DNA from: Desulfarculus baarsii DSM 2075
GTDB taxonomy: Bacteria > Desulfobacterota > Desulfarculia > Desulfarculales > Desulfarculaceae
Direction of reading: 5' to 3'
DNA: 64,000 nt
Assembly: GCF_000143965.1 (NCBI RefSeq)
Contig: NC_014365.1
Location: forward strand, 3,251,501 to 3,315,500
A model generated the notes under the pieces. The model did no database searches, was not told the origin of the DNA, and was given only the letters and a program-made list of their open reading frames with translations. Positions 1 to 64,000 of the stretch are shown piece by piece (the stretch's first letter is position 1; each line of letters begins with the position of its first letter). The translations under genes and the position numbers were made by a program.

Positions 1-463
1 CCTTGACGGCCTTGGCCAGGTCGAAGGTGACGGTGCCGGTCTTGGTGTTGGGCATCAAGCCCCGGGGGCCCAGCACGCGGCCCAATTTGCCAACCACGGC
101 CATCATGTCCGGGGTGGCCACGCAGCGGTCGAACTCCAGCCAACCGCCCTGAATCTTTTCGAGCAGATCCTCGGCGCCCACTTCGTCGGCCCCGGCGTCC
201 CTGGCTTCCTGGGCCTTTTCGCCCTTGGCGAAGACGGCCACGCGCACGGTCTTGCCGGTGCCGTGGGGCAGAACAACGGTGCTGCGGATCATCTGATCGG
301 CGTGGCGGGGATCGACGCCCAGGCGCACGGCCACGTCCACCGACTCGTCGAACTTGGCGAATTTGGCTTCCAGGGCGGCCTGAATGCCTTCCTCGAAGCC
401 GTAGCGCTTGCTGCGATCAATCTTGCCGCGGGCGGCGACAAGTTGCTTTCCACGTTTGGCCAT
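1..463 (-). CDS. rplA: 50S ribosomal protein L1, C-terminus cut by window edge
   Basis: Ribosomal protein L1 binds 23S rRNA at the L1 stalk and represses its own operon in many bacteria. The visible N-terminal ~154 residues begin [20 protein letters not shown] and include the family signature around [14 protein letters not shown]-type residues (here [14 protein letters not shown]). The family is usually about 230 residues, so the last third lies outside the window. It is the last visible gene of the secE-nusG-rplK-rplA run, 84 bp after rplK. The identification is firm; only the end is missing. Confidence 0.95.
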
Positions 464-547
464 GGCTCGTTCTCCATTTCAGCGGAGTCCCGTGTTCATG
501 CGGCCAGGCCCGGCCTCCACGGGGAATCTATTATTATATACCGTTTG

Positions 548-970
548 CTAGACGATTTCCAGGCCCATCGAGCGCGCCGTGCCCATGATGGTCTTCATGG
601 CGGCCTTCAAGTCCCTGGTGTTCATGTCTTCCATCTTCTGCTTGGCGATGTCCTCGACCTGCTTCTTGCTGAGCTTGCCGACCTTGACCTTGTTGGGCGT
701 GCCGCTGCCGCCGGGGATGCCGGCCGCCTGGCGCAAAAGCACCGCCGCCGGCGGAGTCTTGGTGATGAAGCTGAAGCTGCGATCGGCGTAGACGGTGATC
801 ACCACGGGGATGATCGTGTCGCCAACGCCCTGGGTGCGGGCGTTGAAAGCCTTGCAGAACTCCATGATGTTGGCGCCGTGGGGGCTCAGGGCCGGGCCGA
901 TGGGCGGGCTGGGGTTGGCCTTGCCGGCGGGGATTTGCAGCTTGATATTAGCGACGACTTTTTTTGCCAT
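548..970 (-). CDS. rplK: 50S ribosomal protein L11
   Basis: This is a 140-residue L11 of normal family length. L11 forms the GTPase-associated centre with 23S rRNA and is needed for RelA-dependent stringent response. The N-terminal domain has the expected [20 protein letters not shown] motif, followed by FCKAFNART, and the C-terminal RNA-binding domain has [14 protein letters not shown] and the closing [11 protein letters not shown]. It sits between nusG and rplA on the same strand, as in most bacteria. Confidence 0.97.
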
Positions 971-1064
971 TTGTCATTTCTCCGATGCGGGCCCGCGGAC
1001 GGCGCGCCTTAGCGGCCATTGCCTGGGCGCCCACCGAGCCGGTTGCGGCCGGAACGCGGCCGCG

Positions 1065-1598
1065 TCAAACCTTGGTGACCTGCACGAACTCCAGCTCCAC
1101 CGGAGTCGCCCGTCCAAATATGCTGATCAACACCCGAAGCTTGCCTTTTTCGGGGTTGACTTCCTCGACCGAGCCATTGAAATTGTTGAAGGGGCCGTCG
1201 ATGACCCGGACCTCGTCGCCCTCCTCGAAGTTGAACTTGGGCCGCGGGGCCTTGGTGCCCTCCTGCATCTGGCTGAGGATGCGCTGGGCCTCCTCGTCGC
1301 TGATGGGCGTGGGGTCGGTCTCGGAGCCGCCCACGAAACCCGTGACCTTGGCCGTGTCCTTGACCAAATGCCACGTCTCGTCGTTCATTTCCATCTCGAC
1401 GACGATGTAGCCGGGATAGAACTTGCGCGACGACTCCCGGCGCTGGCCCTTGACCATCTCCACGACTTTTTCCATGGGCACGAGAATCTGGCCGAAGTAA
1501 TCATCCAGGCCATGGGAGCGCACCCGCTCCGTGAGCGATTCGCGCACCTTGTTCTCGAAGCCGGAATAAGTGTGGACAATGTACCACTTTTTGGCCAT
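1065..1598 (-). CDS. nusG: transcription termination/antitermination protein NusG
   Basis: NusG binds RNA polymerase through its NGN domain and couples it to Rho or ribosomal S10 through its KOW domain. The 177-residue product starts MAKKWYIVHTYSGFENKVRE, the classical NusG start. The NGN domain runs to about residue 120 (FYPGYIVVEMEM, VKDTAKVTGFVGG) and a KOW domain follows (EEGDEVRVIDGPFNNFNGSVEEV). The frame is open further upstream, but the conserved MAKKWY start and the position of secE 23 bp upstream decide the start at 1598. Confidence 0.96.
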   Translation of the reverse strand: MAKKWYIVHTYSGFENKVRESLTERVRSHGLDDYFGQILVPMEKVVEMVKGQRRESSRKFYPGYIVVEMEMNDETWHLVKDTAKVTGFVGGSETDPTPISDEEAQRILSQMQEGTKAPRPKFNFEEGDEVRVIDGPFNNFNGSVEEVNPEKGKLRVLISIFGRATPVELEFVQVTKV

Positions 1599-1621
1599 CG
1601 CTAAACCAATCCCTTCCGTCG

Positions 1622-1975
1622 TCAGCCGATAACGTAACCAACGATGCGGGACAGGATGTAGTCCACCATGCCCAAAAATGCCGACACGATGACGACAAGG
1701 ACCACCACAACGCTGGTGCTGGCGACCGTCTGCTTGCGCGAGGGCCAGACCACTTTCTTCAGCTCGGTGCGGACCTCGCGCAAAAACTGCACGGCCATCG
1801 GCCACCATTGGGCCGGGCTGACGGCCGTCTTTTCCTTGGCCGCCGCCTTGCCGGAGGGCTTGGCGTCCTTGGCCCCCTGGGCGGGCTTGGCCTTCTTGCC
1901 CTTGTCGGCGGCCGATGCGCCCACCTGACCGGCCTTGGCGGATTCGGCGCTGTTTTTCTTGGTATTATTGGCCAT
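1622..1975 (-). CDS. secE: preprotein translocase subunit SecE
   Basis: SecE is the small essential membrane subunit that clamps SecY in the SecYEG channel. The 117-residue protein has a long Lys/Ala-rich cytoplasmic N-terminus (about residues 1-55), the conserved amphipathic helix with FLREVRTELKKVVWPSRKQT, and one C-terminal transmembrane helix (VVVVLVVIVSAFLGMVDYIL). The N-terminal extension is longer than in minimal SecE proteins and looks disordered. It lies directly upstream of nusG, its usual partner. Confidence 0.95.
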   Translation of the reverse strand: MANNTKKNSAESAKAGQVGASAADKGKKAKPAQGAKDAKPSGKAAAKEKTAVSPAQWWPMAVQFLREVRTELKKVVWPSRKQTVASTSVVVVLVVIVSAFLGMVDYILSRIVGYVIG

Positions 1976-2140
1976 AAGTGCGGCTCACCACCAGAAGCCT
2001 GTGCGGGACCATCACAAAGGCTAAAACCGCCCTCTCCGCGCACTTCGCGGCGCGGATTGGCGATTTTTTGCCCCTGCTGTCATCGCTCCGGCCGCGCCTC
2101 CCCCCGCTGGAAATCGCGACCACATATGAAGATCGTTAAG

Positions 2141-2217
2141 TGGCAGGCCTGGAGGGACTCGAACCCCCAGCCTTCGGATTTGGAGTCCGGCGCTCTAGCC
2201 AATTGAGCCACAGGCCT
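2141..2217 (-). tRNA. tRNA-Trp (anticodon CCA)
   Basis: On the minus strand the sequence folds as a full cloverleaf. The 7-bp acceptor stem AGGCCTG/CAGGCCT closes it, the anticodon loop CTCCAAA gives anticodon CCA, the T loop is TTCGAGT, and a 3' CCA is encoded. Its position between rpmG and secE is the conserved proteobacterial location for this tRNA. Confidence 0.96.
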
Positions 2218-2228
2218 GCACTTATTAT

Positions 2229-2381
2229 TTACTTAGCTTCCTTGTGCAACGTATGGTGACCACAAAAGCTGCAGTACTTCTTGAACTCCAGCTTGTCGGG
2301 CGTCCGACGCTTGTTCTTGGTGGTCGTGTAGTTCTTGCGTTTGCAATCCTGGCAAACCAGGTTGATGATATCCCTGGGCAT
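2229..2381 (-). CDS. rpmG: 50S ribosomal protein L33
   Basis: This short 50-residue gene encodes L33, a 50S protein near the E site. The product begins [20 protein letters not shown] and ends with [14 protein letters not shown]. It keeps the two CxxC pairs (C10, C13 and C37, C40) of the zinc-binding (C+) form of L33. It sits between tuf and the tRNA-Trp gene, a very common order. ATG at 2381 is the only sensible start for a protein of family length. Confidence 0.95.
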
Positions 2382-2395
2382 TTAAGCGCCCCTTC

Positions 2396-3595
<1,200 letters not shown>

Positions 3596-3675
3596 CTCAA
3601 TTCTCCTTGTGGCGTCCGCGAATGCGTCCGCGGGGCCCAGGCCACTAAACGATTATGGCGCTGCGAATCAAACGG

Positions 3676-3752
3676 TGGAGCCCGCGATCGGAATTGAACC
3701 GATGAACCTCATCCTTACCAAGGATGCGCTCTACCTACTGAGCTACGCGGGC
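3676..3752 (-). tRNA. tRNA-Thr (anticodon GGT)
   Basis: The minus strand folds as a cloverleaf with acceptor stem GCCCGCG/CGCGGGC, anticodon stem CATCC/GGATG around loop TTGGTAA (anticodon GGT), a standard T arm and an encoded 3' CCA. It lies just upstream of tuf, as in the classical thrU-tyrU-glyT-thrT-tufB arrangement. Confidence 0.95.
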
Positions 3753-3860
3753 TGAATCCTTCATCCATATATTATGACACCCGGCCTCGATGTCGGCCAG
3801 CCCCAGGGGCAGCCGCCAGAATCTTTCATGCATCGATGACCGCGTGGCGCGTTCCTTTTT

Positions 3861-3945
3861 TGGTGGTGAGGGGAGGATTCGAACCTCCGAAGGCATCGCC
3901 GGCAGATTTACAGTCTGCTCCCTTTGGCCGCTCGGGAACCTCACC
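3861..3945 (-). tRNA. tRNA-Tyr (anticodon GTA)
   Basis: This 85-nt minus-strand gene folds as a class II tRNA with a long variable arm. The acceptor stem is GGTGAGG/CCTCACC, the anticodon loop carries GTA, and ACCA is encoded at the 3' end. It lies between the two tRNA-Thr genes. Confidence 0.95.
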
Positions 3946-4046
3946 ACTATATATTTTCAAGCCGCCGAGCCTTGCCGCCCGGCCAACGCTTGCACGCCCT
4001 CTGACGCCGACGCCGCGGTTGCCCTCCAGCGCCAGCGGTGGCTGCC

Positions 4047-4122
4047 TGGAGCTGGCGATGGGAGTCGAACCCGCGACCTGCTGATTACAAATCAGCTGCT
4101 CTGCCAGTTGAGCTACGCCAGC
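4047..4122 (-). tRNA. tRNA-Thr (anticodon TGT)
   Basis: This 76-nt minus-strand cloverleaf has acceptor stem GCTGGCG/CGCCAGC, anticodon stem CTGAT/ATCAG around TTTGTAA (anticodon TGT), T loop TTCGACT and an encoded CCA. It is the first gene of the tRNA-tuf transcription unit. The tRNA-Gly found in this cluster in enteric bacteria is absent here. Confidence 0.95.
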
Positions 4123-4219
4123 AAGAATTCGGCCTCGTTATATACCCCAGCCCGGCCGGGTCGGCAACAGAAAACGACACACCGCCGCCCATCCAGCCGC
4201 CGGTGGCCGGAACTGCGGA

Positions 4220-4248
4220 AATATGACACATAAGCCGCCGCTCGGCAA
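4220..4248 (-). promoter_or_regulatory. putative sigma-70 promoter of the tRNA-tuf operon
   Basis: Reading the minus strand, TTGCCG (4248-4243) is separated by exactly 17 bp from CATATT (4225-4220), about 100 bp upstream of the first tRNA. The region is more AT-rich than its surroundings. It was recognised by eye only. Confidence 0.45.
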
Positions 4249-4275
4249 GAGCTAATCGTAACTTGCCCCCGTGGC

Positions 4276-4304
4276 TTGCGCACGCCGAGGTCCAACCTTA
4301 TATT
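4276..4304 (+). promoter_or_regulatory. putative sigma-70 promoter of the ClpX-like gene
   Basis: TTGCGC (4276-4281) and TATATT (4299-4304) are spaced by 17 bp and lie 75 bp upstream of the ATG at 4379. Together with the promoter on the other strand this makes 4200-4310 a divergent promoter region. Confidence 0.55.
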
Positions 4305-4378
4305 CATTGTAAGTCGCGCATCTTACGGCGACAAGACCATCCAACACGGCCAATCAGGCCTGAAAGGGGCCACCAAAT

Positions 4379-6130
4379 ATGCCCGCCAACGCCCTTGACC
4401 CCCGCCCCCGCGACGCCCAGCGCGAAGGCGATGAAAACCGCATCCAGGAATACCTGGCCCGCTTCGGCGCGGCCTCGCCCAGCCCCGCGCCCCAGCCCCA
4501 GATCGATCAGCACGACACCGACGGCGTGTGGTCGCGCATCAAGTTCGACCTCAAGCCCGACGACCTGGTGGCCTACCTCGACCAGTACATCGTCCGCCAA
4601 GAAGAAGCCAAGGCCGTGCTCGCCACCAAGATCTGCACCCATTTCAACCGCGCCAAGTACCTCAGCCGCCTGCAAAACGACGACCCCAGCGACGGCGTGG
4701 GCATGATCAAGAACAATATCCTGCTCATCGGCCCCACCGGCGTGGGCAAAACCTACATGATCAAGCTCATCGCCGACAAGCTGGGCGTGCCCTTCGTCAA
4801 GGCCGACGCCACAAAATTCAGCGAGACCGGCTATGTCGGCGGCGACGTCGAGGATCTCATCCGCGACCTGGTCCGCGAGGCCGAAGACGACATCGAGTTG
4901 GCCCAGTTCGGCATCGTCTATCTCGACGAGGTCGACAAGATCGCCGGGACCAAGGGCCTCCTGGGCCCCGACGTCAGCCGCTCGGGCGTCCAGCGGGCCC
5001 TGCTCAAGCCCATGGAGGAAACGGAGGTCGACCTCAAGGTCGCCCACGATCCCATCAGCCAGATCCAAGCCATCGAGCAATATCGCAAGACCGGCCGCGC
5101 CGAGCGCCGCCTGGTCAACACCCGTCACATCCTCTTCATCATGAGCGGGGCCTTTGGCGAGCTGGCCGAGGTCATCCGCCGCCGGCGCAACAAGGCCCAA
5201 CTCGGCTTTTCCAGCCAGATGCGCGCCCAGCTCGACGACCAGGCCATCCTGCACGAGGTCACCGGCGCCGACCTGGTCGAGTTCGGCTTCGAGACCGAGT
5301 TCGTCGGCCGCCTGCCGGTGACGGTGGTCCTCGACAAGCTGGAGGCCGACGACCTGCACCAGATTTTGCGCAACCCCAACAACCCCGTGATCATCAGCAA
5401 AAAGCGCGACTTCGCCGCCTATGGCATCGAACTGCGCTTCGAGGACGAGGCCCTGCGCAAGCTGGCCGAGGAGGCCGCCACCCTGGGCACCGGGGCCAGG
5501 GCCCTGGTCTCGGTCTGCGAACGGGTCTGCCTGCCCTTCGAGCGCCACCTGCCCAGCAGCGACGTGCGCCGCCTGGTCATCACCCCCGAGTGCGTCGACA
5601 ACCCCGGCCAAGAGCTGCAAATCGTCCTCGGCGCACCCCACGAGCAGGAGCCGCGCTTCGAGGCCGCCGGCCAGTTCGAACGCGCCCAGCTCATGCACAT
5701 GATCGACCGCCGCCAGGCCATGTACGCCCAGCGCCTGCAAAGCCCCCTGACCCCGGCGCGCATGGCCCTCATCGCCGACGAGTTCCACCGCGTGGGCCTG
5801 AGCATGGAGCGGGCCTTCCGCAATGTCCTCGACCGCTTGGACCAGGTGCGGGACTTCGCGCTGGGCTTCAGCCAGAAGTATGGTATAACCATCTCGTTCA
5901 GCGAGGACGCCCGCGTGGCCATCCTGGCCGGGGCCGCCGCCGAGGGCGTGGCCGTCGACGAATACTTGAAGCGCCTCTCCACCATCCTGGAGCCCGGCCT
6001 CAAGCTGGCCCGTGACCGAACCGGCGTCGACGCCTACGAACTGCCCCGCCAGGCCATCTTCGACACCGACGCCTATCTGCGCCAGGTCTTCGAAGAGCAT
6101 TTCAGCCAGACGCTGGGCGCGAAAAACTAG
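4379..6130 (+). CDS. ClpX-like AAA+ ATPase with extra C-terminal domain
   Basis: This 583-residue protein has a ClpX-type AAA+ core: Walker A GPTGVGKT (118-125), a GYVGGDVED stretch like the ClpX GYVGEDVE motif, Walker B IVYLDE (179-184), GVQRALLKPMEET, and a sensor-2 TGARAL near 367. An LGF tripeptide (about 275-277) occupies the position of the ClpP-docking IGF loop. The N-terminal zinc-binding domain of true ClpX is missing; a Pro-rich 50-residue region replaces it. After the usual ClpX end (about residue 420) there are ~165 more residues. Their last part (YGITISFSEDARVAIL...) resembles the protein's own small AAA subdomain (YGIELRFEDEALRKLA...). The role is inferred to be protein unfolding; a ClpP partner is not in the window. 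Confidence 0.85.
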   Translation: MPANALDPRPRDAQREGDENRIQEYLARFGAASPSPAPQPQIDQHDTDGVWSRIKFDLKPDDLVAYLDQYIVRQEEAKAVLATKICTHFNRAKYLSRLQNDDPSDGVGMIKNNILLIGPTGVGKTYMIKLIADKLGVPFVKADATKFSETGYVGGDVEDLIRDLVREAEDDIELAQFGIVYLDEVDKIAGTKGLLGPDVSRSGVQRALLKPMEETEVDLKVAHDPISQIQAIEQYRKTGRAERRLVNTRHILFIMSGAFGELAEVIRRRRNKAQLGFSSQMRAQLDDQAILHEVTGADLVEFGFETEFVGRLPVTVVLDKLEADDLHQILRNPNNPVIISKKRDFAAYGIELRFEDEALRKLAEEAATLGTGARALVSVCERVCLPFERHLPSSDVRRLVITPECVDNPGQELQIVLGAPHEQEPRFEAAGQFERAQLMHMIDRRQAMYAQRLQSPLTPARMALIADEFHRVGLSMERAFRNVLDRLDQVRDFALGFSQKYGITISFSEDARVAILAGAAAEGVAVDEYLKRLSTILEPGLKLARDRTGVDAYELPRQAIFDTDAYLRQVFEEHFSQTLGAKN

Positions 6131-6226
6131 CAAAACCACGCCGCCGGAGCAGGCTCGCCCCGGCTCCGGCGGCAGTCGCCCCCCACGCCGGCCGGCGTCG
6201 GCTGTTCAGGGCCGGAAAGACAGACC

Positions 6227-7411
6227 ATGATCGGCATCAGCAAGCTCTATTGCGGCACGGTCGAACCGTCCGACGCCATGCGCTATGGCCGCCACTCGGG
6301 CAGCCTGCCCAGCCATCTGCTGCAATTTTCCCAAGACAAAAAGCCCGTCGTCGTCTGGAACATGACCAAGGCCTGCAACCTCAGGTGCGCCCACTGCTAC
6401 GCCCAGGCCAAGGCCACGCCCAACGCCGACGAACTGACCACCGCCGAGGGCAAGCGGCTCATCGACGACCTGGCCGACTATGGCTCGCCGGTAATGCTTT
6501 TTTCCGGCGGCGAGCCCCTGGCCCGGCCCGATCTGCCCGAGCTGGCCCGCTACGCCGTGGCCAAGGGCATGCGCGCGGTGATCAGCACCAACGGCACGCT
6601 CATCGACCGCGACATGGCCCGCCGCCTAATGGACGTGGGCCTCAGCTACGTGGGCGTGAGCATCGACGGCATGCGCCAGATTCACGACCGCTTTCGCGGC
6701 GTGGAGGGGGCCTTTGACATGGCCCTGGCCGGGGTGCGCAACTGCCTGGAGGCCGGCCTGAAGGTGGGCCTGCGCTTTACGATTTTCAAGCAAAACGCCG
6801 CCGAGGTTCCGGCCGTGCTGGATCTGCTGGAGGCCGAGGGCGTGCCCCGGGTCTGTTTCTATCACCTGGTCTACGCCGGCCGGGGCAGCAAGCTCATCGA
6901 CGAAGACCTGGGTCACGCCGAGACTCGCGCCCTGCTCGATCTGATCATGGACCGCGCCAAGGCCATGTTCGAGCGCGGCCAAACCCCCGAGGTGCTCACG
7001 GTCGACAACCACGCCGACGGGCCCTACGTCTACCTGCGCCTGCTGCGCGAAGACCCCGAGCGCGCCGCCGAGGTGCTGGAGCTGTTGCAGTGGAACGAGG
7101 GCAACAGCTCGGGCCGAGGCATCGGCTGCGTTAGCTGGGACGGCAGCGTGCATCCCGATCAGTTCTGGCGGCACCTGACCATCGACAACGTGCGCAACCG
7201 GCCCTTCAGCCAGATCTGGTCGGACCTGAGCCACCCGATCCTGGGCAAGCTAAAGGACAAGCGGCCGCACCTGAAGGGACGCTGCGCCACCTGCCGCTGG
7301 CTGGACATCTGCGGCGGCAACTTCCGCGTGCGGGCCGAGGCGGCCACGGGCGACCTCTGGGCCCCGGACCCGGCCTGCCACCTCAGCGACGCCGAGATCG
7401 CCAAGCCCTAA
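6227..7411 (+). CDS. ahbC: radical SAM 12,18-didecarboxysiroheme deacetylase AhbC
   Basis: AhbC acts in the siroheme-dependent haem pathway of sulfate reducers and archaea, removing acetate side chains from 12,18-didecarboxysiroheme to give Fe-coproporphyrin. The 394-residue protein starts MIGISKLYCGTVEPSDAMRY, which I recognise as AhbC-like. It carries the radical SAM motif C50-x3-C54-x2-C57 (CNLRCAHC), an FSGGEP motif, and a C-terminal SPASM-type Cys region (CVSWDG, CATCRWLDICGG, and a Cys near the end). hemB lies downstream, supporting a haem role. AhbD and heme d1 NirJ are close relatives, so the exact subtype rests on recall of sequence. Confidence 0.83.
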   Translation: MIGISKLYCGTVEPSDAMRYGRHSGSLPSHLLQFSQDKKPVVVWNMTKACNLRCAHCYAQAKATPNADELTTAEGKRLIDDLADYGSPVMLFSGGEPLARPDLPELARYAVAKGMRAVISTNGTLIDRDMARRLMDVGLSYVGVSIDGMRQIHDRFRGVEGAFDMALAGVRNCLEAGLKVGLRFTIFKQNAAEVPAVLDLLEAEGVPRVCFYHLVYAGRGSKLIDEDLGHAETRALLDLIMDRAKAMFERGQTPEVLTVDNHADGPYVYLRLLREDPERAAEVLELLQWNEGNSSGRGIGCVSWDGSVHPDQFWRHLTIDNVRNRPFSQIWSDLSHPILGKLKDKRPHLKGRCATCRWLDICGGNFRVRAEAATGDLWAPDPACHLSDAEIAKP

Positions 7412-7465
7412 ACGGACCAGCCGCGCCGCGCGCTAAAAAGCCGCCCGACGCCCGGCCCCGCGCCG

Positions 7466-8119
7466 TCAGGCCAGCTTGCCCCGCTTGAGGGCAATGACGT
7501 TGGCCCGTGAATGATTGGCGTAGGTGTCCCAGCTTGGCGCGTATTCTTCCGACTGATCGCCCCAAGCGAACCAACCTGGACGCCGGCCGCGGGCGAATAG
7601 CTCTATGCGCGGCCCCCAACTGCATTTTTCGATCAACTCGTATTGCTCGTCGGGCTTGCGGCTGTGCTCGCGCTTGCGCGAAACCAGCATATTCTCCTGG
7701 CTGCGGCCCGGCTGGAGCGTGCGGGCTTGCTTGCCCCGCGTGCCGAACAAAATCATCTCCGTGACGTTTCTGAAGTAGAAACCCACCCCGCGCCGATCCG
7801 GGCCGCCGTCCTTGCGCACCTTGTACCAAATCAGGTTCGTCTTGTACGTGAAGCCCCAGTGCGCCATCACTTGCAGGCCGTCGGCCAGCAGGGCGTTGGG
7901 CACCCACAGATATAAATGCGCCGTCTCGGCCACGATGGCCTCCACCGGCAGCTCGCGGATTTCCTGAAGCGTCATGGTGGGATAGCGCGACAAGCGCTTG
8001 TGCTCCGGGGCCATTTTCCCCGTGCGGTTGCTGAAGCGCCAAGGGGGGTCGGCCAGGACGGTGGCGAATTTCCTGTCGCCCACCGCCGCCAAAAGATCGT
8101 CGGAAGCGCTCAAGTTCAT
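7466..8119 (-). CDS. MT-A70 family DNA adenine methyltransferase (modification subunit)
   Basis: This 217-residue protein is an S-adenosylmethionine-dependent methyltransferase of the MT-A70 class. The catalytic DPPW motif is at residues 24-27 (VLADPPWRF), and HLYLWVPNALL and a FGTRG segment follow as in bacterial members that make N6-methyladenine. It lies 42 bp downstream of a BglII/BstYI-like endonuclease on the same strand, with an AGGATG ribosome site, so it is probably the protecting methyltransferase of a type II restriction system. The pair lies opposite to, and between, the haem genes. Confidence 0.85.
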   Translation of the reverse strand: MNLSASDDLLAAVGDRKFATVLADPPWRFSNRTGKMAPEHKRLSRYPTMTLQEIRELPVEAIVAETAHLYLWVPNALLADGLQVMAHWGFTYKTNLIWYKVRKDGGPDRRGVGFYFRNVTEMILFGTRGKQARTLQPGRSQENMLVSRKREHSRKPDEQYELIEKCSWGPRIELFARGRRPGWFAWGDQSEEYAPSWDTYANHSRANVIALKRGKLA

Positions 8120-8161
8120 GTTTGCATCCTGGTTGAGGTTTCGCTTGCCTGGCCGGCGGCC

Positions 8162-8890
8162 CTAGAACACGACGACGGTCCTGGGGATGCCGATCAACAA
8201 CAGCGGACATGGATTGCCCACGCCGCGATTGACTCTGTCTTCGAGCTTGCGCCAATGGGTCGTGGCCTCGCCGAATTTGTCGGACACGAAGACATGAGCC
8301 CAGCCGCGCGCGAACGAGCCCTTGGCGGCCACGGATCTTTCGATCAATTTTCTCTGGCGTGACGTAGGGTTGTAATACCGGGCCAACTCGTCGACGCCGC
8401 TTATGCCTCTTTGCGCGGCAAAGGCTTCGATCAAATCGCGCATGCCTTCGTGCAGGCTGGCGCCACGCGTGATGATGCCGCCGATGGAGATGGCCCCTTC
8501 GGCGTGCAGCCGCTTGAAACTATCCAAGTCACGGTCGTAGAAGGGGTCTTTGTTGTTCCATTCGATTTCCAGGGCGAATGCGCCGCCGGCGAATTTTTTC
8601 ACGTGGTCGAGCTCGTGGGATGTAGATTCGGTCTGCACGCCGTCGATGATCTTTTTTATTTCGAACTTGTGCTTGGCCCAACCAAATTCATCGGTCAGCT
8701 TTTTGCGTAGGCGCTGGGTCAGACCGCCTTCCCCGCCGCCGCCAAGCACAAGCTCTTCGATGGGGATCGTCGCCTCCAGCAAGACCGCCTCCAGCTCTGT
8801 GACGGCGCTTGGCATGTCGTGCTTGAGAATGGCTTCGGCATGATGCAGCGCCTTGACGTCGAATCCGCGCTCTTTCAGCTTCTCAAACAT
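8162..8890 (-). CDS. BglII/BstYI-family type II restriction endonuclease
   Basis: The 242-residue product matches the BglII/BstYI endonuclease family. The diagnostic stretch ALEIEWNNKDPFYDRD is at 106-121, with the acidic metal-binding residues, and FKRLHAEGAISIGGIITRG follows. BstYI cuts RGATCY and BglII cuts AGATCT, so a GATC-core site is likely but the exact specificity cannot be read. The start at 8890 is chosen because GGGGAG lies 6 bp upstream; the ATG at 8896 would overlap that site. The base composition looks less GC-rich than the haem genes on either side, consistent with acquisition as a cassette with the downstream methyltransferase. Confidence 0.85.
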   Translation of the reverse strand: MFEKLKERGFDVKALHHAEAILKHDMPSAVTELEAVLLEATIPIEELVLGGGGEGGLTQRLRKKLTDEFGWAKHKFEIKKIIDGVQTESTSHELDHVKKFAGGAFALEIEWNNKDPFYDRDLDSFKRLHAEGAISIGGIITRGASLHEGMRDLIEAFAAQRGISGVDELARYYNPTSRQRKLIERSVAAKGSFARGWAHVFVSDKFGEATTHWRKLEDRVNRGVGNPCPLLLIGIPRTVVVF

Positions 8891-8960
8891 TGCCATCTCC
8901 CCGCGCCCATCGGCCGACAGAGCGTACGCCATATATCGTGGCGTGAACGCGCTCGGCCTC

Positions 8961-8989
8961 AACATAGCGCAAGCCGCAACCGCTTGCAC
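8961..8989 (-). promoter_or_regulatory. putative promoter of the restriction-modification pair
   Basis: On the minus strand GTGCAA (8989-8984) and TATGTT (8966-8961) are separated by 17 bp, about 70 bp upstream of the endonuclease start at 8890. Nothing else is recognisable in 8897-9090. Confidence 0.4.
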
Positions 8990-9092
8990 GTGTTTTTACC
9001 CCGCCCGGCGGCGAAACGACAAGGCGTTGGTGCATGACTAACGGCCACCGTATACCATACACCCGTTTACATCGTCAAGCCGATTTAGGCCA

Positions 9093-9121
9093 TTGACACC
9101 CACCGGCCGGCCCGATATTAC
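9093..9121 (+). promoter_or_regulatory. strong sigma-70 promoter of hemB
   Basis: A perfect TTGACA (9093-9098), a 17-bp spacer and TATTAC (9116-9121) lie 40 bp upstream of the hemB start. hemB therefore has its own promoter and does not need transcription from ahbC. Confidence 0.7.
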
Positions 9122-9160
9122 TGGTGGCGTAGCAATCCCCGGAACCAACGGAGGCCCGCC

Positions 9161-10144
9161 ATGTCCTTTCCCCTGGTGCGCATGCGCCGCCTGCGGCGCA
9201 ACGAGACCATCAGGCGCATGGTCGCCGAGACCACCCTCGGCGTCAGCGACCTGATCTACCCCATGTTCGTCTGCCCCGGCAAGGGCGTGCGCCAACCGGT
9301 GGGCTCCATGCCCGGCGTCGATCGCTTCAGCGTCGACACGCTGGTCGAGGAATGCAAGCAGGTGGCCGATCTGGGCGTGCCGGCGGTGATCCTCTTTGGC
9401 ATACCCGAGAAAAAAGACGCCCTGGGCCGCGGGGCCTACGACAAAAACGGCCCCGTGCCCCTGGCCCTGCGCGCCCTGCGCCGCGCCGTGCCCGGTCTGG
9501 CGCTGGCAGCCGACGTGTGCATGTGCGAATACACCGACCACGGCCACTGCGGCATTTTGGACAAAGACACCGTGCACAACGACGCCACCTTGGAGCTTTT
9601 GGCCAAGGCGGCGGTGGTCTACGCCCAGGCCGGGGCCCACATCGTGGCCCCCTCTGACATGATGGACGGCCGCGTGGGCGAGATCCGCGAGGCCCTCGAC
9701 GAGGCCGAGCTGCCAGACACCCTGATCATGAGCTACGCCGCCAAATACTGCAGCGCCTTCTATGGCCCCTTCCGCGAGGCCGCCGACAGCGCGCCCCAGT
9801 TCGGCGACCGCAAGACCTATCAGATGGACCCGGCCAACGTGCGCCAGGCCCTGCGCGAGGTGGCCCTGGACGTCGAGGAGGGGGCCGACATCGTCATGGT
9901 CAAGCCGGCCCTGCCCTATCTGGACGTGCTGGCCCACATGCGCGACGAGTTCGACCTGCCGCTGGCCGCCTATCACGTCTCGGGCGAATACTCGATGATC
10001 AAGGCCGCGGCCCAACTGGGCTGGATCGACCACGACCGGGTGATGATGGAGTCGTTGCTTTCGATCAAGCGGGCCGGCGCCGACATGATCCTGACCTATT
10101 TCGCCAAGGAGGCGGCCAAGCTGCTGGCCGGGGGCGGCAAATGA
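9161..10144 (+). CDS. hemB: delta-aminolevulinic acid dehydratase (porphobilinogen synthase)
   Basis: HemB condenses two 5-aminolevulinate molecules to porphobilinogen, the common precursor of haem, siroheme and cobalamin. The 327-residue protein has normal length. It carries the zinc-type Cys cluster C120, C122, C130 ([11 protein letters not shown]), [12 protein letters not shown], the first active-site Lys in [15 protein letters not shown] (about 197), and the Schiff-base Lys in [10 protein letters not shown] (about 250). GGAGG lies upstream of the ATG. Its stop overlaps the start of the next gene by 4 bp (ATGA). Confidence 0.97.
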
Positions 10145-11163
10145 AGCTGGCCCTGTGCGGACTGCCCTCCAGCGGCAAATCGACGCTTTTTCTGGCCCTC
10201 AGCGGCCGCAAGCTGAGCCAGGGCAAGGCCCGCGAGGAGGCCAGCCAGGCCCTTTTGCCCGTGCCGGACGCGCGCGTGGACCGGCTTTCGGCCATGTATC
10301 AGCCCAAAAAGACCACCTACGCCCAGATCACGTTCATCGACCCGCCCCAGCCGCTGATCAAGGCCGACGACCCCCTGACCAAGCTGCCGGCCGAACTGCG
10401 CGGGGCCGACGCCCTGGTCGAGGTCGTGCGCAACTTCGACGGCGGCCTGGGCGCGCCCCAGGCGGTGGCCGACCACCAGGCCTTTGCCCAGGAGCTGCTG
10501 CTGAGCGACCTGATCACCGTCGAGCGCCGCCTGGAGCGCATGGCCCAGGATCGTCAGCGCGGCCGCAAGCAGGACGAAGAAGAGGCCGCCCTGCTGGAGC
10601 GGGCCAAACAAATGTTGGAGCAAGAAACGCCCCTGCGCGGTGACGCGGAGTTGGCCGGCCACGTCAAGCTCAAGGGCTTTGGCCTGCTCAGCGCCAAGCC
10701 CCTGGTGGTGGTGGCCAACAACGCCGAGGACGACCCCACCCCGCCCGATCTGGGCGACGACAGCGCGCCGGTGGTGATCCGCGCCTCCATCGAGGGCGAG
10801 TTGGCCGAGCTGGCCGACGACGAACGGGCCGAGTTCATGGCCGAGCTGGGCATCGGCCAATCGGCCCTGGACAGGCTGATCCAGGCCGGCTACGCGGCCA
10901 TGGAGCTGATCTCGTTTTTCACCGTGGGCCAGGATGAAGTGCGGGCCTGGACCGTGCGCCGCGGCGCGCTGGCCCCCCAGGCCGCCGGCGTGATCCACTC
11001 CGACCTGGAGCGCGGCTTTATCCGCGCCGAGGTCATGGTCTACGACGACCTGCTGGCCCAGGGCTCGGAGGCGGCGGTGAAAAAGGCCGGGCTGTTCAAG
11101 CTGGCCGGCAAGGATCACGTGGTCTCCGACGGCGAGATATTGCACGTGCGCTTCAGCGTCTAA
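10141..11163 (+). CDS. YchF-family P-loop ATPase/GTPase with TGS domain
   Basis: This 340-residue protein is related to YchF/OLA1. It has a P-loop GLPSSGKST (8-16), the family segment [20 protein letters not shown], a coiled-coil middle (about 115-165) and a C-terminal TGS domain ([20 protein letters not shown]...[16 protein letters not shown]). It differs from canonical YchF: the P-loop is GLPSSGKST instead of the usual NVGKS type, and the NKxE base-recognition motif is not evident, so nucleotide choice is uncertain. The start overlaps the hemB stop, so the two are translationally coupled. I infer a diverged paralog; a link to haem synthesis is only by position. Confidence 0.8.
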
Positions 11164-11172
11164 CGCTTTTGT

Positions 11173-11193
11173 GCGGCCGATGGGCCGCTTTTT
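11173..11193 (+). terminator. rho-independent terminator after the hemB operon
   Basis: GCGGCC (11173-11178), a 4-nt loop and GGCCGC (11183-11188) are followed directly by five T residues, 10 bp after the YchF-like stop. Confidence 0.75.
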
Positions 11194-11205
11194 GCCACGC
11201 AACCC

Positions 11206-11234
11206 TTGACAGAACGGCCGCTTGCCTTTAAGAA
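11206..11234 (+). promoter_or_regulatory. sigma-70 promoter of tRNA-Met
   Basis: TTGACA (11206-11211), a 17-bp spacer and TAAGAA (11229-11234) lie 11 bp upstream of the tRNA. The -35 hexamer is perfect. Confidence 0.65.
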
Positions 11235-11245
11235 AGCCTTCGAAC

Positions 11246-11322
11246 GGCGATGTAGCTCAGTTGGTCAGAGCATGCGGCTCATATCCGCAGTGTCCGGGGT
11301 TCAAATCCCTGCATCGCCACCA
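11246..11322 (+). tRNA. tRNA-Met (anticodon CAT), elongator type
   Basis: This 77-nt cloverleaf has acceptor stem GGCGATG/CATCGCC, anticodon stem TGCGG/CCGCA around CTCATAT (anticodon CAT), T loop TTCAAAT and encoded ACCA. The paired first acceptor base pair and the D arm fit an elongator tRNA, not an initiator. A tRNA-Ile with lysidine-modified CAT cannot be fully excluded. Confidence 0.92.
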
Positions 11323-11334
11323 AAATAAAAATTA

Positions 11335-11366
11335 ACGCCGCAATCCTTGGTGGTTGCGGCGTTTTT
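11335..11366 (+). terminator. rho-independent terminator after tRNA-Met
   Basis: ACGCCGCAA (11335-11343) and TTGCGGCGT (11354-11362) form a perfect 9-bp stem with a 10-nt loop, followed by a T run. It separates the tRNA from the convergent MATE gene. Confidence 0.8.
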
Positions 11367-11389
11367 GCTTTTGGCGGGCGCTGGCGCGG

Positions 11390-12763
11390 CTAGTTTTCGA
11401 TCACCCGCATCTCGCGCCACTTGCCGCCGCGATAGCGCAGCCACATCAACAGGCCCAGCGCGCAGACATAGAACGTCAGCACCGCCCAGACCAGATAAGC
11501 CTCTGCCCGCAGCACCTCCACCAAAAACCACACCGGCGCGATCATGGCCACCACGGCCATCACGGCGATGACTTTCATGACGTAGGCCGTGTCGCCGGCG
11601 CCCTTGATCGCCCCAGTATAGATGATGCCCACGCCGTCAAAGAGGCTGTAGACGGCCACCCAGCGCAGAAAGACCACGCCCATCTCCAGGATGGCCCGGC
11701 TTTCGGCGGCGCTTTGGCCCGAGACCAGAAACAACCCGATGATCTGGCGCGGAAAGAGCATGAAGCAGACCAGCACCAGGCTCATCCACGACAGAGTCAA
11801 GCGGATGGTGCTGCTGGTGGCCTTGGCCGCGTCGTCGGGCCGGCCGCTGCCGATGGCCTGGCCGACCATCACGCTCACCGCCACCGAAAAACCGATCATC
11901 GGCAAAAAGGCCAGCATGTCGATGGACAGGGCGATGTTGGTGGCGGCCAGTTCGATTTTGCCCAAGCGACCGATCATGAAGATGAAAAAAGTGACGGCGA
12001 ACATGTTCAGGAAAAAATGCACCCCGCCCGGCAGGCCAAAGCGCATCAGCCGGCCGAACAGTTCGGCGTCGAAGGCGCGGTTGCGCCAGACGCCCATGCG
12101 GCGGTCGTTCTTGGCCGTGAAAGTCAAGGCCGCCAGCATCAGGCCGATGAAGGTCTGGCCGATGACCGAGGCCCAGGCCGCGCCGACCACGCCCATGGAC
12201 GGCACGGGCCCCGCGCCGAAGATCATCACGTAATCCAGGGGGATATTCAGCGCCGCGCCGATGAAGTTGGCCACCATCAGCGGCCTGGTGCGGCCCCGGC
12301 CGGTGAAGAAGTTGCCCAGGGCCACGCTGAGCAGGGTGGCGAAGGCCCCCAGGCACATCACGCGGAAATAGGCGATCTCCTGCACGCGCACCTCGGGCGG
12401 GTGGCCGGCCGCGTCGAAGATGGGTCCGGCGACGAAGTAGAGCCCGGCCATCAGCAGCGAGGCCCCGGCGGCGAAGTAGAGGCCCTGCCACAGCGCCGCG
12501 CCCACCCGCCGCCGGCTGCCCGCGCCCACGTATTGGGCGATGAACACGCTGGCGTAGGAGGTCACGCCCATGAACAACGAGACGAACAAAAAGCTGGTGA
12601 TGCCCGCTGGCAGGGCCGCGGCGATGGCCTCCACCGAGTGGTTGGCCAAAAACACCCGGTCGGTGAACTGCATGAGCGTGTTGGAGGCCATGGACATGAC
12701 CATGGGCAGGCCGATGCGCAACACGTCGCGATAGCCGTTGGGGGCGGACCAATTATGCAACAT
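11390..12763 (-). CDS. MATE family efflux transporter
   Basis: This 457-residue polytopic protein belongs to the MATE exporters, which move drugs or metabolites out against Na+ or H+. It has about 12 hydrophobic helices in two related halves. The N-half starts with IGLPMVMSMASNTLMQFTDRVFLA, which matches the typical MATE P-x-x-x-x-x-x-x-x-x-x-D-x-x-F first helix, and the C-half begins with LMRFGLPGGVHFFLNMF. The start at 12763 (MLHNWSAP) is preferred: the promoter at 12837-12865 would place the transcript start downstream of more upstream start codons. The substrate is unknown. Confidence 0.88.
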   Translation of the reverse strand: MLHNWSAPNGYRDVLRIGLPMVMSMASNTLMQFTDRVFLANHSVEAIAAALPAGITSFLFVSLFMGVTSYASVFIAQYVGAGSRRRVGAALWQGLYFAAGASLLMAGLYFVAGPIFDAAGHPPEVRVQEIAYFRVMCLGAFATLLSVALGNFFTGRGRTRPLMVANFIGAALNIPLDYVMIFGAGPVPSMGVVGAAWASVIGQTFIGLMLAALTFTAKNDRRMGVWRNRAFDAELFGRLMRFGLPGGVHFFLNMFAVTFFIFMIGRLGKIELAATNIALSIDMLAFLPMIGFSVAVSVMVGQAIGSGRPDDAAKATSSTIRLTLSWMSLVLVCFMLFPRQIIGLFLVSGQSAAESRAILEMGVVFLRWVAVYSLFDGVGIIYTGAIKGAGDTAYVMKVIAVMAVVAMIAPVWFLVEVLRAEAYLVWAVLTFYVCALGLLMWLRYRGGKWREMRVIEN

Positions 12764-12836
12764 GCCGTCACCGCCGCGCGAAGCGAACAACGCGCGCGGA
12801 CGGGCCACGCGCGTTTTTGGTTGTTGAGATGGGCAA

Positions 12837-12865
12837 AGCATACCGCCGCCGTCACGCGGCGTCAA
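12837..12865 (-). promoter_or_regulatory. sigma-70 promoter of the MATE gene
   Basis: On the minus strand TTGACG (12865-12860), a 17-bp spacer and TATGCT (12842-12837) lie about 75 bp upstream of the chosen start. This helps to fix the start codon of the downstream gene. Confidence 0.6.
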
Positions 12866-12872
12866 CAACCGT

Positions 12873-15791
12873 TTAGGGCCAAGGCAGCAGCTCGGCGAAC
12901 TGTTCGGCGGGGGCGGGCTCGCTGAAATAATAGCCCTGGCACAGGTCGCAACCCAGGGCGCGCAGATAGGCCAATTGTTCGGCGGTTTCGACGCCTTCGG
13001 CCACCACGCTCAGGCCCAGGCTGTGGCCCAGGCTGACGATGGCCCCGACGATGGCCGCGTCGTTGGCGTCGCGGCCGATGTCGCGCACGAAGCCGCGGTC
13101 GATCTTGAGGGTGTCGATGGGAAAATGCTTGAGGTAGTAAAGCGAGGAGTAGCCCGTGCCGAAATCGTCGATGGCCAGGCTCACGCCCAACGCGGCCAGC
13201 TCCAGCAGGGTGCGGTTGGCGGCGGTGTCCTGGTGCATGACCACGCTTTCGGTGACCTCCAACTCCAGCAGGCCCGGGGCCAGGCCCGTTTCGCGTAGAA
13301 TCGTCTCCACCGTCTCGACGAACTCGGGCTGGTAGAGCTGCTTGGCCGAAACGTTGACCGCCAGGCGCAGGTCGCGGCCAGTCATGGTTTGCCAGCGGCT
13401 GGCCTGACGACAGGCCTGACGCAGGATCACCTTGCCGATGGCCGTGATCAGCCCGCTCTCCTCGGCCACGGGGATGAATTGGCCGGGCATGACCAAGCCC
13501 TTGCCTGGGCTTTGCCAGCGGGCCAGGGCCTCCATGCCCACCACGCGGCCGCTGACCGTCTCGACCTTGGCCTGATAGTGGACGACGAACTCGTCGCGCT
13601 CCAGGGCCTGGCGCAGGGCCCGCTCCATTTCCATGCGCAGGTTGGTCTTGGCCTGCATGGCCGGGGTGAACATCTGGTAGTTGTTCTTGCCCCGCTCCTT
13701 GGCGCGGTACATGGCCATATCGGCGTTTTTGATCAGCGTCTCGACATCTTGGCCATCATCGGGAAAGACCGTCACGCCAATGCTGGCCCCCAGGTGAAAC
13801 TCGTGGCCGCCCACGCCGAAGGGCCGGGCGAAGTTGTCCAACACCCGCCGGGCCACCCGATCGGCCCCCAGTTCGCCGTCGATCTCCTCCAGCACCATGA
13901 GGAACTCATCGCCACCGATGCGGGCGACGGTGTCTTCGTCGCGCACGCAGCGGCGCAGGCGGCCGGCGATGTCGCGCAGCACATGGTCGCCCACGTCGTG
14001 GCCCAGCGAGTCGTTGATCAGCTTGAAATTGTCCAGATCGACGAAGAGCACCGCCACCTTGGAGCCTCGGCGCTCGGCGTGATGCAGGGCCTGGCCCAGG
14101 CGGTCCTTGAACAGGTTGCGGTTGGGCAGGCCTGTCAGGGCGTCGTGGTAGGCCTGATAACGGATCTGCTCCTGGGAGCGCTTGATCTCGGTGATGTCGT
14201 AAAAAATGGCCAGATAATTGATCACCCGGCCGTGGGAGTCGCGAATGACGGTGACGGTGAGCCATTCGGGGTAGGCCTCGCCGTTCTTGCGGCGGTTCCA
14301 GTATTCGCCGCTCCACTGGCCGTGCTCGGCCAGTTGGCCCCAGATCTCCTCGTAGAGGGCCAGGTCCATGGCCTCGGCGCGCAGCACGTCCATTTCCTTG
14401 CCGATGACGTCGTCGGAGCCATAGCCGGTGATGGCCGTGAAGGCGCTGTTGACCAGGCGCACCTTGCCATCGGCGTCGGCCACGACAATGCCCTCGATGG
14501 AGTTCTCGAAGACGGTGGCGGCCATTTTTTGTTCCTGCTCGGCCAGCTTGCGCTGGCTGACGTCGCGAACCACGCAGACGATCTCGTCGAAGCTCAGCGG
14601 GGCCAGGCGGGCTTCGTAATAACGACGCTCGCCGTCGATGGTCAGTTCGTACTCCAGGCCCACCACCTGCCGACGCTCCCGGGCCAATTGCATGGCCGTG
14701 GTCATGGCCCGGGCCGCCTCGGGTGGCAGAACCTCGGCGATGGCGCGGCCCATGAAGCGCTCGGGCGGCAAAAACGGCCTGGTCTCGCGGCCGCCCTGGT
14801 AGTCGATGTAGCGGCCGGTGGCGTCGAAGCGAAAGAGCAGGTCGGGCAGGGCGTTGAAGACGGCCTCCAATTCCTGGCGTTTGTCCATGATCTGGCGGGT
14901 GGCCTTGTCGACGCGGATCTTGAGCTGGCGGTTCCAGGCCAGGAAAACCACCGCCGCCAGCAGCGCCAGCGAAAAGGCCCCGCACAGCCACAGCCATTGG
15001 CCGCCGCCCCACAGCGACCGGCCCGCCCAGCGATCGAGGACCGCCTGGCGCTCGGCCTCGTCGATTGCGTCGAAGCCGGCGTTGACCAGTCGCATCATTT
15101 CGTCGTGGCCCTCGGCCACGCCGGGGCGCAGATCGTCGGTGTGCACGGGCTTGGCCGTGCGCCGGAACATGTCCTCGGCGTCGTGCTTGGCCAAAAGAAA
15201 GGCGGCCACCATCTCGTCGCAGGCGAACACCTCCACCCGGCCGGCGATGGCCATCTTGATCATATCCTCGAAGGTCTCGGCCAGGACAAGCTTGGCCCCC
15301 GGGGCCTCGACGCGCAACAGCCCCTCCAGATAATCGCCGCGCACCACGCCCACGCGGAAGCCGGCCAAGTCGCGGCTGTCCACCAGGCCCTTGATTTTGC
15401 GCGAAAAAAACAGGTGCGCGTCGACCTTCATGAACGGCCGGCAAAACCACAGCCCGGCCCCCTCGCGGGGGAACAGCCCGCTGATCACGTCGGCCCGGCG
15501 CTGGCGGACCATCTCGATGGCCTGGGCCCAATCCACCAGGCGGTAGTCGATGGCCACGCCGGTCTTTTGCGACCACAGCCGCCACATGTCCACGGCCACG
15601 CCCCTGGGCCGACCGTCTGGCCCCAGAAACTCGATGGGCGCATAGGTCTTGTCACCGACAACGACGATCGTGCGCCGCTCCTCGGCGGGAGCCTGCCTGG
15701 CCGCCCAAGCGGCGTCGCCTCCCAGGGGCGGGGCGCACAATAGCGCCGCCAGAATGACGGTCAGCAGCAGGTTGCGGTCCAGGGCTTTCAA
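12873..15791 (-). CDS. SBP-PAS-PAS-GGDEF-EAL c-di-GMP signalling protein
   Basis: This ~972-residue membrane protein probably both makes and degrades cyclic di-GMP in response to a periplasmic ligand. Order: signal peptide (MKALDRNLLLTVILAALLC), a periplasmic solute-binding-protein type 3 domain (about 40-260), a transmembrane helix (LWLCGAFSLALLAAVVFLAW), two PAS domains, GGDEF with an intact IGGDEF motif, and EAL with intact MEALARW and DDFGTGYSSL. Both catalytic halves look active. A TTG start at 15791 is proposed because it gives a clean signal peptide with a GGAAA site upstream and lies inside the transcript predicted from 15841-15869. An earlier in-frame TTG at 15869 would overlap that promoter. 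Confidence 0.88.
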   Translation of the reverse strand: MKALDRNLLLTVILAALLCAPPLGGDAAWAARQAPAEERRTIVVVGDKTYAPIEFLGPDGRPRGVAVDMWRLWSQKTGVAIDYRLVDWAQAIEMVRQRRADVISGLFPREGAGLWFCRPFMKVDAHLFFSRKIKGLVDSRDLAGFRVGVVRGDYLEGLLRVEAPGAKLVLAETFEDMIKMAIAGRVEVFACDEMVAAFLLAKHDAEDMFRRTAKPVHTDDLRPGVAEGHDEMMRLVNAGFDAIDEAERQAVLDRWAGRSLWGGGQWLWLCGAFSLALLAAVVFLAWNRQLKIRVDKATRQIMDKRQELEAVFNALPDLLFRFDATGRYIDYQGGRETRPFLPPERFMGRAIAEVLPPEAARAMTTAMQLARERRQVVGLEYELTIDGERRYYEARLAPLSFDEIVCVVRDVSQRKLAEQEQKMAATVFENSIEGIVVADADGKVRLVNSAFTAITGYGSDDVIGKEMDVLRAEAMDLALYEEIWGQLAEHGQWSGEYWNRRKNGEAYPEWLTVTVIRDSHGRVINYLAIFYDITEIKRSQEQIRYQAYHDALTGLPNRNLFKDRLGQALHHAERRGSKVAVLFVDLDNFKLINDSLGHDVGDHVLRDIAGRLRRCVRDEDTVARIGGDEFLMVLEEIDGELGADRVARRVLDNFARPFGVGGHEFHLGASIGVTVFPDDGQDVETLIKNADMAMYRAKERGKNNYQMFTPAMQAKTNLRMEMERALRQALERDEFVVHYQAKVETVSGRVVGMEALARWQSPGKGLVMPGQFIPVAEESGLITAIGKVILRQACRQASRWQTMTGRDLRLAVNVSAKQLYQPEFVETVETILRETGLAPGLLELEVTESVVMHQDTAANRTLLELAALGVSLAIDDFGTGYSSLYYLKHFPIDTLKIDRGFVRDIGRDANDAAIVGAIVSLGHSLGLSVVAEGVETAEQLAYLRALGCDLCQGYYFSEPAPAEQFAELLPWP

Positions 15792-15840
15792 TGTGGTTTC
15801 CAGGTCAAAACAAAAAATACCCCTCTGGGGCTGAGGGCAT

Positions 15841-15869
15841 ATTCTGCCAGAGTCGATGAAGGCAAGCAA
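15841..15869 (-). promoter_or_regulatory. putative promoter of the GGDEF-EAL gene
   Basis: On the minus strand TTGCTT (15869-15864) and CAGAAT (15846-15841) are spaced 17 bp. The leader that follows contains a short CCCTC/GAGGG stem with a T run just before the gene, which could attenuate transcription. Confidence 0.4.
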
Positions 15870-15901
15870 CGACGCCGAAGAGGTATATTTTATTCCCCCT
15901 C

Positions 15902-15930
15902 ACGACAAAATCCGACGCGTATGCCATAAT
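15902..15930 (+). promoter_or_regulatory. putative promoter of the MarC-family gene
   Basis: ACGACA (15902-15907), a 17-bp spacer and CATAAT (15925-15930) lie 53 bp upstream of the MarC-family start. Together with the minus-strand promoter this makes a divergent promoter region. Confidence 0.4.
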
Positions 15931-15982
15931 CCGTCCAGCGCCGGGCCGCGCCGCGCGATGACGTTGCACTTCGAGCCTTGGG

Positions 15983-16618
15983 ATGGCCCCCATGACAGAC
16001 CTTATCGACGATTTTCTGCGTCAGTTCACGGTTTTTTGGGCCACCATCGACCCCATCAGCACCCTGGGCCTTTTCCTGGCCATCACCCCGGCCAAATCGG
16101 CCAGGGAAAAACGCTCCATCGCCATGCGGGCCACGCTCTATTCGGCGATCATCCTGCTGGGCTTCGTGATGGTGGGCCAGATCATCCTGACCTACATGGA
16201 AATCCGCCTGCAATCGTTCCAGATCGCCGGCGGCATCCTGCTGTTTCTGTTTGGCGTGCAGATGGTCTTCGGTGACGCCGCCCCGCCGCCCGACCAAAAG
16301 CCCGAGGCCGGCCACGACGTGGCGGTCTTTCCCCTGGCCATCCCTTCCATCGCCAGCCCCGGGGCGATCATGGCCGCGGTGCTGATGACCGAAAACAGCT
16401 CGCACACGACGGCCATGCAGTGTTTCACCCTGGGGGTCATGGGGGTTGTCCTGCTGATCACCCTGGTGCTGATGCTCATGGCCAACAAGGTGTTTCGCCT
16501 GCTGGGCAACGCCGGCAGCGCCGTGGTGGTGCGCGTCATGGGCATTTTGCTTTCGGCCATGGCCGTGGAGACGGTCATCCATGGCCTGGGCGGCCTGGGG
16601 TTGATCCCCATAAAGTAG
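15983..16618 (+). CDS. MarC family integral membrane protein
   Basis: The 211-residue protein belongs to the MarC/UPF0056 family of six-helix inner-membrane proteins of uncertain function; despite the name, a drug-resistance role is not established. Visible family features are the N-terminal ATIDPISTLGLFLAITP segment, the SFQIAGGILLFLFGVQM helix, and the repeat-like PLAIPSIASPGAIM segment, with VRVMGILLSAMAVETVIHGL near the end. The start is either ATG 15983 or ATG 15992; neither has a strong ribosome site. It is monocistronic, ending before a terminator. Confidence 0.85.
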   Translation: MAPMTDLIDDFLRQFTVFWATIDPISTLGLFLAITPAKSAREKRSIAMRATLYSAIILLGFVMVGQIILTYMEIRLQSFQIAGGILLFLFGVQMVFGDAAPPPDQKPEAGHDVAVFPLAIPSIASPGAIMAAVLMTENSSHTTAMQCFTLGVMGVVLLITLVLMLMANKVFRLLGNAGSAVVVRVMGILLSAMAVETVIHGLGGLGLIPIK

Positions 16619-16725
16619 CAGCGACGCCTCCAACGCCCCCAATCCGCCGCCCAGGCGGGCGCTCTTGATGGAGCGCCTCCGTTAGGGGCAAGGCCCTACC
16701 GAAAATTAAGACCAGCCCATCCCCA

Positions 16726-16756
16726 AAAGGGGCCTTCGCCCCTATTTTGTCTTTTC
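16726..16756 (+). terminator. rho-independent terminator after the MarC-family gene
   Basis: AGGGGC (16728-16733), loop CTTC and GCCCCT (16738-16743) are flanked by an A run and followed by ATTTTGTCTTTT. A second small stem (TAGGG/CCCTA, 16683-16698) lies upstream. The remaining 16619-16829 contains no recognisable gene. Confidence 0.7.
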
Positions 16757-16829
16757 GCCGCCTTGGCGACAATTTGCCCATCGAAACACTTGGCGTGTCG
16801 GGCCTTGGCCGAACGCGGCCAGAGAGGCG

Positions 16830-18536
16830 ATGGGCGGCGAAATGACCAACAAAAACGAAAACCACTACCGCGCGCTTAAGAACAAGATCCTGGCGGCGAT
16901 GATCGTGGCCCCGGCCATCCCCTTCCTGCTGGTGGTGGCGGTGGGCTTTTATTATTTCACCGCCTCCATCGAGCGCGAGACGTTCGCGCGCATGGTGCGC
17001 ATCGCCGAGGATCATCGCCAGGCCATCGAGATGTTCCTGACCGAACGCCGCGGCGACCTGACCATCATCGCCAACTCCTTTTCCATCGCCCAAATGAACA
17101 ACCCCGAGGAGCTGCGCAACATCTTCGACACCCTGCGGCAGAACTCGCCGGCCTACACCGACCTGGGCCTGTTCAACCCCGAGGGCGTGCAGACGGCCTA
17201 CGTGGGGCCCTACAGGCTGGCCGGCAAACAATACAAGGACGCCCCCTGGTACAAGGGCGTGCTGGGCAACGGGTACTACATCAGCGACGTCTTCCTGGGC
17301 TACCGCAAGAGCCCCCACTTCATCATCGCCATCGCCATCCAGGACGGCGACCAGATCTGGGTGCTGCGGGCGACCATCGACACGGTCTTTTTCTCCGACA
17401 TGGTCGAGAAGGTGCGCATGGGCAAGACCGGCGAGGCCTACCTGGTCAACGCCCAGGGCGTCTTCCAGACCCAGCGCCGTTCGGGCGGCGAACTGCTGCG
17501 GGCCGACCCGGAGCCCATCGCCCACTCCGAACGCTTCGAGGGCGTGCGCACCTTCGCCGCCGACGACAAGAGCGGCGACGCCTACCTCTACGGCGCCACC
17601 TGGCTGAGCGAAAAGGACTGGCAGCTCATCGTGCGCCAGGAAAAGGCCGACGCCTTCCGCGACCTGCGCACGGCCTGGCTGCTGGCGGCCTTGATCCTGG
17701 TGTTGGGCGTGGCGGGCATCGTCAGCATGGGCTTCTACCTCACCGGCAAGATCATCGCCCGCCTCAGCCGCATCGACAGCGAAAAGAGCCAGCTCAACCA
17801 GCAACTGATCGTGGCCAGCCGCCTGGCCGAGATCGGCGAGATGTCGGCCGGCTTCGCCCACGAGATCAACAACCCCCTACAGATCATCCGCTCCGAGCAG
17901 ACGCTCATCTCCGTCATTCTCGATGACATGCGTCAAGCCGGAACGCTGCCCCAAACACCCGATACGGCTGAGCTCCTGGACTCCGTCCAACAAATCAAGC
18001 TCCAAATTGACAGGTGCGGAAACATCACCCAGTCGATCCTCAAGTTCGCTCGGCAAAAGGATGTCACTCCCCAGGAGCTCAGCCTTTCCCAATTGACGCC
18101 CGAGATCGTGGCCATGGTGCGCAAGAAGGCCCAGGTCAACGGCGTGGAGTTGGCCATTTCCAGCGATCCGGCCACGCCCAAGGTCCAAGGCGACGCCAGT
18201 CAGGTGCAGCAGGTGCTGCTCAACCTGATCAACAACGCCATGGACGCGGCCATCGCCCGCCACGGGGCCAGCGGCGGGCGGGTGGAGCTGCGCGTGGGCG
18301 TGGACGGCGAAGGCCAGGCGCGCCTGAGCGTCAGCGACAACGGCGTGGGCATCAGCGAGGAAAACCTGCGGCGCATCTTCACGCCGTTTTTCACCACCAA
18401 GCCGGTGGGCCAGGGCACGGGCCTGGGCCTGTCGGTGTGCTTTGGCATCATCGACGCCATGGGCGGGACCATCGACGTGGCCAGCCAGGTCGGCCAGGGC
18501 TCGACGTTCACCATCACCTTGCCGGCGGCCGCCTGA
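16830..18536 (+). CDS. Cache-domain sensor histidine kinase
   Basis: This 568-residue membrane kinase starts a probable eight-gene operon. Order: cytoplasmic N-tail, TM1 (about 20-43), a large periplasmic dCache-type domain (about 45-280) with WYKGVLGNGYYISDVF, TM2 (about 283-306), a HisKA region with FAHEINNPL carrying the phospho-accepting His (about 347), and a HATPase domain with NLINNAMDAA (N box), DNGVGI and GTGLGLSV. The class is that of NtrB/DctB-like kinases. ATG 16842 is an alternative start. The partner is most likely the receiver protein 53 bp downstream. Confidence 0.9.
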   Translation: MGGEMTNKNENHYRALKNKILAAMIVAPAIPFLLVVAVGFYYFTASIERETFARMVRIAEDHRQAIEMFLTERRGDLTIIANSFSIAQMNNPEELRNIFDTLRQNSPAYTDLGLFNPEGVQTAYVGPYRLAGKQYKDAPWYKGVLGNGYYISDVFLGYRKSPHFIIAIAIQDGDQIWVLRATIDTVFFSDMVEKVRMGKTGEAYLVNAQGVFQTQRRSGGELLRADPEPIAHSERFEGVRTFAADDKSGDAYLYGATWLSEKDWQLIVRQEKADAFRDLRTAWLLAALILVLGVAGIVSMGFYLTGKIIARLSRIDSEKSQLNQQLIVASRLAEIGEMSAGFAHEINNPLQIIRSEQTLISVILDDMRQAGTLPQTPDTAELLDSVQQIKLQIDRCGNITQSILKFARQKDVTPQELSLSQLTPEIVAMVRKKAQVNGVELAISSDPATPKVQGDASQVQQVLLNLINNAMDAAIARHGASGGRVELRVGVDGEGQARLSVSDNGVGISEENLRRIFTPFFTTKPVGQGTGLGLSVCFGIIDAMGGTIDVASQVGQGSTFTITLPAAA

Positions 18537-18589
18537 AAACGGCCGCCTGAAACATATGGACAACGAACCCCCTGTCACGGGAGGAAACA

Positions 18590-19060
18590 ATGCCGATCAT
18601 GAAACTGTTGCTGGTCGACGACGAGGAGCGCTTTTTGCAGACCACGGCCAAGCTGCTGGTCAAAAAGGGCTACGAGCCGCTGACGGCCACCAGCGGCGCG
18701 GCGGCCCTGGAGCTGATGGAGGCCAAGCACGTCGACGTGGTGATCCTGGACGTCAAAATGCCGGGCATGGACGGCGTGGAGACGCTCAAGCACATCAAGA
18801 CCCGTTTCCCGCTGGTGGAGGTGATCATGCTCACCGGCCACGGCACCATCGATTCGGCGGTGGAGGGCATGCGCACCGGGGCCTTCGATTACCTGACCAA
18901 GCCCTGCGAGATCGAGGAGCTGATGACCAAGGCCGACGAGGCCTACGCCAAACGTCAGCAGATGGAAGAGAAAATACGCCTGGCCCAGATGCGCAAGGCC
19001 ATCCACTCGCCCCGCGAAGTGGTCAAGGAAACCGACCAAGGCGGCTGGAGCCAAAGCTAG
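18590..19060 (+). CDS. stand-alone response regulator receiver protein
   Basis: The 156-residue protein is a single receiver domain with acidic pocket D10-D11, phospho-acceptor D54 ([12 protein letters not shown]), T81-type MLTGHG and K in [12 protein letters not shown] charged 35-residue tail follows and there is no DNA-binding domain. It probably takes phosphate from the upstream kinase and acts by protein contact, or relays to the second receiver protein in the operon. A GGGAGGAAACA ribosome site precedes the ATG. Confidence 0.9.
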
Positions 19061-19081
19061 CGCCGGAAAGGAACCGGGCCA

Positions 19082-19207
19082 ATGGCGACGAAAGAGCAAC
19101 GCAAATGGGTCACGCGCCTCGGGCGCGACACCGAACGAAAGATCTACTTCTACCTGGCGCTGATAATGTCCGCGGTCTGGATAGTCAAAGAGTTGATCGA
19201 AACCTGA
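19082..19207 (+). CDS. 41-residue single-span membrane peptide
   Basis: This small gene lies between the receiver gene and the anion transporter. The product begins MATKEQRKWVTRLGRDTERK and then has one hydrophobic helix (IYFYLALIMSAVWIVKELI). The charged, Lys/Arg-rich N-terminus suggests an N-in orientation. A GGAAAGGA ribosome site sits at good spacing before the ATG, and the codon use is like the neighbours. I do not recognise a family; position suggests an accessory subunit or regulator of the downstream transporter. Confidence 0.65.
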   Translation: MATKEQRKWVTRLGRDTERKIYFYLALIMSAVWIVKELIET

Positions 19208-19287
19208 GACGGCTCTGAACTCCGCGGCGCGGAATTTGAATCCGGCCGGCGCAGACCAACCGCCGGCGACACAGGCGAGGTGCCGAG

Positions 19288-21141
19288 ATGACCCAAGCAA
19301 AAACCGAGCACAAGGCTACCGGCTACGATCGATACATAGACTGGAAGAAGTTCCTCATTCCCCTGATCCTCTTTGCCGCCATCATCGCCATGCCCGTCCC
19401 CGACAGCATGATGAAGGTGGGCTCCGAGGTGGCGTTGGGCTCCAAGCTGGTGCGCCAGAACATCGCCCAGCAGGTGTTCAACTCCGACTACGCCGATCTG
19501 AACCAATGGCAGGGCCAGACGGTGCAATTGATGGAGGCCTGCGTCAACAAGGCCTCCTTTGGCTACGATAACTTCATGAAGCGCGACGTCAAGTGGGCCA
19601 AGAAGGCCGGCGTGGCCACCAACAAGACCAACCTGGAAAAGGCCAAGGCCGAGGCGCAAAGGCTGGGCAAGGCCGCCTTCGAGTCCATGCTGCAAAGCGC
19701 CCACAAGCTCAAGAAGGAAGGCGTGCCCGTCGATCAACTCGAAGGGACCGATCGCAAGCGGGTCATTGACGCCGGCTTCCAGGTCAAGGCGGCGGTGGCC
19801 CTGGTGGCCTTCGTGGTGGGCTGCTTCCTGACCGAGGCCCTGCCCCTGCCCATGGTGGCCTTCTGCATCGGCATCATCGGCATGCTCACCGGCATCCTCG
19901 ACCGCGAGACCATCGCGCCGCTTTATTGGTCCGACGCCACCTGGTTCATCATGGGCTCGCTGATGTTCGCCGTGGCCTTTGTCAAGACGGGCGTGGACCG
20001 GCGCATAGCGCTGATGATGTTCGGCAGGCTCAAGACGCCATCCATACGCTGGGTGACGCTGATCATCATTCTGATCATCTCGCCGCTGACCATGTTCATG
20101 AGCGACCACGCCCTGGCGGCGATGTTTCTGCCCATCGGCATCGTGCTCTACACCATGACCACCTCGGCCATGGGCGAGGACGACCCCGAGTTGGCCAAGA
20201 TCCTGATGATCACCATCTGCATGGCCTGCAACCTGGGCGGCTCGCTGGCCCCTTCCGGCGCGGCCCGCAACATCATCATGATGAGCTACGCCGAGGACAT
20301 GTTCGGCGTGACCATCGGCTTCGGCCAGTGGATGATCTACTGCGTGCCCTTCCTGTTCTTCGTCATGCCGCTGACCTGGTTTGTGATCAACTGGCGCTTC
20401 AAGCCCAAGTTCACCGACCTGGGCCCGGCCATCGGCTACGTCAAGAGCCAAATCGCCACCGAGGGCAGCGGCTGGACCAAGCAGCAGATCGTCTCGGTGA
20501 CCATCTTCCTGCTCATGCTCTTTTCGTGGATCACCGAAAACAACCTTATCTATAGCCTGACGGGCATTCGCTTCGGCATCGGCGTGCTGGCGGTGATCGG
20601 CGGCCTGGCCTACATCCTGGCCGGCGTGGTCAACTGGCGCGACTACCAGACCGGCGTGGACTGGGGCGTGGTTTGGCTCTACGCCGGCGCCATCGCCTTC
20701 GGCCGCATCCTCACCAGCACCGGCGGCGCTTATTGGATCGCCCAGAGCATCATCGATCTGACCGTGCCCCTGGGCCTGGGCAGCGGCCTGGGCCTGTTCC
20801 TCAGCGGCAACGTCATCACCGCATTCATCACCCAGCTCATGGCCGACGGCCCGGCCTGCGCGGCGGTGGGACCGGTGACCTTGGCCATGGCCGGCCTGGT
20901 CCACCCCGGCACCAGCATGGTCCCCTTCACGGCCATGAGCACGGCCATCGCCTCCTCGCTGGCCTACTGCCTGATCATCGGCACGCCGCCCAACGCCATC
21001 GTCTACGCCAGCGGTTACCTGGAGCAGAAGGACTATCTGCGCGCTGGCGCGATCCTGCTGGTGACCAACCTGGCTGTCTTGATGCTGATGGCGGCGTTCT
21101 ACTGGAACTGGCTCGGCTTCCCCGGCATGCCCGGTTATTGA
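19288..21141 (+). CDS. DASS (SLC13) family anion:sodium symporter with large loop insertion
   Basis: This 617-residue polytopic protein belongs to the divalent anion:Na+ symporter family (SLC13/CitT/ArsB superfamily), which carries sulfate or dicarboxylates. Family landmarks are TWFIMGSLMFAVAFVKTG, MACNLGGSLAPSGAARNI, a helical hairpin region with MADGPACAAVGPVTLAM, and the second-repeat ligand motif IIGTPPNAIVYASG. The substrate (sulfate, succinate or another anion) cannot be read. Odd: between the first helix (22-42) and the second (from about 165) lie ~120 charged, helical residues, mostly absent from normal family members. A GAGGTG site precedes the ATG. Confidence 0.87.
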   Translation: MTQAKTEHKATGYDRYIDWKKFLIPLILFAAIIAMPVPDSMMKVGSEVALGSKLVRQNIAQQVFNSDYADLNQWQGQTVQLMEACVNKASFGYDNFMKRDVKWAKKAGVATNKTNLEKAKAEAQRLGKAAFESMLQSAHKLKKEGVPVDQLEGTDRKRVIDAGFQVKAAVALVAFVVGCFLTEALPLPMVAFCIGIIGMLTGILDRETIAPLYWSDATWFIMGSLMFAVAFVKTGVDRRIALMMFGRLKTPSIRWVTLIIILIISPLTMFMSDHALAAMFLPIGIVLYTMTTSAMGEDDPELAKILMITICMACNLGGSLAPSGAARNIIMMSYAEDMFGVTIGFGQWMIYCVPFLFFVMPLTWFVINWRFKPKFTDLGPAIGYVKSQIATEGSGWTKQQIVSVTIFLLMLFSWITENNLIYSLTGIRFGIGVLAVIGGLAYILAGVVNWRDYQTGVDWGVVWLYAGAIAFGRILTSTGGAYWIAQSIIDLTVPLGLGSGLGLFLSGNVITAFITQLMADGPACAAVGPVTLAMAGLVHPGTSMVPFTAMSTAIASSLAYCLIIGTPPNAIVYASGYLEQKDYLRAGAILLVTNLAVLMLMAAFYWNWLGFPGMPGY

Positions 21142-21178
21142 GTTGCGGACTGGCGATTAGGCCCCAAAGGAGGCGACC

Positions 21179-22084
21179 ATGACTGACAAGACGATCAAGG
21201 TTCTCTTGGTTGACGACGAGGCCCAGTTCCGCGCGACCACTGAGAAGATCCTGCAACGCAAAGGCTTCCAGACCATCCTTGCCGCCGACGGCCGGCAGGC
21301 CCTGGAAAAGATTGCCCAAAAACCCGACGTGGTGATCCTCGACATCAAGATGCCGGGCATGGACGGCCTGGAGACCCTGCGCGAACTGCGCAAGCTCAGC
21401 GCCACCACGCCGGTGATCATGCTCACCGGTCACGGCTCGGGCCACCTGGCCCAGGAGGCGCTCCAGCACGGCGCCAGCGACTTCCTGGCCAAGCCCTGCG
21501 ACATCGACCTGCTGGCCTCCAAGATCTACGAGGCCTGCCACGTTGTCGGCGGCAAGGCCAAGGCCGACGAACGCCGCGTGGGCGAGGTGATGGTGCCGCT
21601 GTCGGAATACACCACCCTGGCCGAAAGCGCCACCGTGGCCCAGGCCATCAAGGCCCTGCGCGAATCCTTCGTCAGCCGCCAGGCCACCGACAGCATCATG
21701 GAGACCGGCCACCGTTCGGTGCTGGTGGTCGACGGCCACGGCGAGGCGGTGGGCCTTTTGTCCATCGGCGACCTGATGCGCGCGCTGATGCCGCCCTACC
21801 TCAGCGCGCCCAAGCCGACCCTGGCCGAGACCATCCAGTATTCACCCATGTTCTGGACGGGCATGTTCAGCCTGGCCCTGAAAAAGTTGGCCGACCGGCC
21901 CATCGGCGAGATCATGTCGCCGGCCCCGCCGACCATCTCCGCCGAGGCCAGCCTGCTGGAGGCGGCCTACCTGATGCTCAAAAACGGCGCGCGGCGCCTG
22001 GCCGTGCGGGGCAACGGCAAACTGGCGGGCGTGGTCCGCGAGCAAGACTTGTTCTTTGAAATGGACCGGCTGCTGCGCGCCTGA
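21179..22084 (+). CDS. response regulator fused to a CBS domain pair
   Basis: This 301-residue protein joins a receiver domain (residues 1-120; D12, D13, phospho-acceptor D55 in VILDIKMPGMDG, MLTGHG, LAKPCD) to two CBS domains (about 133-195 and 240-298; RSVLVVDGHGEAVGLLSIGDLMRAL and RLAVRGNGKLAGVVREQDLF). CBS pairs bind adenosine ligands such as ATP, AMP or SAM, so the protein could combine a phosphorylation signal with an energy signal. A strong AAAGGAGG ribosome site precedes it. It lies directly after the transporter, whose activity it may control. Confidence 0.88.
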   Translation: MTDKTIKVLLVDDEAQFRATTEKILQRKGFQTILAADGRQALEKIAQKPDVVILDIKMPGMDGLETLRELRKLSATTPVIMLTGHGSGHLAQEALQHGASDFLAKPCDIDLLASKIYEACHVVGGKAKADERRVGEVMVPLSEYTTLAESATVAQAIKALRESFVSRQATDSIMETGHRSVLVVDGHGEAVGLLSIGDLMRALMPPYLSAPKPTLAETIQYSPMFWTGMFSLALKKLADRPIGEIMSPAPPTISAEASLLEAAYLMLKNGARRLAVRGNGKLAGVVREQDLFFEMDRLLRA

Positions 22085-22118
22085 GGGCGCGGCCGCCGAG
22101 GCCTGAAACCAAACCCGC

Positions 22119-22165
22119 GCCGCGCCCCTTTCGCCAAACGCCAAAAGCGGCGGAAGGGGCGCGGC
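22119..22165 (+). promoter_or_regulatory. 12-bp perfect inverted repeat in operon leader
   Basis: GCCGCGCCCCTT (22119-22130) and AAGGGGCGCGGC (22154-22165) can form a very stable stem with a 23-nt loop that has its own small pairing. There is no T run, so it is not a simple terminator. It lies in the only sizeable gap (98 bp) inside the operon and could slow transcription, protect mRNA or set expression of the genes downstream. Confidence 0.55.
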
Positions 22166-22182
22166 CGCCTCGGGAGGCGATC

Positions 22183-22386
22183 ATGGAAGGCCTGATGCAA
22201 GATTTCACGCGCCAGTCGATCTTGGCCCTTTTGCTGGTCATTCCAGCCTGGAAGGTCTGCCAGAAGGCCGGCTTCGACCCCAAGTGGGGCCTGTTGGTCT
22301 TCGTGCCCTACTTGGGCTACCTGGCCCTGAGCCTCAAGCTGGCCCTGAGCCCCTGGCCGGCCGCCAGCGGGCGGGGAGGCCGCTGA
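22183..22386 (+). CDS. small two-helix membrane protein (first of a paralogous pair)
   Basis: This 67-residue protein has two hydrophobic segments separated by a short motif CQKAGFDPKWGLLVFVP. The same pattern occurs in the next protein (VQKAGYVRWWALVILVP), so the two are paralogs. The architecture resembles small DUF-type membrane proteins in which Gly-Trp and Pro residues punctuate two helices. It has a CGGGAGG ribosome site and its stop overlaps the next start (TGATG). The function is unknown; position ties it to anion transport or its signalling. Confidence 0.75.
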   Translation: MEGLMQDFTRQSILALLLVIPAWKVCQKAGFDPKWGLLVFVPYLGYLALSLKLALSPWPAASGRGGR

Positions 22387-22631
22387 TGGGAACCTGGGCC
22401 GGGCAAGACCCGTTGGCGCTGTTGGTGTTGATCGCCTTGGGCCTGTTTGGCCTGTGGGTCACCGGGCGCATCGTGCAAAAGGCCGGTTACGTCCGCTGGT
22501 GGGCCCTGGTCATCCTGGTTCCGCTGCTCAATCTGGTCTTCATCTGGGTCTTCGCCTTCGCGCGCTGGCCCGCCCAGCAAACGCTCCCCGAGGCGAGCGA
22601 GGCCCGTGGGCCCCGCCTCAAGGCAAAATGA
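22386..22631 (+). CDS. small two-helix membrane protein (second of a paralogous pair)
   Basis: The 81-residue protein has two predicted membrane helices (LALLVLIALGLFGLWVTG and ALVILVPLLNLVFIWVFAF) around the shared motif VQKAGYVRWW. A basic Arg/Lys tail follows. It is translationally coupled to the previous gene by a one-base overlap. The pair could form a heterodimer, like two-component small membrane transporters or membrane anchors, but no family function is recognised. Confidence 0.75.
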   Translation: MGTWAGQDPLALLVLIALGLFGLWVTGRIVQKAGYVRWWALVILVPLLNLVFIWVFAFARWPAQQTLPEASEARGPRLKAK

Positions 22632-22787
22632 GGCCAAGGCCCACGGCGAAATGGGGTCGATGTTCTATTTTGCAACAGCGCCGACCCGGATATTGTCAAC
22701 ATAAGCGACGCCCCCAGCAGGAGACCAGCGTCACGGGCCCGCCCCCAACGGCCGGCCCCACCGTCAGAGGAAGGGAGATTCACCGCC

Positions 22788-24146
22788 ATGAGGAAAAAAA
22801 GCTGGTCATTGATTATCTTGGCGGCGCTTGGCGTCATGCTCTGCGCGCCGCCGGCTTGGGCCGCCAAGCTAGACGACGTGCTGCAAAAGCTGGAAAAATT
22901 GACGGCCACCGTGGAGTCGCAGCAAAAACTCTTGGACGCCCAGGCCCAGGAGATCGACCGCCTTAAGGGCGAATTGGGCAAGCAAAGCGTCGAAACCGCC
23001 GCCACCAAGGCCAAGGTGGACCAGGTCGAGAAAAAGGCCGACTCCCCCGTCACCCTGGCCAAGATCAAGGACGCCATCGGCGACAAGTTCTCTTTTTCCA
23101 CCGACCTGCGCCTGCGCTACGAAGGTCTCTACGATCGCAACAGCGGCGGCGTCGACCTGGACGACCGCAACCGCTTCCGCATCCGCTGGCGCGTCTTTGG
23201 CGATTTCCAGGCCACCGACGAACTGGCCATGCACGCCATGCTCACCACCAGCAGCGGTTCGTGGTACGACAATGGCTCCAACAGCCGCAACTGGCAGCCG
23301 GGCCGCACCTCCAATCAAACCCTGGACGACGAGTTCAACAACAAAGACGTCTTCGTCGGGCGCATCTTCGCCACCTACATGCCCAAGTGGCTGCCCGATC
23401 TGGAGATCGGCGCGGGCAAGTTTAAAAATACCTTCATGCACACCGACATCATGTGGGATCCCGACGTCAACCCCGAGGGCGCTTACGAACGCTATCAATA
23501 CAAGGGCTGGAAGACCGTCCAACCCTTCGTGCACTTCGGCCAGATGGCCGTCTCCGAAAACAACAAGACCGAGGACGCCTATTTGTTCCTGTGGCAGGCC
23601 GGCGCGCAGGTCAACCTGCCCGCCGATGTCAAGTGGACCGTGGCCGGATCCTATTATGACTGGACCAACCTCAACAAGAGCGACATGAGCAAGATCGAGG
23701 GCACCAGCGCCGGCAACAGCGTCGGCGCCGACGGCAAGTACCTCTACGAATACCGCCTGGCCGAGGCGATCACCTTCCTCGAGTTCAAGGTGGCCAACCT
23801 GCCGCTCAAGCTGTGGTTCGACTACATCATCAACACCGCCAGCAACGTGCCAACCGACAACGACACCGCCTGGTCCACCGGGTTTTTGCTGGGTAAGGCC
23901 AAGAAAAAGGGCGACTGGGCCGTCTACTTCAAGTACGCCGAAATCGAGCCCGACGCGGTGGTGGGCGCCATCGCCGACGGTGACTTCTATGGCGCCAATC
24001 GCAAGGGCTACAAGCTCCAAGGGCAATATCAGCTCTATGACCCGTGGCAGATCGCTCTGAGCTGGTTCCAGACCGACAGCATGGTCGGCCCGGAAGAAAG
24101 CGAGGACCGTTTGCAGCTGGACATGATCTTCAAGTTCAGCCTTTAG
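22788..24146 (+). CDS. outer-membrane porin with periplasmic coiled coil
   Basis: This 452-residue protein has a signal peptide (MRKKSWSLIILAALGVMLCA, cleavage near AWA-A at 25), a coiled-coil segment (about 27-75) and then alternating amphipathic strands typical of a 16- or 18-strand trimeric porin, ending in the aromatic FKFSL. Runs such as LRLRYEGLYDRNSG and RFRIRWRVFGDF resemble putative porins of the OprO/DcaP kind. It follows the small membrane proteins and closes the anion-transport operon, so it may be the outer-membrane entry route. An AAGGGAG site precedes the ATG. Confidence 0.82.
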   Translation: MRKKSWSLIILAALGVMLCAPPAWAAKLDDVLQKLEKLTATVESQQKLLDAQAQEIDRLKGELGKQSVETAATKAKVDQVEKKADSPVTLAKIKDAIGDKFSFSTDLRLRYEGLYDRNSGGVDLDDRNRFRIRWRVFGDFQATDELAMHAMLTTSSGSWYDNGSNSRNWQPGRTSNQTLDDEFNNKDVFVGRIFATYMPKWLPDLEIGAGKFKNTFMHTDIMWDPDVNPEGAYERYQYKGWKTVQPFVHFGQMAVSENNKTEDAYLFLWQAGAQVNLPADVKWTVAGSYYDWTNLNKSDMSKIEGTSAGNSVGADGKYLYEYRLAEAITFLEFKVANLPLKLWFDYIINTASNVPTDNDTAWSTGFLLGKAKKKGDWAVYFKYAEIEPDAVVGAIADGDFYGANRKGYKLQGQYQLYDPWQIALSWFQTDSMVGPEESEDRLQLDMIFKFSL

Positions 24147-24262
24147 TCCATCCCCCCTCCCCGGTTCCTCCCCGGAACCACCCCCCGGGGTCGGCCGATT
24201 TTGCCGGGTCGGCCGACCCCAATTTAAAACAAGCCCGGCGCACCCCCCTCGCCCCGGGCACG

Positions 24263-24299
24263 AAAAAGGGGCCCCCGCGCGGGGCCCCTTCAATTTTTT
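24263..24299. terminator. bidirectional terminator between porin and Fe-S gene
   Basis: AAGGGGCCCC (24266-24275) and GGGGCCCCTT (24281-24290) form a perfect 10-bp stem with a 5-nt loop. It has an A run on the left and a T run on the right, so it can end transcription from both convergent genes. Confidence 0.85.
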
Positions 24300-24318
24300 A
24301 CCGCGCGGACGCGGGTGG

Positions 24319-25389
24319 TTAGATCAAACCACGCTTCTGGGCCATGAACATCATCTGATCGGCGCTGGTGCGCGGCGGCACGGCCAGTTGCGCGGACGGC
24401 TTGGCTTGCAACGTCAGCGCCTCGGTCGGGCAGGTGGTCACGCACAGGCCGCAGCCGATACAGCGATCCAGGTCGATGCGCGCCAGACCGTCATCGCCCA
24501 TGACAATAGCCTTCATCTGGCAACGATCCAGGCACGTCTCGCAGCCGGTGCAGGCGTCTTTGTCCACCACCGCGAAATGGTTCGAGAAAACTATTTCGGC
24601 CGGCTTGGGATGCAGATTCAGCGCCCGCAGCACGCCACAACAGTCACCGCAACAATTGCACATGCCCGCCGGATTCTGCGCCGTGCCCGGCTGCGTCACC
24701 AGACCCGCCTCCTGGGCCTTGGTCACCAAGGCGATGGCCTCGTCCACATCGACCCGCCGGCCCATGTCGTGGTCCAGATAATATTGGGCCATCGAACCAA
24801 ACATGAAACAGGCCTCCAACGGCTTGCCGCAACCCTTGCCCACGGTGATCTGCTGCTTGCGACAAATGCACTCGGTGACCACGATCAGCTTGGCCGCCCG
24901 CAAAAGCTGGCAGGCGTCGTCGAAAGAAGCCACGTTGTGGGCCACCGGCACCGCTTTTTGCACAGGAATCGTGCGCAAAAACGCGCCCAGGCTGGTCTGC
25001 ATGGCCTGGGTGAACTGGGCCTCGGCAAAATAACGCTCCATCAGCCCGGCCAGCTCCGGCCCGATGCGCTTGACCTGGAACTCGAACAAACCATGAATCA
25101 CCGGGATGGCCCCGTAAAGCGTCTGATCACCCTTGCGCAGGCTGAACAACAACCCCCGCTCGGCCATGTCGGCCAGCTTGACCGCCATCGCCGCCACCTC
25201 GCGGCCCAGACGCGGCGCAATGACCTCGGCCGGCTCCACCTTGGGGCTCATGGCCAAAAAGACCTCGGCGTCATCCTCGCTGAACAAATGACGCAAAATC
25301 TCCAGCTCCACCCCCGAATCGGTCTGGGGAAAGCCCAGCGAATAAGTGTCCAGGCGCTGTTGCAGTCGGCGGAAAATATCGTCGGCCAT
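24319..25389 (-). CDS. 4Fe-4S ferredoxin-domain protein with extra Cys clusters
   Basis: This 356-residue cytoplasmic protein has an N-terminal helical, HTH-like region (residues 1-90). A Cys-rich middle follows (VVTECICRKQQITVGKGC... and GMCNCCGDCCGV). Two ferredoxin-type 4Fe-4S motifs close it (CTGCETCLDRCQ and CIGCGLCVTTCP). Such proteins occur in anaerobic Desulfobacterota, but the reaction is not known to me. The N-terminal region suggests sensing or contact with another protein. The gene is monocistronic and its promoter is covered by an 18-bp palindrome, so it is probably under repressor control. Confidence 0.8.
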   Translation of the reverse strand: MADDIFRRLQQRLDTYSLGFPQTDSGVELEILRHLFSEDDAEVFLAMSPKVEPAEVIAPRLGREVAAMAVKLADMAERGLLFSLRKGDQTLYGAIPVIHGLFEFQVKRIGPELAGLMERYFAEAQFTQAMQTSLGAFLRTIPVQKAVPVAHNVASFDDACQLLRAAKLIVVTECICRKQQITVGKGCGKPLEACFMFGSMAQYYLDHDMGRRVDVDEAIALVTKAQEAGLVTQPGTAQNPAGMCNCCGDCCGVLRALNLHPKPAEIVFSNHFAVVDKDACTGCETCLDRCQMKAIVMGDDGLARIDLDRCIGCGLCVTTCPTEALTLQAKPSAQLAVPPRTSADQMMFMAQKRGLI

Positions 25390-25425
25390 CGGTTCCTCCT
25401 AGCCATGCCGCCGCTACGGCGACGG

Positions 25426-25454
25426 ATTATAGATCGAACGTTCGTTCTGATTTT
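25426..25454 (-). promoter_or_regulatory. promoter with TetR-like operator for the Fe-S gene
   Basis: On the minus strand the -10 is a perfect TATAAT (25431-25426) with a weak AAAATC -35 at 25454-25449. The spacer is largely an 18-bp palindrome (25431-25448, AGATCGAACGTTCGTTCT) with a perfect 10-bp core CGAACGTTCG. A repressor bound there would block polymerase. Confidence 0.6.
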
Positions 25455-25515
25455 TGTAGCATACACAATTCCCCACGCCCCGGCAAGGCGCTTTCACCCC
25501 AATGCCGCCCGCTGG

Positions 25516-25545
25516 TTGGCTTTTTCCCAGCGACGCACTTATCAT
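25516..25545 (+). promoter_or_regulatory. putative promoter of the molybdopterin protein
   Basis: TTGGCT (25516-25521), an 18-bp spacer and TATCAT (25540-25545) lie about 95 bp upstream of the ATG at 25642, in an AT-rich stretch. Confidence 0.35.
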
Positions 25546-25641
25546 TAAATAAAAGCCGCCGGCGCGGGGACAATAAAGCGTGCGCCGCCCGCGTTAAAAA
25601 GCCACGGCAAATCGCGCGATTCATGACGTGAGGGACCAGAT

Positions 25642-26367
25642 ATGGACTCAACGCGAAAAAAAACTTCCCGCCACGGCCGGCGCTGGTTCTTGCGCACCCT
25701 GGGCCTGACAATCCTGGCCCTGGCCGCGCCAAAAGCGGCGTGGGCCTTTTTTGTGCGCGGCTTTCCCGTGCGCACGGTGGAAGACGAACGCTTCGACTTC
25801 GACCCGGCCAGCGGACTGCTCACCTGGCCAGACGGCCGGCGCGAAACCTATCGGCTACGCATCGACGGCCTGGTCCAACAACCGCTCAACCTCACCCACG
25901 CCCAACTGACGGCCATGGAGCAAACCAGCCAGATCAGCGATTTTCACTGCGTGGAGGGCTGGTCGGTGGCTGATCTGCGCTGGGGCGGCCTGAGCGGACC
26001 GCAAGTGCTGGCCCTGGCCCAGCCCTTGCCCCAGGCCCGCTATGTGGTTCTGCACGCCATGGGCCGCACCGACCGGCAACCCGACGGGCTGGACCACTAC
26101 GTGGAATGCCTGCCCCTGGCCGACCTGGCCGACCCCCAACGCCAGATCATCCTGGCCCTTACCCTGGACGGCAAACCCCTGCCCGCCGACCACGGCGCGC
26201 CACTGCGGCTGATCGCGCCGCTGGACATGGCCTACAAAAGCATCAAATTCGTGGACCGGCTGGAGTTTTCGGCCACCGACCGGCCCGGTTGGTGGACGGC
26301 GGCCAACCCCATTTACCCCAGCGACGCCCCCGTGCCAGCCCAACGCCTGCGCCGCAAGGCTCGCTGA
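25642..26367 (+). CDS. Tat-exported molybdopterin-dependent oxidoreductase (sulfite oxidase/MsrP-like fold)
   Basis: The 241-residue protein has a twin-arginine signal (RRWFLRTLGL at about 13-22) and one oxidoreductase molybdopterin-binding domain of the sulfite-oxidase fold. C103 in FHCVEGWSV is the expected molybdenum-ligating Cys. LPADHGAPLRLIAP and YKSIKFVDRLEF follow as in the YedY/MsrP catalytic subunit group. MsrP reduces methionine sulfoxide in periplasmic proteins with a membrane haem partner MsrQ; no MsrQ is seen here, so the electron partner and substrate are open. The gene is monocistronic. Confidence 0.83.
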   Translation: MDSTRKKTSRHGRRWFLRTLGLTILALAAPKAAWAFFVRGFPVRTVEDERFDFDPASGLLTWPDGRRETYRLRIDGLVQQPLNLTHAQLTAMEQTSQISDFHCVEGWSVADLRWGGLSGPQVLALAQPLPQARYVVLHAMGRTDRQPDGLDHYVECLPLADLADPQRQIILALTLDGKPLPADHGAPLRLIAPLDMAYKSIKFVDRLEFSATDRPGWWTAANPIYPSDAPVPAQRLRRKAR

Positions 26368-26485
26368 GCACCGCTGACTCTGGGCGCCAACGCCCTTTCA
26401 TCGCCGGTTAGGTCGGCGATGGTAGTGACGGTAGTGACGGTTGGTTTGGGTTGGCCGGCCCGCCGTGGTTGGTTGGAATTTACAC

Positions 26486-26633
26486 AACATGGCGGAAGAA
26501 TTAAGAAAAGGTGGAAAATCTAATTTTGAGATAAGAACAAGGTGAAGGCGAAGAAATAAGAGAAAAGAAATAAAAGAGAAGAAGAATAAGAATGAAGAGT
26601 AAGAATCAAGAATAAGAAGAAGAATAAGAAAAA
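26486..26633. repeat. purine-rich low-complexity tract
   Basis: About 150 bp on the plus strand is almost only A and G, built from variants of AAGAATAAGAA and AAGAAATAAG. The rest of the window is roughly two-thirds GC, so this tract is very atypical. Purine-rich tracts can form triplex DNA or stall replication; no gene lies in it. Confidence 0.7.
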
Positions 26634-26637
26634 GCCA

Positions 26638-26715
26638 TTGCGGGGCGGGAGGGGGCTCTTTTGCGGCGACAAAACCGCCCCCTCGCCCGCCCCGCGCCCC
26701 ACCCCTCCCCCGCAA
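26638..26715. repeat. GC-rich imperfect inverted repeat
   Basis: GGGGCGGGAGGGGGC near 26641-26655 pairs with GCCCCCTCGCCCGCCCC near 26678-26694, with a 2-nt bulge. A partly overlapping pair (TTGCGGGG and CCCCGCAA) flanks it. It sits directly after the purine-rich tract and could form a long hairpin. Confidence 0.5.
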
Positions 26716-26880
26716 AATAGCCTTCCGACCGCTGGGGCGCGTTTGTGGCTCCGAGGTGTCCGTGGCCACGCCGCCCGTTCGCGGCGCTGGTGCATGGGCT
26801 CTTAGAAGTCGGGCGCGGCTGCTTTGATAGCGGCGCTACAAAGAATCGCGGAATCGCGTTGGCTGGATTTAGCGGCCTAT

Positions 26881-27090
26881 CACCGGGAGCCATGGAGGGT
26901 AGGTGATAACCTCCCCTACTCGACCCGCTCTGCCTGGCCGGGCACCGGCCCACCGGGAGCCACGGAAGGTAGGTGTTAACCTGGCCTACTCGACCCGCTC
27001 TGGGAGGCCGGGCACCGGCCCACCGGGAGCTACGGACGGTAGGTGTTAGCCCGGCCTACTCGACCCGCCTTGCCTGGCCGGGCGCCGGCC
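26881..27090. repeat. three tandem copies of a 70-bp repeat
   Basis: Copies run 26881-26950, 26951-27020 and 27021-27090 with exact 70-bp spacing and about 85-90% identity. Each begins CACCGGGAGC, contains a GTAGG...CCTAC stem with an ~11-nt loop near its centre, and ends in a near-palindromic GGCCGGGCACCGGCC-like block. Differences between copies partly keep the pairing, for example CTGGCCTA and CCGGCCTA. Confidence 0.85.
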
Positions 27091-27168
27091 CCGCTCTGCC
27101 TGGCCGGGCGCCGGCCCCGCTTTGGGAGGCCAGGCACTGGCCCGGCCTTGCCTGGCCGGGAGCCGGCC
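27065..27168. repeat. four tandem copies of a 26-bp sub-repeat
   Basis: The last 26 bp of the 70-bp unit (CCGCcTTGCCTGGCCGGG...) is repeated on its own at 27065-27090, 27091-27116, 27117-27142 and 27143-27168. The array therefore seems to have grown by two different slippage or recombination steps. A GCTTGA/TCAAGC hairpin (27169-27198) follows. Confidence 0.8.
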
Positions 27169-27221
27169 GCTTGAAGGGGCCGGGCTTTTCCGTCAAGCTA
27201 GCGGTTGGTGATGAAAAAGCA

Positions 27222-27249
27222 TTGACAGGGCGGAGGCCGATACAATAAC
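27222..27249 (+). promoter_or_regulatory. putative promoter of the TetR/aco cluster
   Basis: A perfect TTGACA (27222-27227) is followed 16 or 17 bp later by an AT-rich ACAATAACA region that would serve as -10. The transcript start would fall close to the operator at 27257-27274. Confidence 0.5.
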
Positions 27250-27256
27250 ATCCTGC

Positions 27257-27274
27257 TGACTGAACGTACAGTCA
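27257..27274. promoter_or_regulatory. 18-bp inverted-repeat operator for the TetR regulator
   Basis: TGACTGAACGTACAGTCA has perfect outer half-sites TGACTG and CAGTCA around a near-symmetric core. It lies between the promoter and the TetR start, which is the usual place for autorepression. Its length and GAACGT core match the palindrome in front of the Fe-S gene at 25431. Confidence 0.7.
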
Positions 27275-27290
27275 TTGATTGGAAGCGATC

Positions 27291-27950
27291 ATGCCCAAAG
27301 AGACTTTCAAGAACATCCCCGAGGCCAAGCGCCAGAAATTCCTCAACGAAGCGGCGTTGTTGTTTGCCGGGAAAGGCTATGCCGGGGCGGACATGGGCGA
27401 ACTGGCTCGGCGGGCCGGCGTGTCCAAGGGTTCGATCTACAATTATTTCGAGAGCAAGGAAGACCTATTCCTTTATGTCTGCTCCTTCAACCTCGAACTT
27501 TCGCGTCAGGCCATTTACGGCACGATGGACCCGGATTGGGACATTTATCGCCAGATCGAGCATATTTTCGAGAGCGGGGCGCGTTTTATCGGCGATCACC
27601 CCGAGTTCATGGTCATTTATCTGAGCATGAGCGCCCCGGGCATGGAGCAATTTTCCCGGGCGCTGGCCCGCGAGACCGAGAAATTCACCAGCGACCATCT
27701 CAAGCGCGAGTTGGCCAAGGGCATCGCCGCCGGCGTGGTGCGGGCCGATTTGGACATCAAGCTGACGGCTTTCATCGTCAACGGCTTATACATCCTGTTT
27801 TTGTCCTCGCTGATGAGCGCCTATTTCCAGATCCGCATGAGTGAATACATGGAGATCGAAGGCGCGATCACCCCCGAGACGACGCGGGAGTTTTTGCAAA
27901 AAACCGTGGACCACATTCACAAGTTGCTACGGCCGCCCGCGGTCAAATAG
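27291..27950 (+). CDS. TetR family transcriptional regulator
   Basis: The 219-residue protein has a typical TetR N-terminal helix-turn-helix (about residues 14-58: FLNEAALLFAGKGYAGADMGELARRAGVSKGSIYNYFESKEDLF) and a larger helical ligand-binding domain. The ATG at 27291 has GGAAG 5 bp upstream; an in-frame TTG at 27279 would lie too close to the operator. It probably represses the transport and dehydrogenase genes behind it until the substrate or a CoA derivative binds. It has no other recognisable domain. Confidence 0.88.
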   Translation: MPKETFKNIPEAKRQKFLNEAALLFAGKGYAGADMGELARRAGVSKGSIYNYFESKEDLFLYVCSFNLELSRQAIYGTMDPDWDIYRQIEHIFESGARFIGDHPEFMVIYLSMSAPGMEQFSRALARETEKFTSDHLKRELAKGIAAGVVRADLDIKLTAFIVNGLYILFLSSLMSAYFQIRMSEYMEIEGAITPETTREFLQKTVDHIHKLLRPPAVK

Positions 27951-27975
27951 CCGCGCGCGCCCGGCGGAGGTTACG

Positions 27976-28812
27976 ATGTATCCAGACCTGAAAGACAAGA
28001 CAGCCCTGGTCACCGGGGCGGGCAAAAGAACGGGCATTGGCTACGCCATCGCCAAGGCCCTGGCCCAAAACGGCATGAACATCGTAATCACCGACCTGGG
28101 CGGCGCGCCCGCCGAGATCGCCGGCATCAAGACCGGCTCCAGCGGCGAGATGACTGACATTTGCCGCGAACTGACCCAGGATCATGGCGTAAAGGCCTTG
28201 GCCCTGGAGATGGACATCATCGACAGCGCCTCCATCGAAAAGGCCGTGGCCGCCGTGCGGGAGGCGTTCGGCCGGCTGGACGTTTTGGTCAACAACGCCG
28301 GCGCGGTGCTGGGCGCGCCCCAGGTGGTCCACAATTACGACGAGGCGGCCTGGATCAAGACCATCGACATCAACCTGCACGGCGTTTTTCGTGTCTCCAA
28401 GGCCTTCGTGCCGATCATGCTGGGCGCGCCGGCGGCCATCGTCAACATCGCCTCGCGGGCGGCCAAGCGTCCGCCGCTGTTCAACGGCGCCTATGGCGTG
28501 GCCAAGGCCGGCGTGGTCATGCTGACCAAGGTCATGGCCATGGAGTTGGGCGGCCAGAATCTGCGGGTCAACGCCGTCTGTCCCGGCCTGATCATGACCG
28601 ACATGCAGGTCCAGCGCATCCAGATGGAGGCCGACGTTTTCGGCACGACCTTCCAGGAGGCCGAAGCCCGCCTGGCCAAGGACGTGCCGCTGGGCCGCAT
28701 CGGCAAGCCTTCCGAGGTGGCCGATATGGTGGTTTATCTGGCCTCTGGTCAGGCGTCATACATCACCGGCCACGCCTACAACGTGGGCGGCGGCATCACC
28801 ATGGAATTGTAG
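27976..28812 (+). CDS. SDR family NAD(P)-dependent oxidoreductase
   Basis: This 278-residue short-chain dehydrogenase has the cofactor motif TGAGKRTGIG (13-22), NNAG (about 104-107), the active-site YGVAK motif (about 176-180) and PG segment (VCPGLIMTDM). It is a classical SDR of the FabG/acetoin-reductase type. The gene starts 25 bp after tetR with a GGCGGAGG site. In this setting a role in oxidising a secondary alcohol, for example a diol to an acetoin-like hydroxyketone, is a reasonable inference but the substrate cannot be read. Confidence 0.88.
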   Translation: MYPDLKDKTALVTGAGKRTGIGYAIAKALAQNGMNIVITDLGGAPAEIAGIKTGSSGEMTDICRELTQDHGVKALALEMDIIDSASIEKAVAAVREAFGRLDVLVNNAGAVLGAPQVVHNYDEAAWIKTIDINLHGVFRVSKAFVPIMLGAPAAIVNIASRAAKRPPLFNGAYGVAKAGVVMLTKVMAMELGGQNLRVNAVCPGLIMTDMQVQRIQMEADVFGTTFQEAEARLAKDVPLGRIGKPSEVADMVVYLASGQASYITGHAYNVGGGITMEL

Positions 28813-28899
28813 CCAGACCCAGGCTTTTTTCGGCGGTTCGACGAGCCGGCTCGCCATAAGCGCGCCGGAGTTCGGCCACAAACAAACCCGGAGGCTGCA

Positions 28900-30231
28900 A
28901 TGTCCAAGGCCCACGCCCATCACGACGACTATCTCATGCCAAAAGGCTATTCGTTCTATCTGTTTGGCTTGCTGTTTCTGCTTTATCTGTTCGACTACAT
29001 CGATCGCCAGGTGATCATCGCCCTGTTCCCCTACCTCAAAGACCCGGTGGACGGCTGGGGCCTGAGCAACGCCCAGTGCGGCATGCTGGTTTCGGCGGTG
29101 TATTGGTCGATCCTGATCTGCACCTTTCCCGTGTCGATCATCGTCGATCGCTGGAGCCGCAAAAAGAGCATCGGCATCATGGCCACCTTCTGGGGCTTGG
29201 CCACGCTGGCCTGCGCTTTCACGCAAAATTTCAGCCAGCTTTTCGCGGCCCGTACGGCCATCGGCGTTGGCGAGGCCGGCTACGCCCCCGGCGGCACGGC
29301 CATGATCTCGGCCATTTTTCCCGAGCGCATCCGTTCGCTGATGGTGGGCGTCTGGAACAGCTCCATCCCCCTGGGCATGGCCATGGGCATTGTGCTGGGC
29401 GGGCTGGTGGCCGGGACTTTTGGCTGGCGGCACGCCTTTGGCATCGTGGCCATCCCGGGGCTGATCGTGGCCATTTTGTTTTTCTTCGTGCGCGACTACA
29501 AGACGGTCAACCTCGATAAGAGCGACCATCCCGAGGCCAACCTGGCCAAGCAGACCAAGGCCATCCGCCAGAGCATGTCCAAGATGGACATCTTCCGCGC
29601 CTTTGCCGGCACGCCCTCGCTGCTTATGACCTATCTGGGCTTTTCGGGCATGATGTTTTTGTCCACCTCGCTGGTCACCTTCATGCCGACATATTTCCAC
29701 GACATCCAGGGTCTTGCCCACGATCAGGCCAACCTGATGACCAGCGGCGTGCTGTTGACGGCCATCATCGGCGCGCCCCTGGGTGGTTTCGTGGCCGATC
29801 GCTGGTTTCGCGTCAACCCCAAGGCCAGGCTGCTGGTGCCGGCCCTGTCGGCGGTGGTCTCGGCCGCGCTCTACATCATCGGCTTTGGTTTCATGGAAAA
29901 AGGCGCGTTGCAATACGTGGTCTTCGTCCTGGGCGGCGGCGTGAGCATCATGTACACATCCTCGGCCATCGCCGTGACCCAGGACGTCATTCACCCCGGC
30001 TTGCGGGCCATGTCCTACGCCCTGTGCGTCATCACCCAGCACATGTTCGGCAGCGCCATCGGCCCCTTCGCCACCGGGGCTTGGATCGACGCCCACGGCG
30101 TGGTTTCGGCGCTGTCGCTGGTGCCGGTGGTGGCCATCGTCTCGGGGGTGATCTTTTTCATCGGGGCCCAGTTTTACGAGCGCGACCTGGCCAAGGTGGC
30201 CAAGGTGCGCATCGAGGCGGAAGAGCGATGA
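28900..30231 (+). CDS. major facilitator superfamily transporter
   Basis: The 443-residue protein has 12 predicted transmembrane helices and MFS signatures: FDYIDRQVIIALFPYLK in helix 1, DRWSRKKSIG after helix 2, and a long central loop between helices 6 and 7 (about 205-230). It resembles the Spinster/ACS-type anion and sugar-acid symporters. It is 87 bp after the SDR gene and 25 bp before a Zn dehydrogenase, so it likely takes up the substrate of this cluster. The direction and substrate are not known. Confidence 0.85.
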   Translation: MSKAHAHHDDYLMPKGYSFYLFGLLFLLYLFDYIDRQVIIALFPYLKDPVDGWGLSNAQCGMLVSAVYWSILICTFPVSIIVDRWSRKKSIGIMATFWGLATLACAFTQNFSQLFAARTAIGVGEAGYAPGGTAMISAIFPERIRSLMVGVWNSSIPLGMAMGIVLGGLVAGTFGWRHAFGIVAIPGLIVAILFFFVRDYKTVNLDKSDHPEANLAKQTKAIRQSMSKMDIFRAFAGTPSLLMTYLGFSGMMFLSTSLVTFMPTYFHDIQGLAHDQANLMTSGVLLTAIIGAPLGGFVADRWFRVNPKARLLVPALSAVVSAALYIIGFGFMEKGALQYVVFVLGGGVSIMYTSSAIAVTQDVIHPGLRAMSYALCVITQHMFGSAIGPFATGAWIDAHGVVSALSLVPVVAIVSGVIFFIGAQFYERDLAKVAKVRIEAEER

Positions 30232-30256
30232 ACAACATTCAGCGGGAGGCCGTCCA

Positions 30257-31279
30257 ATGAAGGCCGTAGTCTACCGCGCCGGCCGGGGCCTGGCCTGCGA
30301 AGACATCGCCGCGCCCCGGCCCCAGGCCGATCAGGTGTTGGTGCGGGTGATCAACTGCGGGTTTTGCGGCTCGGATCATTCGCTGGTCCAGAGCGGCATG
30401 CTGGCCGACGGCTACGTGCTGGGCCACGAGATCAGCGGCGTCGTCGCCGAGGTGGGCGCGGATGTTTCGGGCGAGCTGCTGGGCCAGCGGGTGACGATCC
30501 GGCCGACATATTGCGGCCAATGTCCCGAGTGCCTGGCCGGCAAGCAGATGTTTTGCCAGCAAAACCGCCGCAGCACCGGCATCGGCGACCTGCCCGGCGG
30601 CTTTGCCGAGCAGCTTGTCTGCTACCCCCAGATGCTCATCCCCATCCCCGCCGGCGTCGACAGCCAAAACGCCGCCCTGGCCGAGGTGTTCGCCACTGGC
30701 CTGCACGGCGTGAAGGTGGCCGGCCGCGCCGGCGGTTCGGCCCTGGTGCTGGGCGGCGGGCCCATCGGCCTGGGGTTGATCAAGCTGCTCAAGCTGCAAG
30801 GCTTCGGGCCGGTTGGCCTGGGCGAGCCCCAGGCGGCCAAGCGCGAGCTGGCCCTGAGCTGGGGGGCCGACTTTGTCCTGGACCCCTTGAGCCAGCCCCT
30901 GGGCGAGGCCGTCCTGGCCCACACCGACGGCCGGGGCTTCGACGTGGTTTATGAATGCGCCGGCGCGCCCGACAACGTCCAGGCGGCCATGGACGCCTGC
31001 GCCCGTTTCGGCGTGGTCTGCGTGCTCAGCGTCATGGCCCGGATGGCCCAGATCCTGCCGCTGACGCTCAACTTCAAGGAGATCATCCTCACCGGGGCCT
31101 ATGGCAACGACCACGCCGAAAACCGCCAGATCCTGAATTGGATGGCCCAAGGCCGCCTGGACGGCCGGGGAATGATCAGCGACCTGATCGGCCTGGAGCA
31201 ACTGCCGGCGCTCTACCAAGAGCGCATCCATCCGGGCCAGGCCATCAAGGCGATGCTGCGCGTGGGGCCGGAGTTCTAG
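30257..31279 (+). CDS. zinc-dependent medium-chain alcohol dehydrogenase
   Basis: This 340-residue MDR protein has a catalytic zinc site (C37 in CGFCGSDH and GHE at 56-58), a structural zinc site (C86, C89, C92, C100) and a Rossmann GGGPIGLGLIKLLKL motif. Size and motifs match the butanediol/sorbitol/threonine dehydrogenase group. It lies next to acoX and the acetoin-dehydrogenase-type genes, so 2,3-butanediol dehydrogenase is an attractive guess. Its stop is 3 bp before acoX. Confidence 0.85.
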   Translation: MKAVVYRAGRGLACEDIAAPRPQADQVLVRVINCGFCGSDHSLVQSGMLADGYVLGHEISGVVAEVGADVSGELLGQRVTIRPTYCGQCPECLAGKQMFCQQNRRSTGIGDLPGGFAEQLVCYPQMLIPIPAGVDSQNAALAEVFATGLHGVKVAGRAGGSALVLGGGPIGLGLIKLLKLQGFGPVGLGEPQAAKRELALSWGADFVLDPLSQPLGEAVLAHTDGRGFDVVYECAGAPDNVQAAMDACARFGVVCVLSVMARMAQILPLTLNFKEIILTGAYGNDHAENRQILNWMAQGRLDGRGMISDLIGLEQLPALYQERIHPGQAIKAMLRVGPEF

Positions 31280-31282
31280 CCC

Positions 31283-32296
31283 ATGCCCGCCGTGGGGATC
31301 ATCGCCAACCCGGCCTCGGGCAAGGATATCCGCCGTCTGGTGGCCCATGGCGCGGTCTGCGACAACAACGCCAAGGTCGGCCTGTTGCGGCGGATCATGG
31401 CCGGGCTGGTGGCCGTGGGCGCCGGCGAGGTGGTGGCCATGCCCGACGCCGGCGATCTGGCCCGGCGGGCGGCGGCCGAAATGGGCCCGGCCTGCCGGCT
31501 GGAGCTTTTGGCCATGACCCCCACCGACAGCGCCCACGACAGCACGAGCGCCGCCGGCCTGTTGGACCGGCGCGGCGTGGCCTGCCTGATCGTCCTCGGT
31601 GGCGACGGCACCTGCCGGGCGGTGGCCAAGGCCAGCGGCGACACGCCGCTTCTGGCCGTCTCCACCGGCACCAACAACGTCTTTCCCACGGCGTTGGAGG
31701 GCACCCTGGCCGGCCTGGCCGCCGGCCTCGTGGCCACCGGCGCGGCCGGCCCGGCCTCGTGGCGCGCGCCCAAGCTGGAGATTATCGACCACGGCCGGGT
31801 CATCGACATGGCCTTGGTCGACGTGGCCGTCACCGCCCATTGCCAGACCGGCTGCAAGGCCCTCTGGCGGCCCGAGAGCCTGCGCCGGCTGTTTCTGACC
31901 AGGGCCGAGCCCACGGCCATCGGCCTTTCGGCCATCGGCGGTTGCCTGTCGCCCATGGCGGCCGATAGCGGCCAGGGCCTGGAGCTTGGCTTCGGGCCGG
32001 GCGGCCGGATGGTGCTGGCGACGATGGCGCCGGGGCTGGTGGCCCGGCTGGCCGTCAGCCGCTGGCGTCGATTCGCGCCGGACCAGGAACTGGTCATCGA
32101 CGGGCCGGCCACCCTGGCCCTGGACGGCGAACGCGAAATCATCATCAACCCCGGCCAACGCCTGGGCCTGCGCCTTTGCCTGGCGGGCCCCCGGGTGCTG
32201 GACGGAGCCAAGATTCTGGAGACGGCCGCCCACGCGGGGGCCTTCATGGCCCTGGCCGCGCGGCGCGCCGACCAAGACATATCGCCTCATTTTTAG
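31283..32296 (+). CDS. acoX: AcoX-like NAD kinase-family protein
   Basis: The 337-residue protein belongs to the ATP-NAD kinase superfamily by its GIIANPASGKDIRRL start and GGDGT motif (106-110), with STGTNNVFP following. AcoX proteins are found almost only with acetoin dehydrogenase genes; their reaction is not settled. The gene starts 3 bp after the dehydrogenase and 28 bp before acoA. A true NAD kinase is less likely because it is usually shorter and is not encoded in catabolic clusters. Confidence 0.82.
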   Translation: MPAVGIIANPASGKDIRRLVAHGAVCDNNAKVGLLRRIMAGLVAVGAGEVVAMPDAGDLARRAAAEMGPACRLELLAMTPTDSAHDSTSAAGLLDRRGVACLIVLGGDGTCRAVAKASGDTPLLAVSTGTNNVFPTALEGTLAGLAAGLVATGAAGPASWRAPKLEIIDHGRVIDMALVDVAVTAHCQTGCKALWRPESLRRLFLTRAEPTAIGLSAIGGCLSPMAADSGQGLELGFGPGGRMVLATMAPGLVARLAVSRWRRFAPDQELVIDGPATLALDGEREIIINPGQRLGLRLCLAGPRVLDGAKILETAAHAGAFMALAARRADQDISPHF

Positions 32297-32324
32297 AGGC
32301 CAGCCAACATACGGGAGAGATCCG

Positions 32325-33305
32325 ATGGAGATCACGAACGAACTGATGATCAAGCTCTACACCAACCTGGCGCGCACCAGGGCCTTTGACCAGGCCGCGG
32401 TCAAGTGGTTGGCCGGCGGCAAGCTGCTTTCGTTCTACCACCCGGCCCTGGGCGGCGAGGCCCCCGGCGTGGGCGGCACGACCATCCTGCGGCCCGACGA
32501 CGTCATCTATCCCCACCTGCGCGGCCACGGCCTGCCGCATCTGATCGGCAAGGGCGCCGACCCCAAGACCTACATGGCCGAACACTGCGGCCGGATCACC
32601 GGCTCGGGCGGCGGCCTGGGCGGGGTCCACGCGGCCTACGACGAGCTGGGCATCTATGGCGGCGGCGGCACCATCGGCAGCGCCTTCCCGCTGTCGGTGG
32701 GCTGGGGCGTGGCCTGCAAGAAAAACGGTCGCGGCCAAGTGGTGGTCTGCTTTTTCGGCGACGGCTCGTCCAACCGCGGCCCCTTCCACGAGGCCGCCAA
32801 CATGGCCGCCGTCTGGAAGCTGCCCATTGTCTGGGTCTGCGAAAACAACGGCATCGCCCAGTACGTGCCGATCAAGGACGCCTATCCCCTCGACGACATC
32901 GCCAGCCTGGCCGCCGGCTACGGCATGCCCGGCGTGGTCGTCGACGGCCAGGACGTGGTGGCCGTGGCCGAGGCCGTGGGCGCGGCGGTGGAGCGGGCCC
33001 GCCAGGGCCTGGGGCCGGCCATGGTCGAGTGCAAGACGGCCCGTTTTGGCTCGCACGGCATCGGCAACCCCGACAACTCCCACGGCGCGCCCCGCGATCC
33101 CAAGGAGATCGAGGAGCTGCGCAAGCGCGATCCGCTGGAGATCATGGAGCGGCGCCTCATCAGCCAGGGCGTGTTGAGCGCCGAGGGCCTGGCCGCCATC
33201 AAGCAGGCCGCCCAGCAAGAGGTGGCCGAGACCGAGAAATTCATCGACGAAAGCCCCTTCCCGGACGATCCGGCCATGCTCGACCGCGCGGTCTACGCGC
33301 AGTAA
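32325..33305 (+). CDS. acoA: acetoin dehydrogenase-type E1 alpha subunit (TPP-dependent)
   Basis: The 326-residue E1 alpha subunit binds thiamine diphosphate through GDGSSNRGPFHEAANMAAVW with a downstream NN pair (the GDG-x-NN motif). The HPALGGEAPGVGG and LRGHGLPHLIGKG segments match E1 alpha chains. With acoB it decarboxylates or cleaves a 2-oxo or hydroxyketone substrate and passes the acyl group to lipoyl-E2. The neighbour acoX argues for acetoin dehydrogenase; a branched-chain or pyruvate dehydrogenase cannot be excluded from sequence alone. Confidence 0.87.
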   Translation: MEITNELMIKLYTNLARTRAFDQAAVKWLAGGKLLSFYHPALGGEAPGVGGTTILRPDDVIYPHLRGHGLPHLIGKGADPKTYMAEHCGRITGSGGGLGGVHAAYDELGIYGGGGTIGSAFPLSVGWGVACKKNGRGQVVVCFFGDGSSNRGPFHEAANMAAVWKLPIVWVCENNGIAQYVPIKDAYPLDDIASLAAGYGMPGVVVDGQDVVAVAEAVGAAVERARQGLGPAMVECKTARFGSHGIGNPDNSHGAPRDPKEIEELRKRDPLEIMERRLISQGVLSAEGLAAIKQAAQQEVAETEKFIDESPFPDDPAMLDRAVYAQ

Positions 33306-33323
33306 AGAAAAGGGAGACGACCC

Positions 33324-34286
33324 ATGCGAGAGATAATGTATCTGGAGGCCATCAAGGAGGCCCTGGCCGAGGAGCTGGAGCGCGACGAAAAGGTCTTCAT
33401 CATTGGCGAAGGCGTGCAGACCGGCGCTTTCGGCACCACCTCGGGCCTGGTGCAGCGTTTCGGCCCCGAACGGATCATGGACGCGCCCCTTTCCGAGACG
33501 GCCATCGCCGGCGTGGCCGTTGGCGCATCGCTCATGGGCTATCGGCCGGTGGCCGACATGATGTTCGCCGACTTTCTCTATTGCTGCGCCGACGAGGTCT
33601 TTCTCAAGGCCCCGCAGTGGCGGCTGATCCAGGGCGGCAGCCAGAGCCTGCCCTGCGTGTTCATGGCCTCCATCGGCGGCTATCGCAAGCTGGGCAACGA
33701 GCACTCCCAGTGCCCGACCTACCTGGCCCTGCACAATCCGGGCATCAAGTGCGTCTGCCCCTCCAACCCCTACGACGCCAAGGGCCTGCTGAAAACGGCC
33801 ATCCGCGACAACAACCCGGTGCTGTTTTTGCACCACAAGGGCCTGCTGGGCATGAAGGGCGAAGTGCCCACGGAAGACTACACCGTGCCCTTTGGCCAGG
33901 CGGCCATCCTGCGCGAGGGCACGGATGTGACCATCGTGGCCACCTCATTCATGACCTTCTGGGCCACCGCCGCCGCCGACCTGTTTGCCGGCCAGATCAG
34001 TTGCGAGGTCATCGACCCGCGCACGCTGGAGCCTTTCGACCTGGACACGGTGCTTAAATCGCTGGAAAAAACCAACCGCCTGGTGATCATCGACGAAGAC
34101 ACCGAACGCTGCGGTTTCGCCGCGGAGCTGGGCATGCAGATCATGGAGCACGGCTTCGACCTGCTGGACGCGCCCGTGCAGCGGGTCTGCGCCAAGAATT
34201 ATCCCATCCCCGGCGGCGTGATGGAAAAATACGTCCTGCCCCAGCCCGAGTGGGTCTTGGCGGCCATCGAAAAGGTTATGCAGTAG
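33324..34286 (+). CDS. acoB: acetoin dehydrogenase-type E1 beta subunit
   Basis: The 320-residue E1 beta chain starts MREIMYLEAIKEALAEELER and has EGVQTGAFGTTSGLVQRFGPERIMDAPLSE, a stretch strongly conserved in transketolase-type beta subunits. EHSQCPTYLALHNPGIK and the C-terminal transketolase C domain (EVIDPRTLEPFD) complete it. It follows acoA by 18 bp with an AGGGAG site and forms the alpha2beta2 E1 component. Confidence 0.88.
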   Translation: MREIMYLEAIKEALAEELERDEKVFIIGEGVQTGAFGTTSGLVQRFGPERIMDAPLSETAIAGVAVGASLMGYRPVADMMFADFLYCCADEVFLKAPQWRLIQGGSQSLPCVFMASIGGYRKLGNEHSQCPTYLALHNPGIKCVCPSNPYDAKGLLKTAIRDNNPVLFLHHKGLLGMKGEVPTEDYTVPFGQAAILREGTDVTIVATSFMTFWATAAADLFAGQISCEVIDPRTLEPFDLDTVLKSLEKTNRLVIIDEDTERCGFAAELGMQIMEHGFDLLDAPVQRVCAKNYPIPGGVMEKYVLPQPEWVLAAIEKVMQ

Positions 34287-34302
34287 CGGAAAAGAGAGCG
34301 CA

Positions 34303-35565
34303 ATGGCTAGCGATATCGTCATCCCCAAGCTTGGCATGACCATGGCCAGCGCCAAGCTGGCCGCCTGGAAGGCCGCCGAAGGTGAGTGGATCACCGAGGG
34401 CCAGCCGGTGATGGTCATCGAAACCGAAAAAGTGACCCAGGACGTCGAGGCCCTGGCCGACGGATTTTTGCACATCCTGGCCGCGCCGGGCGCGGTGGCC
34501 CAGGTCGGCGAGGCCGTGGGCCAACTGGCCGCCGACGAGGCCGAACTCAAGGCCCTGCAAGCGGCGGCCCCCGCCCCCGAGGGCCTGGCCGCCGCGCCAG
34601 CCGCCGCGCCAAGCGCCGGCGAGCCGGCCGCCCCGGCCGCGCCCGGCGGTCGGGTCAAGATCACGCCCCTGGCCAAGAAGATCGCCCGCGAAAACGGCCT
34701 GGACTACAGGCGCCTCACGGGCAGCGGCCCAGGCGGGCGCATCAAAAGGGCCGACGTGGAGCGGGCCCTGAAGGAAGGCCCGCCGCCCGCGGCCGAGGCC
34801 CCGGCCGCCCAGTCGGCCGCCGCCTGGCCCGGCGAGGTCATCGAGGGCAAGCGGGTCAAGGACTCGCTGCCGCTCAGCGGCATCCGCGCGGTCATCGCCG
34901 AGCACATGCACAAAAGCCTGCAAAATTCGGCCCAGCTTTCGGCCATGGGCGAGTTTGACGTGGCCGAACTGGTTCGCCTGCGCCAATCGTTGATCGCCCA
35001 CCAGGAGATGATCGGCGCGCGGATTTCCTACACCGATCTGCTGGTCTACATCGTGGCCAGGGCGCTGAAAAAAAACCCGCTGATCAACTCCAGCGTGGTC
35101 GGCGATCAGATCAAGCTGTGGGAGGACATCAACATCGGCGTGGCCGTGAGCCTGCCCATGCAAAAATACGACGCCGGCCTGATCGTGCCGGTGATCCACG
35201 ACGCCGACAAGCTCAGCCTCACCGAGATCAGCCTGCGCCTGAAGGACCTGCGCCGGCGCTGCCAGGAGGGGACCATCGGCCTGGAAGACCTCGGCGGCGG
35301 CACCTTCACCATCTCCAACGTCGGCGGCTTTGGCCAGGGCTACGTCTTCACCACGCCCATCATCAACCAGCCCCAGGCGGCGATCTTGGGCGTGGGGGCC
35401 ATCCTCGACCGGCCGGTGGTCCAGCCCGACGGCCAAATTGGCGTGGGCAAGCTGATGAACTTCAGCCTGACCTTCGACCACCGGGCCATCAACGGCGCGC
35501 CCATCGGCTTGTTCCTGGGCACGATCCAAGAGATGATCAAGACGCCGGGCCTGCTGCTGGCCTGA
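34303..35565 (+). CDS. acoC: dihydrolipoamide acyltransferase (E2)
   Basis: The 420-residue E2 has one lipoyl domain with K43 (ETEKVTQDVEA) as lipoylation site, an Ala/Pro-rich linker (about 88-110), an E1/E3-binding domain (ITPLAKKIARENGLDYRRL) and a catalytic 2-oxoacid acyltransferase domain with the DHR motif (FDHRAINGAP). Most acoC proteins have a single lipoyl domain like this. It is 16 bp after acoB. It moves the acyl group from E1 to CoA. Confidence 0.9.
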   Translation: MASDIVIPKLGMTMASAKLAAWKAAEGEWITEGQPVMVIETEKVTQDVEALADGFLHILAAPGAVAQVGEAVGQLAADEAELKALQAAAPAPEGLAAAPAAAPSAGEPAAPAAPGGRVKITPLAKKIARENGLDYRRLTGSGPGGRIKRADVERALKEGPPPAAEAPAAQSAAAWPGEVIEGKRVKDSLPLSGIRAVIAEHMHKSLQNSAQLSAMGEFDVAELVRLRQSLIAHQEMIGARISYTDLLVYIVARALKKNPLINSSVVGDQIKLWEDINIGVAVSLPMQKYDAGLIVPVIHDADKLSLTEISLRLKDLRRRCQEGTIGLEDLGGGTFTISNVGGFGQGYVFTTPIINQPQAAILGVGAILDRPVVQPDGQIGVGKLMNFSLTFDHRAINGAPIGLFLGTIQEMIKTPGLLLA

Positions 35566-35632
35566 ACGATATAACGCGCCGCCAAGGCGGGGGCCTGCCC
35601 CGCCACCGGCGGCCGTCAGCGAGGATAGCGAG

Positions 35633-37003
35633 ATGTTTGATGTTTTGGTGATCGGCGGTGGGCCGGGCGGTTACGCCGCGGCCATCCGCGCGGCCCAGTT
35701 GGGGGCCAAGGCGGCCCTGTGCGAGGCCGCCGAGTTGGGCGGCGTCTGCGTCCACCGTGGTTGCATCCCCAGCAAGACCTGGGCCCAGGCGGGCCACCTG
35801 CTGGGCCAGTTCAAAAAAGCCGCGCTATTTGGCATAACGGCCAGCGTGGACGGCCTCGACCCGGCCGTCGTGGTCGCCCGCAAAAACGGCGTGGCCGCCG
35901 ACATCGGCATGGGCATGCAGGCCCTTTTGGCCAACAACGGCGTGCAATTGCTCAAGGGCCGGGCCGTGCTCAAGGCCCCCGGCCTGGCCAGTGTCGAGGG
36001 CAAGGACGTCCAGGCCAAGGCGATCATCCTGGCCACCGGCGCCTCCCACGCCAAGTGCGATCTGCCCGGCATGGCCGAACTGGCCATCGGCCCGGACCAG
36101 GCGCTCAACCTGCAAAAGCTGCCCGCCTCGGCCTTTATCTGGGGCGGCGGGGCCATCGAGTGCGAAATGGCCGGCTGGCTTGGCGCCATGGGCGTGCAAG
36201 TGACCCTGGCCTGCCAGGGCCCACGCCTGCTGCCCGGCGAAGACGCCGACCTGGGCCAGCGCCTGGCCGGGGCCCTGAAGGACCAAGGCGTCAAGGTGCT
36301 CACCCGCGCCGCCTTGGCCAGCGCCCAAAAGCAGGGCGCGGCCTTGCGGGCGGTGCTGGGCGGCAAGGCCGAGCAATTCATCGACGCCGAGATCATCGTC
36401 AGCGCCGAACGCCGGCCCAACACCGCCGGCCTGGGCCTGGAGGCCCTGGGCGTGGCGTTGAACGCCGACGGCGGCATAAAGGTCGATGAGCGCATGCAAA
36501 CCAGCGCGCCGGGCGTTTTCGCCATCGGCGATTGCACCGGCGGCCGCATGCTCAGCCACGGCGCGTCCTACATGGCCGTCATCGCCGCCGAAAACGCCAT
36601 GGGCCGCCAGAGCGCCTACGATCCGCGCCTGGTCTGCCGGGGCCTGTGGACCACGCCCCAGGTGGCGGCCGTGGGCCTGAGCGAGGCCGAGGCCGAGGAC
36701 CAGGGCTACGAGGTCGAGACCGGCGATTTTCCCTATTCCATCAACGGCCTGGCCATGCTGAGCGCCCAGGGCGAGGGCAACGTCAAGGTGGTCATGGAGG
36801 CCAAATACGGCGAGATTCTGGGCCTGCACATCGTGGGCGCGGCGGCCACCGAGCTGATCGGCGAGGCCTCGCTGGCCATCCAGTTGGAGTGCACCGCCGA
36901 GGAACTGGCCCGTGGCGCGCGCCTGCACCCGACGTTTTCGGAAACCATCGTCGACGCCGCCCGCGACGCCATGGGCTGGGCGCTCTACCTGCCAAAGAGG
37001 TAA
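35633..37003 (+). CDS. lpdA: dihydrolipoamide dehydrogenase (E3)
   Basis: This 456-residue flavoprotein reoxidises dihydrolipoyl groups with NAD+. It has the FAD-binding GGGPGGYAAA motif (8-17), redox-active Cys pair C39 and C44 (CVHRGC), FAIGDCTGG in the second FAD site, and the C-terminal interface His-Glu pair in LHPTFSE. It starts 67 bp after acoC and is followed 9 bp later by the lipoate genes. It can serve both the E2 and the stand-alone lipoyl carrier downstream. Confidence 0.93.
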   Translation: MFDVLVIGGGPGGYAAAIRAAQLGAKAALCEAAELGGVCVHRGCIPSKTWAQAGHLLGQFKKAALFGITASVDGLDPAVVVARKNGVAADIGMGMQALLANNGVQLLKGRAVLKAPGLASVEGKDVQAKAIILATGASHAKCDLPGMAELAIGPDQALNLQKLPASAFIWGGGAIECEMAGWLGAMGVQVTLACQGPRLLPGEDADLGQRLAGALKDQGVKVLTRAALASAQKQGAALRAVLGGKAEQFIDAEIIVSAERRPNTAGLGLEALGVALNADGGIKVDERMQTSAPGVFAIGDCTGGRMLSHGASYMAVIAAENAMGRQSAYDPRLVCRGLWTTPQVAAVGLSEAEAEDQGYEVETGDFPYSINGLAMLSAQGEGNVKVVMEAKYGEILGLHIVGAAATELIGEASLAIQLECTAEELARGARLHPTFSETIVDAARDAMGWALYLPKR

Positions 37004-37012
37004 ACTGGGATC

Positions 37013-38539
37013 ATGACTAGCGGCGCGGCCCAAAAACTGGTGGTGGAGGACTGGGGGCTTTTGGCCTACGACCAGGCCGCCCGGCGTCAGGACGAACTGG
37101 CCCGGCAAAGGGCCCGGGGCCTGGCGGCCGATCGGCTGGTGTTTGTCGAGCACCCGCCCACGGTGACCCTGGGCCGCGGCGGCGGCCCGGCCGATCTGCG
37201 CCTTGGCCCCGAGCTTCTGGCCGCCCGCGGCGTGGCCCTGGCCCACAGCGACCGGGGCGGCTTGGCCACCTTTCACGGGCCGGGCCAGTTGGTGGCCTAT
37301 CCCATCGTCGAGTTGCAAGAGCGCGACCTGCATCTCTACGTCAACCGCCTGCTGGAGGCCGCCGCCGAGGTGGCCCGCGCCTTTGGCCTGGAGCCCGAGC
37401 GCGATCCCGATCAGCCCGGCCTGTGGCTGGCCGGCCGCAAGCTGGCCAGCCTGGGCGTGGCCGTCTCGCGCTGGGTGACGCGCCACGGCGTGGCCATCAA
37501 CGTCAACAACGACCTGGCCGGGTTCGATCTGATCGTTCCCTGCGGCCGGCCCGGCCAGGTCGTCACTTCATTGGCCCAAGAGCTGGGCCGGCCGGTGGAC
37601 CTGGCCCGGGCCAAGGACGTCTTTGCCCAGGCCTTCAGCCGGGCCTTGGGCTTTGCCGCGCCGCCGCTGGGCATGGGCCGCAAGCCGCCCTGGCTCCGCA
37701 AGCGCTATCACGGGCAAACGGCCATCGAGCAAATGGAAGGCCGCCTGGAGCGCCTGCATCTGGCCACCGTCTGCCAAAGCGCCCACTGCCCCAATCTGGG
37801 CGAATGCTTCAACCGGGGCACGGCCACCTTCATGATTCTGGGCCGCCAATGCACGCGGGGCTGTCGCTTCTGCGCCGTGGACCACGGGCCGACCAGCCCG
37901 CCCGACCCCGACGAGCCCCAGCGCCTGGCCCAGGCCGCCGCCGACATGGGCCTGCGCCACGTGGTGGTCACCTCCGTCACCCGCGACGACCTGGCCGACG
38001 GCGGCGCGGCCCACTTCGCCGCCACCATCGCCGCCCTGCGCGCGCGCCTGCCCCAGGCCACGGTGGAGGTGCTCACGCCGGATTTTCTGGGCCAGGGCGC
38101 GGCCATCGACGCCGTTTGCCAGGCCCGGCCCGACGTCTACAACCACAATGTCGAGACGGTCCCCCGCTTGTATCCGGCCGTGCGGCCCCAGGCCGATTAC
38201 GCCCGCTCGCTGGCCGTGCTGGCCCGCGCGGCCGCTCAAGGCCTGGCGGCCAAATCGGGCCTGATGCTGGGCCTGGGCGAGACCGACGCCGAACTGCGCG
38301 CGGTGCTGGCCGATCTGCTGGCCGCCGGCTGCCGCTGTCTGACGCTGGGCCAGTACCTGGCGCCATCGGCCAAGCACGCGCCGGTGATGCGTTTCGTGCC
38401 GCCTTTCGAGTTTGACCACTGGGCGGCCGTGGCCCGACGGATGGGCTTTGACCAGGTGGCCGCCGGGCCGCTGGTGCGCAGTTCCTACCTGGCCGACCAG
38501 ATGCTGGTCGCGCCGCGCCACGGGGAGGGCCGCCGATGA
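37013..38539 (+). CDS. octanoyltransferase-lipoyl synthase fusion (LipB-LipA)
   Basis: This 508-residue protein contains both steps of lipoate synthesis. Residues 1-215 are Lip[23 protein letters not shown] (81-92), active-site K143 (GRKLASLG) and C177 (VPCGRPG). Residues 225-500 are LipA: the start KPPWLRKR, auxiliary cluster C254, C259, C265, radical SAM cluster C280, C284, C287 (CTRGCRFC), and C-terminal RSSY. All catalytic residues are present. Normally these are two genes. It starts 9 bp after lpdA and overlaps the next gene by 4 bp. Confidence 0.92.
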
Positions 38540-40266
38540 AAAAACTGGCCGTTTTCATCTTGCTGAGCGCGCTGTTGGCCGCCTGGCCGACATGCGCCAA
38601 GGCCGGCTGGCTCATCGAGCAGGGGCCCTTGCACGCCTCGGCCCACGGCCAGCTCTCGTGCCAGGATTGCCACCAGAACGTGGCCGACAGCCAGCGCCAC
38701 CCGGACCTGATCCGCCTCAACCAAATCCCCGACCAGACCGCGCGCGCGCAAATGTGCGCCCAGTGCCACGACGACGCCCAAACCATCGCCCAAAGCGGCC
38801 GGCACGGCGGGCGCGAAATTACCAGCCCGGCCCAGGCGGCCAACTGCCTGGCCTGTCACCGGCCCCATCACCAGCCGCCAGCCGCCGCGCGTCCCAAGGC
38901 CTTCAACCCGGCCCGGCCGATGATCGGCCAGTGCGGGGCCTGTCACCGCCAACGCGCCAAGCTGCCAGGCCCCGCCGCCGCCGACGCCAAGTGCGCCGCC
39001 TGCCATCTGCAAGACGCCAGCCGGCCGGCGGCCTCGCGCCAAAACCTTCAGGCCATGTGCCTGAGCTGCCACGACCGCCACCAGGGCCAGACCATCGACG
39101 CCGTGCGGGTCGACGTGGCCGATCTGGCGCGATCGCCCCACGCCGATCTGAGCTGCCTGGACTGCCACCGCCTGGCCGCCCAATACCCCCACGACGGCCA
39201 AAAGGCCGTGGATTGCCGCCAGTGCCACCAGCCCCACCGCGAAAGCCAGATCCACGACGCCCACGCCGGCGTGTCCTGCCAGGCCTGCCACCTGGCGGCG
39301 GCCATTCCCACCCGCCAGGGCGGGCAGGTGCTCTGGCGGCTGCAACGGCCCGAGATCGGCCCGACCAAGGCCCATCAACTACGAGCGCAAAGCGACCAGG
39401 ACTCGTGCCGCCGCTGCCACGCGCCGGGCAACCAGGTGGGCGCCGCCGCGACGGTCTTGCCGGCCAAAAGCGCCCTGTGCATCCCTTGCCACGCCGCCAC
39501 GCTGACGGTGGGCGATTGGCCCAGCGGCCTGGCCCTGGCCGCGCTGATCGCGGGGTTGCTGTTGCGCATTAGCCTCTGGCTGGCCGCCCCGGCCAAGGCC
39601 GCGCCCCTGCACGCGCTGGGCAAACGGCCGACCGCGCCCTTGGGCCGGCGTTGGTGGGCCGGGCTCAAGGCCTTGGCGCTCGACGGCCTGTTGCAGCGCC
39701 GCCTGTGGCGGGCCGCCAAGGGCCGCTGGCTGATCCACGGGCTGATCTTTTTCCCGCTGCTGGGCCGCATGATCTGGGGCCTGGCCGCCCTGGCCGCCTC
39801 GCGCTGGCTGGCCGACTGGCCACTGACCTGGCGGCTGCTGGACAAAAACGACCCCCTGACGGCCTTTGTCTTTGACCTGGGCGGGGCGCTGCTGGTCTGC
39901 GGCGTGCTCTTGGCCGTGGGGCGCCGTTTGCGGGCGCGGGGGCCCAGGCTGCCCGGCCTGCCCCGGCCCGATTATCCGGCCCTGATCCTGCTGGGCCTGG
40001 CCATTGTCAGCGGCTTCTGGCTGGAGGGCGCGCGCATGGCCATGACCGGCGCCCAGCAGCCGCTGGCCTTCGTGGGCGCGGCCCTGGCCGCCGGCATGGC
40101 CGGTTGGGACGATCTCCCCCGGCTTTATGGCTGGTTCTGGCAGGCCCACGCCATCATCTGGTGCGCCTTCGTGGCCTATCTGCCCTTTGGCCGCATGCTG
40201 CACATGATCATCACGCCGGCGGTCTTGGCCGTCAACGCCGCCGCCAACGCCGGCCACGACCAATAA
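38536..40266 (+). CDS. 11-haem cytochrome c fused to NarI-like cytochrome b membrane domain
   Basis: This 576-residue protein has a signal peptide (about 1-23), then 11 CxxCH haem-c motifs spread over about residues 40-335, and then a membrane part with five or so helices. The last helices ([36 protein letters not shown]) resemble NarI/TmcC-type cytochrome b subunits with haem-ligating His residues. Such proteins exchange electrons between periplasmic cytochromes, quinones and cytoplasmic Fe-S subunits. Its start overlaps the lipBA stop by 4 bp, and an HdrD-like protein is encoded two genes on. Confidence 0.87.
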
Positions 40267-40278
40267 AGGAGGCCACGC

Positions 40279-40698
40279 ATGAATATCGGCGGTCACCAGA
40301 TCCCCGAAGAGCTCTACTACGACAAGGAGCACTATTGGCTGCGGCCCGAGGGCGAGCTGCTGGTCATGGGCATGACCGATTTCGCCCAAAAGCTGGCTGG
40401 CGAGATCGTCTACGTCCAACTGCCCCTGGAGGGAAAGGCCTTGTCGGCCGGCAAGAAATTCGCCAAGGTCGAATCGGGCAAGTGGGTGGGCAAGGTCTTC
40501 GCGCCACTGGATGGCGAACTGGTCGAGTCCAACATCGCCCTGGAGGACAACCCCGGCCTGATCAACTCCGACCCCTACGGACAGGGCTGGATGTTCAAGA
40601 TCCGGCCCGCCGACATGGCCGATCTCGACGGCCTGATCCACGGCGCGGCGGCCATCCAGGCCTGGATGACCGAGGAAATGGCCAAGCACGGCAAATAG
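40279..40698 (+). CDS. stand-alone GcvH-like lipoyl carrier protein
   Basis: The 139-residue protein has a glycine-cleavage H-protein fold. It starts IPEELYYDKEHYWLRPEGE and carries K68 in VESGKWVGKVFAPLDGEL at the position of the lipoylated Lys. GLINSDPYGQGWMFKIRP is typical of H proteins. No GcvT or GcvP genes are nearby, so it is not likely a normal glycine-cleavage protein. It lies between the haem protein and an HdrD-like protein and may carry electrons or acyl groups as lipoate-binding proteins do in the sHdr sulfur pathway. An AAAGGAGG site precedes it. Confidence 0.87.
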   Translation: MNIGGHQIPEELYYDKEHYWLRPEGELLVMGMTDFAQKLAGEIVYVQLPLEGKALSAGKKFAKVESGKWVGKVFAPLDGELVESNIALEDNPGLINSDPYGQGWMFKIRPADMADLDGLIHGAAAIQAWMTEEMAKHGK

Positions 40699-41907
40699 GT
40701 GAATGACGTGGCGTTGCATTGTTACACGCGCGGGCAAATGTTGCAGATCGACGCCTGCACCGGTTGCGGGCTGTGCGTGGAGGTCTGCCCGGCGGTGGCG
40801 GCCTCGGGCGATGGCGCGCTGTCGGCCCTGGCCCGGCTGGCCGGCCTGCGCCGCTTGAACCAGGGGCGGGCCGGCTTGCTGGCCCGTTTGCTGGCCCGTC
40901 GTCGGCCCACGGCTCAGGCCCTGGCCGGCTTTGGCCGGGAGGTCTTTGCCTGTACGCTCTGCGGCCGCTGCCAGGAGGTCTGCCCGGCCGGCCTGGGGCT
41001 GAAGGATCTGTGGATCAGCCTGCGCCAGGACATGGTCGGCCAGGGCGCGGCCTCGCCAAAGGTCGAGATGATCCGTGGCAATCTGCTGGAAAGCCACAAC
41101 GTCTTTGCCGAGGACAACGACGAGCGCGCCGAGTGGGTCGAGGACGTGCGCGGCGCGCCCGATGACGGCTTCGTGCGGCCACGGGCCAAGGTGGTCTATT
41201 TCACCGGCTGCGTGGCGGCCTATTTTCCCATGGCCCAAAAGATCGCCGCGGCCATGGCCCAGCTCTGCCAGCGCTTTGGCGTGGATTTCACCCTGCTGGG
41301 GCCCGATGAATGGTGCTGCGGTTTTCCCCTGCTGGGCGCCGGGCTCAAGGATCTGGCCGGCCAGTTTATCGAGCACAACATCCAGGCCGTGGCCGCGCGG
41401 GGGGCCGAGACGGTGGTCTTCGCCTGCCCGTCGTGCTACCAGATGTGGCGCGAGCACTATCCCCGGCGCTTCAAGCTGGCCCACGCCAGCCAGTTCATGG
41501 CCGGGCTTTTGGCCCAAAGCCCGCCCGAGGCCCCGCCCCTGACGCTGACCGTGACCTATCACGACCCCTGCGATCTGGGCCGGGGGGCCGGCGAATACGA
41601 AGCTCCGCGTCGGGTGCTCCGGGCGCTGCCGGGCGTGCGCCTGGTGGAGCTGGCCCACAACCGCCGCGACTGCCGTTGTTGCGGCGGCGGCGGCAACCTG
41701 GAGATGATCGACCCGGCGCTCTCGGCGGCCATCACCGCAGCCAAGATCGACGAGGCGCTGGCCAGCGGGGCCCAGGCCGTGGTCACCTCCTGCCAGCAGT
41801 GCGTGCGCACGATGACCGGCCATGTCCGCAAAAACAAGCTGCCCCTGGAGGTGCTGGACCTGACCCAGCTCACCCTGCGCGCCCTGACCAACAAGGCCGC
41901 CCCGTGA
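40699..41907 (+). CDS. HdrD-like Fe-S protein with two CCG domains
   Basis: This 402-residue protein has two 4Fe-4S motifs (C20, C23, C26, C30 and C85, C88, C91, C95) and two CCG domains: FTGC...WCCGFP...CPSC and YHDPC...CRCCGGGG...CQQC. These occur in the catalytic heterodisulfide reductase subunit HdrD, GlcF, LldE and TmcB, where they bind a non-cubane 4Fe-4S cluster that handles disulfide or quinone chemistry. A GTG start abuts the stop of the lipoyl carrier. ATG 40738 is an alternative. It probably docks to the haem/cytochrome b protein encoded two genes upstream. Confidence 0.87.
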   Translation: MNDVALHCYTRGQMLQIDACTGCGLCVEVCPAVAASGDGALSALARLAGLRRLNQGRAGLLARLLARRRPTAQALAGFGREVFACTLCGRCQEVCPAGLGLKDLWISLRQDMVGQGAASPKVEMIRGNLLESHNVFAEDNDERAEWVEDVRGAPDDGFVRPRAKVVYFTGCVAAYFPMAQKIAAAMAQLCQRFGVDFTLLGPDEWCCGFPLLGAGLKDLAGQFIEHNIQAVAARGAETVVFACPSCYQMWREHYPRRFKLAHASQFMAGLLAQSPPEAPPLTLTVTYHDPCDLGRGAGEYEAPRRVLRALPGVRLVELAHNRRDCRCCGGGGNLEMIDPALSAAITAAKIDEALASGAQAVVTSCQQCVRTMTGHVRKNKLPLEVLDLTQLTLRALTNKAAP

Positions 41908-42950
41908 GCCTGGCCCTTTACGATCTGGGCAAAGTTCCCTGGGCCGACAGCCAGCTCCTCTACCACGCCATGGCCCGCCTGGGCCGCCAGGGCCTGGCCC
42001 TGGTCTCGCCGGCCAGCCCCTATGTCTGCGTGGGCTTTCATCAAGACGCCGCCCAGGAGGTGGACCTGGACCATTGCCGCCAGGCCGGGCTACCGGTCTT
42101 TCGCCGGGAGGTGGGCGGCGGCGCGGTCTATCTGGACGGCCGGCAATATTTTTTCCAGATCGTGCTCCGGCGCGACAACCCGTTGATCCCGGCCCGGCGC
42201 GACGAATTCTACGCGCGCTTTCTGGCGCCGGTGGCCCGGGCCTACGGCCGGATCGGCGTCGAGGCCCGCCTCAAGCCGGTCAACGACCTGCTCTGCGGCC
42301 AGCGCAAGGTCTGCGGCTCGGGGGCCGGCGAGATCGGCGAGAGCGTGGTCTTTGTCGGCAACATGATCATGGATTTCGACTGCCAGGCCATGGCTCGCGT
42401 GCTGCGCGCCCCCGACGAGAAATTCCGCGACAAGGCCCAAAAAACCATGGAGGCCAACATGGGCTCCATCCGTGGCCTGCTGGGCTCGGCCGCCGATCGT
42501 TGGACCGAGGGCGCGCTGAACCAGATCATGGCCGAGGAGTTCGCCAAGCTCCTGGGGCCCCTGGAGCCGGCCCGGCCCGACCAGGCCCTGCGCGCCGAGA
42601 TGGATCGCCTGGCCCAACGCATGCTGGCCCCCCAGTGGCTGCTGCGCGGCCGTCGGCCCTCCGCCGGCCGCCGGCTCAAGATCCGCGCCGGGTTGGAGCT
42701 GGTCCAGCGCCTGCACAAGGCCCCGGGCGGGCTGCTGCGCCTGGAGATGGAGCTGCGCGACGGTCGCATCGGCCAGGCGCGCCTGTCCGGCGACTTTTTC
42801 GCCTATCCGCCCCAAGCCGTCGAGGCCCTGGAAGCCGCCCTGGAAGGCGCGGGCCGCGACGATCTGCCGACGATAATCCACGAGTTTGTCGGCCAAAATC
42901 AGCTGCCCGGCGTGGGCGCGCAAGACTGGCTGACCCTGCTGGCCTTTTAA
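41904..42950 (+). CDS. lplA: lipoate-protein ligase A-like protein
   Basis: The 348-residue protein attaches free lipoate to target proteins. It has the ligase motifs RREVGGGAVYLDGRQYFFQIV and NDLLCGQRKVCGSGAGEIGE, in which the RKVCGS Lys is the catalytic/ATP-handling residue, and a C-terminal LplA accessory domain (LEMELRDGRIGQARLSGDFF). The GTG start at 41904 overlaps the HdrD-like stop (GTGA). The frame is open much further upstream, but that part is out of frame with the HdrD-like gene and not real. It gives the cluster a second lipoylation route besides LipB. Confidence 0.88.
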   Translation: MSLALYDLGKVPWADSQLLYHAMARLGRQGLALVSPASPYVCVGFHQDAAQEVDLDHCRQAGLPVFRREVGGGAVYLDGRQYFFQIVLRRDNPLIPARRDEFYARFLAPVARAYGRIGVEARLKPVNDLLCGQRKVCGSGAGEIGESVVFVGNMIMDFDCQAMARVLRAPDEKFRDKAQKTMEANMGSIRGLLGSAADRWTEGALNQIMAEEFAKLLGPLEPARPDQALRAEMDRLAQRMLAPQWLLRGRRPSAGRRLKIRAGLELVQRLHKAPGGLLRLEMELRDGRIGQARLSGDFFAYPPQAVEALEAALEGAGRDDLPTIIHEFVGQNQLPGVGAQDWLTLLAF

Positions 42951-43103
42951 GAGCAAATCCCATGGGCGCGCTATTTTTTGCGGCGCGCCGTCAAAGGCCC
43001 GGCGCAAAAGCTTGACGCGGGCGGCAATTTCTGGGAAAAACCTCAATTTAAGCTGAAATGAAAATCCGCCGTCCGCGCGGGGCGGCCGAAAAGGAGCGGC
43101 TTT

Positions 43104-43760
43104 GTGAACGATGTCGGACGCCTGCACGTGTTGACCGACACGGTCTTGCAGACGCGGTTTTCCGCCGTTGAACTGGCCCGCCTGGCCATCCGCGGCGGGG
43201 CGGACGTGATCCAATTACGCCAGAAAGACGGCGCGACCAACCAGATGATCGACACCGCCCGCCAGCTCAAGGCCGTCTGCGCCGGGGCCGGGGTGGATCT
43301 GATCATCAACGACCGCCTCGACGTGGCCATGGCCGTCGACGCCGATGGCGTCCACCTGGGCCAGGACGATTTTCCCATCAACAAGGCCCGCCGCATGTTG
43401 GGGCCGGGCAAGGTCATCGGCGGTTCGGCCGATTCGCTGGAGGAAGCCCTGCAATGCCAGGCCGACGGGGCCGATTACGTCGGCTTTGGCCCGGTGTTTC
43501 CCACCACGTCCAAGGACGACGCCGGGCCGGTGGCCGGGCTGGAGGCCTTGGCGCGGGTGGCGGCGGGGTTGCGCATCCCGGTGGTGGCCATCGGCGGGGT
43601 GAACGCTGGCAACGCCGCCCAAATCATGGCCGCCGGGGCCCACGGACTGGCGGTGATCTCGGCGGTGTGCTGCCAGCTTGACCCCGAGGCGGCCACCACC
43701 GCGCTGCTGCGGGCCATGGGCCTGGCCGCTGCTCCGGCCGCCGCCGCCCGGAAAGGATGA
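43104..43760 (+). CDS. thiE: thiamine phosphate synthase
   Basis: ThiE joins the pyrimidine and thiazole halves to make thiamine phosphate, the precursor of TPP used by the AcoAB E1. The 218-residue protein has [53 protein letters not shown] and [12 protein letters not shown], all typical ThiE motifs. The GTG start at 43104 has an AAGGAG site. A gap of 153 bp separates it from lplA; no TPP riboswitch is seen there. Confidence 0.93.
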
Positions 43761-44572
43761 CCACGATGGGCCACAACGCCGGCGCGGCCCGCGCCCTGGA
43801 GCTGGTGCGCCAACAAGCGCCCCTGGTGCACAACATCACCAATTATGTCGTCATGAACAACACCGCCAACGCCCTGCTGGCCTGCGGGGCCTCGCCGGTG
43901 ATGGCCCACGCCCGCCAGGAGGTCGAGGAGATGGCGGCCATGGCCGGGGCGCTGGTGATCAACATCGGCACGCTCAGCCCGCCGTGGATCGAAGCGATGC
44001 TGGCCGCCGGCCAAAAGGCCAACGAAGTGGGCGCGCCGGTGGTGCTCGACCCCGTGGGCAGCGGGGCCACCACCCTGCGCACCGAGACGGCCATGCGCCT
44101 TCTGGCCGAGATCGACATCGCCGTGGTGCGGGCCAACGCCTCCGAGGCGCTTTCTCTGCGGCCGGGCCTGGCCGGGGCGGGCAAGGGCGTGGACTCGCGC
44201 CACCAGGTGGACGAGGCCCTGGAGGCGGCCAAGTCCTTGGCCTTGGAGTTGGGCGCGGTGTTGGCCGTCACCGGCCAGGTCGATCTGGTCACCGACGGCC
44301 GGCGGGCCTTGCGCGTGGCCGGCGGTCACGCGCTGATGGGCCGGGTCACCGGCATGGGCTGCACGGCCACGGCCCTGGTCGGGGCCTTTTTGGCCGTCGA
44401 ACCCGACCCCCTGGCCGCCGCCGCCGGGGCCTTGGCCTATCTGGGCCTGGCCGGCCGGCAAGCCGCCGCGCGGGCCACGGGGCCGGGCAGCTTCCAGGTG
44501 GCGCTGTTGGACGCCCTCTACAACATCGACCCGCCCAGCCTGCAAACGGCGGCCCTGATCGCCGAGGCCTGA
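43757..44572 (+). CDS. thiM: hydroxyethylthiazole kinase
   Basis: ThiM phosphorylates hydroxyethylthiazole for salvage of thiamine. The 271-residue protein has [52 protein letters not shown] and [17 protein letters not shown] with the catalytic Cys of the ribokinase-like fold. It overlaps thiE by 4 bp (ATGA), so the two are co-translated. With thiE it supplies TPP from salvaged thiazole. Confidence 0.94.
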
Positions 44573-44596
44573 GCCCCCCGCCGCCGGCCGGCGGTG

Positions 44597-44602
44597 TATA
44601 AT
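44597..44602 (+). promoter_or_regulatory. possible -10 element of the aminopeptidase gene
   Basis: A perfect TATAAT preceded by GGTG lies 84 bp upstream of the aminopeptidase start. No good -35 is visible at 17 bp, so it would need activation or act as an extended -10. GC-rich inverted repeats (GCCGCCGGC) flank it. Confidence 0.35.
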
Positions 44603-44685
44603 CAAAAAACAGCCGCCGGCGGCCACGCGAACGTCGTTTGGCCCGGGCCGTGCGGTTGTCCCTCGTCTTCCCTGGAGGTGAGCCA

Positions 44686-47352
44686 ATGGCCAGCCAGCGC
44701 AAGTTCAAATATCATCGCCAAGATTTCGGGCCGTTGCCCGTGCGCCTGCGGCGGCTGGACATCCACCTGAGCTTCTGGCCCGAGCGCGTCGACGGCCAGA
44801 TCTGCCTGGACATGGCCGCCGTCGAAAGGCTCGACCAGATCACCCTCGACGCCAAGGATCTGGAGATCCAGGCCGTCGAGCGCGTGCAGAGCGCCGATTG
44901 GCCCACGGGCTGGCCGCTGGAATACGACTACCAAACAGACCGCGACAAGCTGGTGGTTTATCTGGAGCACCCGGTCATCGCCGACCAGGTCTTCCGCGTG
45001 CGCATCCGTTGCGCGTGCCGGCCGTCGGAGCACATCCTCGAGGGCATCTACCGCGACGTGACCCCGCCCGGCGCGCCCCAGCAATACATGAGCCAATGCC
45101 AGCAGTGGGGCTTCCAGCGCATCCTGCCCATTTTCGACGACTGCCGAGCCAAGTGCGCCATGACCACCACCCTGGAAGGCGACGCCCGCTACACCCACAT
45201 GATCTCCAACGGCAACATCGACCGCGCGCTCTGTCCCGACGGCCGGCCCACGCCCAAGCCCGGCGACCCCTCGCGCCGGATCATCCGTTTTCACAACCCC
45301 GTGCCCATGGCGCCCTATCTGTTCATCGCCTGCGCCGGCGCGTGGGACGAGCTGGCCGACGAAGTGACGCTGCCAAACGGCCACAAAGTGCGCCTGGAGT
45401 ATCTCGTGCCGCCCGGCCAGAGCGCCGGCGCGCGCCTGCCCATGGCCATCGCCAAGCAGTCGGTGGAGTGGATCGCCCGCACCCAGGATTATCTCTATCC
45501 CAACGACGCCTACCGCACCATCTGCATGGGCAAATCCAACTTCGGCGGCATGGAGAACGTCGGCAACACGACCATCGTCACCGACGCCGCCCTCATCGAC
45601 GAGCACACCCTCGACCCCATGGTGCTATACGCCCACGCCGTCATCGTCCACGAGTTCGAGCACAACCAGTGCGGCAGCGAAACGACCATGGCCACCCCCT
45701 TCGACGTCTGGCTCAACGAGGCCTACACCGTCGACGTCGAACGCCAGTTCATGGCCGACCAGTTCGGCGCGGCCTTCGCCCGCCTGCGCGAGGTCGACTC
45801 CATCCGCGATCCGCTCTTGGGCCCCCTGGCCCTGGAGGACGGCGGACACGTGGGGCGCATCGTGCGCGATGGCTTCAACGACCCCGATGAGCTTATCGAC
45901 GGCGTGACCTACGTCAAGGCCGCCGAGGTCATCGGCATGCTGCGCCTGATCGTGGGCCAAGAGGCCTTCCGCGCCGGCAAGAGCCTCTATTTCGCGCGCT
46001 ACAAGGACGCCAACGCCGACAGCGATCAGTTCTTCGCCTGCTTCGAGGAGGCCGCCGGCCGCGACCTGAACCAGTTCAAAACCCACTGGCTGCACGCCAT
46101 CGGCTATCCCACCGTGCGCGCCGCCACCAGCTTCGACCCGGCCGCCGGCCGCTATGTCATCAAGCTCGAGCAGCGCCGCCCCCAGGGCGTGGGGCCGTTT
46201 CATCTGCCCATCAGCCTGGCCCTGGTCGACGAGCGCGGCCAGGACATCGCCGGCACGGCGCGGGTGATCGAGCTGCGCCAGGACGAGGCCGAGGTCGTCT
46301 TCGAGGGCCTGACCCAGACCCCGGCCCTGGCCAGCATCAACCGCGGCTACTCTTTCTATGGCGTTTTCGAGCAAGACGGCCTGGACAACCAGGCCCTGGC
46401 CCAACAGGCCCGGCTCGACCCCGACGAGTTCAACCGCCTGGAGGCCATGCGCCGCCTGACCGACCGCCAGCGCGTGCGCCTGCTGCATGAGCTCGACGCG
46501 GCCCTGGATGAAGATTGGCTGGCGATGTATGGCCTGTTTCTGGCCGACGAGGCCCTGCCGCCGGCCTTGAAAGCCTATTTCCTGCGCATCGACGAACAAC
46601 CCCTGGATCGGGCCTATCTGACCTGGCATCCCGAACTGGTCGCGGCCCAGGAGCGCCTGAAAAAGGCCGTGAACGGTCGCTGGCGCGCGCAACTGGTCGC
46701 GGCCCTGGAGCGCGCCCGCGCCAACGTGCCCGACGCCACGCCCAAGGACGGCATCGCCGAGCGCATGCTGGCGGCCACGCTGTTGGATCTGATCGCCAGC
46801 GACGACAGCCCGGCCAGCCACGAGTTGATCTTGCACTGCCTGGCCACGGCCAAAAAGGCCAGCGAGCGCGTGGGCGCCCTGGCCCTGCTCAACCGCTCGT
46901 CGCACCCGGCCCGGCTGGATCTGCTGGAGCGGGCCTACCACGACATGCACGGCCACCTGAGCGGCTACGCCAACTATCTGCGGGTGATCGCCGGCGGCGA
47001 CCGGCCGGACGTCTTTGAGCAGATCGAGCGCGAGCGCCGGAGGCCCAGCTTCGATATCTGCCAGCCCACCTGGGCCCGGGCCCTCTACGTGCCCATGGCC
47101 GCCAACAACAAGGCCCTGTGGACGGCCCAAGGCGTGGCCTGGCTGGGCCGGCAGGTCGTGGACCTGGCCCAGGTCAGCACGACCACGGCCAGCCGCATGC
47201 TTAGCGCCCTCAAGCACGTGGCCAGGCTGCGCCAGCCCTTGCAAGGCTGGGCCGCCCAGGCCCTGGAGGAAGTGGCGGCCCAGGTCGCGGCGGACGCTTC
47301 GCCGACGATCCACGGCCAGGCCAAGGCCTATCTGGAAGGCCTGGCCCGCTGA
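44686..47352 (+). CDS. M1 family zinc aminopeptidase
   Basis: The 888-residue protein is a PepN-like metalloaminopeptidase. It has the exopeptidase motif in NFGGMENVGNT (GMEN), the zinc motif HEFEH (H322, E323, H326) and the third ligand E345 in NEAYTVD. An N-terminal saddle domain and long C-terminal helical domain agree with family length. Start 44686 has GGAGGTG upstream; the frame is open for 16 more codons without a good site. It likely degrades peptides in the cytoplasm. It is convergent with the next gene with only 12 bp between them. Confidence 0.9.
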   Translation: MASQRKFKYHRQDFGPLPVRLRRLDIHLSFWPERVDGQICLDMAAVERLDQITLDAKDLEIQAVERVQSADWPTGWPLEYDYQTDRDKLVVYLEHPVIADQVFRVRIRCACRPSEHILEGIYRDVTPPGAPQQYMSQCQQWGFQRILPIFDDCRAKCAMTTTLEGDARYTHMISNGNIDRALCPDGRPTPKPGDPSRRIIRFHNPVPMAPYLFIACAGAWDELADEVTLPNGHKVRLEYLVPPGQSAGARLPMAIAKQSVEWIARTQDYLYPNDAYRTICMGKSNFGGMENVGNTTIVTDAALIDEHTLDPMVLYAHAVIVHEFEHNQCGSETTMATPFDVWLNEAYTVDVERQFMADQFGAAFARLREVDSIRDPLLGPLALEDGGHVGRIVRDGFNDPDELIDGVTYVKAAEVIGMLRLIVGQEAFRAGKSLYFARYKDANADSDQFFACFEEAAGRDLNQFKTHWLHAIGYPTVRAATSFDPAAGRYVIKLEQRRPQGVGPFHLPISLALVDERGQDIAGTARVIELRQDEAEVVFEGLTQTPALASINRGYSFYGVFEQDGLDNQALAQQARLDPDEFNRLEAMRRLTDRQRVRLLHELDAALDEDWLAMYGLFLADEALPPALKAYFLRIDEQPLDRAYLTWHPELVAAQERLKKAVNGRWRAQLVAALERARANVPDATPKDGIAERMLAATLLDLIASDDSPASHELILHCLATAKKASERVGALALLNRSSHPARLDLLERAYHDMHGHLSGYANYLRVIAGGDRPDVFEQIERERRRPSFDICQPTWARALYVPMAANNKALWTAQGVAWLGRQVVDLAQVSTTTASRMLSALKHVARLRQPLQGWAAQALEEVAAQVAADASPTIHGQAKAYLEGLAR

Positions 47353-47364
47353 GGGCGGCCCGGC

Positions 47365-49449
47365 TCAATCGGCCCAGAACAACACCACGCGCCACCGCTG
47401 GTTGGCGAAGTTGACCGTGCGCCACAGGCAGTCGCGCCGCACGGCGTTGCCGTCGTCATCGCTGGCGGCGTAGGATCCCCGGCCCTGGGGCTGGCTGACG
47501 ATGTCCTGGCCCAGCTTGGCCAACTCGGGGTAGAGCCGCTGGAACTTGGGGTCGGAAAGCACCGAACGGTGGATGTCCTCGCGGCGGTCGCTGTAGACGA
47601 AAAAGCCGTCGTCGGCCCGCAGAATAAAGCAGTTGCGCGCCAACTGCGCCGGAATGGCCTCGGCGGCCAGGTCGGTGGGGTTCAAGGTGACGCTGACCTG
47701 GCCGTCGCGGCCATTGGCCTTGCAGGGCAGCGGGCAGCCCAGGGCGCAAGCCACGAAGCCCTCGGCGGTGGCGAAGGGCTTGGTCAGCACTGGCTTGCCG
47801 CTGGTGATCACCGCCCTGGTCGAGACCGGGTCGCCGGTCATTTTGCCCACGGCGGCGGCGAAGGCCTCCGGGGCCACCCGCCGCAGCACGCCGTCCTCAT
47901 CGACGGTGAGGGTGGAAAAGAAATAAGGCCGGCTCTGGTAGAGCTGATCCAGCAAGGCCTGGGCGGTGGGCCCGCCGAGGCCCACCGGGCAGATGGCCGC
48001 GGCGGTTTGGCGCAGTTGGTCGATCACCTCGTCGATCTTGCCTTGTATGGCCCCGGCCAGTTGGTCGAGTTGCGCCTGGCGGACGGGGGCGTCGGGCCGC
48101 ACGAGCAGGTCGCTGGCGATGAAGGCCTTGACCTGGCCCTTGGCGTCGAGAACCGGCGTGACGTAGGAGATGATCTGGGCGTCGCCCTGGGGGTCGAACT
48201 GGTCGTAGCGGGCCTGGGTCCAGGCGGGCTTGCCGCTGCGGGCCGCCTCGCGCAGCCAGGTCAACCGCTCAAAGGGGAAATCCACGCGGCTTTCCTGGGT
48301 CAGGCCGTAGCCCTTGACCCGCGCCAACTGGATGTCCACCAGCGGCTGAGCGCCGTCGGCCTGGGGCGCGCTGATCCAGGCCACGCCGTGGACGCCCGGG
48401 TTTTCGATCAGATAGCCGCGCAGCATCTCGCTGATGCGCGCTTGCTGATACTTGCCCAGCCGGGCCGCCAGGCTGGCCAATTGTTCGGCCCTGCCCTGGA
48501 CGGCGCGCTTTTTCTGGTCCAGGGGCTGGTCGAGGTAGATGCCCATGCCCACGATCACCGGCTTGCCGTCCATGGTGCTTTGGCGGGTGTAGGCGTACTT
48601 CAGCGAGGGTTTGACCTGGCCTGGCCGGGGCCAGTTGTAGCGGGTCCACCCGCCGCCCTGACGCATGGCCTTGTCGATGTAGGCGCGCACGAAATAGTTG
48701 CCGAAGCCGTCCTTCAGCTCGACGCAGTTCTTCCCCTGGATGTCGGGGAAGGCCGGATTGAAGATCTCCACGCCGCTGGGCTCGTCGATGAACACGTAAA
48801 TGTCGCCGAAACGAAAGGGGCCCTCGGGGTCGGCCAGCAGCTCAAAGGCCGCCCGGCCCTTTTGGGCCACCAGCCGCGCCGCCTCCTCGACCAGTTCCTC
48901 GACGAAGCGCCGCTCCATGGGCAGGTCAAAGTCGCCCACGCCGACCACGTAACGCTTGCCGTCCGGCGCCCTGGTCAAACGCAACAAAGCGCTTTTCCAT
49001 CGTATTTTGCCGGTTTGCGGATCGGGCCAGTCGTAGTGGTACCAAAGTTGCGTCTGGGGGCCATCCAGCAGCCTTTGGTGGGAATTGGCCGAGCGTTTGT
49101 TGGCCAAGCCGGTGTTCTGGCCGATCTTTTCGGGAAACGCGCCGTTGACCACCAACACGCCGCTTTCGTCTCGCACGAAAACATAGAGCCCGCTTTGGGC
49201 GTCGTACCAGGGGGCCTGCCTGGCGTTCATGGCGACGAACGTCGCCTGGCCCTGTTCCTCGATGGCCGCCGCGGCCTTGGCCACCATGGCGTCGATCTGG
49301 CGCGCGCGCTCGCCGGCGTAGGCGCTCTTGTCGTTGACCGGCCGCGAAGGTTGCGGCGTGGCCTCGGCCGTGACGTCGAACCACATCATTGTCGCGGCCG
49401 TAACGGCCATCAGCAGGCAAAGCCACAGCACAACGCGCAGCCAGTTCAT
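47365..49449 (-). CDS. periplasmic multi-Cache sensory protein without output domain
   Basis: This 694-residue protein begins with a signal peptide or anchor helix (VVLWLCLLMAVTAATMMW) and then appears to be extracytoplasmic to its end. It holds two Cache_2-like domains (about 45-165 and 175-300; SGLYVFVRDESGVLVVNGAFPEKIGQ and GDIYVFIDEPSGVEIFNPAFPDIQGK), and a third PDC-type region (about 330-680). No kinase, HAMP, GGDEF or methyl-accepting domain follows. It could bind a ligand and signal through a partner. A GGAGGG site precedes the start; the promoter may lie in the 154-bp gap to the upstream gene. Confidence 0.72.
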   Translation of the reverse strand: MNWLRVVLWLCLLMAVTAATMMWFDVTAEATPQPSRPVNDKSAYAGERARQIDAMVAKAAAAIEEQGQATFVAMNARQAPWYDAQSGLYVFVRDESGVLVVNGAFPEKIGQNTGLANKRSANSHQRLLDGPQTQLWYHYDWPDPQTGKIRWKSALLRLTRAPDGKRYVVGVGDFDLPMERRFVEELVEEAARLVAQKGRAAFELLADPEGPFRFGDIYVFIDEPSGVEIFNPAFPDIQGKNCVELKDGFGNYFVRAYIDKAMRQGGGWTRYNWPRPGQVKPSLKYAYTRQSTMDGKPVIVGMGIYLDQPLDQKKRAVQGRAEQLASLAARLGKYQQARISEMLRGYLIENPGVHGVAWISAPQADGAQPLVDIQLARVKGYGLTQESRVDFPFERLTWLREAARSGKPAWTQARYDQFDPQGDAQIISYVTPVLDAKGQVKAFIASDLLVRPDAPVRQAQLDQLAGAIQGKIDEVIDQLRQTAAAICPVGLGGPTAQALLDQLYQSRPYFFSTLTVDEDGVLRRVAPEAFAAAVGKMTGDPVSTRAVITSGKPVLTKPFATAEGFVACALGCPLPCKANGRDGQVSVTLNPTDLAAEAIPAQLARNCFILRADDGFFVYSDRREDIHRSVLSDPKFQRLYPELAKLGQDIVSQPQGRGSYAASDDDGNAVRRDCLWRTVNFANQRWRVVLFWAD

Positions 49450-49603
49450 GAAACCCTCCTTCGCGGTCGAAAAATGATCGGCGATGCATCAAAGGCATAA
49501 TGCCACGCCCGGCACGGCCAGACCAAGGCTGGAAGGCAAAAAAACGCCGATTGCCGGGGAGGGCGGACCGAGCCGACCGCCGAAAAGCTCGGGCCCAAAA
49601 AGC

Positions 49604-51508
<1,905 letters not shown>

Positions 51509-51517
51509 TTCGCCGAA

Positions 51518-52585
51518 TCAGCGCTCCAATCGGGGTCGGCCGGCGGGCGAGGCCGCGCGGCGCTCCAGCCCGGTCACGGCCCAACAGGCCGCCCCCACGA
51601 TGGCCAGGGCCAGGGCCAGGGCCGGTGGCCAGAGCCCGGGCCGGAAATAAACCGCCAAGGCCAGGCCGATCAACGCCGCGTTGATGGCCAGCACGGCCAA
51701 GTCCACCTGGCCGTGGCTCAGCCCGGCCCGCACCGCCCGCTGGTAGTAGTGTTCGCGGTGGGCGCGGTGGACGGCCTCGCCGCGCAGCAGGCGGCGCAAG
51801 AGGGTCAGCGTGGCGTCGAACAAAAAGGCCATCTGCAAGATGATCACCGCCGCCAGCGGCGCGCCGCCCCTGACCGCCGCCAGCAGGCCAAGGGCCGCCA
51901 GCCCGAAACCAAAGCCGTAGCTGCCCGCGTCGCCCATGAAAATTTTGGCCGGCGGCCGGTTCAACAGCAAAAAACCCGCCGCCGCCGCCGCCAGGGCCCA
52001 GGCGCAAAAGGCCGGCGGCCACATGCCGCCCAAAGCCAGCATCAGGCCCAAGGCCCCGCCGCCGCAGATGGCCTGCAAGCTGGCGATGCCGTCGATGCCG
52101 TCCATGAAGTTGAACAAATTGACAAACCAGCACAGCCCCACAACGGCCAGCGCCCAGCCCCACGGCCACGCTTCCAGGCGCAGGCCTCCCAACTCCAACA
52201 CCGGCGGGCCGCCGGCGAACCACAGCGCCGCCAACGCCGCCAGCACGTGCAGGCTCAGCCGCGCGCCGATGGGCAGGCCGCGCCGGTCTTCCAGCCAGCC
52301 GGCGGCCAGGCACGGCCCGCCGCCCAGCAATAGCGCCCCGGCCCAGGCCTCGTCCAGGCCCAGCCAGGTCCAAAAAGCCGCCACCGCCATCAGCCAGGCC
52401 AAGACGCCGGCCAGACCGCCGCCTCGTGGCGTGGGCACGGTGTGGCTGCTGCGTCGGCCGGGCACGTCGATCATGCCCTTGGCCAGGGCGTAGCGCCGCA
52501 AAAGCGCCGCCCCGCCGGCGCTGACCACGGCCACGGTCACGGTGATGGCCGTCAACCAGGCGATATCGGCTGGAGGTCTGGTCAT
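51518..52585 (-). CDS. polyprenyl-phosphate GlcNAc/sugar-1-phosphate transferase (WecA/WbpL-like)
   Basis: The 355-residue membrane protein has 10-11 helices and WecA/MraY superfamily motifs: SSHTVPTPRGGGLAGV, NLFNFMDGIDGIA (catalytic Asp region), PAKIFMGDAGSYGFGF, and the cytoplasmic HRAHREHYYQR loop. It transfers a sugar-1-phosphate to undecaprenyl phosphate to start a surface polysaccharide. The HRAHREHYYQR loop and lack of MraY-specific residues point to the WbpL/WecA group. Confidence 0.9.
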   Translation of the reverse strand: MTRPPADIAWLTAITVTVAVVSAGGAALLRRYALAKGMIDVPGRRSSHTVPTPRGGGLAGVLAWLMAVAAFWTWLGLDEAWAGALLLGGGPCLAAGWLEDRRGLPIGARLSLHVLAALAALWFAGGPPVLELGGLRLEAWPWGWALAVVGLCWFVNLFNFMDGIDGIASLQAICGGGALGLMLALGGMWPPAFCAWALAAAAAGFLLLNRPPAKIFMGDAGSYGFGFGLAALGLLAAVRGGAPLAAVIILQMAFLFDATLTLLRRLLRGEAVHRAHREHYYQRAVRAGLSHGQVDLAVLAINAALIGLALAVYFRPGLWPPALALALAIVGAACWAVTGLERRAASPAGRPRLER

Positions 52586-52626
52586 CGGCTAATCTTGCGT
52601 CCCAGGGCGGCTCGGTCCGGCCGCGC

Positions 52627-52674
52627 CAAAAAAATTCGCCCAAGCCACGGTTTACAACATCGTGGCCTGGGCGA
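52627..52674 (-). terminator. rho-independent terminator of the RND operon
   Basis: Read on the minus strand, TCGCCCAGGCCACG pairs with CGTGGCTTGGGCGA (one mismatch) around an 11-nt loop. An ATTTTTTT run follows. It lies 33 bp after the RND stop. Confidence 0.82.
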
Positions 52675-52706
52675 CAAAGAAAAAACGCGCTTTTGACCGC
52701 GCCGGC

Positions 52707-55700
52707 CTACGCCTTCTTGGCGGCCCGCTCTCCCCTGGCCCGCCGCCAGTTGGCCAGGCGCAGCTTGGCCCCGTCGGCCAGCGAACACAGCACAGGCACC
52801 ACCACCAGCGTGAGCATGGTGGCCATGGCCAGGCCAAAGACCACGGCCACGGCCATGGGCCCCCACCACTGCGAAGACTCGCCGCCGATGTCGGGCCGCA
52901 TGTTGACGAAGTCGAAGCTGACGCCGGTGGCCATGGGCAGCAGCCCCAAAATGGTGGTGATGGCCGTCAGCATCACCGGCCGAAAGCGCACCAGGCCGGT
53001 CTGGATCAGGGCCTGGCGGATGTCGAGGCCGCCCTGGCGCAGTTGGTTGTAGTAGTCGATGAGCACGATGGCGTTGTTGACGACCACGCCGGCCAGGCTG
53101 ATCACGCCCACGCCGGTCATGATCACGCCAAAGGCCGTGCCCGTCACCAGCAGGCCGAAAAACACGCCCATCAGCGACAGCACCACCGAGGTGAGGATGA
53201 TCAGCGGCGTCACCGCCGAGTTGAACTGGGTCACCAGCACGAAGAAAATGATCAACAACGCGGCGAGGAAGGCGTTGCCCAGAAAGGACGATGATTTTTC
53301 CTGCTCGCGCTGTTCGCCGGTGAAGGCGTATTCATAGCCCCTGGGCCAGTTCACCTGGGCCAGGCGCGGCCGGATCTCGGCGATGATGTCGTTGGCCAGG
53401 CGGCCGTCGTTGTTGGCCGAAACCGTGACCACTCGGCGCTGATCGACCCGCGAAATGGAGCCCAGGCCGCTGCCCAGGCTGATGGTGGCCACCGAGGTCA
53501 GGGGGATGGGTTCGCCCCTGGGGCCGGAGATGGTCACGCGCTTGAGCCCCTCGATGGACTGGCGGTCTTTTTCGGGCAGGCGAACGATGATGTCGTATTC
53601 GTCCTTGCCCTCGCGGTAGACGCCGGCCTTGGCCCCGTTGATGGCGGCCTTGACGGTGTAGGCGATGGTGTAGGTGTCCAGCGAGAGCAACGCGGCCTTT
53701 TCTTTGTCCACCAGCACTTTTATCTCGGGCTTGCTGCGCACGTAGTTGTCCTTGAGGTCGACCAGGCCGGGGATGTCCTTGATGCGCCGGCGGACCTCGG
53801 CGGCCAGCGCGCCCAGCTTGTCGATATCCTTGCCCGAAATTTCCAGGTTGATCGGCGGGCCGGTGGGCGGGCCGTTTTCTTCTTTTTCGACGCGCACCTC
53901 CGCGCCCCTGATCTTGGCCAGGAGCTTGTCGCGCACCTCGGCGACGATCTCCGACGACGGGCGCGAGCGCTCGTGAAAGTCCTTGAAATCCATCACCACC
54001 CGGCTGATGTGCGTGCCCACGCCGCTGGACTCCCAGCCGGCGCTGGTGGAGCCCACCGTGGCGATGACGTGGCGCAGATCCTTGTATTGACGCAGCACCT
54101 CCTCCACCTGCTTGACGATGCGGTCGGAGGCGTCCAGGTTGGCCCCCTCGGGGGCCTTGATGTCGACGAATGCCCGGTTGGGATCGGCGTCGGGAAAAAA
54201 TTCGGTGCCCTTGCCAAACAGGCCGTAGGCCACGATCACCGCGATGAGCATGACAAACGACAGCCCCACCACGCTCGGGCGATGATCCAGGGCCCACTCC
54301 AGGGTGCGTTTGTAGGCCGTCTTGACCAGGCCCAGGCGTTCGGCGCCGCCCTCGTCGGCCGGCGGCAGGTGCTTGACCGTCTGGTAGCGGGCCGAGAGCA
54401 CGGGGTTGATGACCAGGGCCACGAACAGCGAGGCCGAAAGCGCCAAGATCAGCGTCTTGGGCAGATAACCCATGAACTCGCCCATGACGTCGGGCCAGAA
54501 AAGCATGGGGAAAAACGCGCCCACGGTGGTGAGGGTGGAGGTGGTCACCGGCCAGGCCACCTCGTCGGTGGCGTCGATGGCCGCTTGCAGGCGGCTCTTG
54601 CCCTCCTGCATGTGGCGATAGATGTTCTCGACGATGACGATGGCGTTGTCGACCAGCATGCCCAGGGCCAGAATCAGGCTGAAGAGCACCACCATGTTGA
54701 GCGTGATGTCCAGCGCCCACAGCAGGGCGAAGGTGATCAGCATCGACAGCGGGATCGAGGCGGCGATAAAAACCGCCGAGCGCCCGCCGATGAAGACGAA
54801 GACCACCACCAGCACCAGCACCAGGCCCGAGAGTATGTTGTTTTGCAGCTCGGCCACCATGTTGCGCACGTCGTGGCTGGCGTCGGCGGTGAGGCTGATC
54901 TCCAGGCTGGGCGGCAATTCGTGGCGCATCTGCTGGGTCAGGGCCCTGATCTGGTCGTTGATGCGCAGCAAGTTTTCGCCCGAGCGCTTGGTCACCTCGA
55001 TGGTCACGCTCTGGCGGCCGTCGATGCGGCTGCGGGTGGTGGCGTCTTTTTGATGATCGACGATGGTGGCCACGTCGCGCAGGTAAACGGGTTTGCCGTC
55101 GCGCACGAAGGCGACGATGCTAAAAATGTCCGATGGGTGCTGGAAGTCCTCGGGCACGCGGACCATGTATTTGCCATCGCCGATGTCCATGGTGCCGCCG
55201 GGCATGTTGACGTTGCCCTGGACCACCGACTCGATCATGCTGCTGAAGGGCACGTTGTAGGCCCGCACGCGGTCGAGGTCGAACAAGACGTGAATCTCGC
55301 GCTCCAGGCCGCCGACGATCTTGGCGTCGAGCACGCCGGGGATGGCCTCGATGCGGTCCTCGAACTCCTCGGCGAAGACCTGCAGGCGCTTGAGGCTCAG
55401 CGGCCCCGAAAGCACCACCTGCAGGATCGGCCAATCCGACGAGCTGACTTCGTCGATGACCGGGTCGTCGGGCAGATCCTTGGGCAGATCCTGCTTGGCC
55501 TGGTCGACCTTGTCGCGCACCCGTTGCACGGCGTCTTCGCTGCTGACCTTGGGCGTGAACTTGATGACGATGTTGGAAATGCCCTCGGCCGAGGTCGAGC
55601 GCACCTCCTCGATGCCGTTGATTCCCTTGAGCTTGCGCTCGATGGGGATGGTGACGAGCTTTTCCATGTCCTCGGGGGCCACGCCCTCGAAGGTGGTGGT

Positions 55701-55841
55701 GACGATGACGTAAGGAATCTTGACGTCGGGCGAGGCCTCGCGAGGCAGCACGTCGTAGGCGTAGAGCCCGGTGATGAAGATCATGGCCAGCAGGACCAGC
55801 ACGGCCGACTGGCGCTTGAGGGCGTAGTGGTTGACGATCAT
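52707..55841 (-). CDS. RND family efflux inner-membrane transporter
   Basis: This 1044-residue protein is an RND/HAE-1-like proton antiporter with 12 helices and two big periplasmic loops. Features are the LVLALGMLVDNAIVIVENIYRH motif in helix 4, with the Asp used for proton relay, and the paired GVISLAGVVVNNAIVLIDY in helix 10. MIVNHYALKRQSAVLVLLAM at the start is typical. The drug or metal specificity is not readable. The start overlaps the stop of the adaptor gene by 4 bp, so the two form one operon. Confidence 0.92.
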   Translation of the reverse strand: MIVNHYALKRQSAVLVLLAMIFITGLYAYDVLPREASPDVKIPYVIVTTTFEGVAPEDMEKLVTIPIERKLKGINGIEEVRSTSAEGISNIVIKFTPKVSSEDAVQRVRDKVDQAKQDLPKDLPDDPVIDEVSSSDWPILQVVLSGPLSLKRLQVFAEEFEDRIEAIPGVLDAKIVGGLEREIHVLFDLDRVRAYNVPFSSMIESVVQGNVNMPGGTMDIGDGKYMVRVPEDFQHPSDIFSIVAFVRDGKPVYLRDVATIVDHQKDATTRSRIDGRQSVTIEVTKRSGENLLRINDQIRALTQQMRHELPPSLEISLTADASHDVRNMVAELQNNILSGLVLVLVVVFVFIGGRSAVFIAASIPLSMLITFALLWALDITLNMVVLFSLILALGMLVDNAIVIVENIYRHMQEGKSRLQAAIDATDEVAWPVTTSTLTTVGAFFPMLFWPDVMGEFMGYLPKTLILALSASLFVALVINPVLSARYQTVKHLPPADEGGAERLGLVKTAYKRTLEWALDHRPSVVGLSFVMLIAVIVAYGLFGKGTEFFPDADPNRAFVDIKAPEGANLDASDRIVKQVEEVLRQYKDLRHVIATVGSTSAGWESSGVGTHISRVVMDFKDFHERSRPSSEIVAEVRDKLLAKIRGAEVRVEKEENGPPTGPPINLEISGKDIDKLGALAAEVRRRIKDIPGLVDLKDNYVRSKPEIKVLVDKEKAALLSLDTYTIAYTVKAAINGAKAGVYREGKDEYDIIVRLPEKDRQSIEGLKRVTISGPRGEPIPLTSVATISLGSGLGSISRVDQRRVVTVSANNDGRLANDIIAEIRPRLAQVNWPRGYEYAFTGEQREQEKSSSFLGNAFLAALLIIFFVLVTQFNSAVTPLIILTSVVLSLMGVFFGLLVTGTAFGVIMTGVGVISLAGVVVNNAIVLIDYYNQLRQGGLDIRQALIQTGLVRFRPVMLTAITTILGLLPMATGVSFDFVNMRPDIGGESSQWWGPMAVAVVFGLAMATMLTLVVVPVLCSLADGAKLRLANWRRARGERAAKKA

Positions 55842-56884
55842 CGCACGCGCACCTTCATGCCGTCCTCGATGTCTTCCTGGCCCGAGACGACCAGGTTGTC
55901 GCCGGGGGCCAGGCCCTTGACGATCTGGATGCGCTCGGCCTCGATCACGCCGATTTCGATGGTCCGGGCCTGGATCACGCCGTCTTTCTCCACGAAGACC
56001 AGGCGCTCGCCGCCTTTGTCCACCAAGGCCGAAAGGGGCGCGGCCAAGGCGTCGTTTATGGTTTGCTTGAGGAAGCCGGCCCGGCAGATCATGCCCGGCC
56101 GGATGGCGCCGTCGGCGTTATCCAGCACGACCCTGGCCTTGAAGGTGCGCGTGGCCGGATCGGCCTTGAAGGCCACGAAGTCGATGCGGCCGAACCACTG
56201 GCGGCCGGGCATGGCGTCCATGGTCACCCGCGAGGGCTGGCCGACCTTGATATAGCGCACGTCCAGCTCGGGCACGCTGACGTTGACGCGAATCTGGTCG
56301 GTGTTGACGATGTCGGCCACGGGGTTGCCCTTATCGACAAACTCGCCGGCGTCGACGTGCAGGTGGTTGACGCGGCCGTCGATGGGCGCGCGCACGAAGC
56401 CTTTGTTGTAAAGCACCTGGGCCTCGCGCAGTTCGCCCTGGGCCACCAGGCGGGCGGTCTCGACCTTGTCGTACTCCTCACGGCCGATGACGCCCTTGTC
56501 GATCAGCGGCCGGCGGCGTTTGGCCTGGTCGGCGGCCATGTTGTAGTTGGCCTTGGCCCGGTCCAGGGCCGTTTTGAGGGCGGCCACGTCGATCTCGGCG
56601 ACGATCTGGCCTTTTTTGACCTTGTCGCCGTCGTTGACGGTCACGGTCTCCACCCGGCCGGCGTGTTCGGCCGCCAGGACGATGTCCTCGATAGCCTCGG
56701 TCTCGCCGGGCAGGATCAAGGCGTCGAGCATGGTGGTCGGCTCGATCTTGAGCACCTGGACCACCGGCAGATTGCGGCCGTTGGCCTCCTTGGTGTCGGC
56801 GGCCGGCGCGCCGTCGCAAGCCGACAACAGCGCCAACGCGGCCACGATCAGCCACGCTAACAAACAACTTTTTGGGCTAGACAT
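55838..56884 (-). CDS. RND efflux periplasmic adaptor (membrane fusion lipoprotein)
   Basis: The 348-residue protein is an HlyD/AcrA-type adaptor. It starts with a lipoprotein signal (LLSAC at about 19-23), then a barrel-sandwich half (AEHAGRVETVTVNDGDKVKKGQ), a coiled-coil hairpin (about 100-165), the second half (VRAPIDGRVNHLHVDAGEFVDKG) and a beta-barrel domain. It joins the RND pump to an outer-membrane channel, whose gene is not in the window. Confidence 0.9.
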   Translation of the reverse strand: MSSPKSCLLAWLIVAALALLSACDGAPAADTKEANGRNLPVVQVLKIEPTTMLDALILPGETEAIEDIVLAAEHAGRVETVTVNDGDKVKKGQIVAEIDVAALKTALDRAKANYNMAADQAKRRRPLIDKGVIGREEYDKVETARLVAQGELREAQVLYNKGFVRAPIDGRVNHLHVDAGEFVDKGNPVADIVNTDQIRVNVSVPELDVRYIKVGQPSRVTMDAMPGRQWFGRIDFVAFKADPATRTFKARVVLDNADGAIRPGMICRAGFLKQTINDALAAPLSALVDKGGERLVFVEKDGVIQARTIEIGVIEAERIQIVKGLAPGDNLVVSGQEDIEDGMKVRVR

Positions 56885-57046
56885 GGGGGCGCTCCACGGA
56901 TCGGCCGCCAGAGGCCAACCCGCCGAAGAAAAATATGAGGCGGCGAAGCGAGGCCTATTTTAGAGCAACGCCCGCGAAAAGTCACCCTTATCCGTTGGGG
57001 TTTGAGCGCGATGGTTGTTTTGTCGCCAAATCGTCACCAATGGCCC

Positions 57047-58300
57047 TCAGGCCGCCGGCATTGTCCGGCCGGCGTCGATGGCCTCCAGCAGGGCCTCGAT
57101 GCGCAAAAACGCCGCTTCCTCGCTGTACTTGCGGCCGTCGGCGTGGTCCAGTTCGATCATCACCGCCGGCGCGCCGCAGCGCGCGGCCATCAACCGTTGC
57201 AGGTCCATCTGCATCACCGAATAGACCTTGCAACTGCGGTTGCTGCCAAAGATCACGCCGTCGACGCCGTAGCGCTCGATCAGCGCGGCCATGGCCCGGG
57301 CCCGCAGCTCCAGGCCGTGGGGGCACACCGAGAAGTTTTGCATGCGCGCCAGATAGGCCAGCGGATCGCCGCCGTCGTAGGGGTAGTGGTCGATCCGGCC
57401 CTCCAGCGAGCCCAGGCAGGCGGTGTAGGTGGCGCTGACGATGTTGGCGCCCAGCCCGGCCAGGCGGCTGGACATGGCCCGCAACTGATGCCATGGCGCG
57501 ATGTTGTCCCACAGCAGGCGATAACGCTCGTCCGGCACGGGACATTTGCCCATGGCCATGTTCAACTCGATCTCGTCGACCAAAAGCCGCAGATGATCGA
57601 CCAGTTCCTTGGTGCCGCGCAGCGAGGTGATGTAGGGGGCCATGTGGGCGAAGGTGTCAAAGGCGGTGATGCCGGCGGGCCGGCTCTGGGCCAGACTCAG
57701 CAGCTTTTTCCACAGGGCGCAGGCCTGGTCGCTGTAGGCCATGGCCTGGCCGACCTTGTCCATGTCGCAGCGTTGGCCGGTCAGGCCCTCAATGGCCCGG
57801 ATCATGGCGCGCAGTTGGCCCTCCAGGTAGCGGGTGTCCGCGGGCCGCTGGGGCTGGTAGCAAAAGGGCGCGTCGATGACGAAATGCCCGGCCCCGCTCA
57901 TGCGTTGCACGGCGTCGAACCACTTGACCAAAAGCGAGCAGTTGTTGTTGTCGGAGATGAGCAGGTTGGGCCGGGGCTGGCCCATGCTGGGCGAGCCCTC
58001 GCCGCCGGCCAGGGCCGTGCCCAGATCGATGCGCGCGTAGGAGCACAGGTCCATGGAGTAACCGGCGGCCTCGGCCTTTTGGCACTGCTGGGCCCCCACG
58101 CCCCGGGCGGCGCACATGGCGGCGTGGTTTTCGGGCACGCAGACCACCAGGTCAAAGCCGTGCAGCAGCTCCAGGGGCACGATGATCGCCGCCCAAACCA
58201 CGAACTTGCCGGCGGCGGCCCCTTGATGGGCCCGCAGATAATTGTCGTTGACGATGCGGCGCAGATTGGCCGCCGCGCTCAGGGCCAGCTTGGTGCTCAT
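57047..58300 (-). CDS. 2-hydroxyacyl-CoA dehydratase/benzoyl-CoA reductase family subunit (B)
   Basis: The 417-residue protein belongs to the HgdB/BcrC superfamily of 4Fe-4S enzymes that perform ATP-driven radical dehydration or ring reduction. The typical stretches are FDLVVCVPENHAAMCAARG, the NNNCSLLVKWFD region, and FGSNRSCKVYSVMQMDLQRL near the end, with conserved Cys residues as cluster ligands. Its start overlaps the stop of the companion subunit. The substrate is unknown, and the ATP-dependent activator (HgdC/BcrA type) needed by this family is not seen in the window. Confidence 0.82.
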   Translation of the reverse strand: MSTKLALSAAANLRRIVNDNYLRAHQGAAAGKFVVWAAIIVPLELLHGFDLVVCVPENHAAMCAARGVGAQQCQKAEAAGYSMDLCSYARIDLGTALAGGEGSPSMGQPRPNLLISDNNNCSLLVKWFDAVQRMSGAGHFVIDAPFCYQPQRPADTRYLEGQLRAMIRAIEGLTGQRCDMDKVGQAMAYSDQACALWKKLLSLAQSRPAGITAFDTFAHMAPYITSLRGTKELVDHLRLLVDEIELNMAMGKCPVPDERYRLLWDNIAPWHQLRAMSSRLAGLGANIVSATYTACLGSLEGRIDHYPYDGGDPLAYLARMQNFSVCPHGLELRARAMAALIERYGVDGVIFGSNRSCKVYSVMQMDLQRLMAARCGAPAVMIELDHADGRKYSEEAAFLRIEALLEAIDAGRTMPAA

Positions 58301-59418
58301 GACTTTTCTCCGGCCGGGGGTTGGGCCAGCATCTCGGCGAAGGCCTGCACGCGGTTGGCCAGGGCGGCCGCGCCGTCGCCGCCGCCGGGGGCGATCTCCA
58401 GGGCCAGGCAACGCAGGCCCTCCCCCCGCAGGCGCTCGAACAGCAGCGGCATGTCGAACCACTCGTATTCGCAGAATTTTTCGCCGACAAAGATAAACCC
58501 GTCGGCCTGGGACCGGCGGCACAGCTCGACCACGTGATCAAAGCGGCGGCCGGCGCTGGCCAGCAGCGTCGGGCACGGCGCGTGGCCGGCGAAAAGCGCC
58601 AGATAATAATCGGCCGCATCGGCCATGGGCGCGGGCCGACGCGCGTAAGAACGGCCAAGGGCCGCCACGTCCAGGCCCGTCACCCGCAGGCCGGCCTCGT
58701 CCAGAACCCGGCACAGGTCGGCCGGCGGCGGCAAAATGCCGCTGAGGACCACGCGGGGGCCGCTGGCTGGTGGCGGCGGCCCGGCCGTGGCCAGCAGTTC
58801 ATCGAGCAGCGTGATGTGCTCCTCCACCGGCAAAAACCAGCCGGCCATGGCCACGTCGGCAAAATCGGCCAAGCACAGCCGCCCCAGGGCCAGGGCGGCC
58901 TGGGCCTGGGTCAGCAACTGGCGGGCCTGGTCGTAGAGGCGGCAGGAGCCCATGAACGCCTCGGGCGAAAAGCGGGCCTGGCTGATTTGCTCCAGCCGGC
59001 CGATCAGCGCGGCGGCCTGGCCGCGAAAATAATCCGTGGCCTCGGCCTGGCCGGCCGTTGTTTGCGGCAGATGCCAGCGCAGCAGCTCCAAGGGCTTGCC
59101 GCCGGCGCGGCCCTGGAGCAAAATCTCGGGCAGATTGCGGATGGTGTCGCAGGCGTTGTAAAAAAACAAACGCCCCAACCGCGCGCCGGGCCCGGCCAAG
59201 ACGGCCTGGCTGGCGCACTGGGCCACGGCGCAAACGTAGCTTTGCAGATGCGCCGCCGCCTTGTCCAGGGCCGGGACGTGCTCGGCCAGGCCCCACAGCA
59301 CCACGGGCTTCAGGCCAAAGCCGTGGAAGAGCTCGCGCGGCGGATAAAGGGGCAGGCAGCCGATCAGGCGCGGGTCGGCCCAATCCAGCCCAGCCAGGGC
59401 GCGGGCGAGTTGGCTCAT
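58297..59418 (-). CDS. 2-hydroxyacyl-CoA dehydratase/benzoyl-CoA reductase family subunit (C)
   Basis: The 373-residue second subunit has the same fold: CLPLYPPRELFHGFGLKPVVLWG, SYVCAVAQCASQAVLAG, FFYNACDTIRNLPEIL and a GEKFCEYEWFDMPLLFERLR element near the C-terminus. The Cys residues in these segments are likely Fe-S ligands. It is the first gene of the two-gene operon and has a good promoter at 59489-59517. A substrate cannot be predicted. Confidence 0.8.
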   Translation of the reverse strand: MSQLARALAGLDWADPRLIGCLPLYPPRELFHGFGLKPVVLWGLAEHVPALDKAAAHLQSYVCAVAQCASQAVLAGPGARLGRLFFYNACDTIRNLPEILLQGRAGGKPLELLRWHLPQTTAGQAEATDYFRGQAAALIGRLEQISQARFSPEAFMGSCRLYDQARQLLTQAQAALALGRLCLADFADVAMAGWFLPVEEHITLLDELLATAGPPPPASGPRVVLSGILPPPADLCRVLDEAGLRVTGLDVAALGRSYARRPAPMADAADYYLALFAGHAPCPTLLASAGRRFDHVVELCRRSQADGFIFVGEKFCEYEWFDMPLLFERLRGEGLRCLALEIAPGGGDGAAALANRVQAFAEMLAQPPAGEKS

Positions 59419-59488
59419 GGCGTGAAATCCCTCCGTGGCCGGCGCAAAACCGCGTATTCGTCAAAAAACCATGTTCCGACAGGCCGAC

Positions 59489-59517
59489 AGTTTAACCCGC
59501 CGGGCCGGCCAAGGCAA
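59489..59517 (-). promoter_or_regulatory. sigma-70 promoter of the dehydratase pair
   Basis: On the minus strand TTGCCT (59517-59512), 17 bp and TAAACT (59494-59489) lie about 70 bp upstream of the start at 59418. Confidence 0.55.
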
Positions 59518-59531
59518 CCGCCGCCAGCGGT

Positions 59532-60314
59532 TCAGGGCTGTTTTCGCTCGGCCGCCTCGATCATCTCCATGACTTTCAGCACGGCCTCCTTGGGGGCCGC
59601 GCCTTCGATGAGCACGCCGTTAATGACATACGACGGCGTGTTTTTGATATGAAAGCGCTCGGCTTCGGCCATGTCGTCATCGATGCGTTTGGCCAGGTCC
59701 GGGTCGGCCAGATCCTTGGCCAGGGCGTTTGGCTCCACGGCCAGTTCGTCGAGCAGGCCCTGGAGGGCGGCCGGGCCGGCCTTGCGCAACGCGGCCTGGC
59801 GTTGAAAAACCAGTTCTTGGAAGCGCCAGGCCTTGACCGGCGACTGGCGGGCGATGGCCTCGAAGTGCAGGGCCGCCGTGCGGGCGTATTCGTCGGAGGG
59901 GCTATGCTTGAGGAAGACGCGCACGCGCTGGGGCTGGGCCTCCAGCAGGTCCAGGACCATGGCGGCGTTGCGCGCGCAGGCCTGGCACGAAAAATCGGTG
60001 TATTCGAAGATGGTCACCGGCGCGTCGGCCCGGCCCAGCACGGCCCTTGGCCCGCCCACCTCGGGCGCGATGGGTTTTTTGATGGCCGCGGCGATCTGCT
60101 CGCGCCAGGCCTGTTCGCGTTTTTGCTCGCCGCCGGCCACGGCGATGTCGTATACCTGGATCGGCCGCTGGCGCAGGGCCTCCAGGACGATCTCGGGATT
60201 GTCCCGCAGGGCGGCCTTGATCCGTTCGGTCAGTTCTTGGTCTTGGCCGGCCAGGGCCAGGCCCGGCAGCAAGGCCCAAGCCAGGGTCAGGGCCGTCGTC
60301 ACGCGCAGCCGCAT
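59532..60314 (-). CDS. DsbA-like periplasmic thiol-disulfide oxidoreductase
   Basis: The 260-residue protein has a signal peptide (MRLRVTTALTLAWALLPGLA), a helical N-terminal region (about 25-80) and a DsbA/thioredoxin-4 domain with a CQAC active site (FSCQACARN) and the cis-Pro loop NTPSYVINGVLIEG. It is similar to DsbA/ScsC-like proteins that move disulfides in the periplasm, perhaps for cytochrome maturation. GGGGAGGCGAG precedes ATG 60314; the frame is open upstream but lacks a signal sequence. The minus-strand element TTGCGG-N17-TTACTT (about 60406-60378) may be its promoter. Confidence 0.83.
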   Translation of the reverse strand: MRLRVTTALTLAWALLPGLALAGQDQELTERIKAALRDNPEIVLEALRQRPIQVYDIAVAGGEQKREQAWREQIAAAIKKPIAPEVGGPRAVLGRADAPVTIFEYTDFSCQACARNAAMVLDLLEAQPQRVRVFLKHSPSDEYARTAALHFEAIARQSPVKAWRFQELVFQRQAALRKAGPAALQGLLDELAVEPNALAKDLADPDLAKRIDDDMAEAERFHIKNTPSYVINGVLIEGAAPKEAVLKVMEMIEAAERKQP

Positions 60315-60427
60315 CGATCTCGCCTCCCCGGATGGCCCGCGCGCGCCCCGGCATGGGGCCGCGGCCGTCCGCGGCCTAAAAAGTAACAGCCGTCGCGGCC
60401 AGCCCGCAAGTGGGCGGCTATCATCTA

Positions 60428-60455
60428 TTGAGGGAACCGCCGCTCTGCGTATAAA
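60428..60455 (+). promoter_or_regulatory. putative promoter of the Cys-rich PAS histidine kinase
   Basis: TTGAGG (60428-60433), a 16-bp spacer and TATAAA (60450-60455) lie 38 bp upstream of the kinase start. It is divergent from the DsbA-like gene. Confidence 0.5.
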
Positions 60456-60492
60456 ATAGCGGAATCGGCGCAACCCGCACAAGGAGCCCAAG

Positions 60493-61647
60493 ATGTGCGC
60501 TCTGCCCCTGCCCACGGCCTTCGCCCCGGCCGAGAAAAGCTCGCGGGACGAGATAATAGCCCAGGCCAAGGTGTTCGAGAACCACCTGCTGACCAGGCAC
60601 GTGCTCGACCATGTGCCCCAGGCGGTGATGATCCTCAACGGCAATCGCCAGATCGTCTTGGCCAACGCCGCGCTTTTGAGCATGCTGGGCCAAAGCCTCG
60701 ACGACCTGCTGGGCCAGCGGCCGGGCGAGGCGCTGGGCTGCGTCCACGCCGGCGAGACCCTGGGCGGCTGCGGCACCACCGAGTCGTGCCGTCACTGCGG
60801 GGCGGTGCTTTCGATCCTGGCGGCGCAGAAGGGTGAGGCCACCATGGGCGAATGCACCCTGCGCCGTGGCTGCGACTCGCCGGAATCGCAAGACGTCCAG
60901 GACATGGACCTGCGCGTCTTCGCCTCGCCCATGGAGGTCGACGGCCAGCGCTTCACCATCTTCACCGCCCACGACATCGGCCACGAACGGCGGCGGCGAG
61001 CCCTGGAGCGCATCTTTTTTCACGACATCCTCAACACCACCGGCGGGCTTTCGGGCTTCGCCCAGTTGCTCTGCGACTCCGAGCAGGGCCACCTGGCCGA
61101 GCACGCCAAGGTCGTGCGCGACATCACCAGCAAGCTCATCGACGAGATCACCGCGCAAAAAGACCTGCTGGCCGCCGAAAGCGCCGAGTTGCGAGTCTAC
61201 CCGGCCCTGTGCGGCAGCAAGGAGTTCCTTCAGAAAATCATCCAGGAGCACGAAAATCATCCCGCCGCCCGCGGCCGGACGATTAAACTGGACCCTGGGT
61301 GCGAAAAGGTCAGCCTGGTCACTGACGCGGGGCTGCTGCGCCGGGTGATCGGAAACATGCTCAAAAACGCCTTGGAGGCCAGCCAGCCCGGCGAGACCAT
61401 CAGCGCCGGCTGCCTGCACGAAAACGGCAAGCTGACGTTCTGGGTGCACAATCCCCAGGTGATCCCCCACGACGATCAGTTGAAGATCTTCAGCCGCTCG
61501 TTTTCGACCAAAGGCCCCCACCGGGGCCTGGGCACCTACGGCATCCGCCTGCTGACCACCCGCTACCTGCAGGGCGAAGTGGGCTTCAGCTCCACGCCCG
61601 AGGAAGGCACGCGCTTTTTCGTCACCCTGCCCCAGATGCTAAAGTAA
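60493..61647 (+). CDS. cytoplasmic histidine kinase with Cys-rich PAS domain
   Basis: This 384-residue soluble kinase has a PAS-like domain (about 35-160) whose centre carries C83, C93, C99 and C102, spaced C-x9-C-x5-C-x2-C, as in Fe-S or zinc sites. A dimerisation helix with FFHDILNTTGGLSGF follows (H177, the probable phospho-site). A HATPase domain with MLKNALEAS and GLGTYGIRLL ends it. The four Cys residues could sense oxygen or redox state, as is known for some PAS kinases. No receiver gene is next to it, so it is an orphan kinase. Confidence 0.83.
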   Translation: MCALPLPTAFAPAEKSSRDEIIAQAKVFENHLLTRHVLDHVPQAVMILNGNRQIVLANAALLSMLGQSLDDLLGQRPGEALGCVHAGETLGGCGTTESCRHCGAVLSILAAQKGEATMGECTLRRGCDSPESQDVQDMDLRVFASPMEVDGQRFTIFTAHDIGHERRRRALERIFFHDILNTTGGLSGFAQLLCDSEQGHLAEHAKVVRDITSKLIDEITAQKDLLAAESAELRVYPALCGSKEFLQKIIQEHENHPAARGRTIKLDPGCEKVSLVTDAGLLRRVIGNMLKNALEASQPGETISAGCLHENGKLTFWVHNPQVIPHDDQLKIFSRSFSTKGPHRGLGTYGIRLLTTRYLQGEVGFSSTPEEGTRFFVTLPQMLK

Positions 61648-61686
61648 TCGGCGGCCAGACGGGCCGCCCCAGACCGGGAGGCCCTC

Positions 61687-62601
61687 ATGGAGCGCAAAGT
61701 CATCGTCTCGGCCGCCATCACCGGGGCCATCCACACCCCGACCATGTCGCCGCACCTGCCCATCACCCCCGAGCAGATCGCCGACCAGGCCATCGAGGCG
61801 GCCCAGGCCGGCGCGGCGGCCGTGCACATCCACGCCCGCGACCCGCGCAGCGGCATGCCCAGCGCCGATCCGGCCCTGTTCGAGCAGATCGTCACGCGCA
61901 TCCAGGCCGGCTGCGACGCCATCATCTGCCTGACCACCGGCGGCGGCCTCAGCATGACTGTCGAACAGCGGGCCGCCGTCGTGCCCCGCTTCCAGCCCGA
62001 GTTGGCCTCGCTCAACATGGGCTCGATGAATTTCGCCCTGCACCCCATGGCCAAGCGCCACGCCGCCTGGCTGCACGAGTGGGAGCCGCTGATGCTGGAG
62101 GCCTCCAAGGACAACATCTTCCGCAACACCTTTGGTGACTTGGAAAAAATCCTGGCCATGATGGCCCAGGCCGGCGTCAAGCCCGAGCTGGAAATCTACG
62201 ACGCCGGCCAGTTGGACAACGCGGCGTTTATGGTGGCCGAGGGCCTGCTCAAGCCGCCGCTGTATCTGCAATTCGTGCTGGGCATTCTGGGCGGCATGTC
62301 GGCCACGCTGGACAGCCTGCTGTTCCTCAGGCAAACCGCCGACCGCCTGCTGGGCCCGCGCAACTATCAATTCAGCGCCTTTGGGGCCGGGCGCATGGAA
62401 TTCCCCATCTGCACGGCCAGCGCCCTCATGGGCGGCCACTGCCGGGTGGGCCTGGAGGACAACCTCAACCTCGCCCGCGGCGTGCCGGCCACGTCCAACG
62501 CCGAGTTGGTGCTCAAGATGCGCCGCATTTTGGCCGAATTTTCGCTGGAAACGGCCACGCCGGCCGAGGCGCGGGCCATCTTGGGCCTGAAGGGCCGCTA
62601 G
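61687..62601 (+). CDS. BKACE (DUF849) family enzyme
   Basis: The 304-residue protein is a beta-keto acid cleavage enzyme of the DUF849 group, a zinc-dependent TIM barrel that splits 3-keto acids with acetyl-CoA, as 3-keto-5-aminohexanoate cleavage enzyme does in lysine fermentation. Family motifs are VSAAITGAIHTPTMSPHLPITP, AAVHIHARDPRSGMP (zinc-binding HxH), LTTGGGLS and GGHCRVGLEDN. The substrate class cannot be chosen. It starts 39 bp after the PAS histidine kinase with GGGAGG. Confidence 0.88.
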   Translation: MERKVIVSAAITGAIHTPTMSPHLPITPEQIADQAIEAAQAGAAAVHIHARDPRSGMPSADPALFEQIVTRIQAGCDAIICLTTGGGLSMTVEQRAAVVPRFQPELASLNMGSMNFALHPMAKRHAAWLHEWEPLMLEASKDNIFRNTFGDLEKILAMMAQAGVKPELEIYDAGQLDNAAFMVAEGLLKPPLYLQFVLGILGGMSATLDSLLFLRQTADRLLGPRNYQFSAFGAGRMEFPICTASALMGGHCRVGLEDNLNLARGVPATSNAELVLKMRRILAEFSLETATPAEARAILGLKGR

Positions 62602-62626
62602 CGGCCGCGCCGATCGAAAAAATCGC

Positions 62627-62657
62627 GGGGAGCCCGGCGCGCCCAGGCTCCCCTTTT
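62627..62657. terminator. bidirectional terminator
   Basis: GGGGAGCC (62627-62634) and GGCTCCCC (62646-62653) form an 8-bp stem. TTTT follows on the plus strand, and an A-run (T-run in minus-strand RNA) lies on the other side at about 62617-62622. It can serve both the BKACE gene and the convergent HD gene. Confidence 0.75.
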
Positions 62658-62677
62658 GCTCGTGGTCGGGCGGCTGG

Positions 62678-63427
62678 CTATGACGGATCGGCCACGCCAG
62701 CCAGGGTGGTCAGGGCCAGCTTGCGGCCGGGGTCGGTCTTGAAGACCTTGTTGATCAGCGCGGCCAGTTCCTCGGGCGTCTTGTCGGGATACTCCTCGGG
62801 GATGTTGACCAGCCAGTCGGCGTCCCAGACGACCCTGAACTCGGGCGTGTCGATATCCTTGGCCGAGTGATGATTGGCGATGATGCGCCCCACGTGGTCG
62901 CGGGTGTTTTCGTCCAGGCCCAGCTCCTTCATCAGCCGCTCGGCGATGGCCGGGCCATACTTTTCCTGATAGCGGCCGGCGTTGGAGCCGTGCAGGCGCT
63001 CGCCCTCGGTGACGCCCACGTCGTGCAGGATGGCCGCGGCCAGGATCACCTTGGGCTCGCCGCCGGCCTGGGCCATGATGCGCTCGGCGGCGTCCAGCAC
63101 GGCCAGGGCGTGGGCGATGCGCCGCTGATCGTTGCCAAAGTGACCGCGCATGGCCGCCAGCAGGCGCTCGACCAGGCTCTCTTGGCCGGCGTCGGCCTTC
63201 TGGGCCTTGGGGTCGTAGCCCAGGCACTTGGCGGCGTGCTCGCACCACTGGGCGCAGCCCAGGTTGAGCTTGGGATTGGCCACGCGCTGGCCGCAGTTCT
63301 TGCAGCGGCGCTGGGCGTCGTCCTTGAAAAACTCCATCTCGTAGCCACAGTTGCCGCACTTGACCTCGAAGATGTCGCCGGGCTTCCAAAAGGCCGTATC
63401 CTGGCCAGGGCACATGGTCTGGGCCAT
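62678..63427 (-). CDS. zinc-ribbon HD-domain phosphohydrolase
   Basis: The 249-residue protein has an N-terminal zinc-ribbon-like part with CGNCGYEMEFFKDDAQRRCKNCG (two CxxC pairs) and an HD domain with AHALAVLDAAERIM and ILHDVG (the His-Asp metal pair) and NHHSAKDID. HD domains hydrolyse nucleotides or cyclic nucleotides. ATG at 63427 overlaps the stop of the sulfite-reductase-like gene by one base, so the two are coupled. The substrate is unknown. Confidence 0.8.
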   Translation of the reverse strand: MAQTMCPGQDTAFWKPGDIFEVKCGNCGYEMEFFKDDAQRRCKNCGQRVANPKLNLGCAQWCEHAAKCLGYDPKAQKADAGQESLVERLLAAMRGHFGNDQRRIAHALAVLDAAERIMAQAGGEPKVILAAAILHDVGVTEGERLHGSNAGRYQEKYGPAIAERLMKELGLDENTRDHVGRIIANHHSAKDIDTPEFRVVWDADWLVNIPEEYPDKTPEELAALINKVFKTDPGRKLALTTLAGVADPS

Positions 63428-64000
63428 CAGAGCAACCCTCCTTCCCGCTGGGCGCTCCACCAGGCGGCGAAGCGCATGTTGCGCGGCGCTTCGTCGATGA
63501 AGCGCTCCACGGCCCGCGAAAACATCGCCGTCAGCTCGCGGGGGTCGTGGGCCTCGGCGGCCTCGCGGGCCAGTTGGGGCCGGCGGCCGAGCTTGCCGCC
63601 CATGAGCACCTGGCCCCAGGGCCGCGAGACGATCACCGCGTCGTAGTCGCAGGCGGCGCCGCAACTGTAGCAACCCTGGCAGCGGCCGCTGTACCAGATG
63701 GGCGTTTCGTCGACGACGATGGCCCGGTCCGGGCAGGCCGCCTCGCACAGGCCGCAGCCCGAGCAGGCCGTCTCGTCGAAGCTGGGCCGCACGCGGCCCA
63801 CCACCGCCAGATCGGCGATCTGGGGTTGGCTACAGGCGTTGGGGCAGCCGGCGATGGCGATGCGCAGGCGGTCGTGGGCCATGATGCGCTCGCCGTCCAA
63901 GCGGCCACGCAGACGTTCGGAGACCTCGGCGGCCTCCAGCCAGCGCTGGACCTCGGCTTGCCAGGCGGCGGCGTCGATGAGGCTGTTGGGGCAACCCGGT
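63427..64000 (-). CDS. sulfite/nitrite reductase-like protein with ferredoxin domain, N-terminus outside window
   Basis: The visible 191 residues form the C-terminal part of a siroheme-4Fe4S reductase. They include GCPNSLID near the window edge and AGCPNACSQPQ about 45 residues later, resembling the two Cys-containing cluster motifs. An inserted ferredoxin with two 4Fe-4S motifs follows (CSGCGLCEAACP and CQGCYSCGAACD). This layout fits small dissimilatory-sulfite-reductase-like or Asr-type proteins of anaerobes. The reading frame stays open to 64000, so the start is missing. The gene is coupled to the HD gene. Confidence 0.78.
   Translation of the reverse strand, partial: PGCPNSLIDAAAWQAEVQRWLEAAEVSERLRGRLDGERIMAHDRLRIAIAGCPNACSQPQIADLAVVGRVRPSFDETACSGCGLCEAACPDRAIVVDETPIWYSGRCQGCYSCGAACDYDAVIVSRPWGQVLMGGKLGRRPQLAREAAEAHDPRELTAMFSRAVERFIDEAPRNMRFAAWWSAQREGGLL

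Follow-up and report, generated by a model that had tools for sequence, protein, structure and literature searches.

In Desulfarculus baarsii DSM 2075, a GcvH-fold protein predicted to carry lipoate is encoded directly before an HdrD-like protein, and the two genes stand between those for a membrane cytochrome and a lipoate-protein ligase. We consider it probable that the cytochrome, carrier, HdrD and ligase constitute an electron-transfer module, in which the lipoyl carrier, cycling between dithiol and disulfide, would deliver electrons to HdrD for transfer to the membrane cytochrome. Lipoate is known for its substrate-channelling function in five multienzyme complexes and, since 2018, in sHdr sulfur oxidation. 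The carrier described here most likely serves respiration by carrying electrons as a dithiol, a use of lipoate without earlier demonstration. In the open-licence PMC literature, searches for GcvH together with heterodisulfide reductase in sulfate reducers and for lipoyl electron carriers yielded no account of this module. Among known systems, the module is nearest to sHdr-LbpA in idea and to HdrDE and EtfD in hardware.

The carrier/HdrD pair in its operon

The window analyzed is a stretch of 64,000 nucleotides (C1:3251501-3315500) from a genome that consists of a single contig of 3,655,731 bases. The gene run around the pair lies entirely on the + strand, with spacings mostly below 85 bp or small overlaps. 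Its features, and those of one related cassette outside the window, are as follows:

28900-30231, +, transporter-like gene, first of the operon-like run
30257-31279, +, zinc-type alcohol dehydrogenase (PF08240, PF00107)
31283-32296, +, NAD-kinase-like protein (PF01513), AcoX-like, a name taken from acetoin operons
32325-33305, +, E1 alpha-like subunit of a thiamine-diphosphate dehydrogenase, assigned from its translation and its place before E1 beta
33324-34286, +, E1 beta (Transket_pyr, Transketolase_C)
34303-35565, +, E2 acyltransferase with one lipoyl domain (PF00198 236.8 bits, PF00364, PF02817)
35633-37003, +, E3-like dihydrolipoyl dehydrogenase (TIGR01350 408.2 bits, cut-off 408.8)
37013-38539, +, LipB-LipA fusion of octanoyltransferase and lipoyl synthase (NCBIfam lipA 365 bits, lipB 126 bits, both above cut-off)
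38536-40266, +, membrane cytochrome CytCB with 11 CXXCH haem c motifs, a NarI-like b-type domain and a signal peptide-like N-terminus
40279-40698, +, GcvH-fold lipoyl carrier, 139 aa, without cysteine (PF01597, GCV_H, 134.7 bits)
40480-40482, +, codon for K68, the residue presumed to be lipoylated, in the motif ESGKWVG (sequence and alignment to E. coli and T. thermophilus GcvH)
40699-41907, +, HdrD-like protein, 402 aa (PF02754 twice; two CCG and two [4Fe-4S] ferredoxin motifs)
41904-42950, +, LplA-like lipoate-protein ligase (PF21948 108.4 bits)
43104-44572, +, thiamine synthesis genes ThiE (43104-43760) and ThiM (43757-44572) (TIGR00693 and TIGR00694, above cut-off)
L228:7416-12424 (C1 about 3357415-3362423), cassette of a third carrier, sLpl, LipT, LipS1 and LipS2

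The carrier and HdrD reading frames have 0 bp between them, the ligase overlaps the HdrD stop codon by 4 bp, and ThiE-ThiM follows the ligase in the same direction after a 153-bp gap. Reading frames, Pfam matches and alignment agree with the initial annotation that a GcvH-fold protein with an intact lipoyl lysine directly abuts an HdrD-like protein, and the two PF02754 matches, with full cysteine sets, bear out the two CCG domains assigned to the latter. Two further elements of that annotation have to be revised. The carrier was called lone and paired with HdrD, but the same run contains E1alpha, E1beta, E2, E3, LipB-LipA, the cytochrome and the ligase; the pair is part of a dehydrogenase operon of the acetoin/2-oxoacid type that depends on thiamine and lipoate. 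HdrD was called a subunit of the membrane type, but it is itself soluble, and the membrane part is the adjoining gene at 38536-40266. Conservation of a NarI-like/multihaem gene next to the pair keeps the proposed path of electrons from lipoate to the membrane plausible, although the proposal had overlooked the operon. Acetoin and 2-oxoacid dehydrogenase operons likewise bring together genes for E1alpha, E1beta, E2, E3, an AcoX-like protein and lipoate synthesis; to our knowledge, none includes a GcvH-HdrD-cytochrome module.

Searches of the complete D. baarsii genome at E<=0.001 returned no match to GcvP (PF02347) or GcvT (PF01571), while among 14 control genomes the gcvP and gcvT searches were positive in 10 and 11, respectively. 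The missing glycine-cleavage partners noted for this stretch are thus missing genome-wide. The E2 at 34303-35565 is the only PF00198 match of the genome, which has three GCV_H-family genes. The second of these, at C1:467477, comes after genes that by eye resemble lgt and ileS. The third, at C1:3362058 and with the motif ESGKWVG, lies outside the window and heads the cassette listed above, in which sLpl is DUF116-like; with this cassette, D. baarsii has both LipB-LipA and LipS1/LipS2 lipoate assembly.

Conservation of the pair and of its neighbours

A search for HdrD in 395 genomes of the phylum, together with a scan of named genomes, yielded 103 distinct orthologue loci. Seven of these had too little upstream sequence and were set aside, leaving 96 informative loci. 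At 89 of them, in several classes of the phylum, HdrD has a same-strand GcvH-family gene no more than 700 bp away, while the remaining seven have no carrier within 700 bp and count against the reading as a module. Because 89 of the 96 informative loci keep the carrier near HdrD, the pairing is not due to chance. Named hosts include Desulfocarbo, Dethiosulfatarculus, Desulfocicer vacuolatum, strain NaphS2 and several Desulfovibrio.

Within 6 kb of the 89 carrier/HdrD loci, CytCB was found at 68 and a NarI-like protein without haem c at nine; lipoate ligase at about 59 and LipB-LipA at 16; a second HdrD at 33 and GlcD at 29; and E3 at 17, E2 at 11 and LarA at eight. LipS1/LipS2/LipT genes adjoin the module at about 21 loci; in D. 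baarsii, the ligase is adjacent and LipS1/LipS2/LipT lie elsewhere. The constant part of the module is therefore cytochrome-carrier-HdrD-ligase, and the variable part is the dehydrogenase. Loci of the E1/E2/E3 type (the window, L055, L057-L059, L061 and, in Desulfovibrio, L154) are almost identical in gene order. In the alternative type, GlcD is accompanied by a second CCG protein and, at some loci, by a lactate-racemase-like LarA, and this second HdrD also has the full cysteine set. The nickel-dependent lactate-racemase-like LarA stands by the module at L042, L045, L051, L060 and others, which suggests lactate or another 2-hydroxyacid as the substrate at those loci.

Two further arrangements of GcvH-like and CCG proteins came to light. 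At four loci in Desulfarculaceae (L185:19-7602, L182, L183 and L187, in G146, G262, G302 and G172), a carrier with the ESGKW motif is followed by a GlcD-CCG fusion of about 860-910 aa; at the first of these, HdrA-like, HdrC-like and HdrB-like genes come before, a gene order suggesting that a lipoyl carrier may serve soluble HdrABC as well. At L199:2075-5962 (G273), an HdrD-like protein precedes two proteins of ~330 aa that each contain a GcvH-like part, recognized in one by NCBIfam gcvH at residues 161-279 and in the other by BLAST only.

To see which lipoate users accompany the module, we turn to 30 module genomes. A gcvP match is absent from nine; those with gcvP have, in nearly all cases, a separate gcvH beside it. 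Seven of the nine gcvP-free genomes also gave no E2 match, and PF00364 matches in these seven are of the biotin type (AMKM or similar) where the lysine motif is readable; in a few partial matches the motif cannot be read, and a GcvH-family protein of G215 has ETHK. Two of them, G208 and G252, are 98% complete drafts of one genus, whose single GCV_H gene is the neighbour of HdrD and whose single lipoate-ligase (Lpl) gene is adjoined by LipT and LipS1; LipS2 was not found beside LipS1 in the flanks examined. Neither genome gave a gcvP, E2 or E3-like match (the best E3 score was 145 bits and partial, versus 300-535 elsewhere), and in neither was an electron donor for the carrier identified. In this one lineage, known from draft genomes, HdrD is the sole evident redox partner whose gene adjoins that of the lipoyl carrier. 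G215 likewise gave no E3-like match. It also encodes, beside a TSCPD-domain protein, a GcvH-related protein (L197:11509-12027; NCBIfam NF045810, GcvH_rel_desulf, above cut-off), another GcvH relative with no glycine cleavage partners adjoining.

Carrier, HdrD and cytochrome

The carrier scores above cut-off with both NCBIfam gcvH and PF01597, and K68, the counterpart of the lipoyl lysine in the aligned GcvH of E. coli and T. thermophilus, is predicted to be lipoylated. We placed the carrier in a tree of 139 rows that included GcvH encoded next to gcvP and the GcvH of E. coli, T. thermophilus and M. tuberculosis, and no LbpA. GcvH of the glycine cleavage system (the gcvP-adjacent proteins and the three references) forms a separate clade (support 100/99), and the window carrier falls outside it, in a clade of 82 HdrD-module carriers (92/96). 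Seven module carriers of family f9 make up a second group, likewise outside the glycine-cleavage clade. Because the tree is built on few columns and contains some long branches, we make no use of its finer branching order. The initial annotation had staked its reading on the carrier standing apart from true GcvH, and the tree places it apart. Consistent with this grouping, the lipoyl-lysine motif is ESGKW in every module carrier and ES[VT]K in glycine-cleavage carriers with a readable motif. An assignment as ordinary glycine-cleavage GcvH was rejected on the position in the tree and on the absence of gcvP and gcvT from the genome.

Most module carriers have one cysteine, in the motif DCYG (80 of 90 carriers). 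The window carrier reads DPYG and has none; in its NSDPYG stretch the proline is as in glycine-cleavage GcvH, and it is among the few module carriers without the DCYG cysteine. LbpA proteins, some archaeal ones excepted, strictly conserve two cysteines, located towards the N- and the C-terminus (PMC6067878), and the place of the DCYG cysteine is unlike either. Judged by this published pair of cysteines, the window carrier is not an LbpA, and we keep the sHdr system as an analogy; a LipS1 search of plasmids, aimed at LbpA reference sequences, gave no match. The analogy extends to the sHdr-LbpA system of Hyphomicrobium denitrificans in two respects: a GcvH-like single-domain lipoate protein is encoded with Hdr-like CCG proteins, and relatives with the module carry similar Lpl, LipS1/LipS2 and LipT assembly genes. 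The parallel with sHdr drawn in the initial annotation gains from the latter, as these genes, first known from sHdr, accompany about a quarter of the relatives. The module differs in having an HdrD-type subunit with a membrane cytochrome, organic-acid dehydrogenase neighbours and no cysteine pair in the carrier, and no sHdr subunit or sulfur transferase was recognized among the annotated genes of the D. baarsii operon.

HdrD has eight ferredoxin cysteines (C20, C23, C26, C30 and C85, C88, C91, C95) and two CCG motifs, CX34CCX35CX2C (C171, C206, C207, C243, C246) and CX35CCX36CX2C (C291, C327, C328, C365, C368). All 18 cluster cysteines, 10 CCG and eight ferredoxin, are invariant in the 103 orthologues save for single alignment gaps. 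This alignment sustains the Hdr-type character attributed to the protein, which keeps every cysteine for two Hdr-type catalytic noncubane clusters. CCG proteins of the GlcF, GlpC and EtfD type accept electrons from flavins, so CCG domains alone are no proof of thiol chemistry. The AlphaFold model (pLDDT 85) finds its best structural match in EtfD (Z 30.7, rmsd 2.9 over 386 residues); it also matches HdrB (Z 22-23) and aligns with a Helicobacter pylori hypothetical protein of known structure (PDB 3kwl; Z 24.7, 319 residues, 10% identity); matches to Asp/Glu racemases, with an rmsd of 6 to 9 A and far below EtfD and HdrB, were disregarded. In EtfD, Thr539 and His583 replace residues that make Hdr clusters catalytic (PMC13083937). 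The aligned residues of HdrD are C207 and S245, and HdrD thus combines an architecture like that of EtfD and HdrDE with an Hdr-like active site. On the cysteine set and these two residues we rejected an EtfD-type non-catalytic CCG protein, and with NF045796 HdrD scores 65.2 bits against a cut-off of 400, far too low for DsrK of DsrMKJOP.

CytCB keeps R397, H401, H538 and H556 in 100% of 65 relatives, and the three invariant histidines lie in the transmembrane region. Its Pfam NarI score of 21.5 bits is just under the cut-off of 22.9, and a haem-c-free relative exceeds the cut-off with 29.5. The fold of the membrane part weakly matches EtfD and NarI, a match that we treat as suggestive because AlphaFold models the haem region poorly (mean pLDDT 50.5). 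Methanogen HdrDE likewise has two complete CCG motifs and two ferredoxin clusters, with a b-type membrane partner to which CytCB would correspond, and mycobacterial EtfD (the ETF:menaquinone oxidoreductase) forms a wire of NarI-like haem b, ferredoxin and CCG clusters to menaquinone, like the one predicted here. In contrast to HdrDE, the module is bacterial, has a presumed lipoyl-protein substrate, and its membrane partner bears an added 11-haem c domain; in contrast to EtfD, which has Thr/His at the catalytic positions and ETF as the donor, it has C207/S245 and separate polypeptides.

Electron flow and its alternatives

We propose that the ligase, or the LipB-LipA fusion, would attach lipoate to K68, and that the lipoyl arm would accept two electrons as dithiol from a dehydrogenase. 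In the window, the neighbouring E2 would be the donor, its dihydrolipoyl group undergoing thiol-disulfide exchange with the carrier; in relatives, the donor may be a GlcD-type 2-hydroxyacid dehydrogenase acting through the second HdrD, which would reduce the lipoyl disulfide. The carrier dithiol would then be oxidized at the two noncubane clusters of HdrD, and electrons would pass through its two cubane clusters to haem b in the NarI-like domain, from where menaquinone, the 11-haem c domain or both would receive them. From sequence we infer lipoylation, contact between carrier and HdrD, electron flow and its direction. The partners are oxidative, and this together with textbook potentials leads us to favor oxidation of the dithiol into the membrane. 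Lipoamide lies near -290 mV and lactate/pyruvate near -190 mV; lactate as the donor would thus be slightly uphill, which counts against the proposal.

The module can be likened to the pairs ETF/EtfD, DsrC/DsrMKJOP and CoM/CoB thiols/HdrDE, the soluble partner proposed here being a lipoyl protein. In DsrMKJOP, HdrD-like DsrK, NarI-like DsrM and haem c DsrJ serve a small carrier with a redox-active thiol arm; that carrier is DsrC, whereas the module carrier is of the GcvH fold with predicted lipoate.

Electrons could also flow in reverse, from menaquinol or periplasmic cytochromes through CytCB and HdrD to the lipoyl disulfide, and on through E3 to NAD or to a reductase. This direction has been proposed onto the GcvH-like LarG of Pelobacter carbinolicus, beside the Act complex; as a lipoyl carrier, LarG would transport electrons by its disulfide in the cytoplasm, in connection with a membrane complex (PMC3543383). 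By that description LarG resembles the module carrier, but it is tied to the Act complex and E3 and runs in reverse, with no HdrD mentioned (PMC3543383). The multihaem c domain could accept electrons from periplasmic H2 or formate oxidation, and E3 is present in the D. baarsii operon. We nevertheless judge reverse flow unlikely: the partners are mostly oxidative dehydrogenases (GlcD and the acetoin/2-oxoacid type), E3 is near just 17 of the 89 loci, and G208, G252 and G215 have no E3-like match.

The carrier might instead be an octanoyl/lipoyl way-station that helps to lipoylate the adjacent E2, with HdrD an unrelated neighbour. E2, LipB-LipA and the LplA-like ligase are all in the operon, and B. 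subtilis GcvH has such a role, with LipM and LipL (PMC6067878). However, the constant neighbours are HdrD and the cytochrome rather than E2 (CytCB at 68 loci, E2 at 11), and an E2 match is lacking altogether in seven module genomes, which makes a relay of this kind quite improbable.

We give still less weight to the idea that HdrD and CytCB are an ordinary EtfD/GlcF-like quinone reductase fed by a flavoprotein, with the GcvH gene there for an unrelated reason. EtfD as the best structural match of HdrD and the frequent GlcD neighbours would suit it, but the pairing at 89 of 96 loci over several classes, a carrier clade and motif of its own and the Hdr-type cysteine set leave it little room. Least probable is a sulfur-handling carrier of the LbpA type, whose lipoyl group would ferry sulfur intermediates for an Hdr-like sulfur-oxidizing or trafficking enzyme: a GcvH-like carrier with an Hdr-like protein, and LipS1/LipS2/LipT/Lpl at about a quarter of loci, recall that system (PMC6067878, PMC10332631), but the window carrier lacks the two conserved LbpA cysteines, no sulfur-transferase or sHdr gene was recognized next to the module, and its neighbours are organic-acid dehydrogenases.

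Returning to the proposed flow of electrons from a lipoyl dithiol into the membrane, we see an even chance that the lipoyl protein is a dedicated respiratory carrier in many sulfate reducers and their relatives and, in some lineages, the only use of lipoate. In such genomes, a gcvH annotation should not be taken as a sign of glycine cleavage. sHdr is present in only 42% of LipS1/LipS2-containing bacteria (PMC10332631), and the module, if it works as proposed, would offer a possible answer to the purpose of LipS1/LipS2 lipoate synthesis in bacteria without sHdr. Work as a mobile electron carrier in anaerobic respiration would be a further role for lipoyl proteins; the respiratory network of sulfate reducers, with DsrC, ETF and cytochrome c3, would thereby gain another branch, based on thiols.
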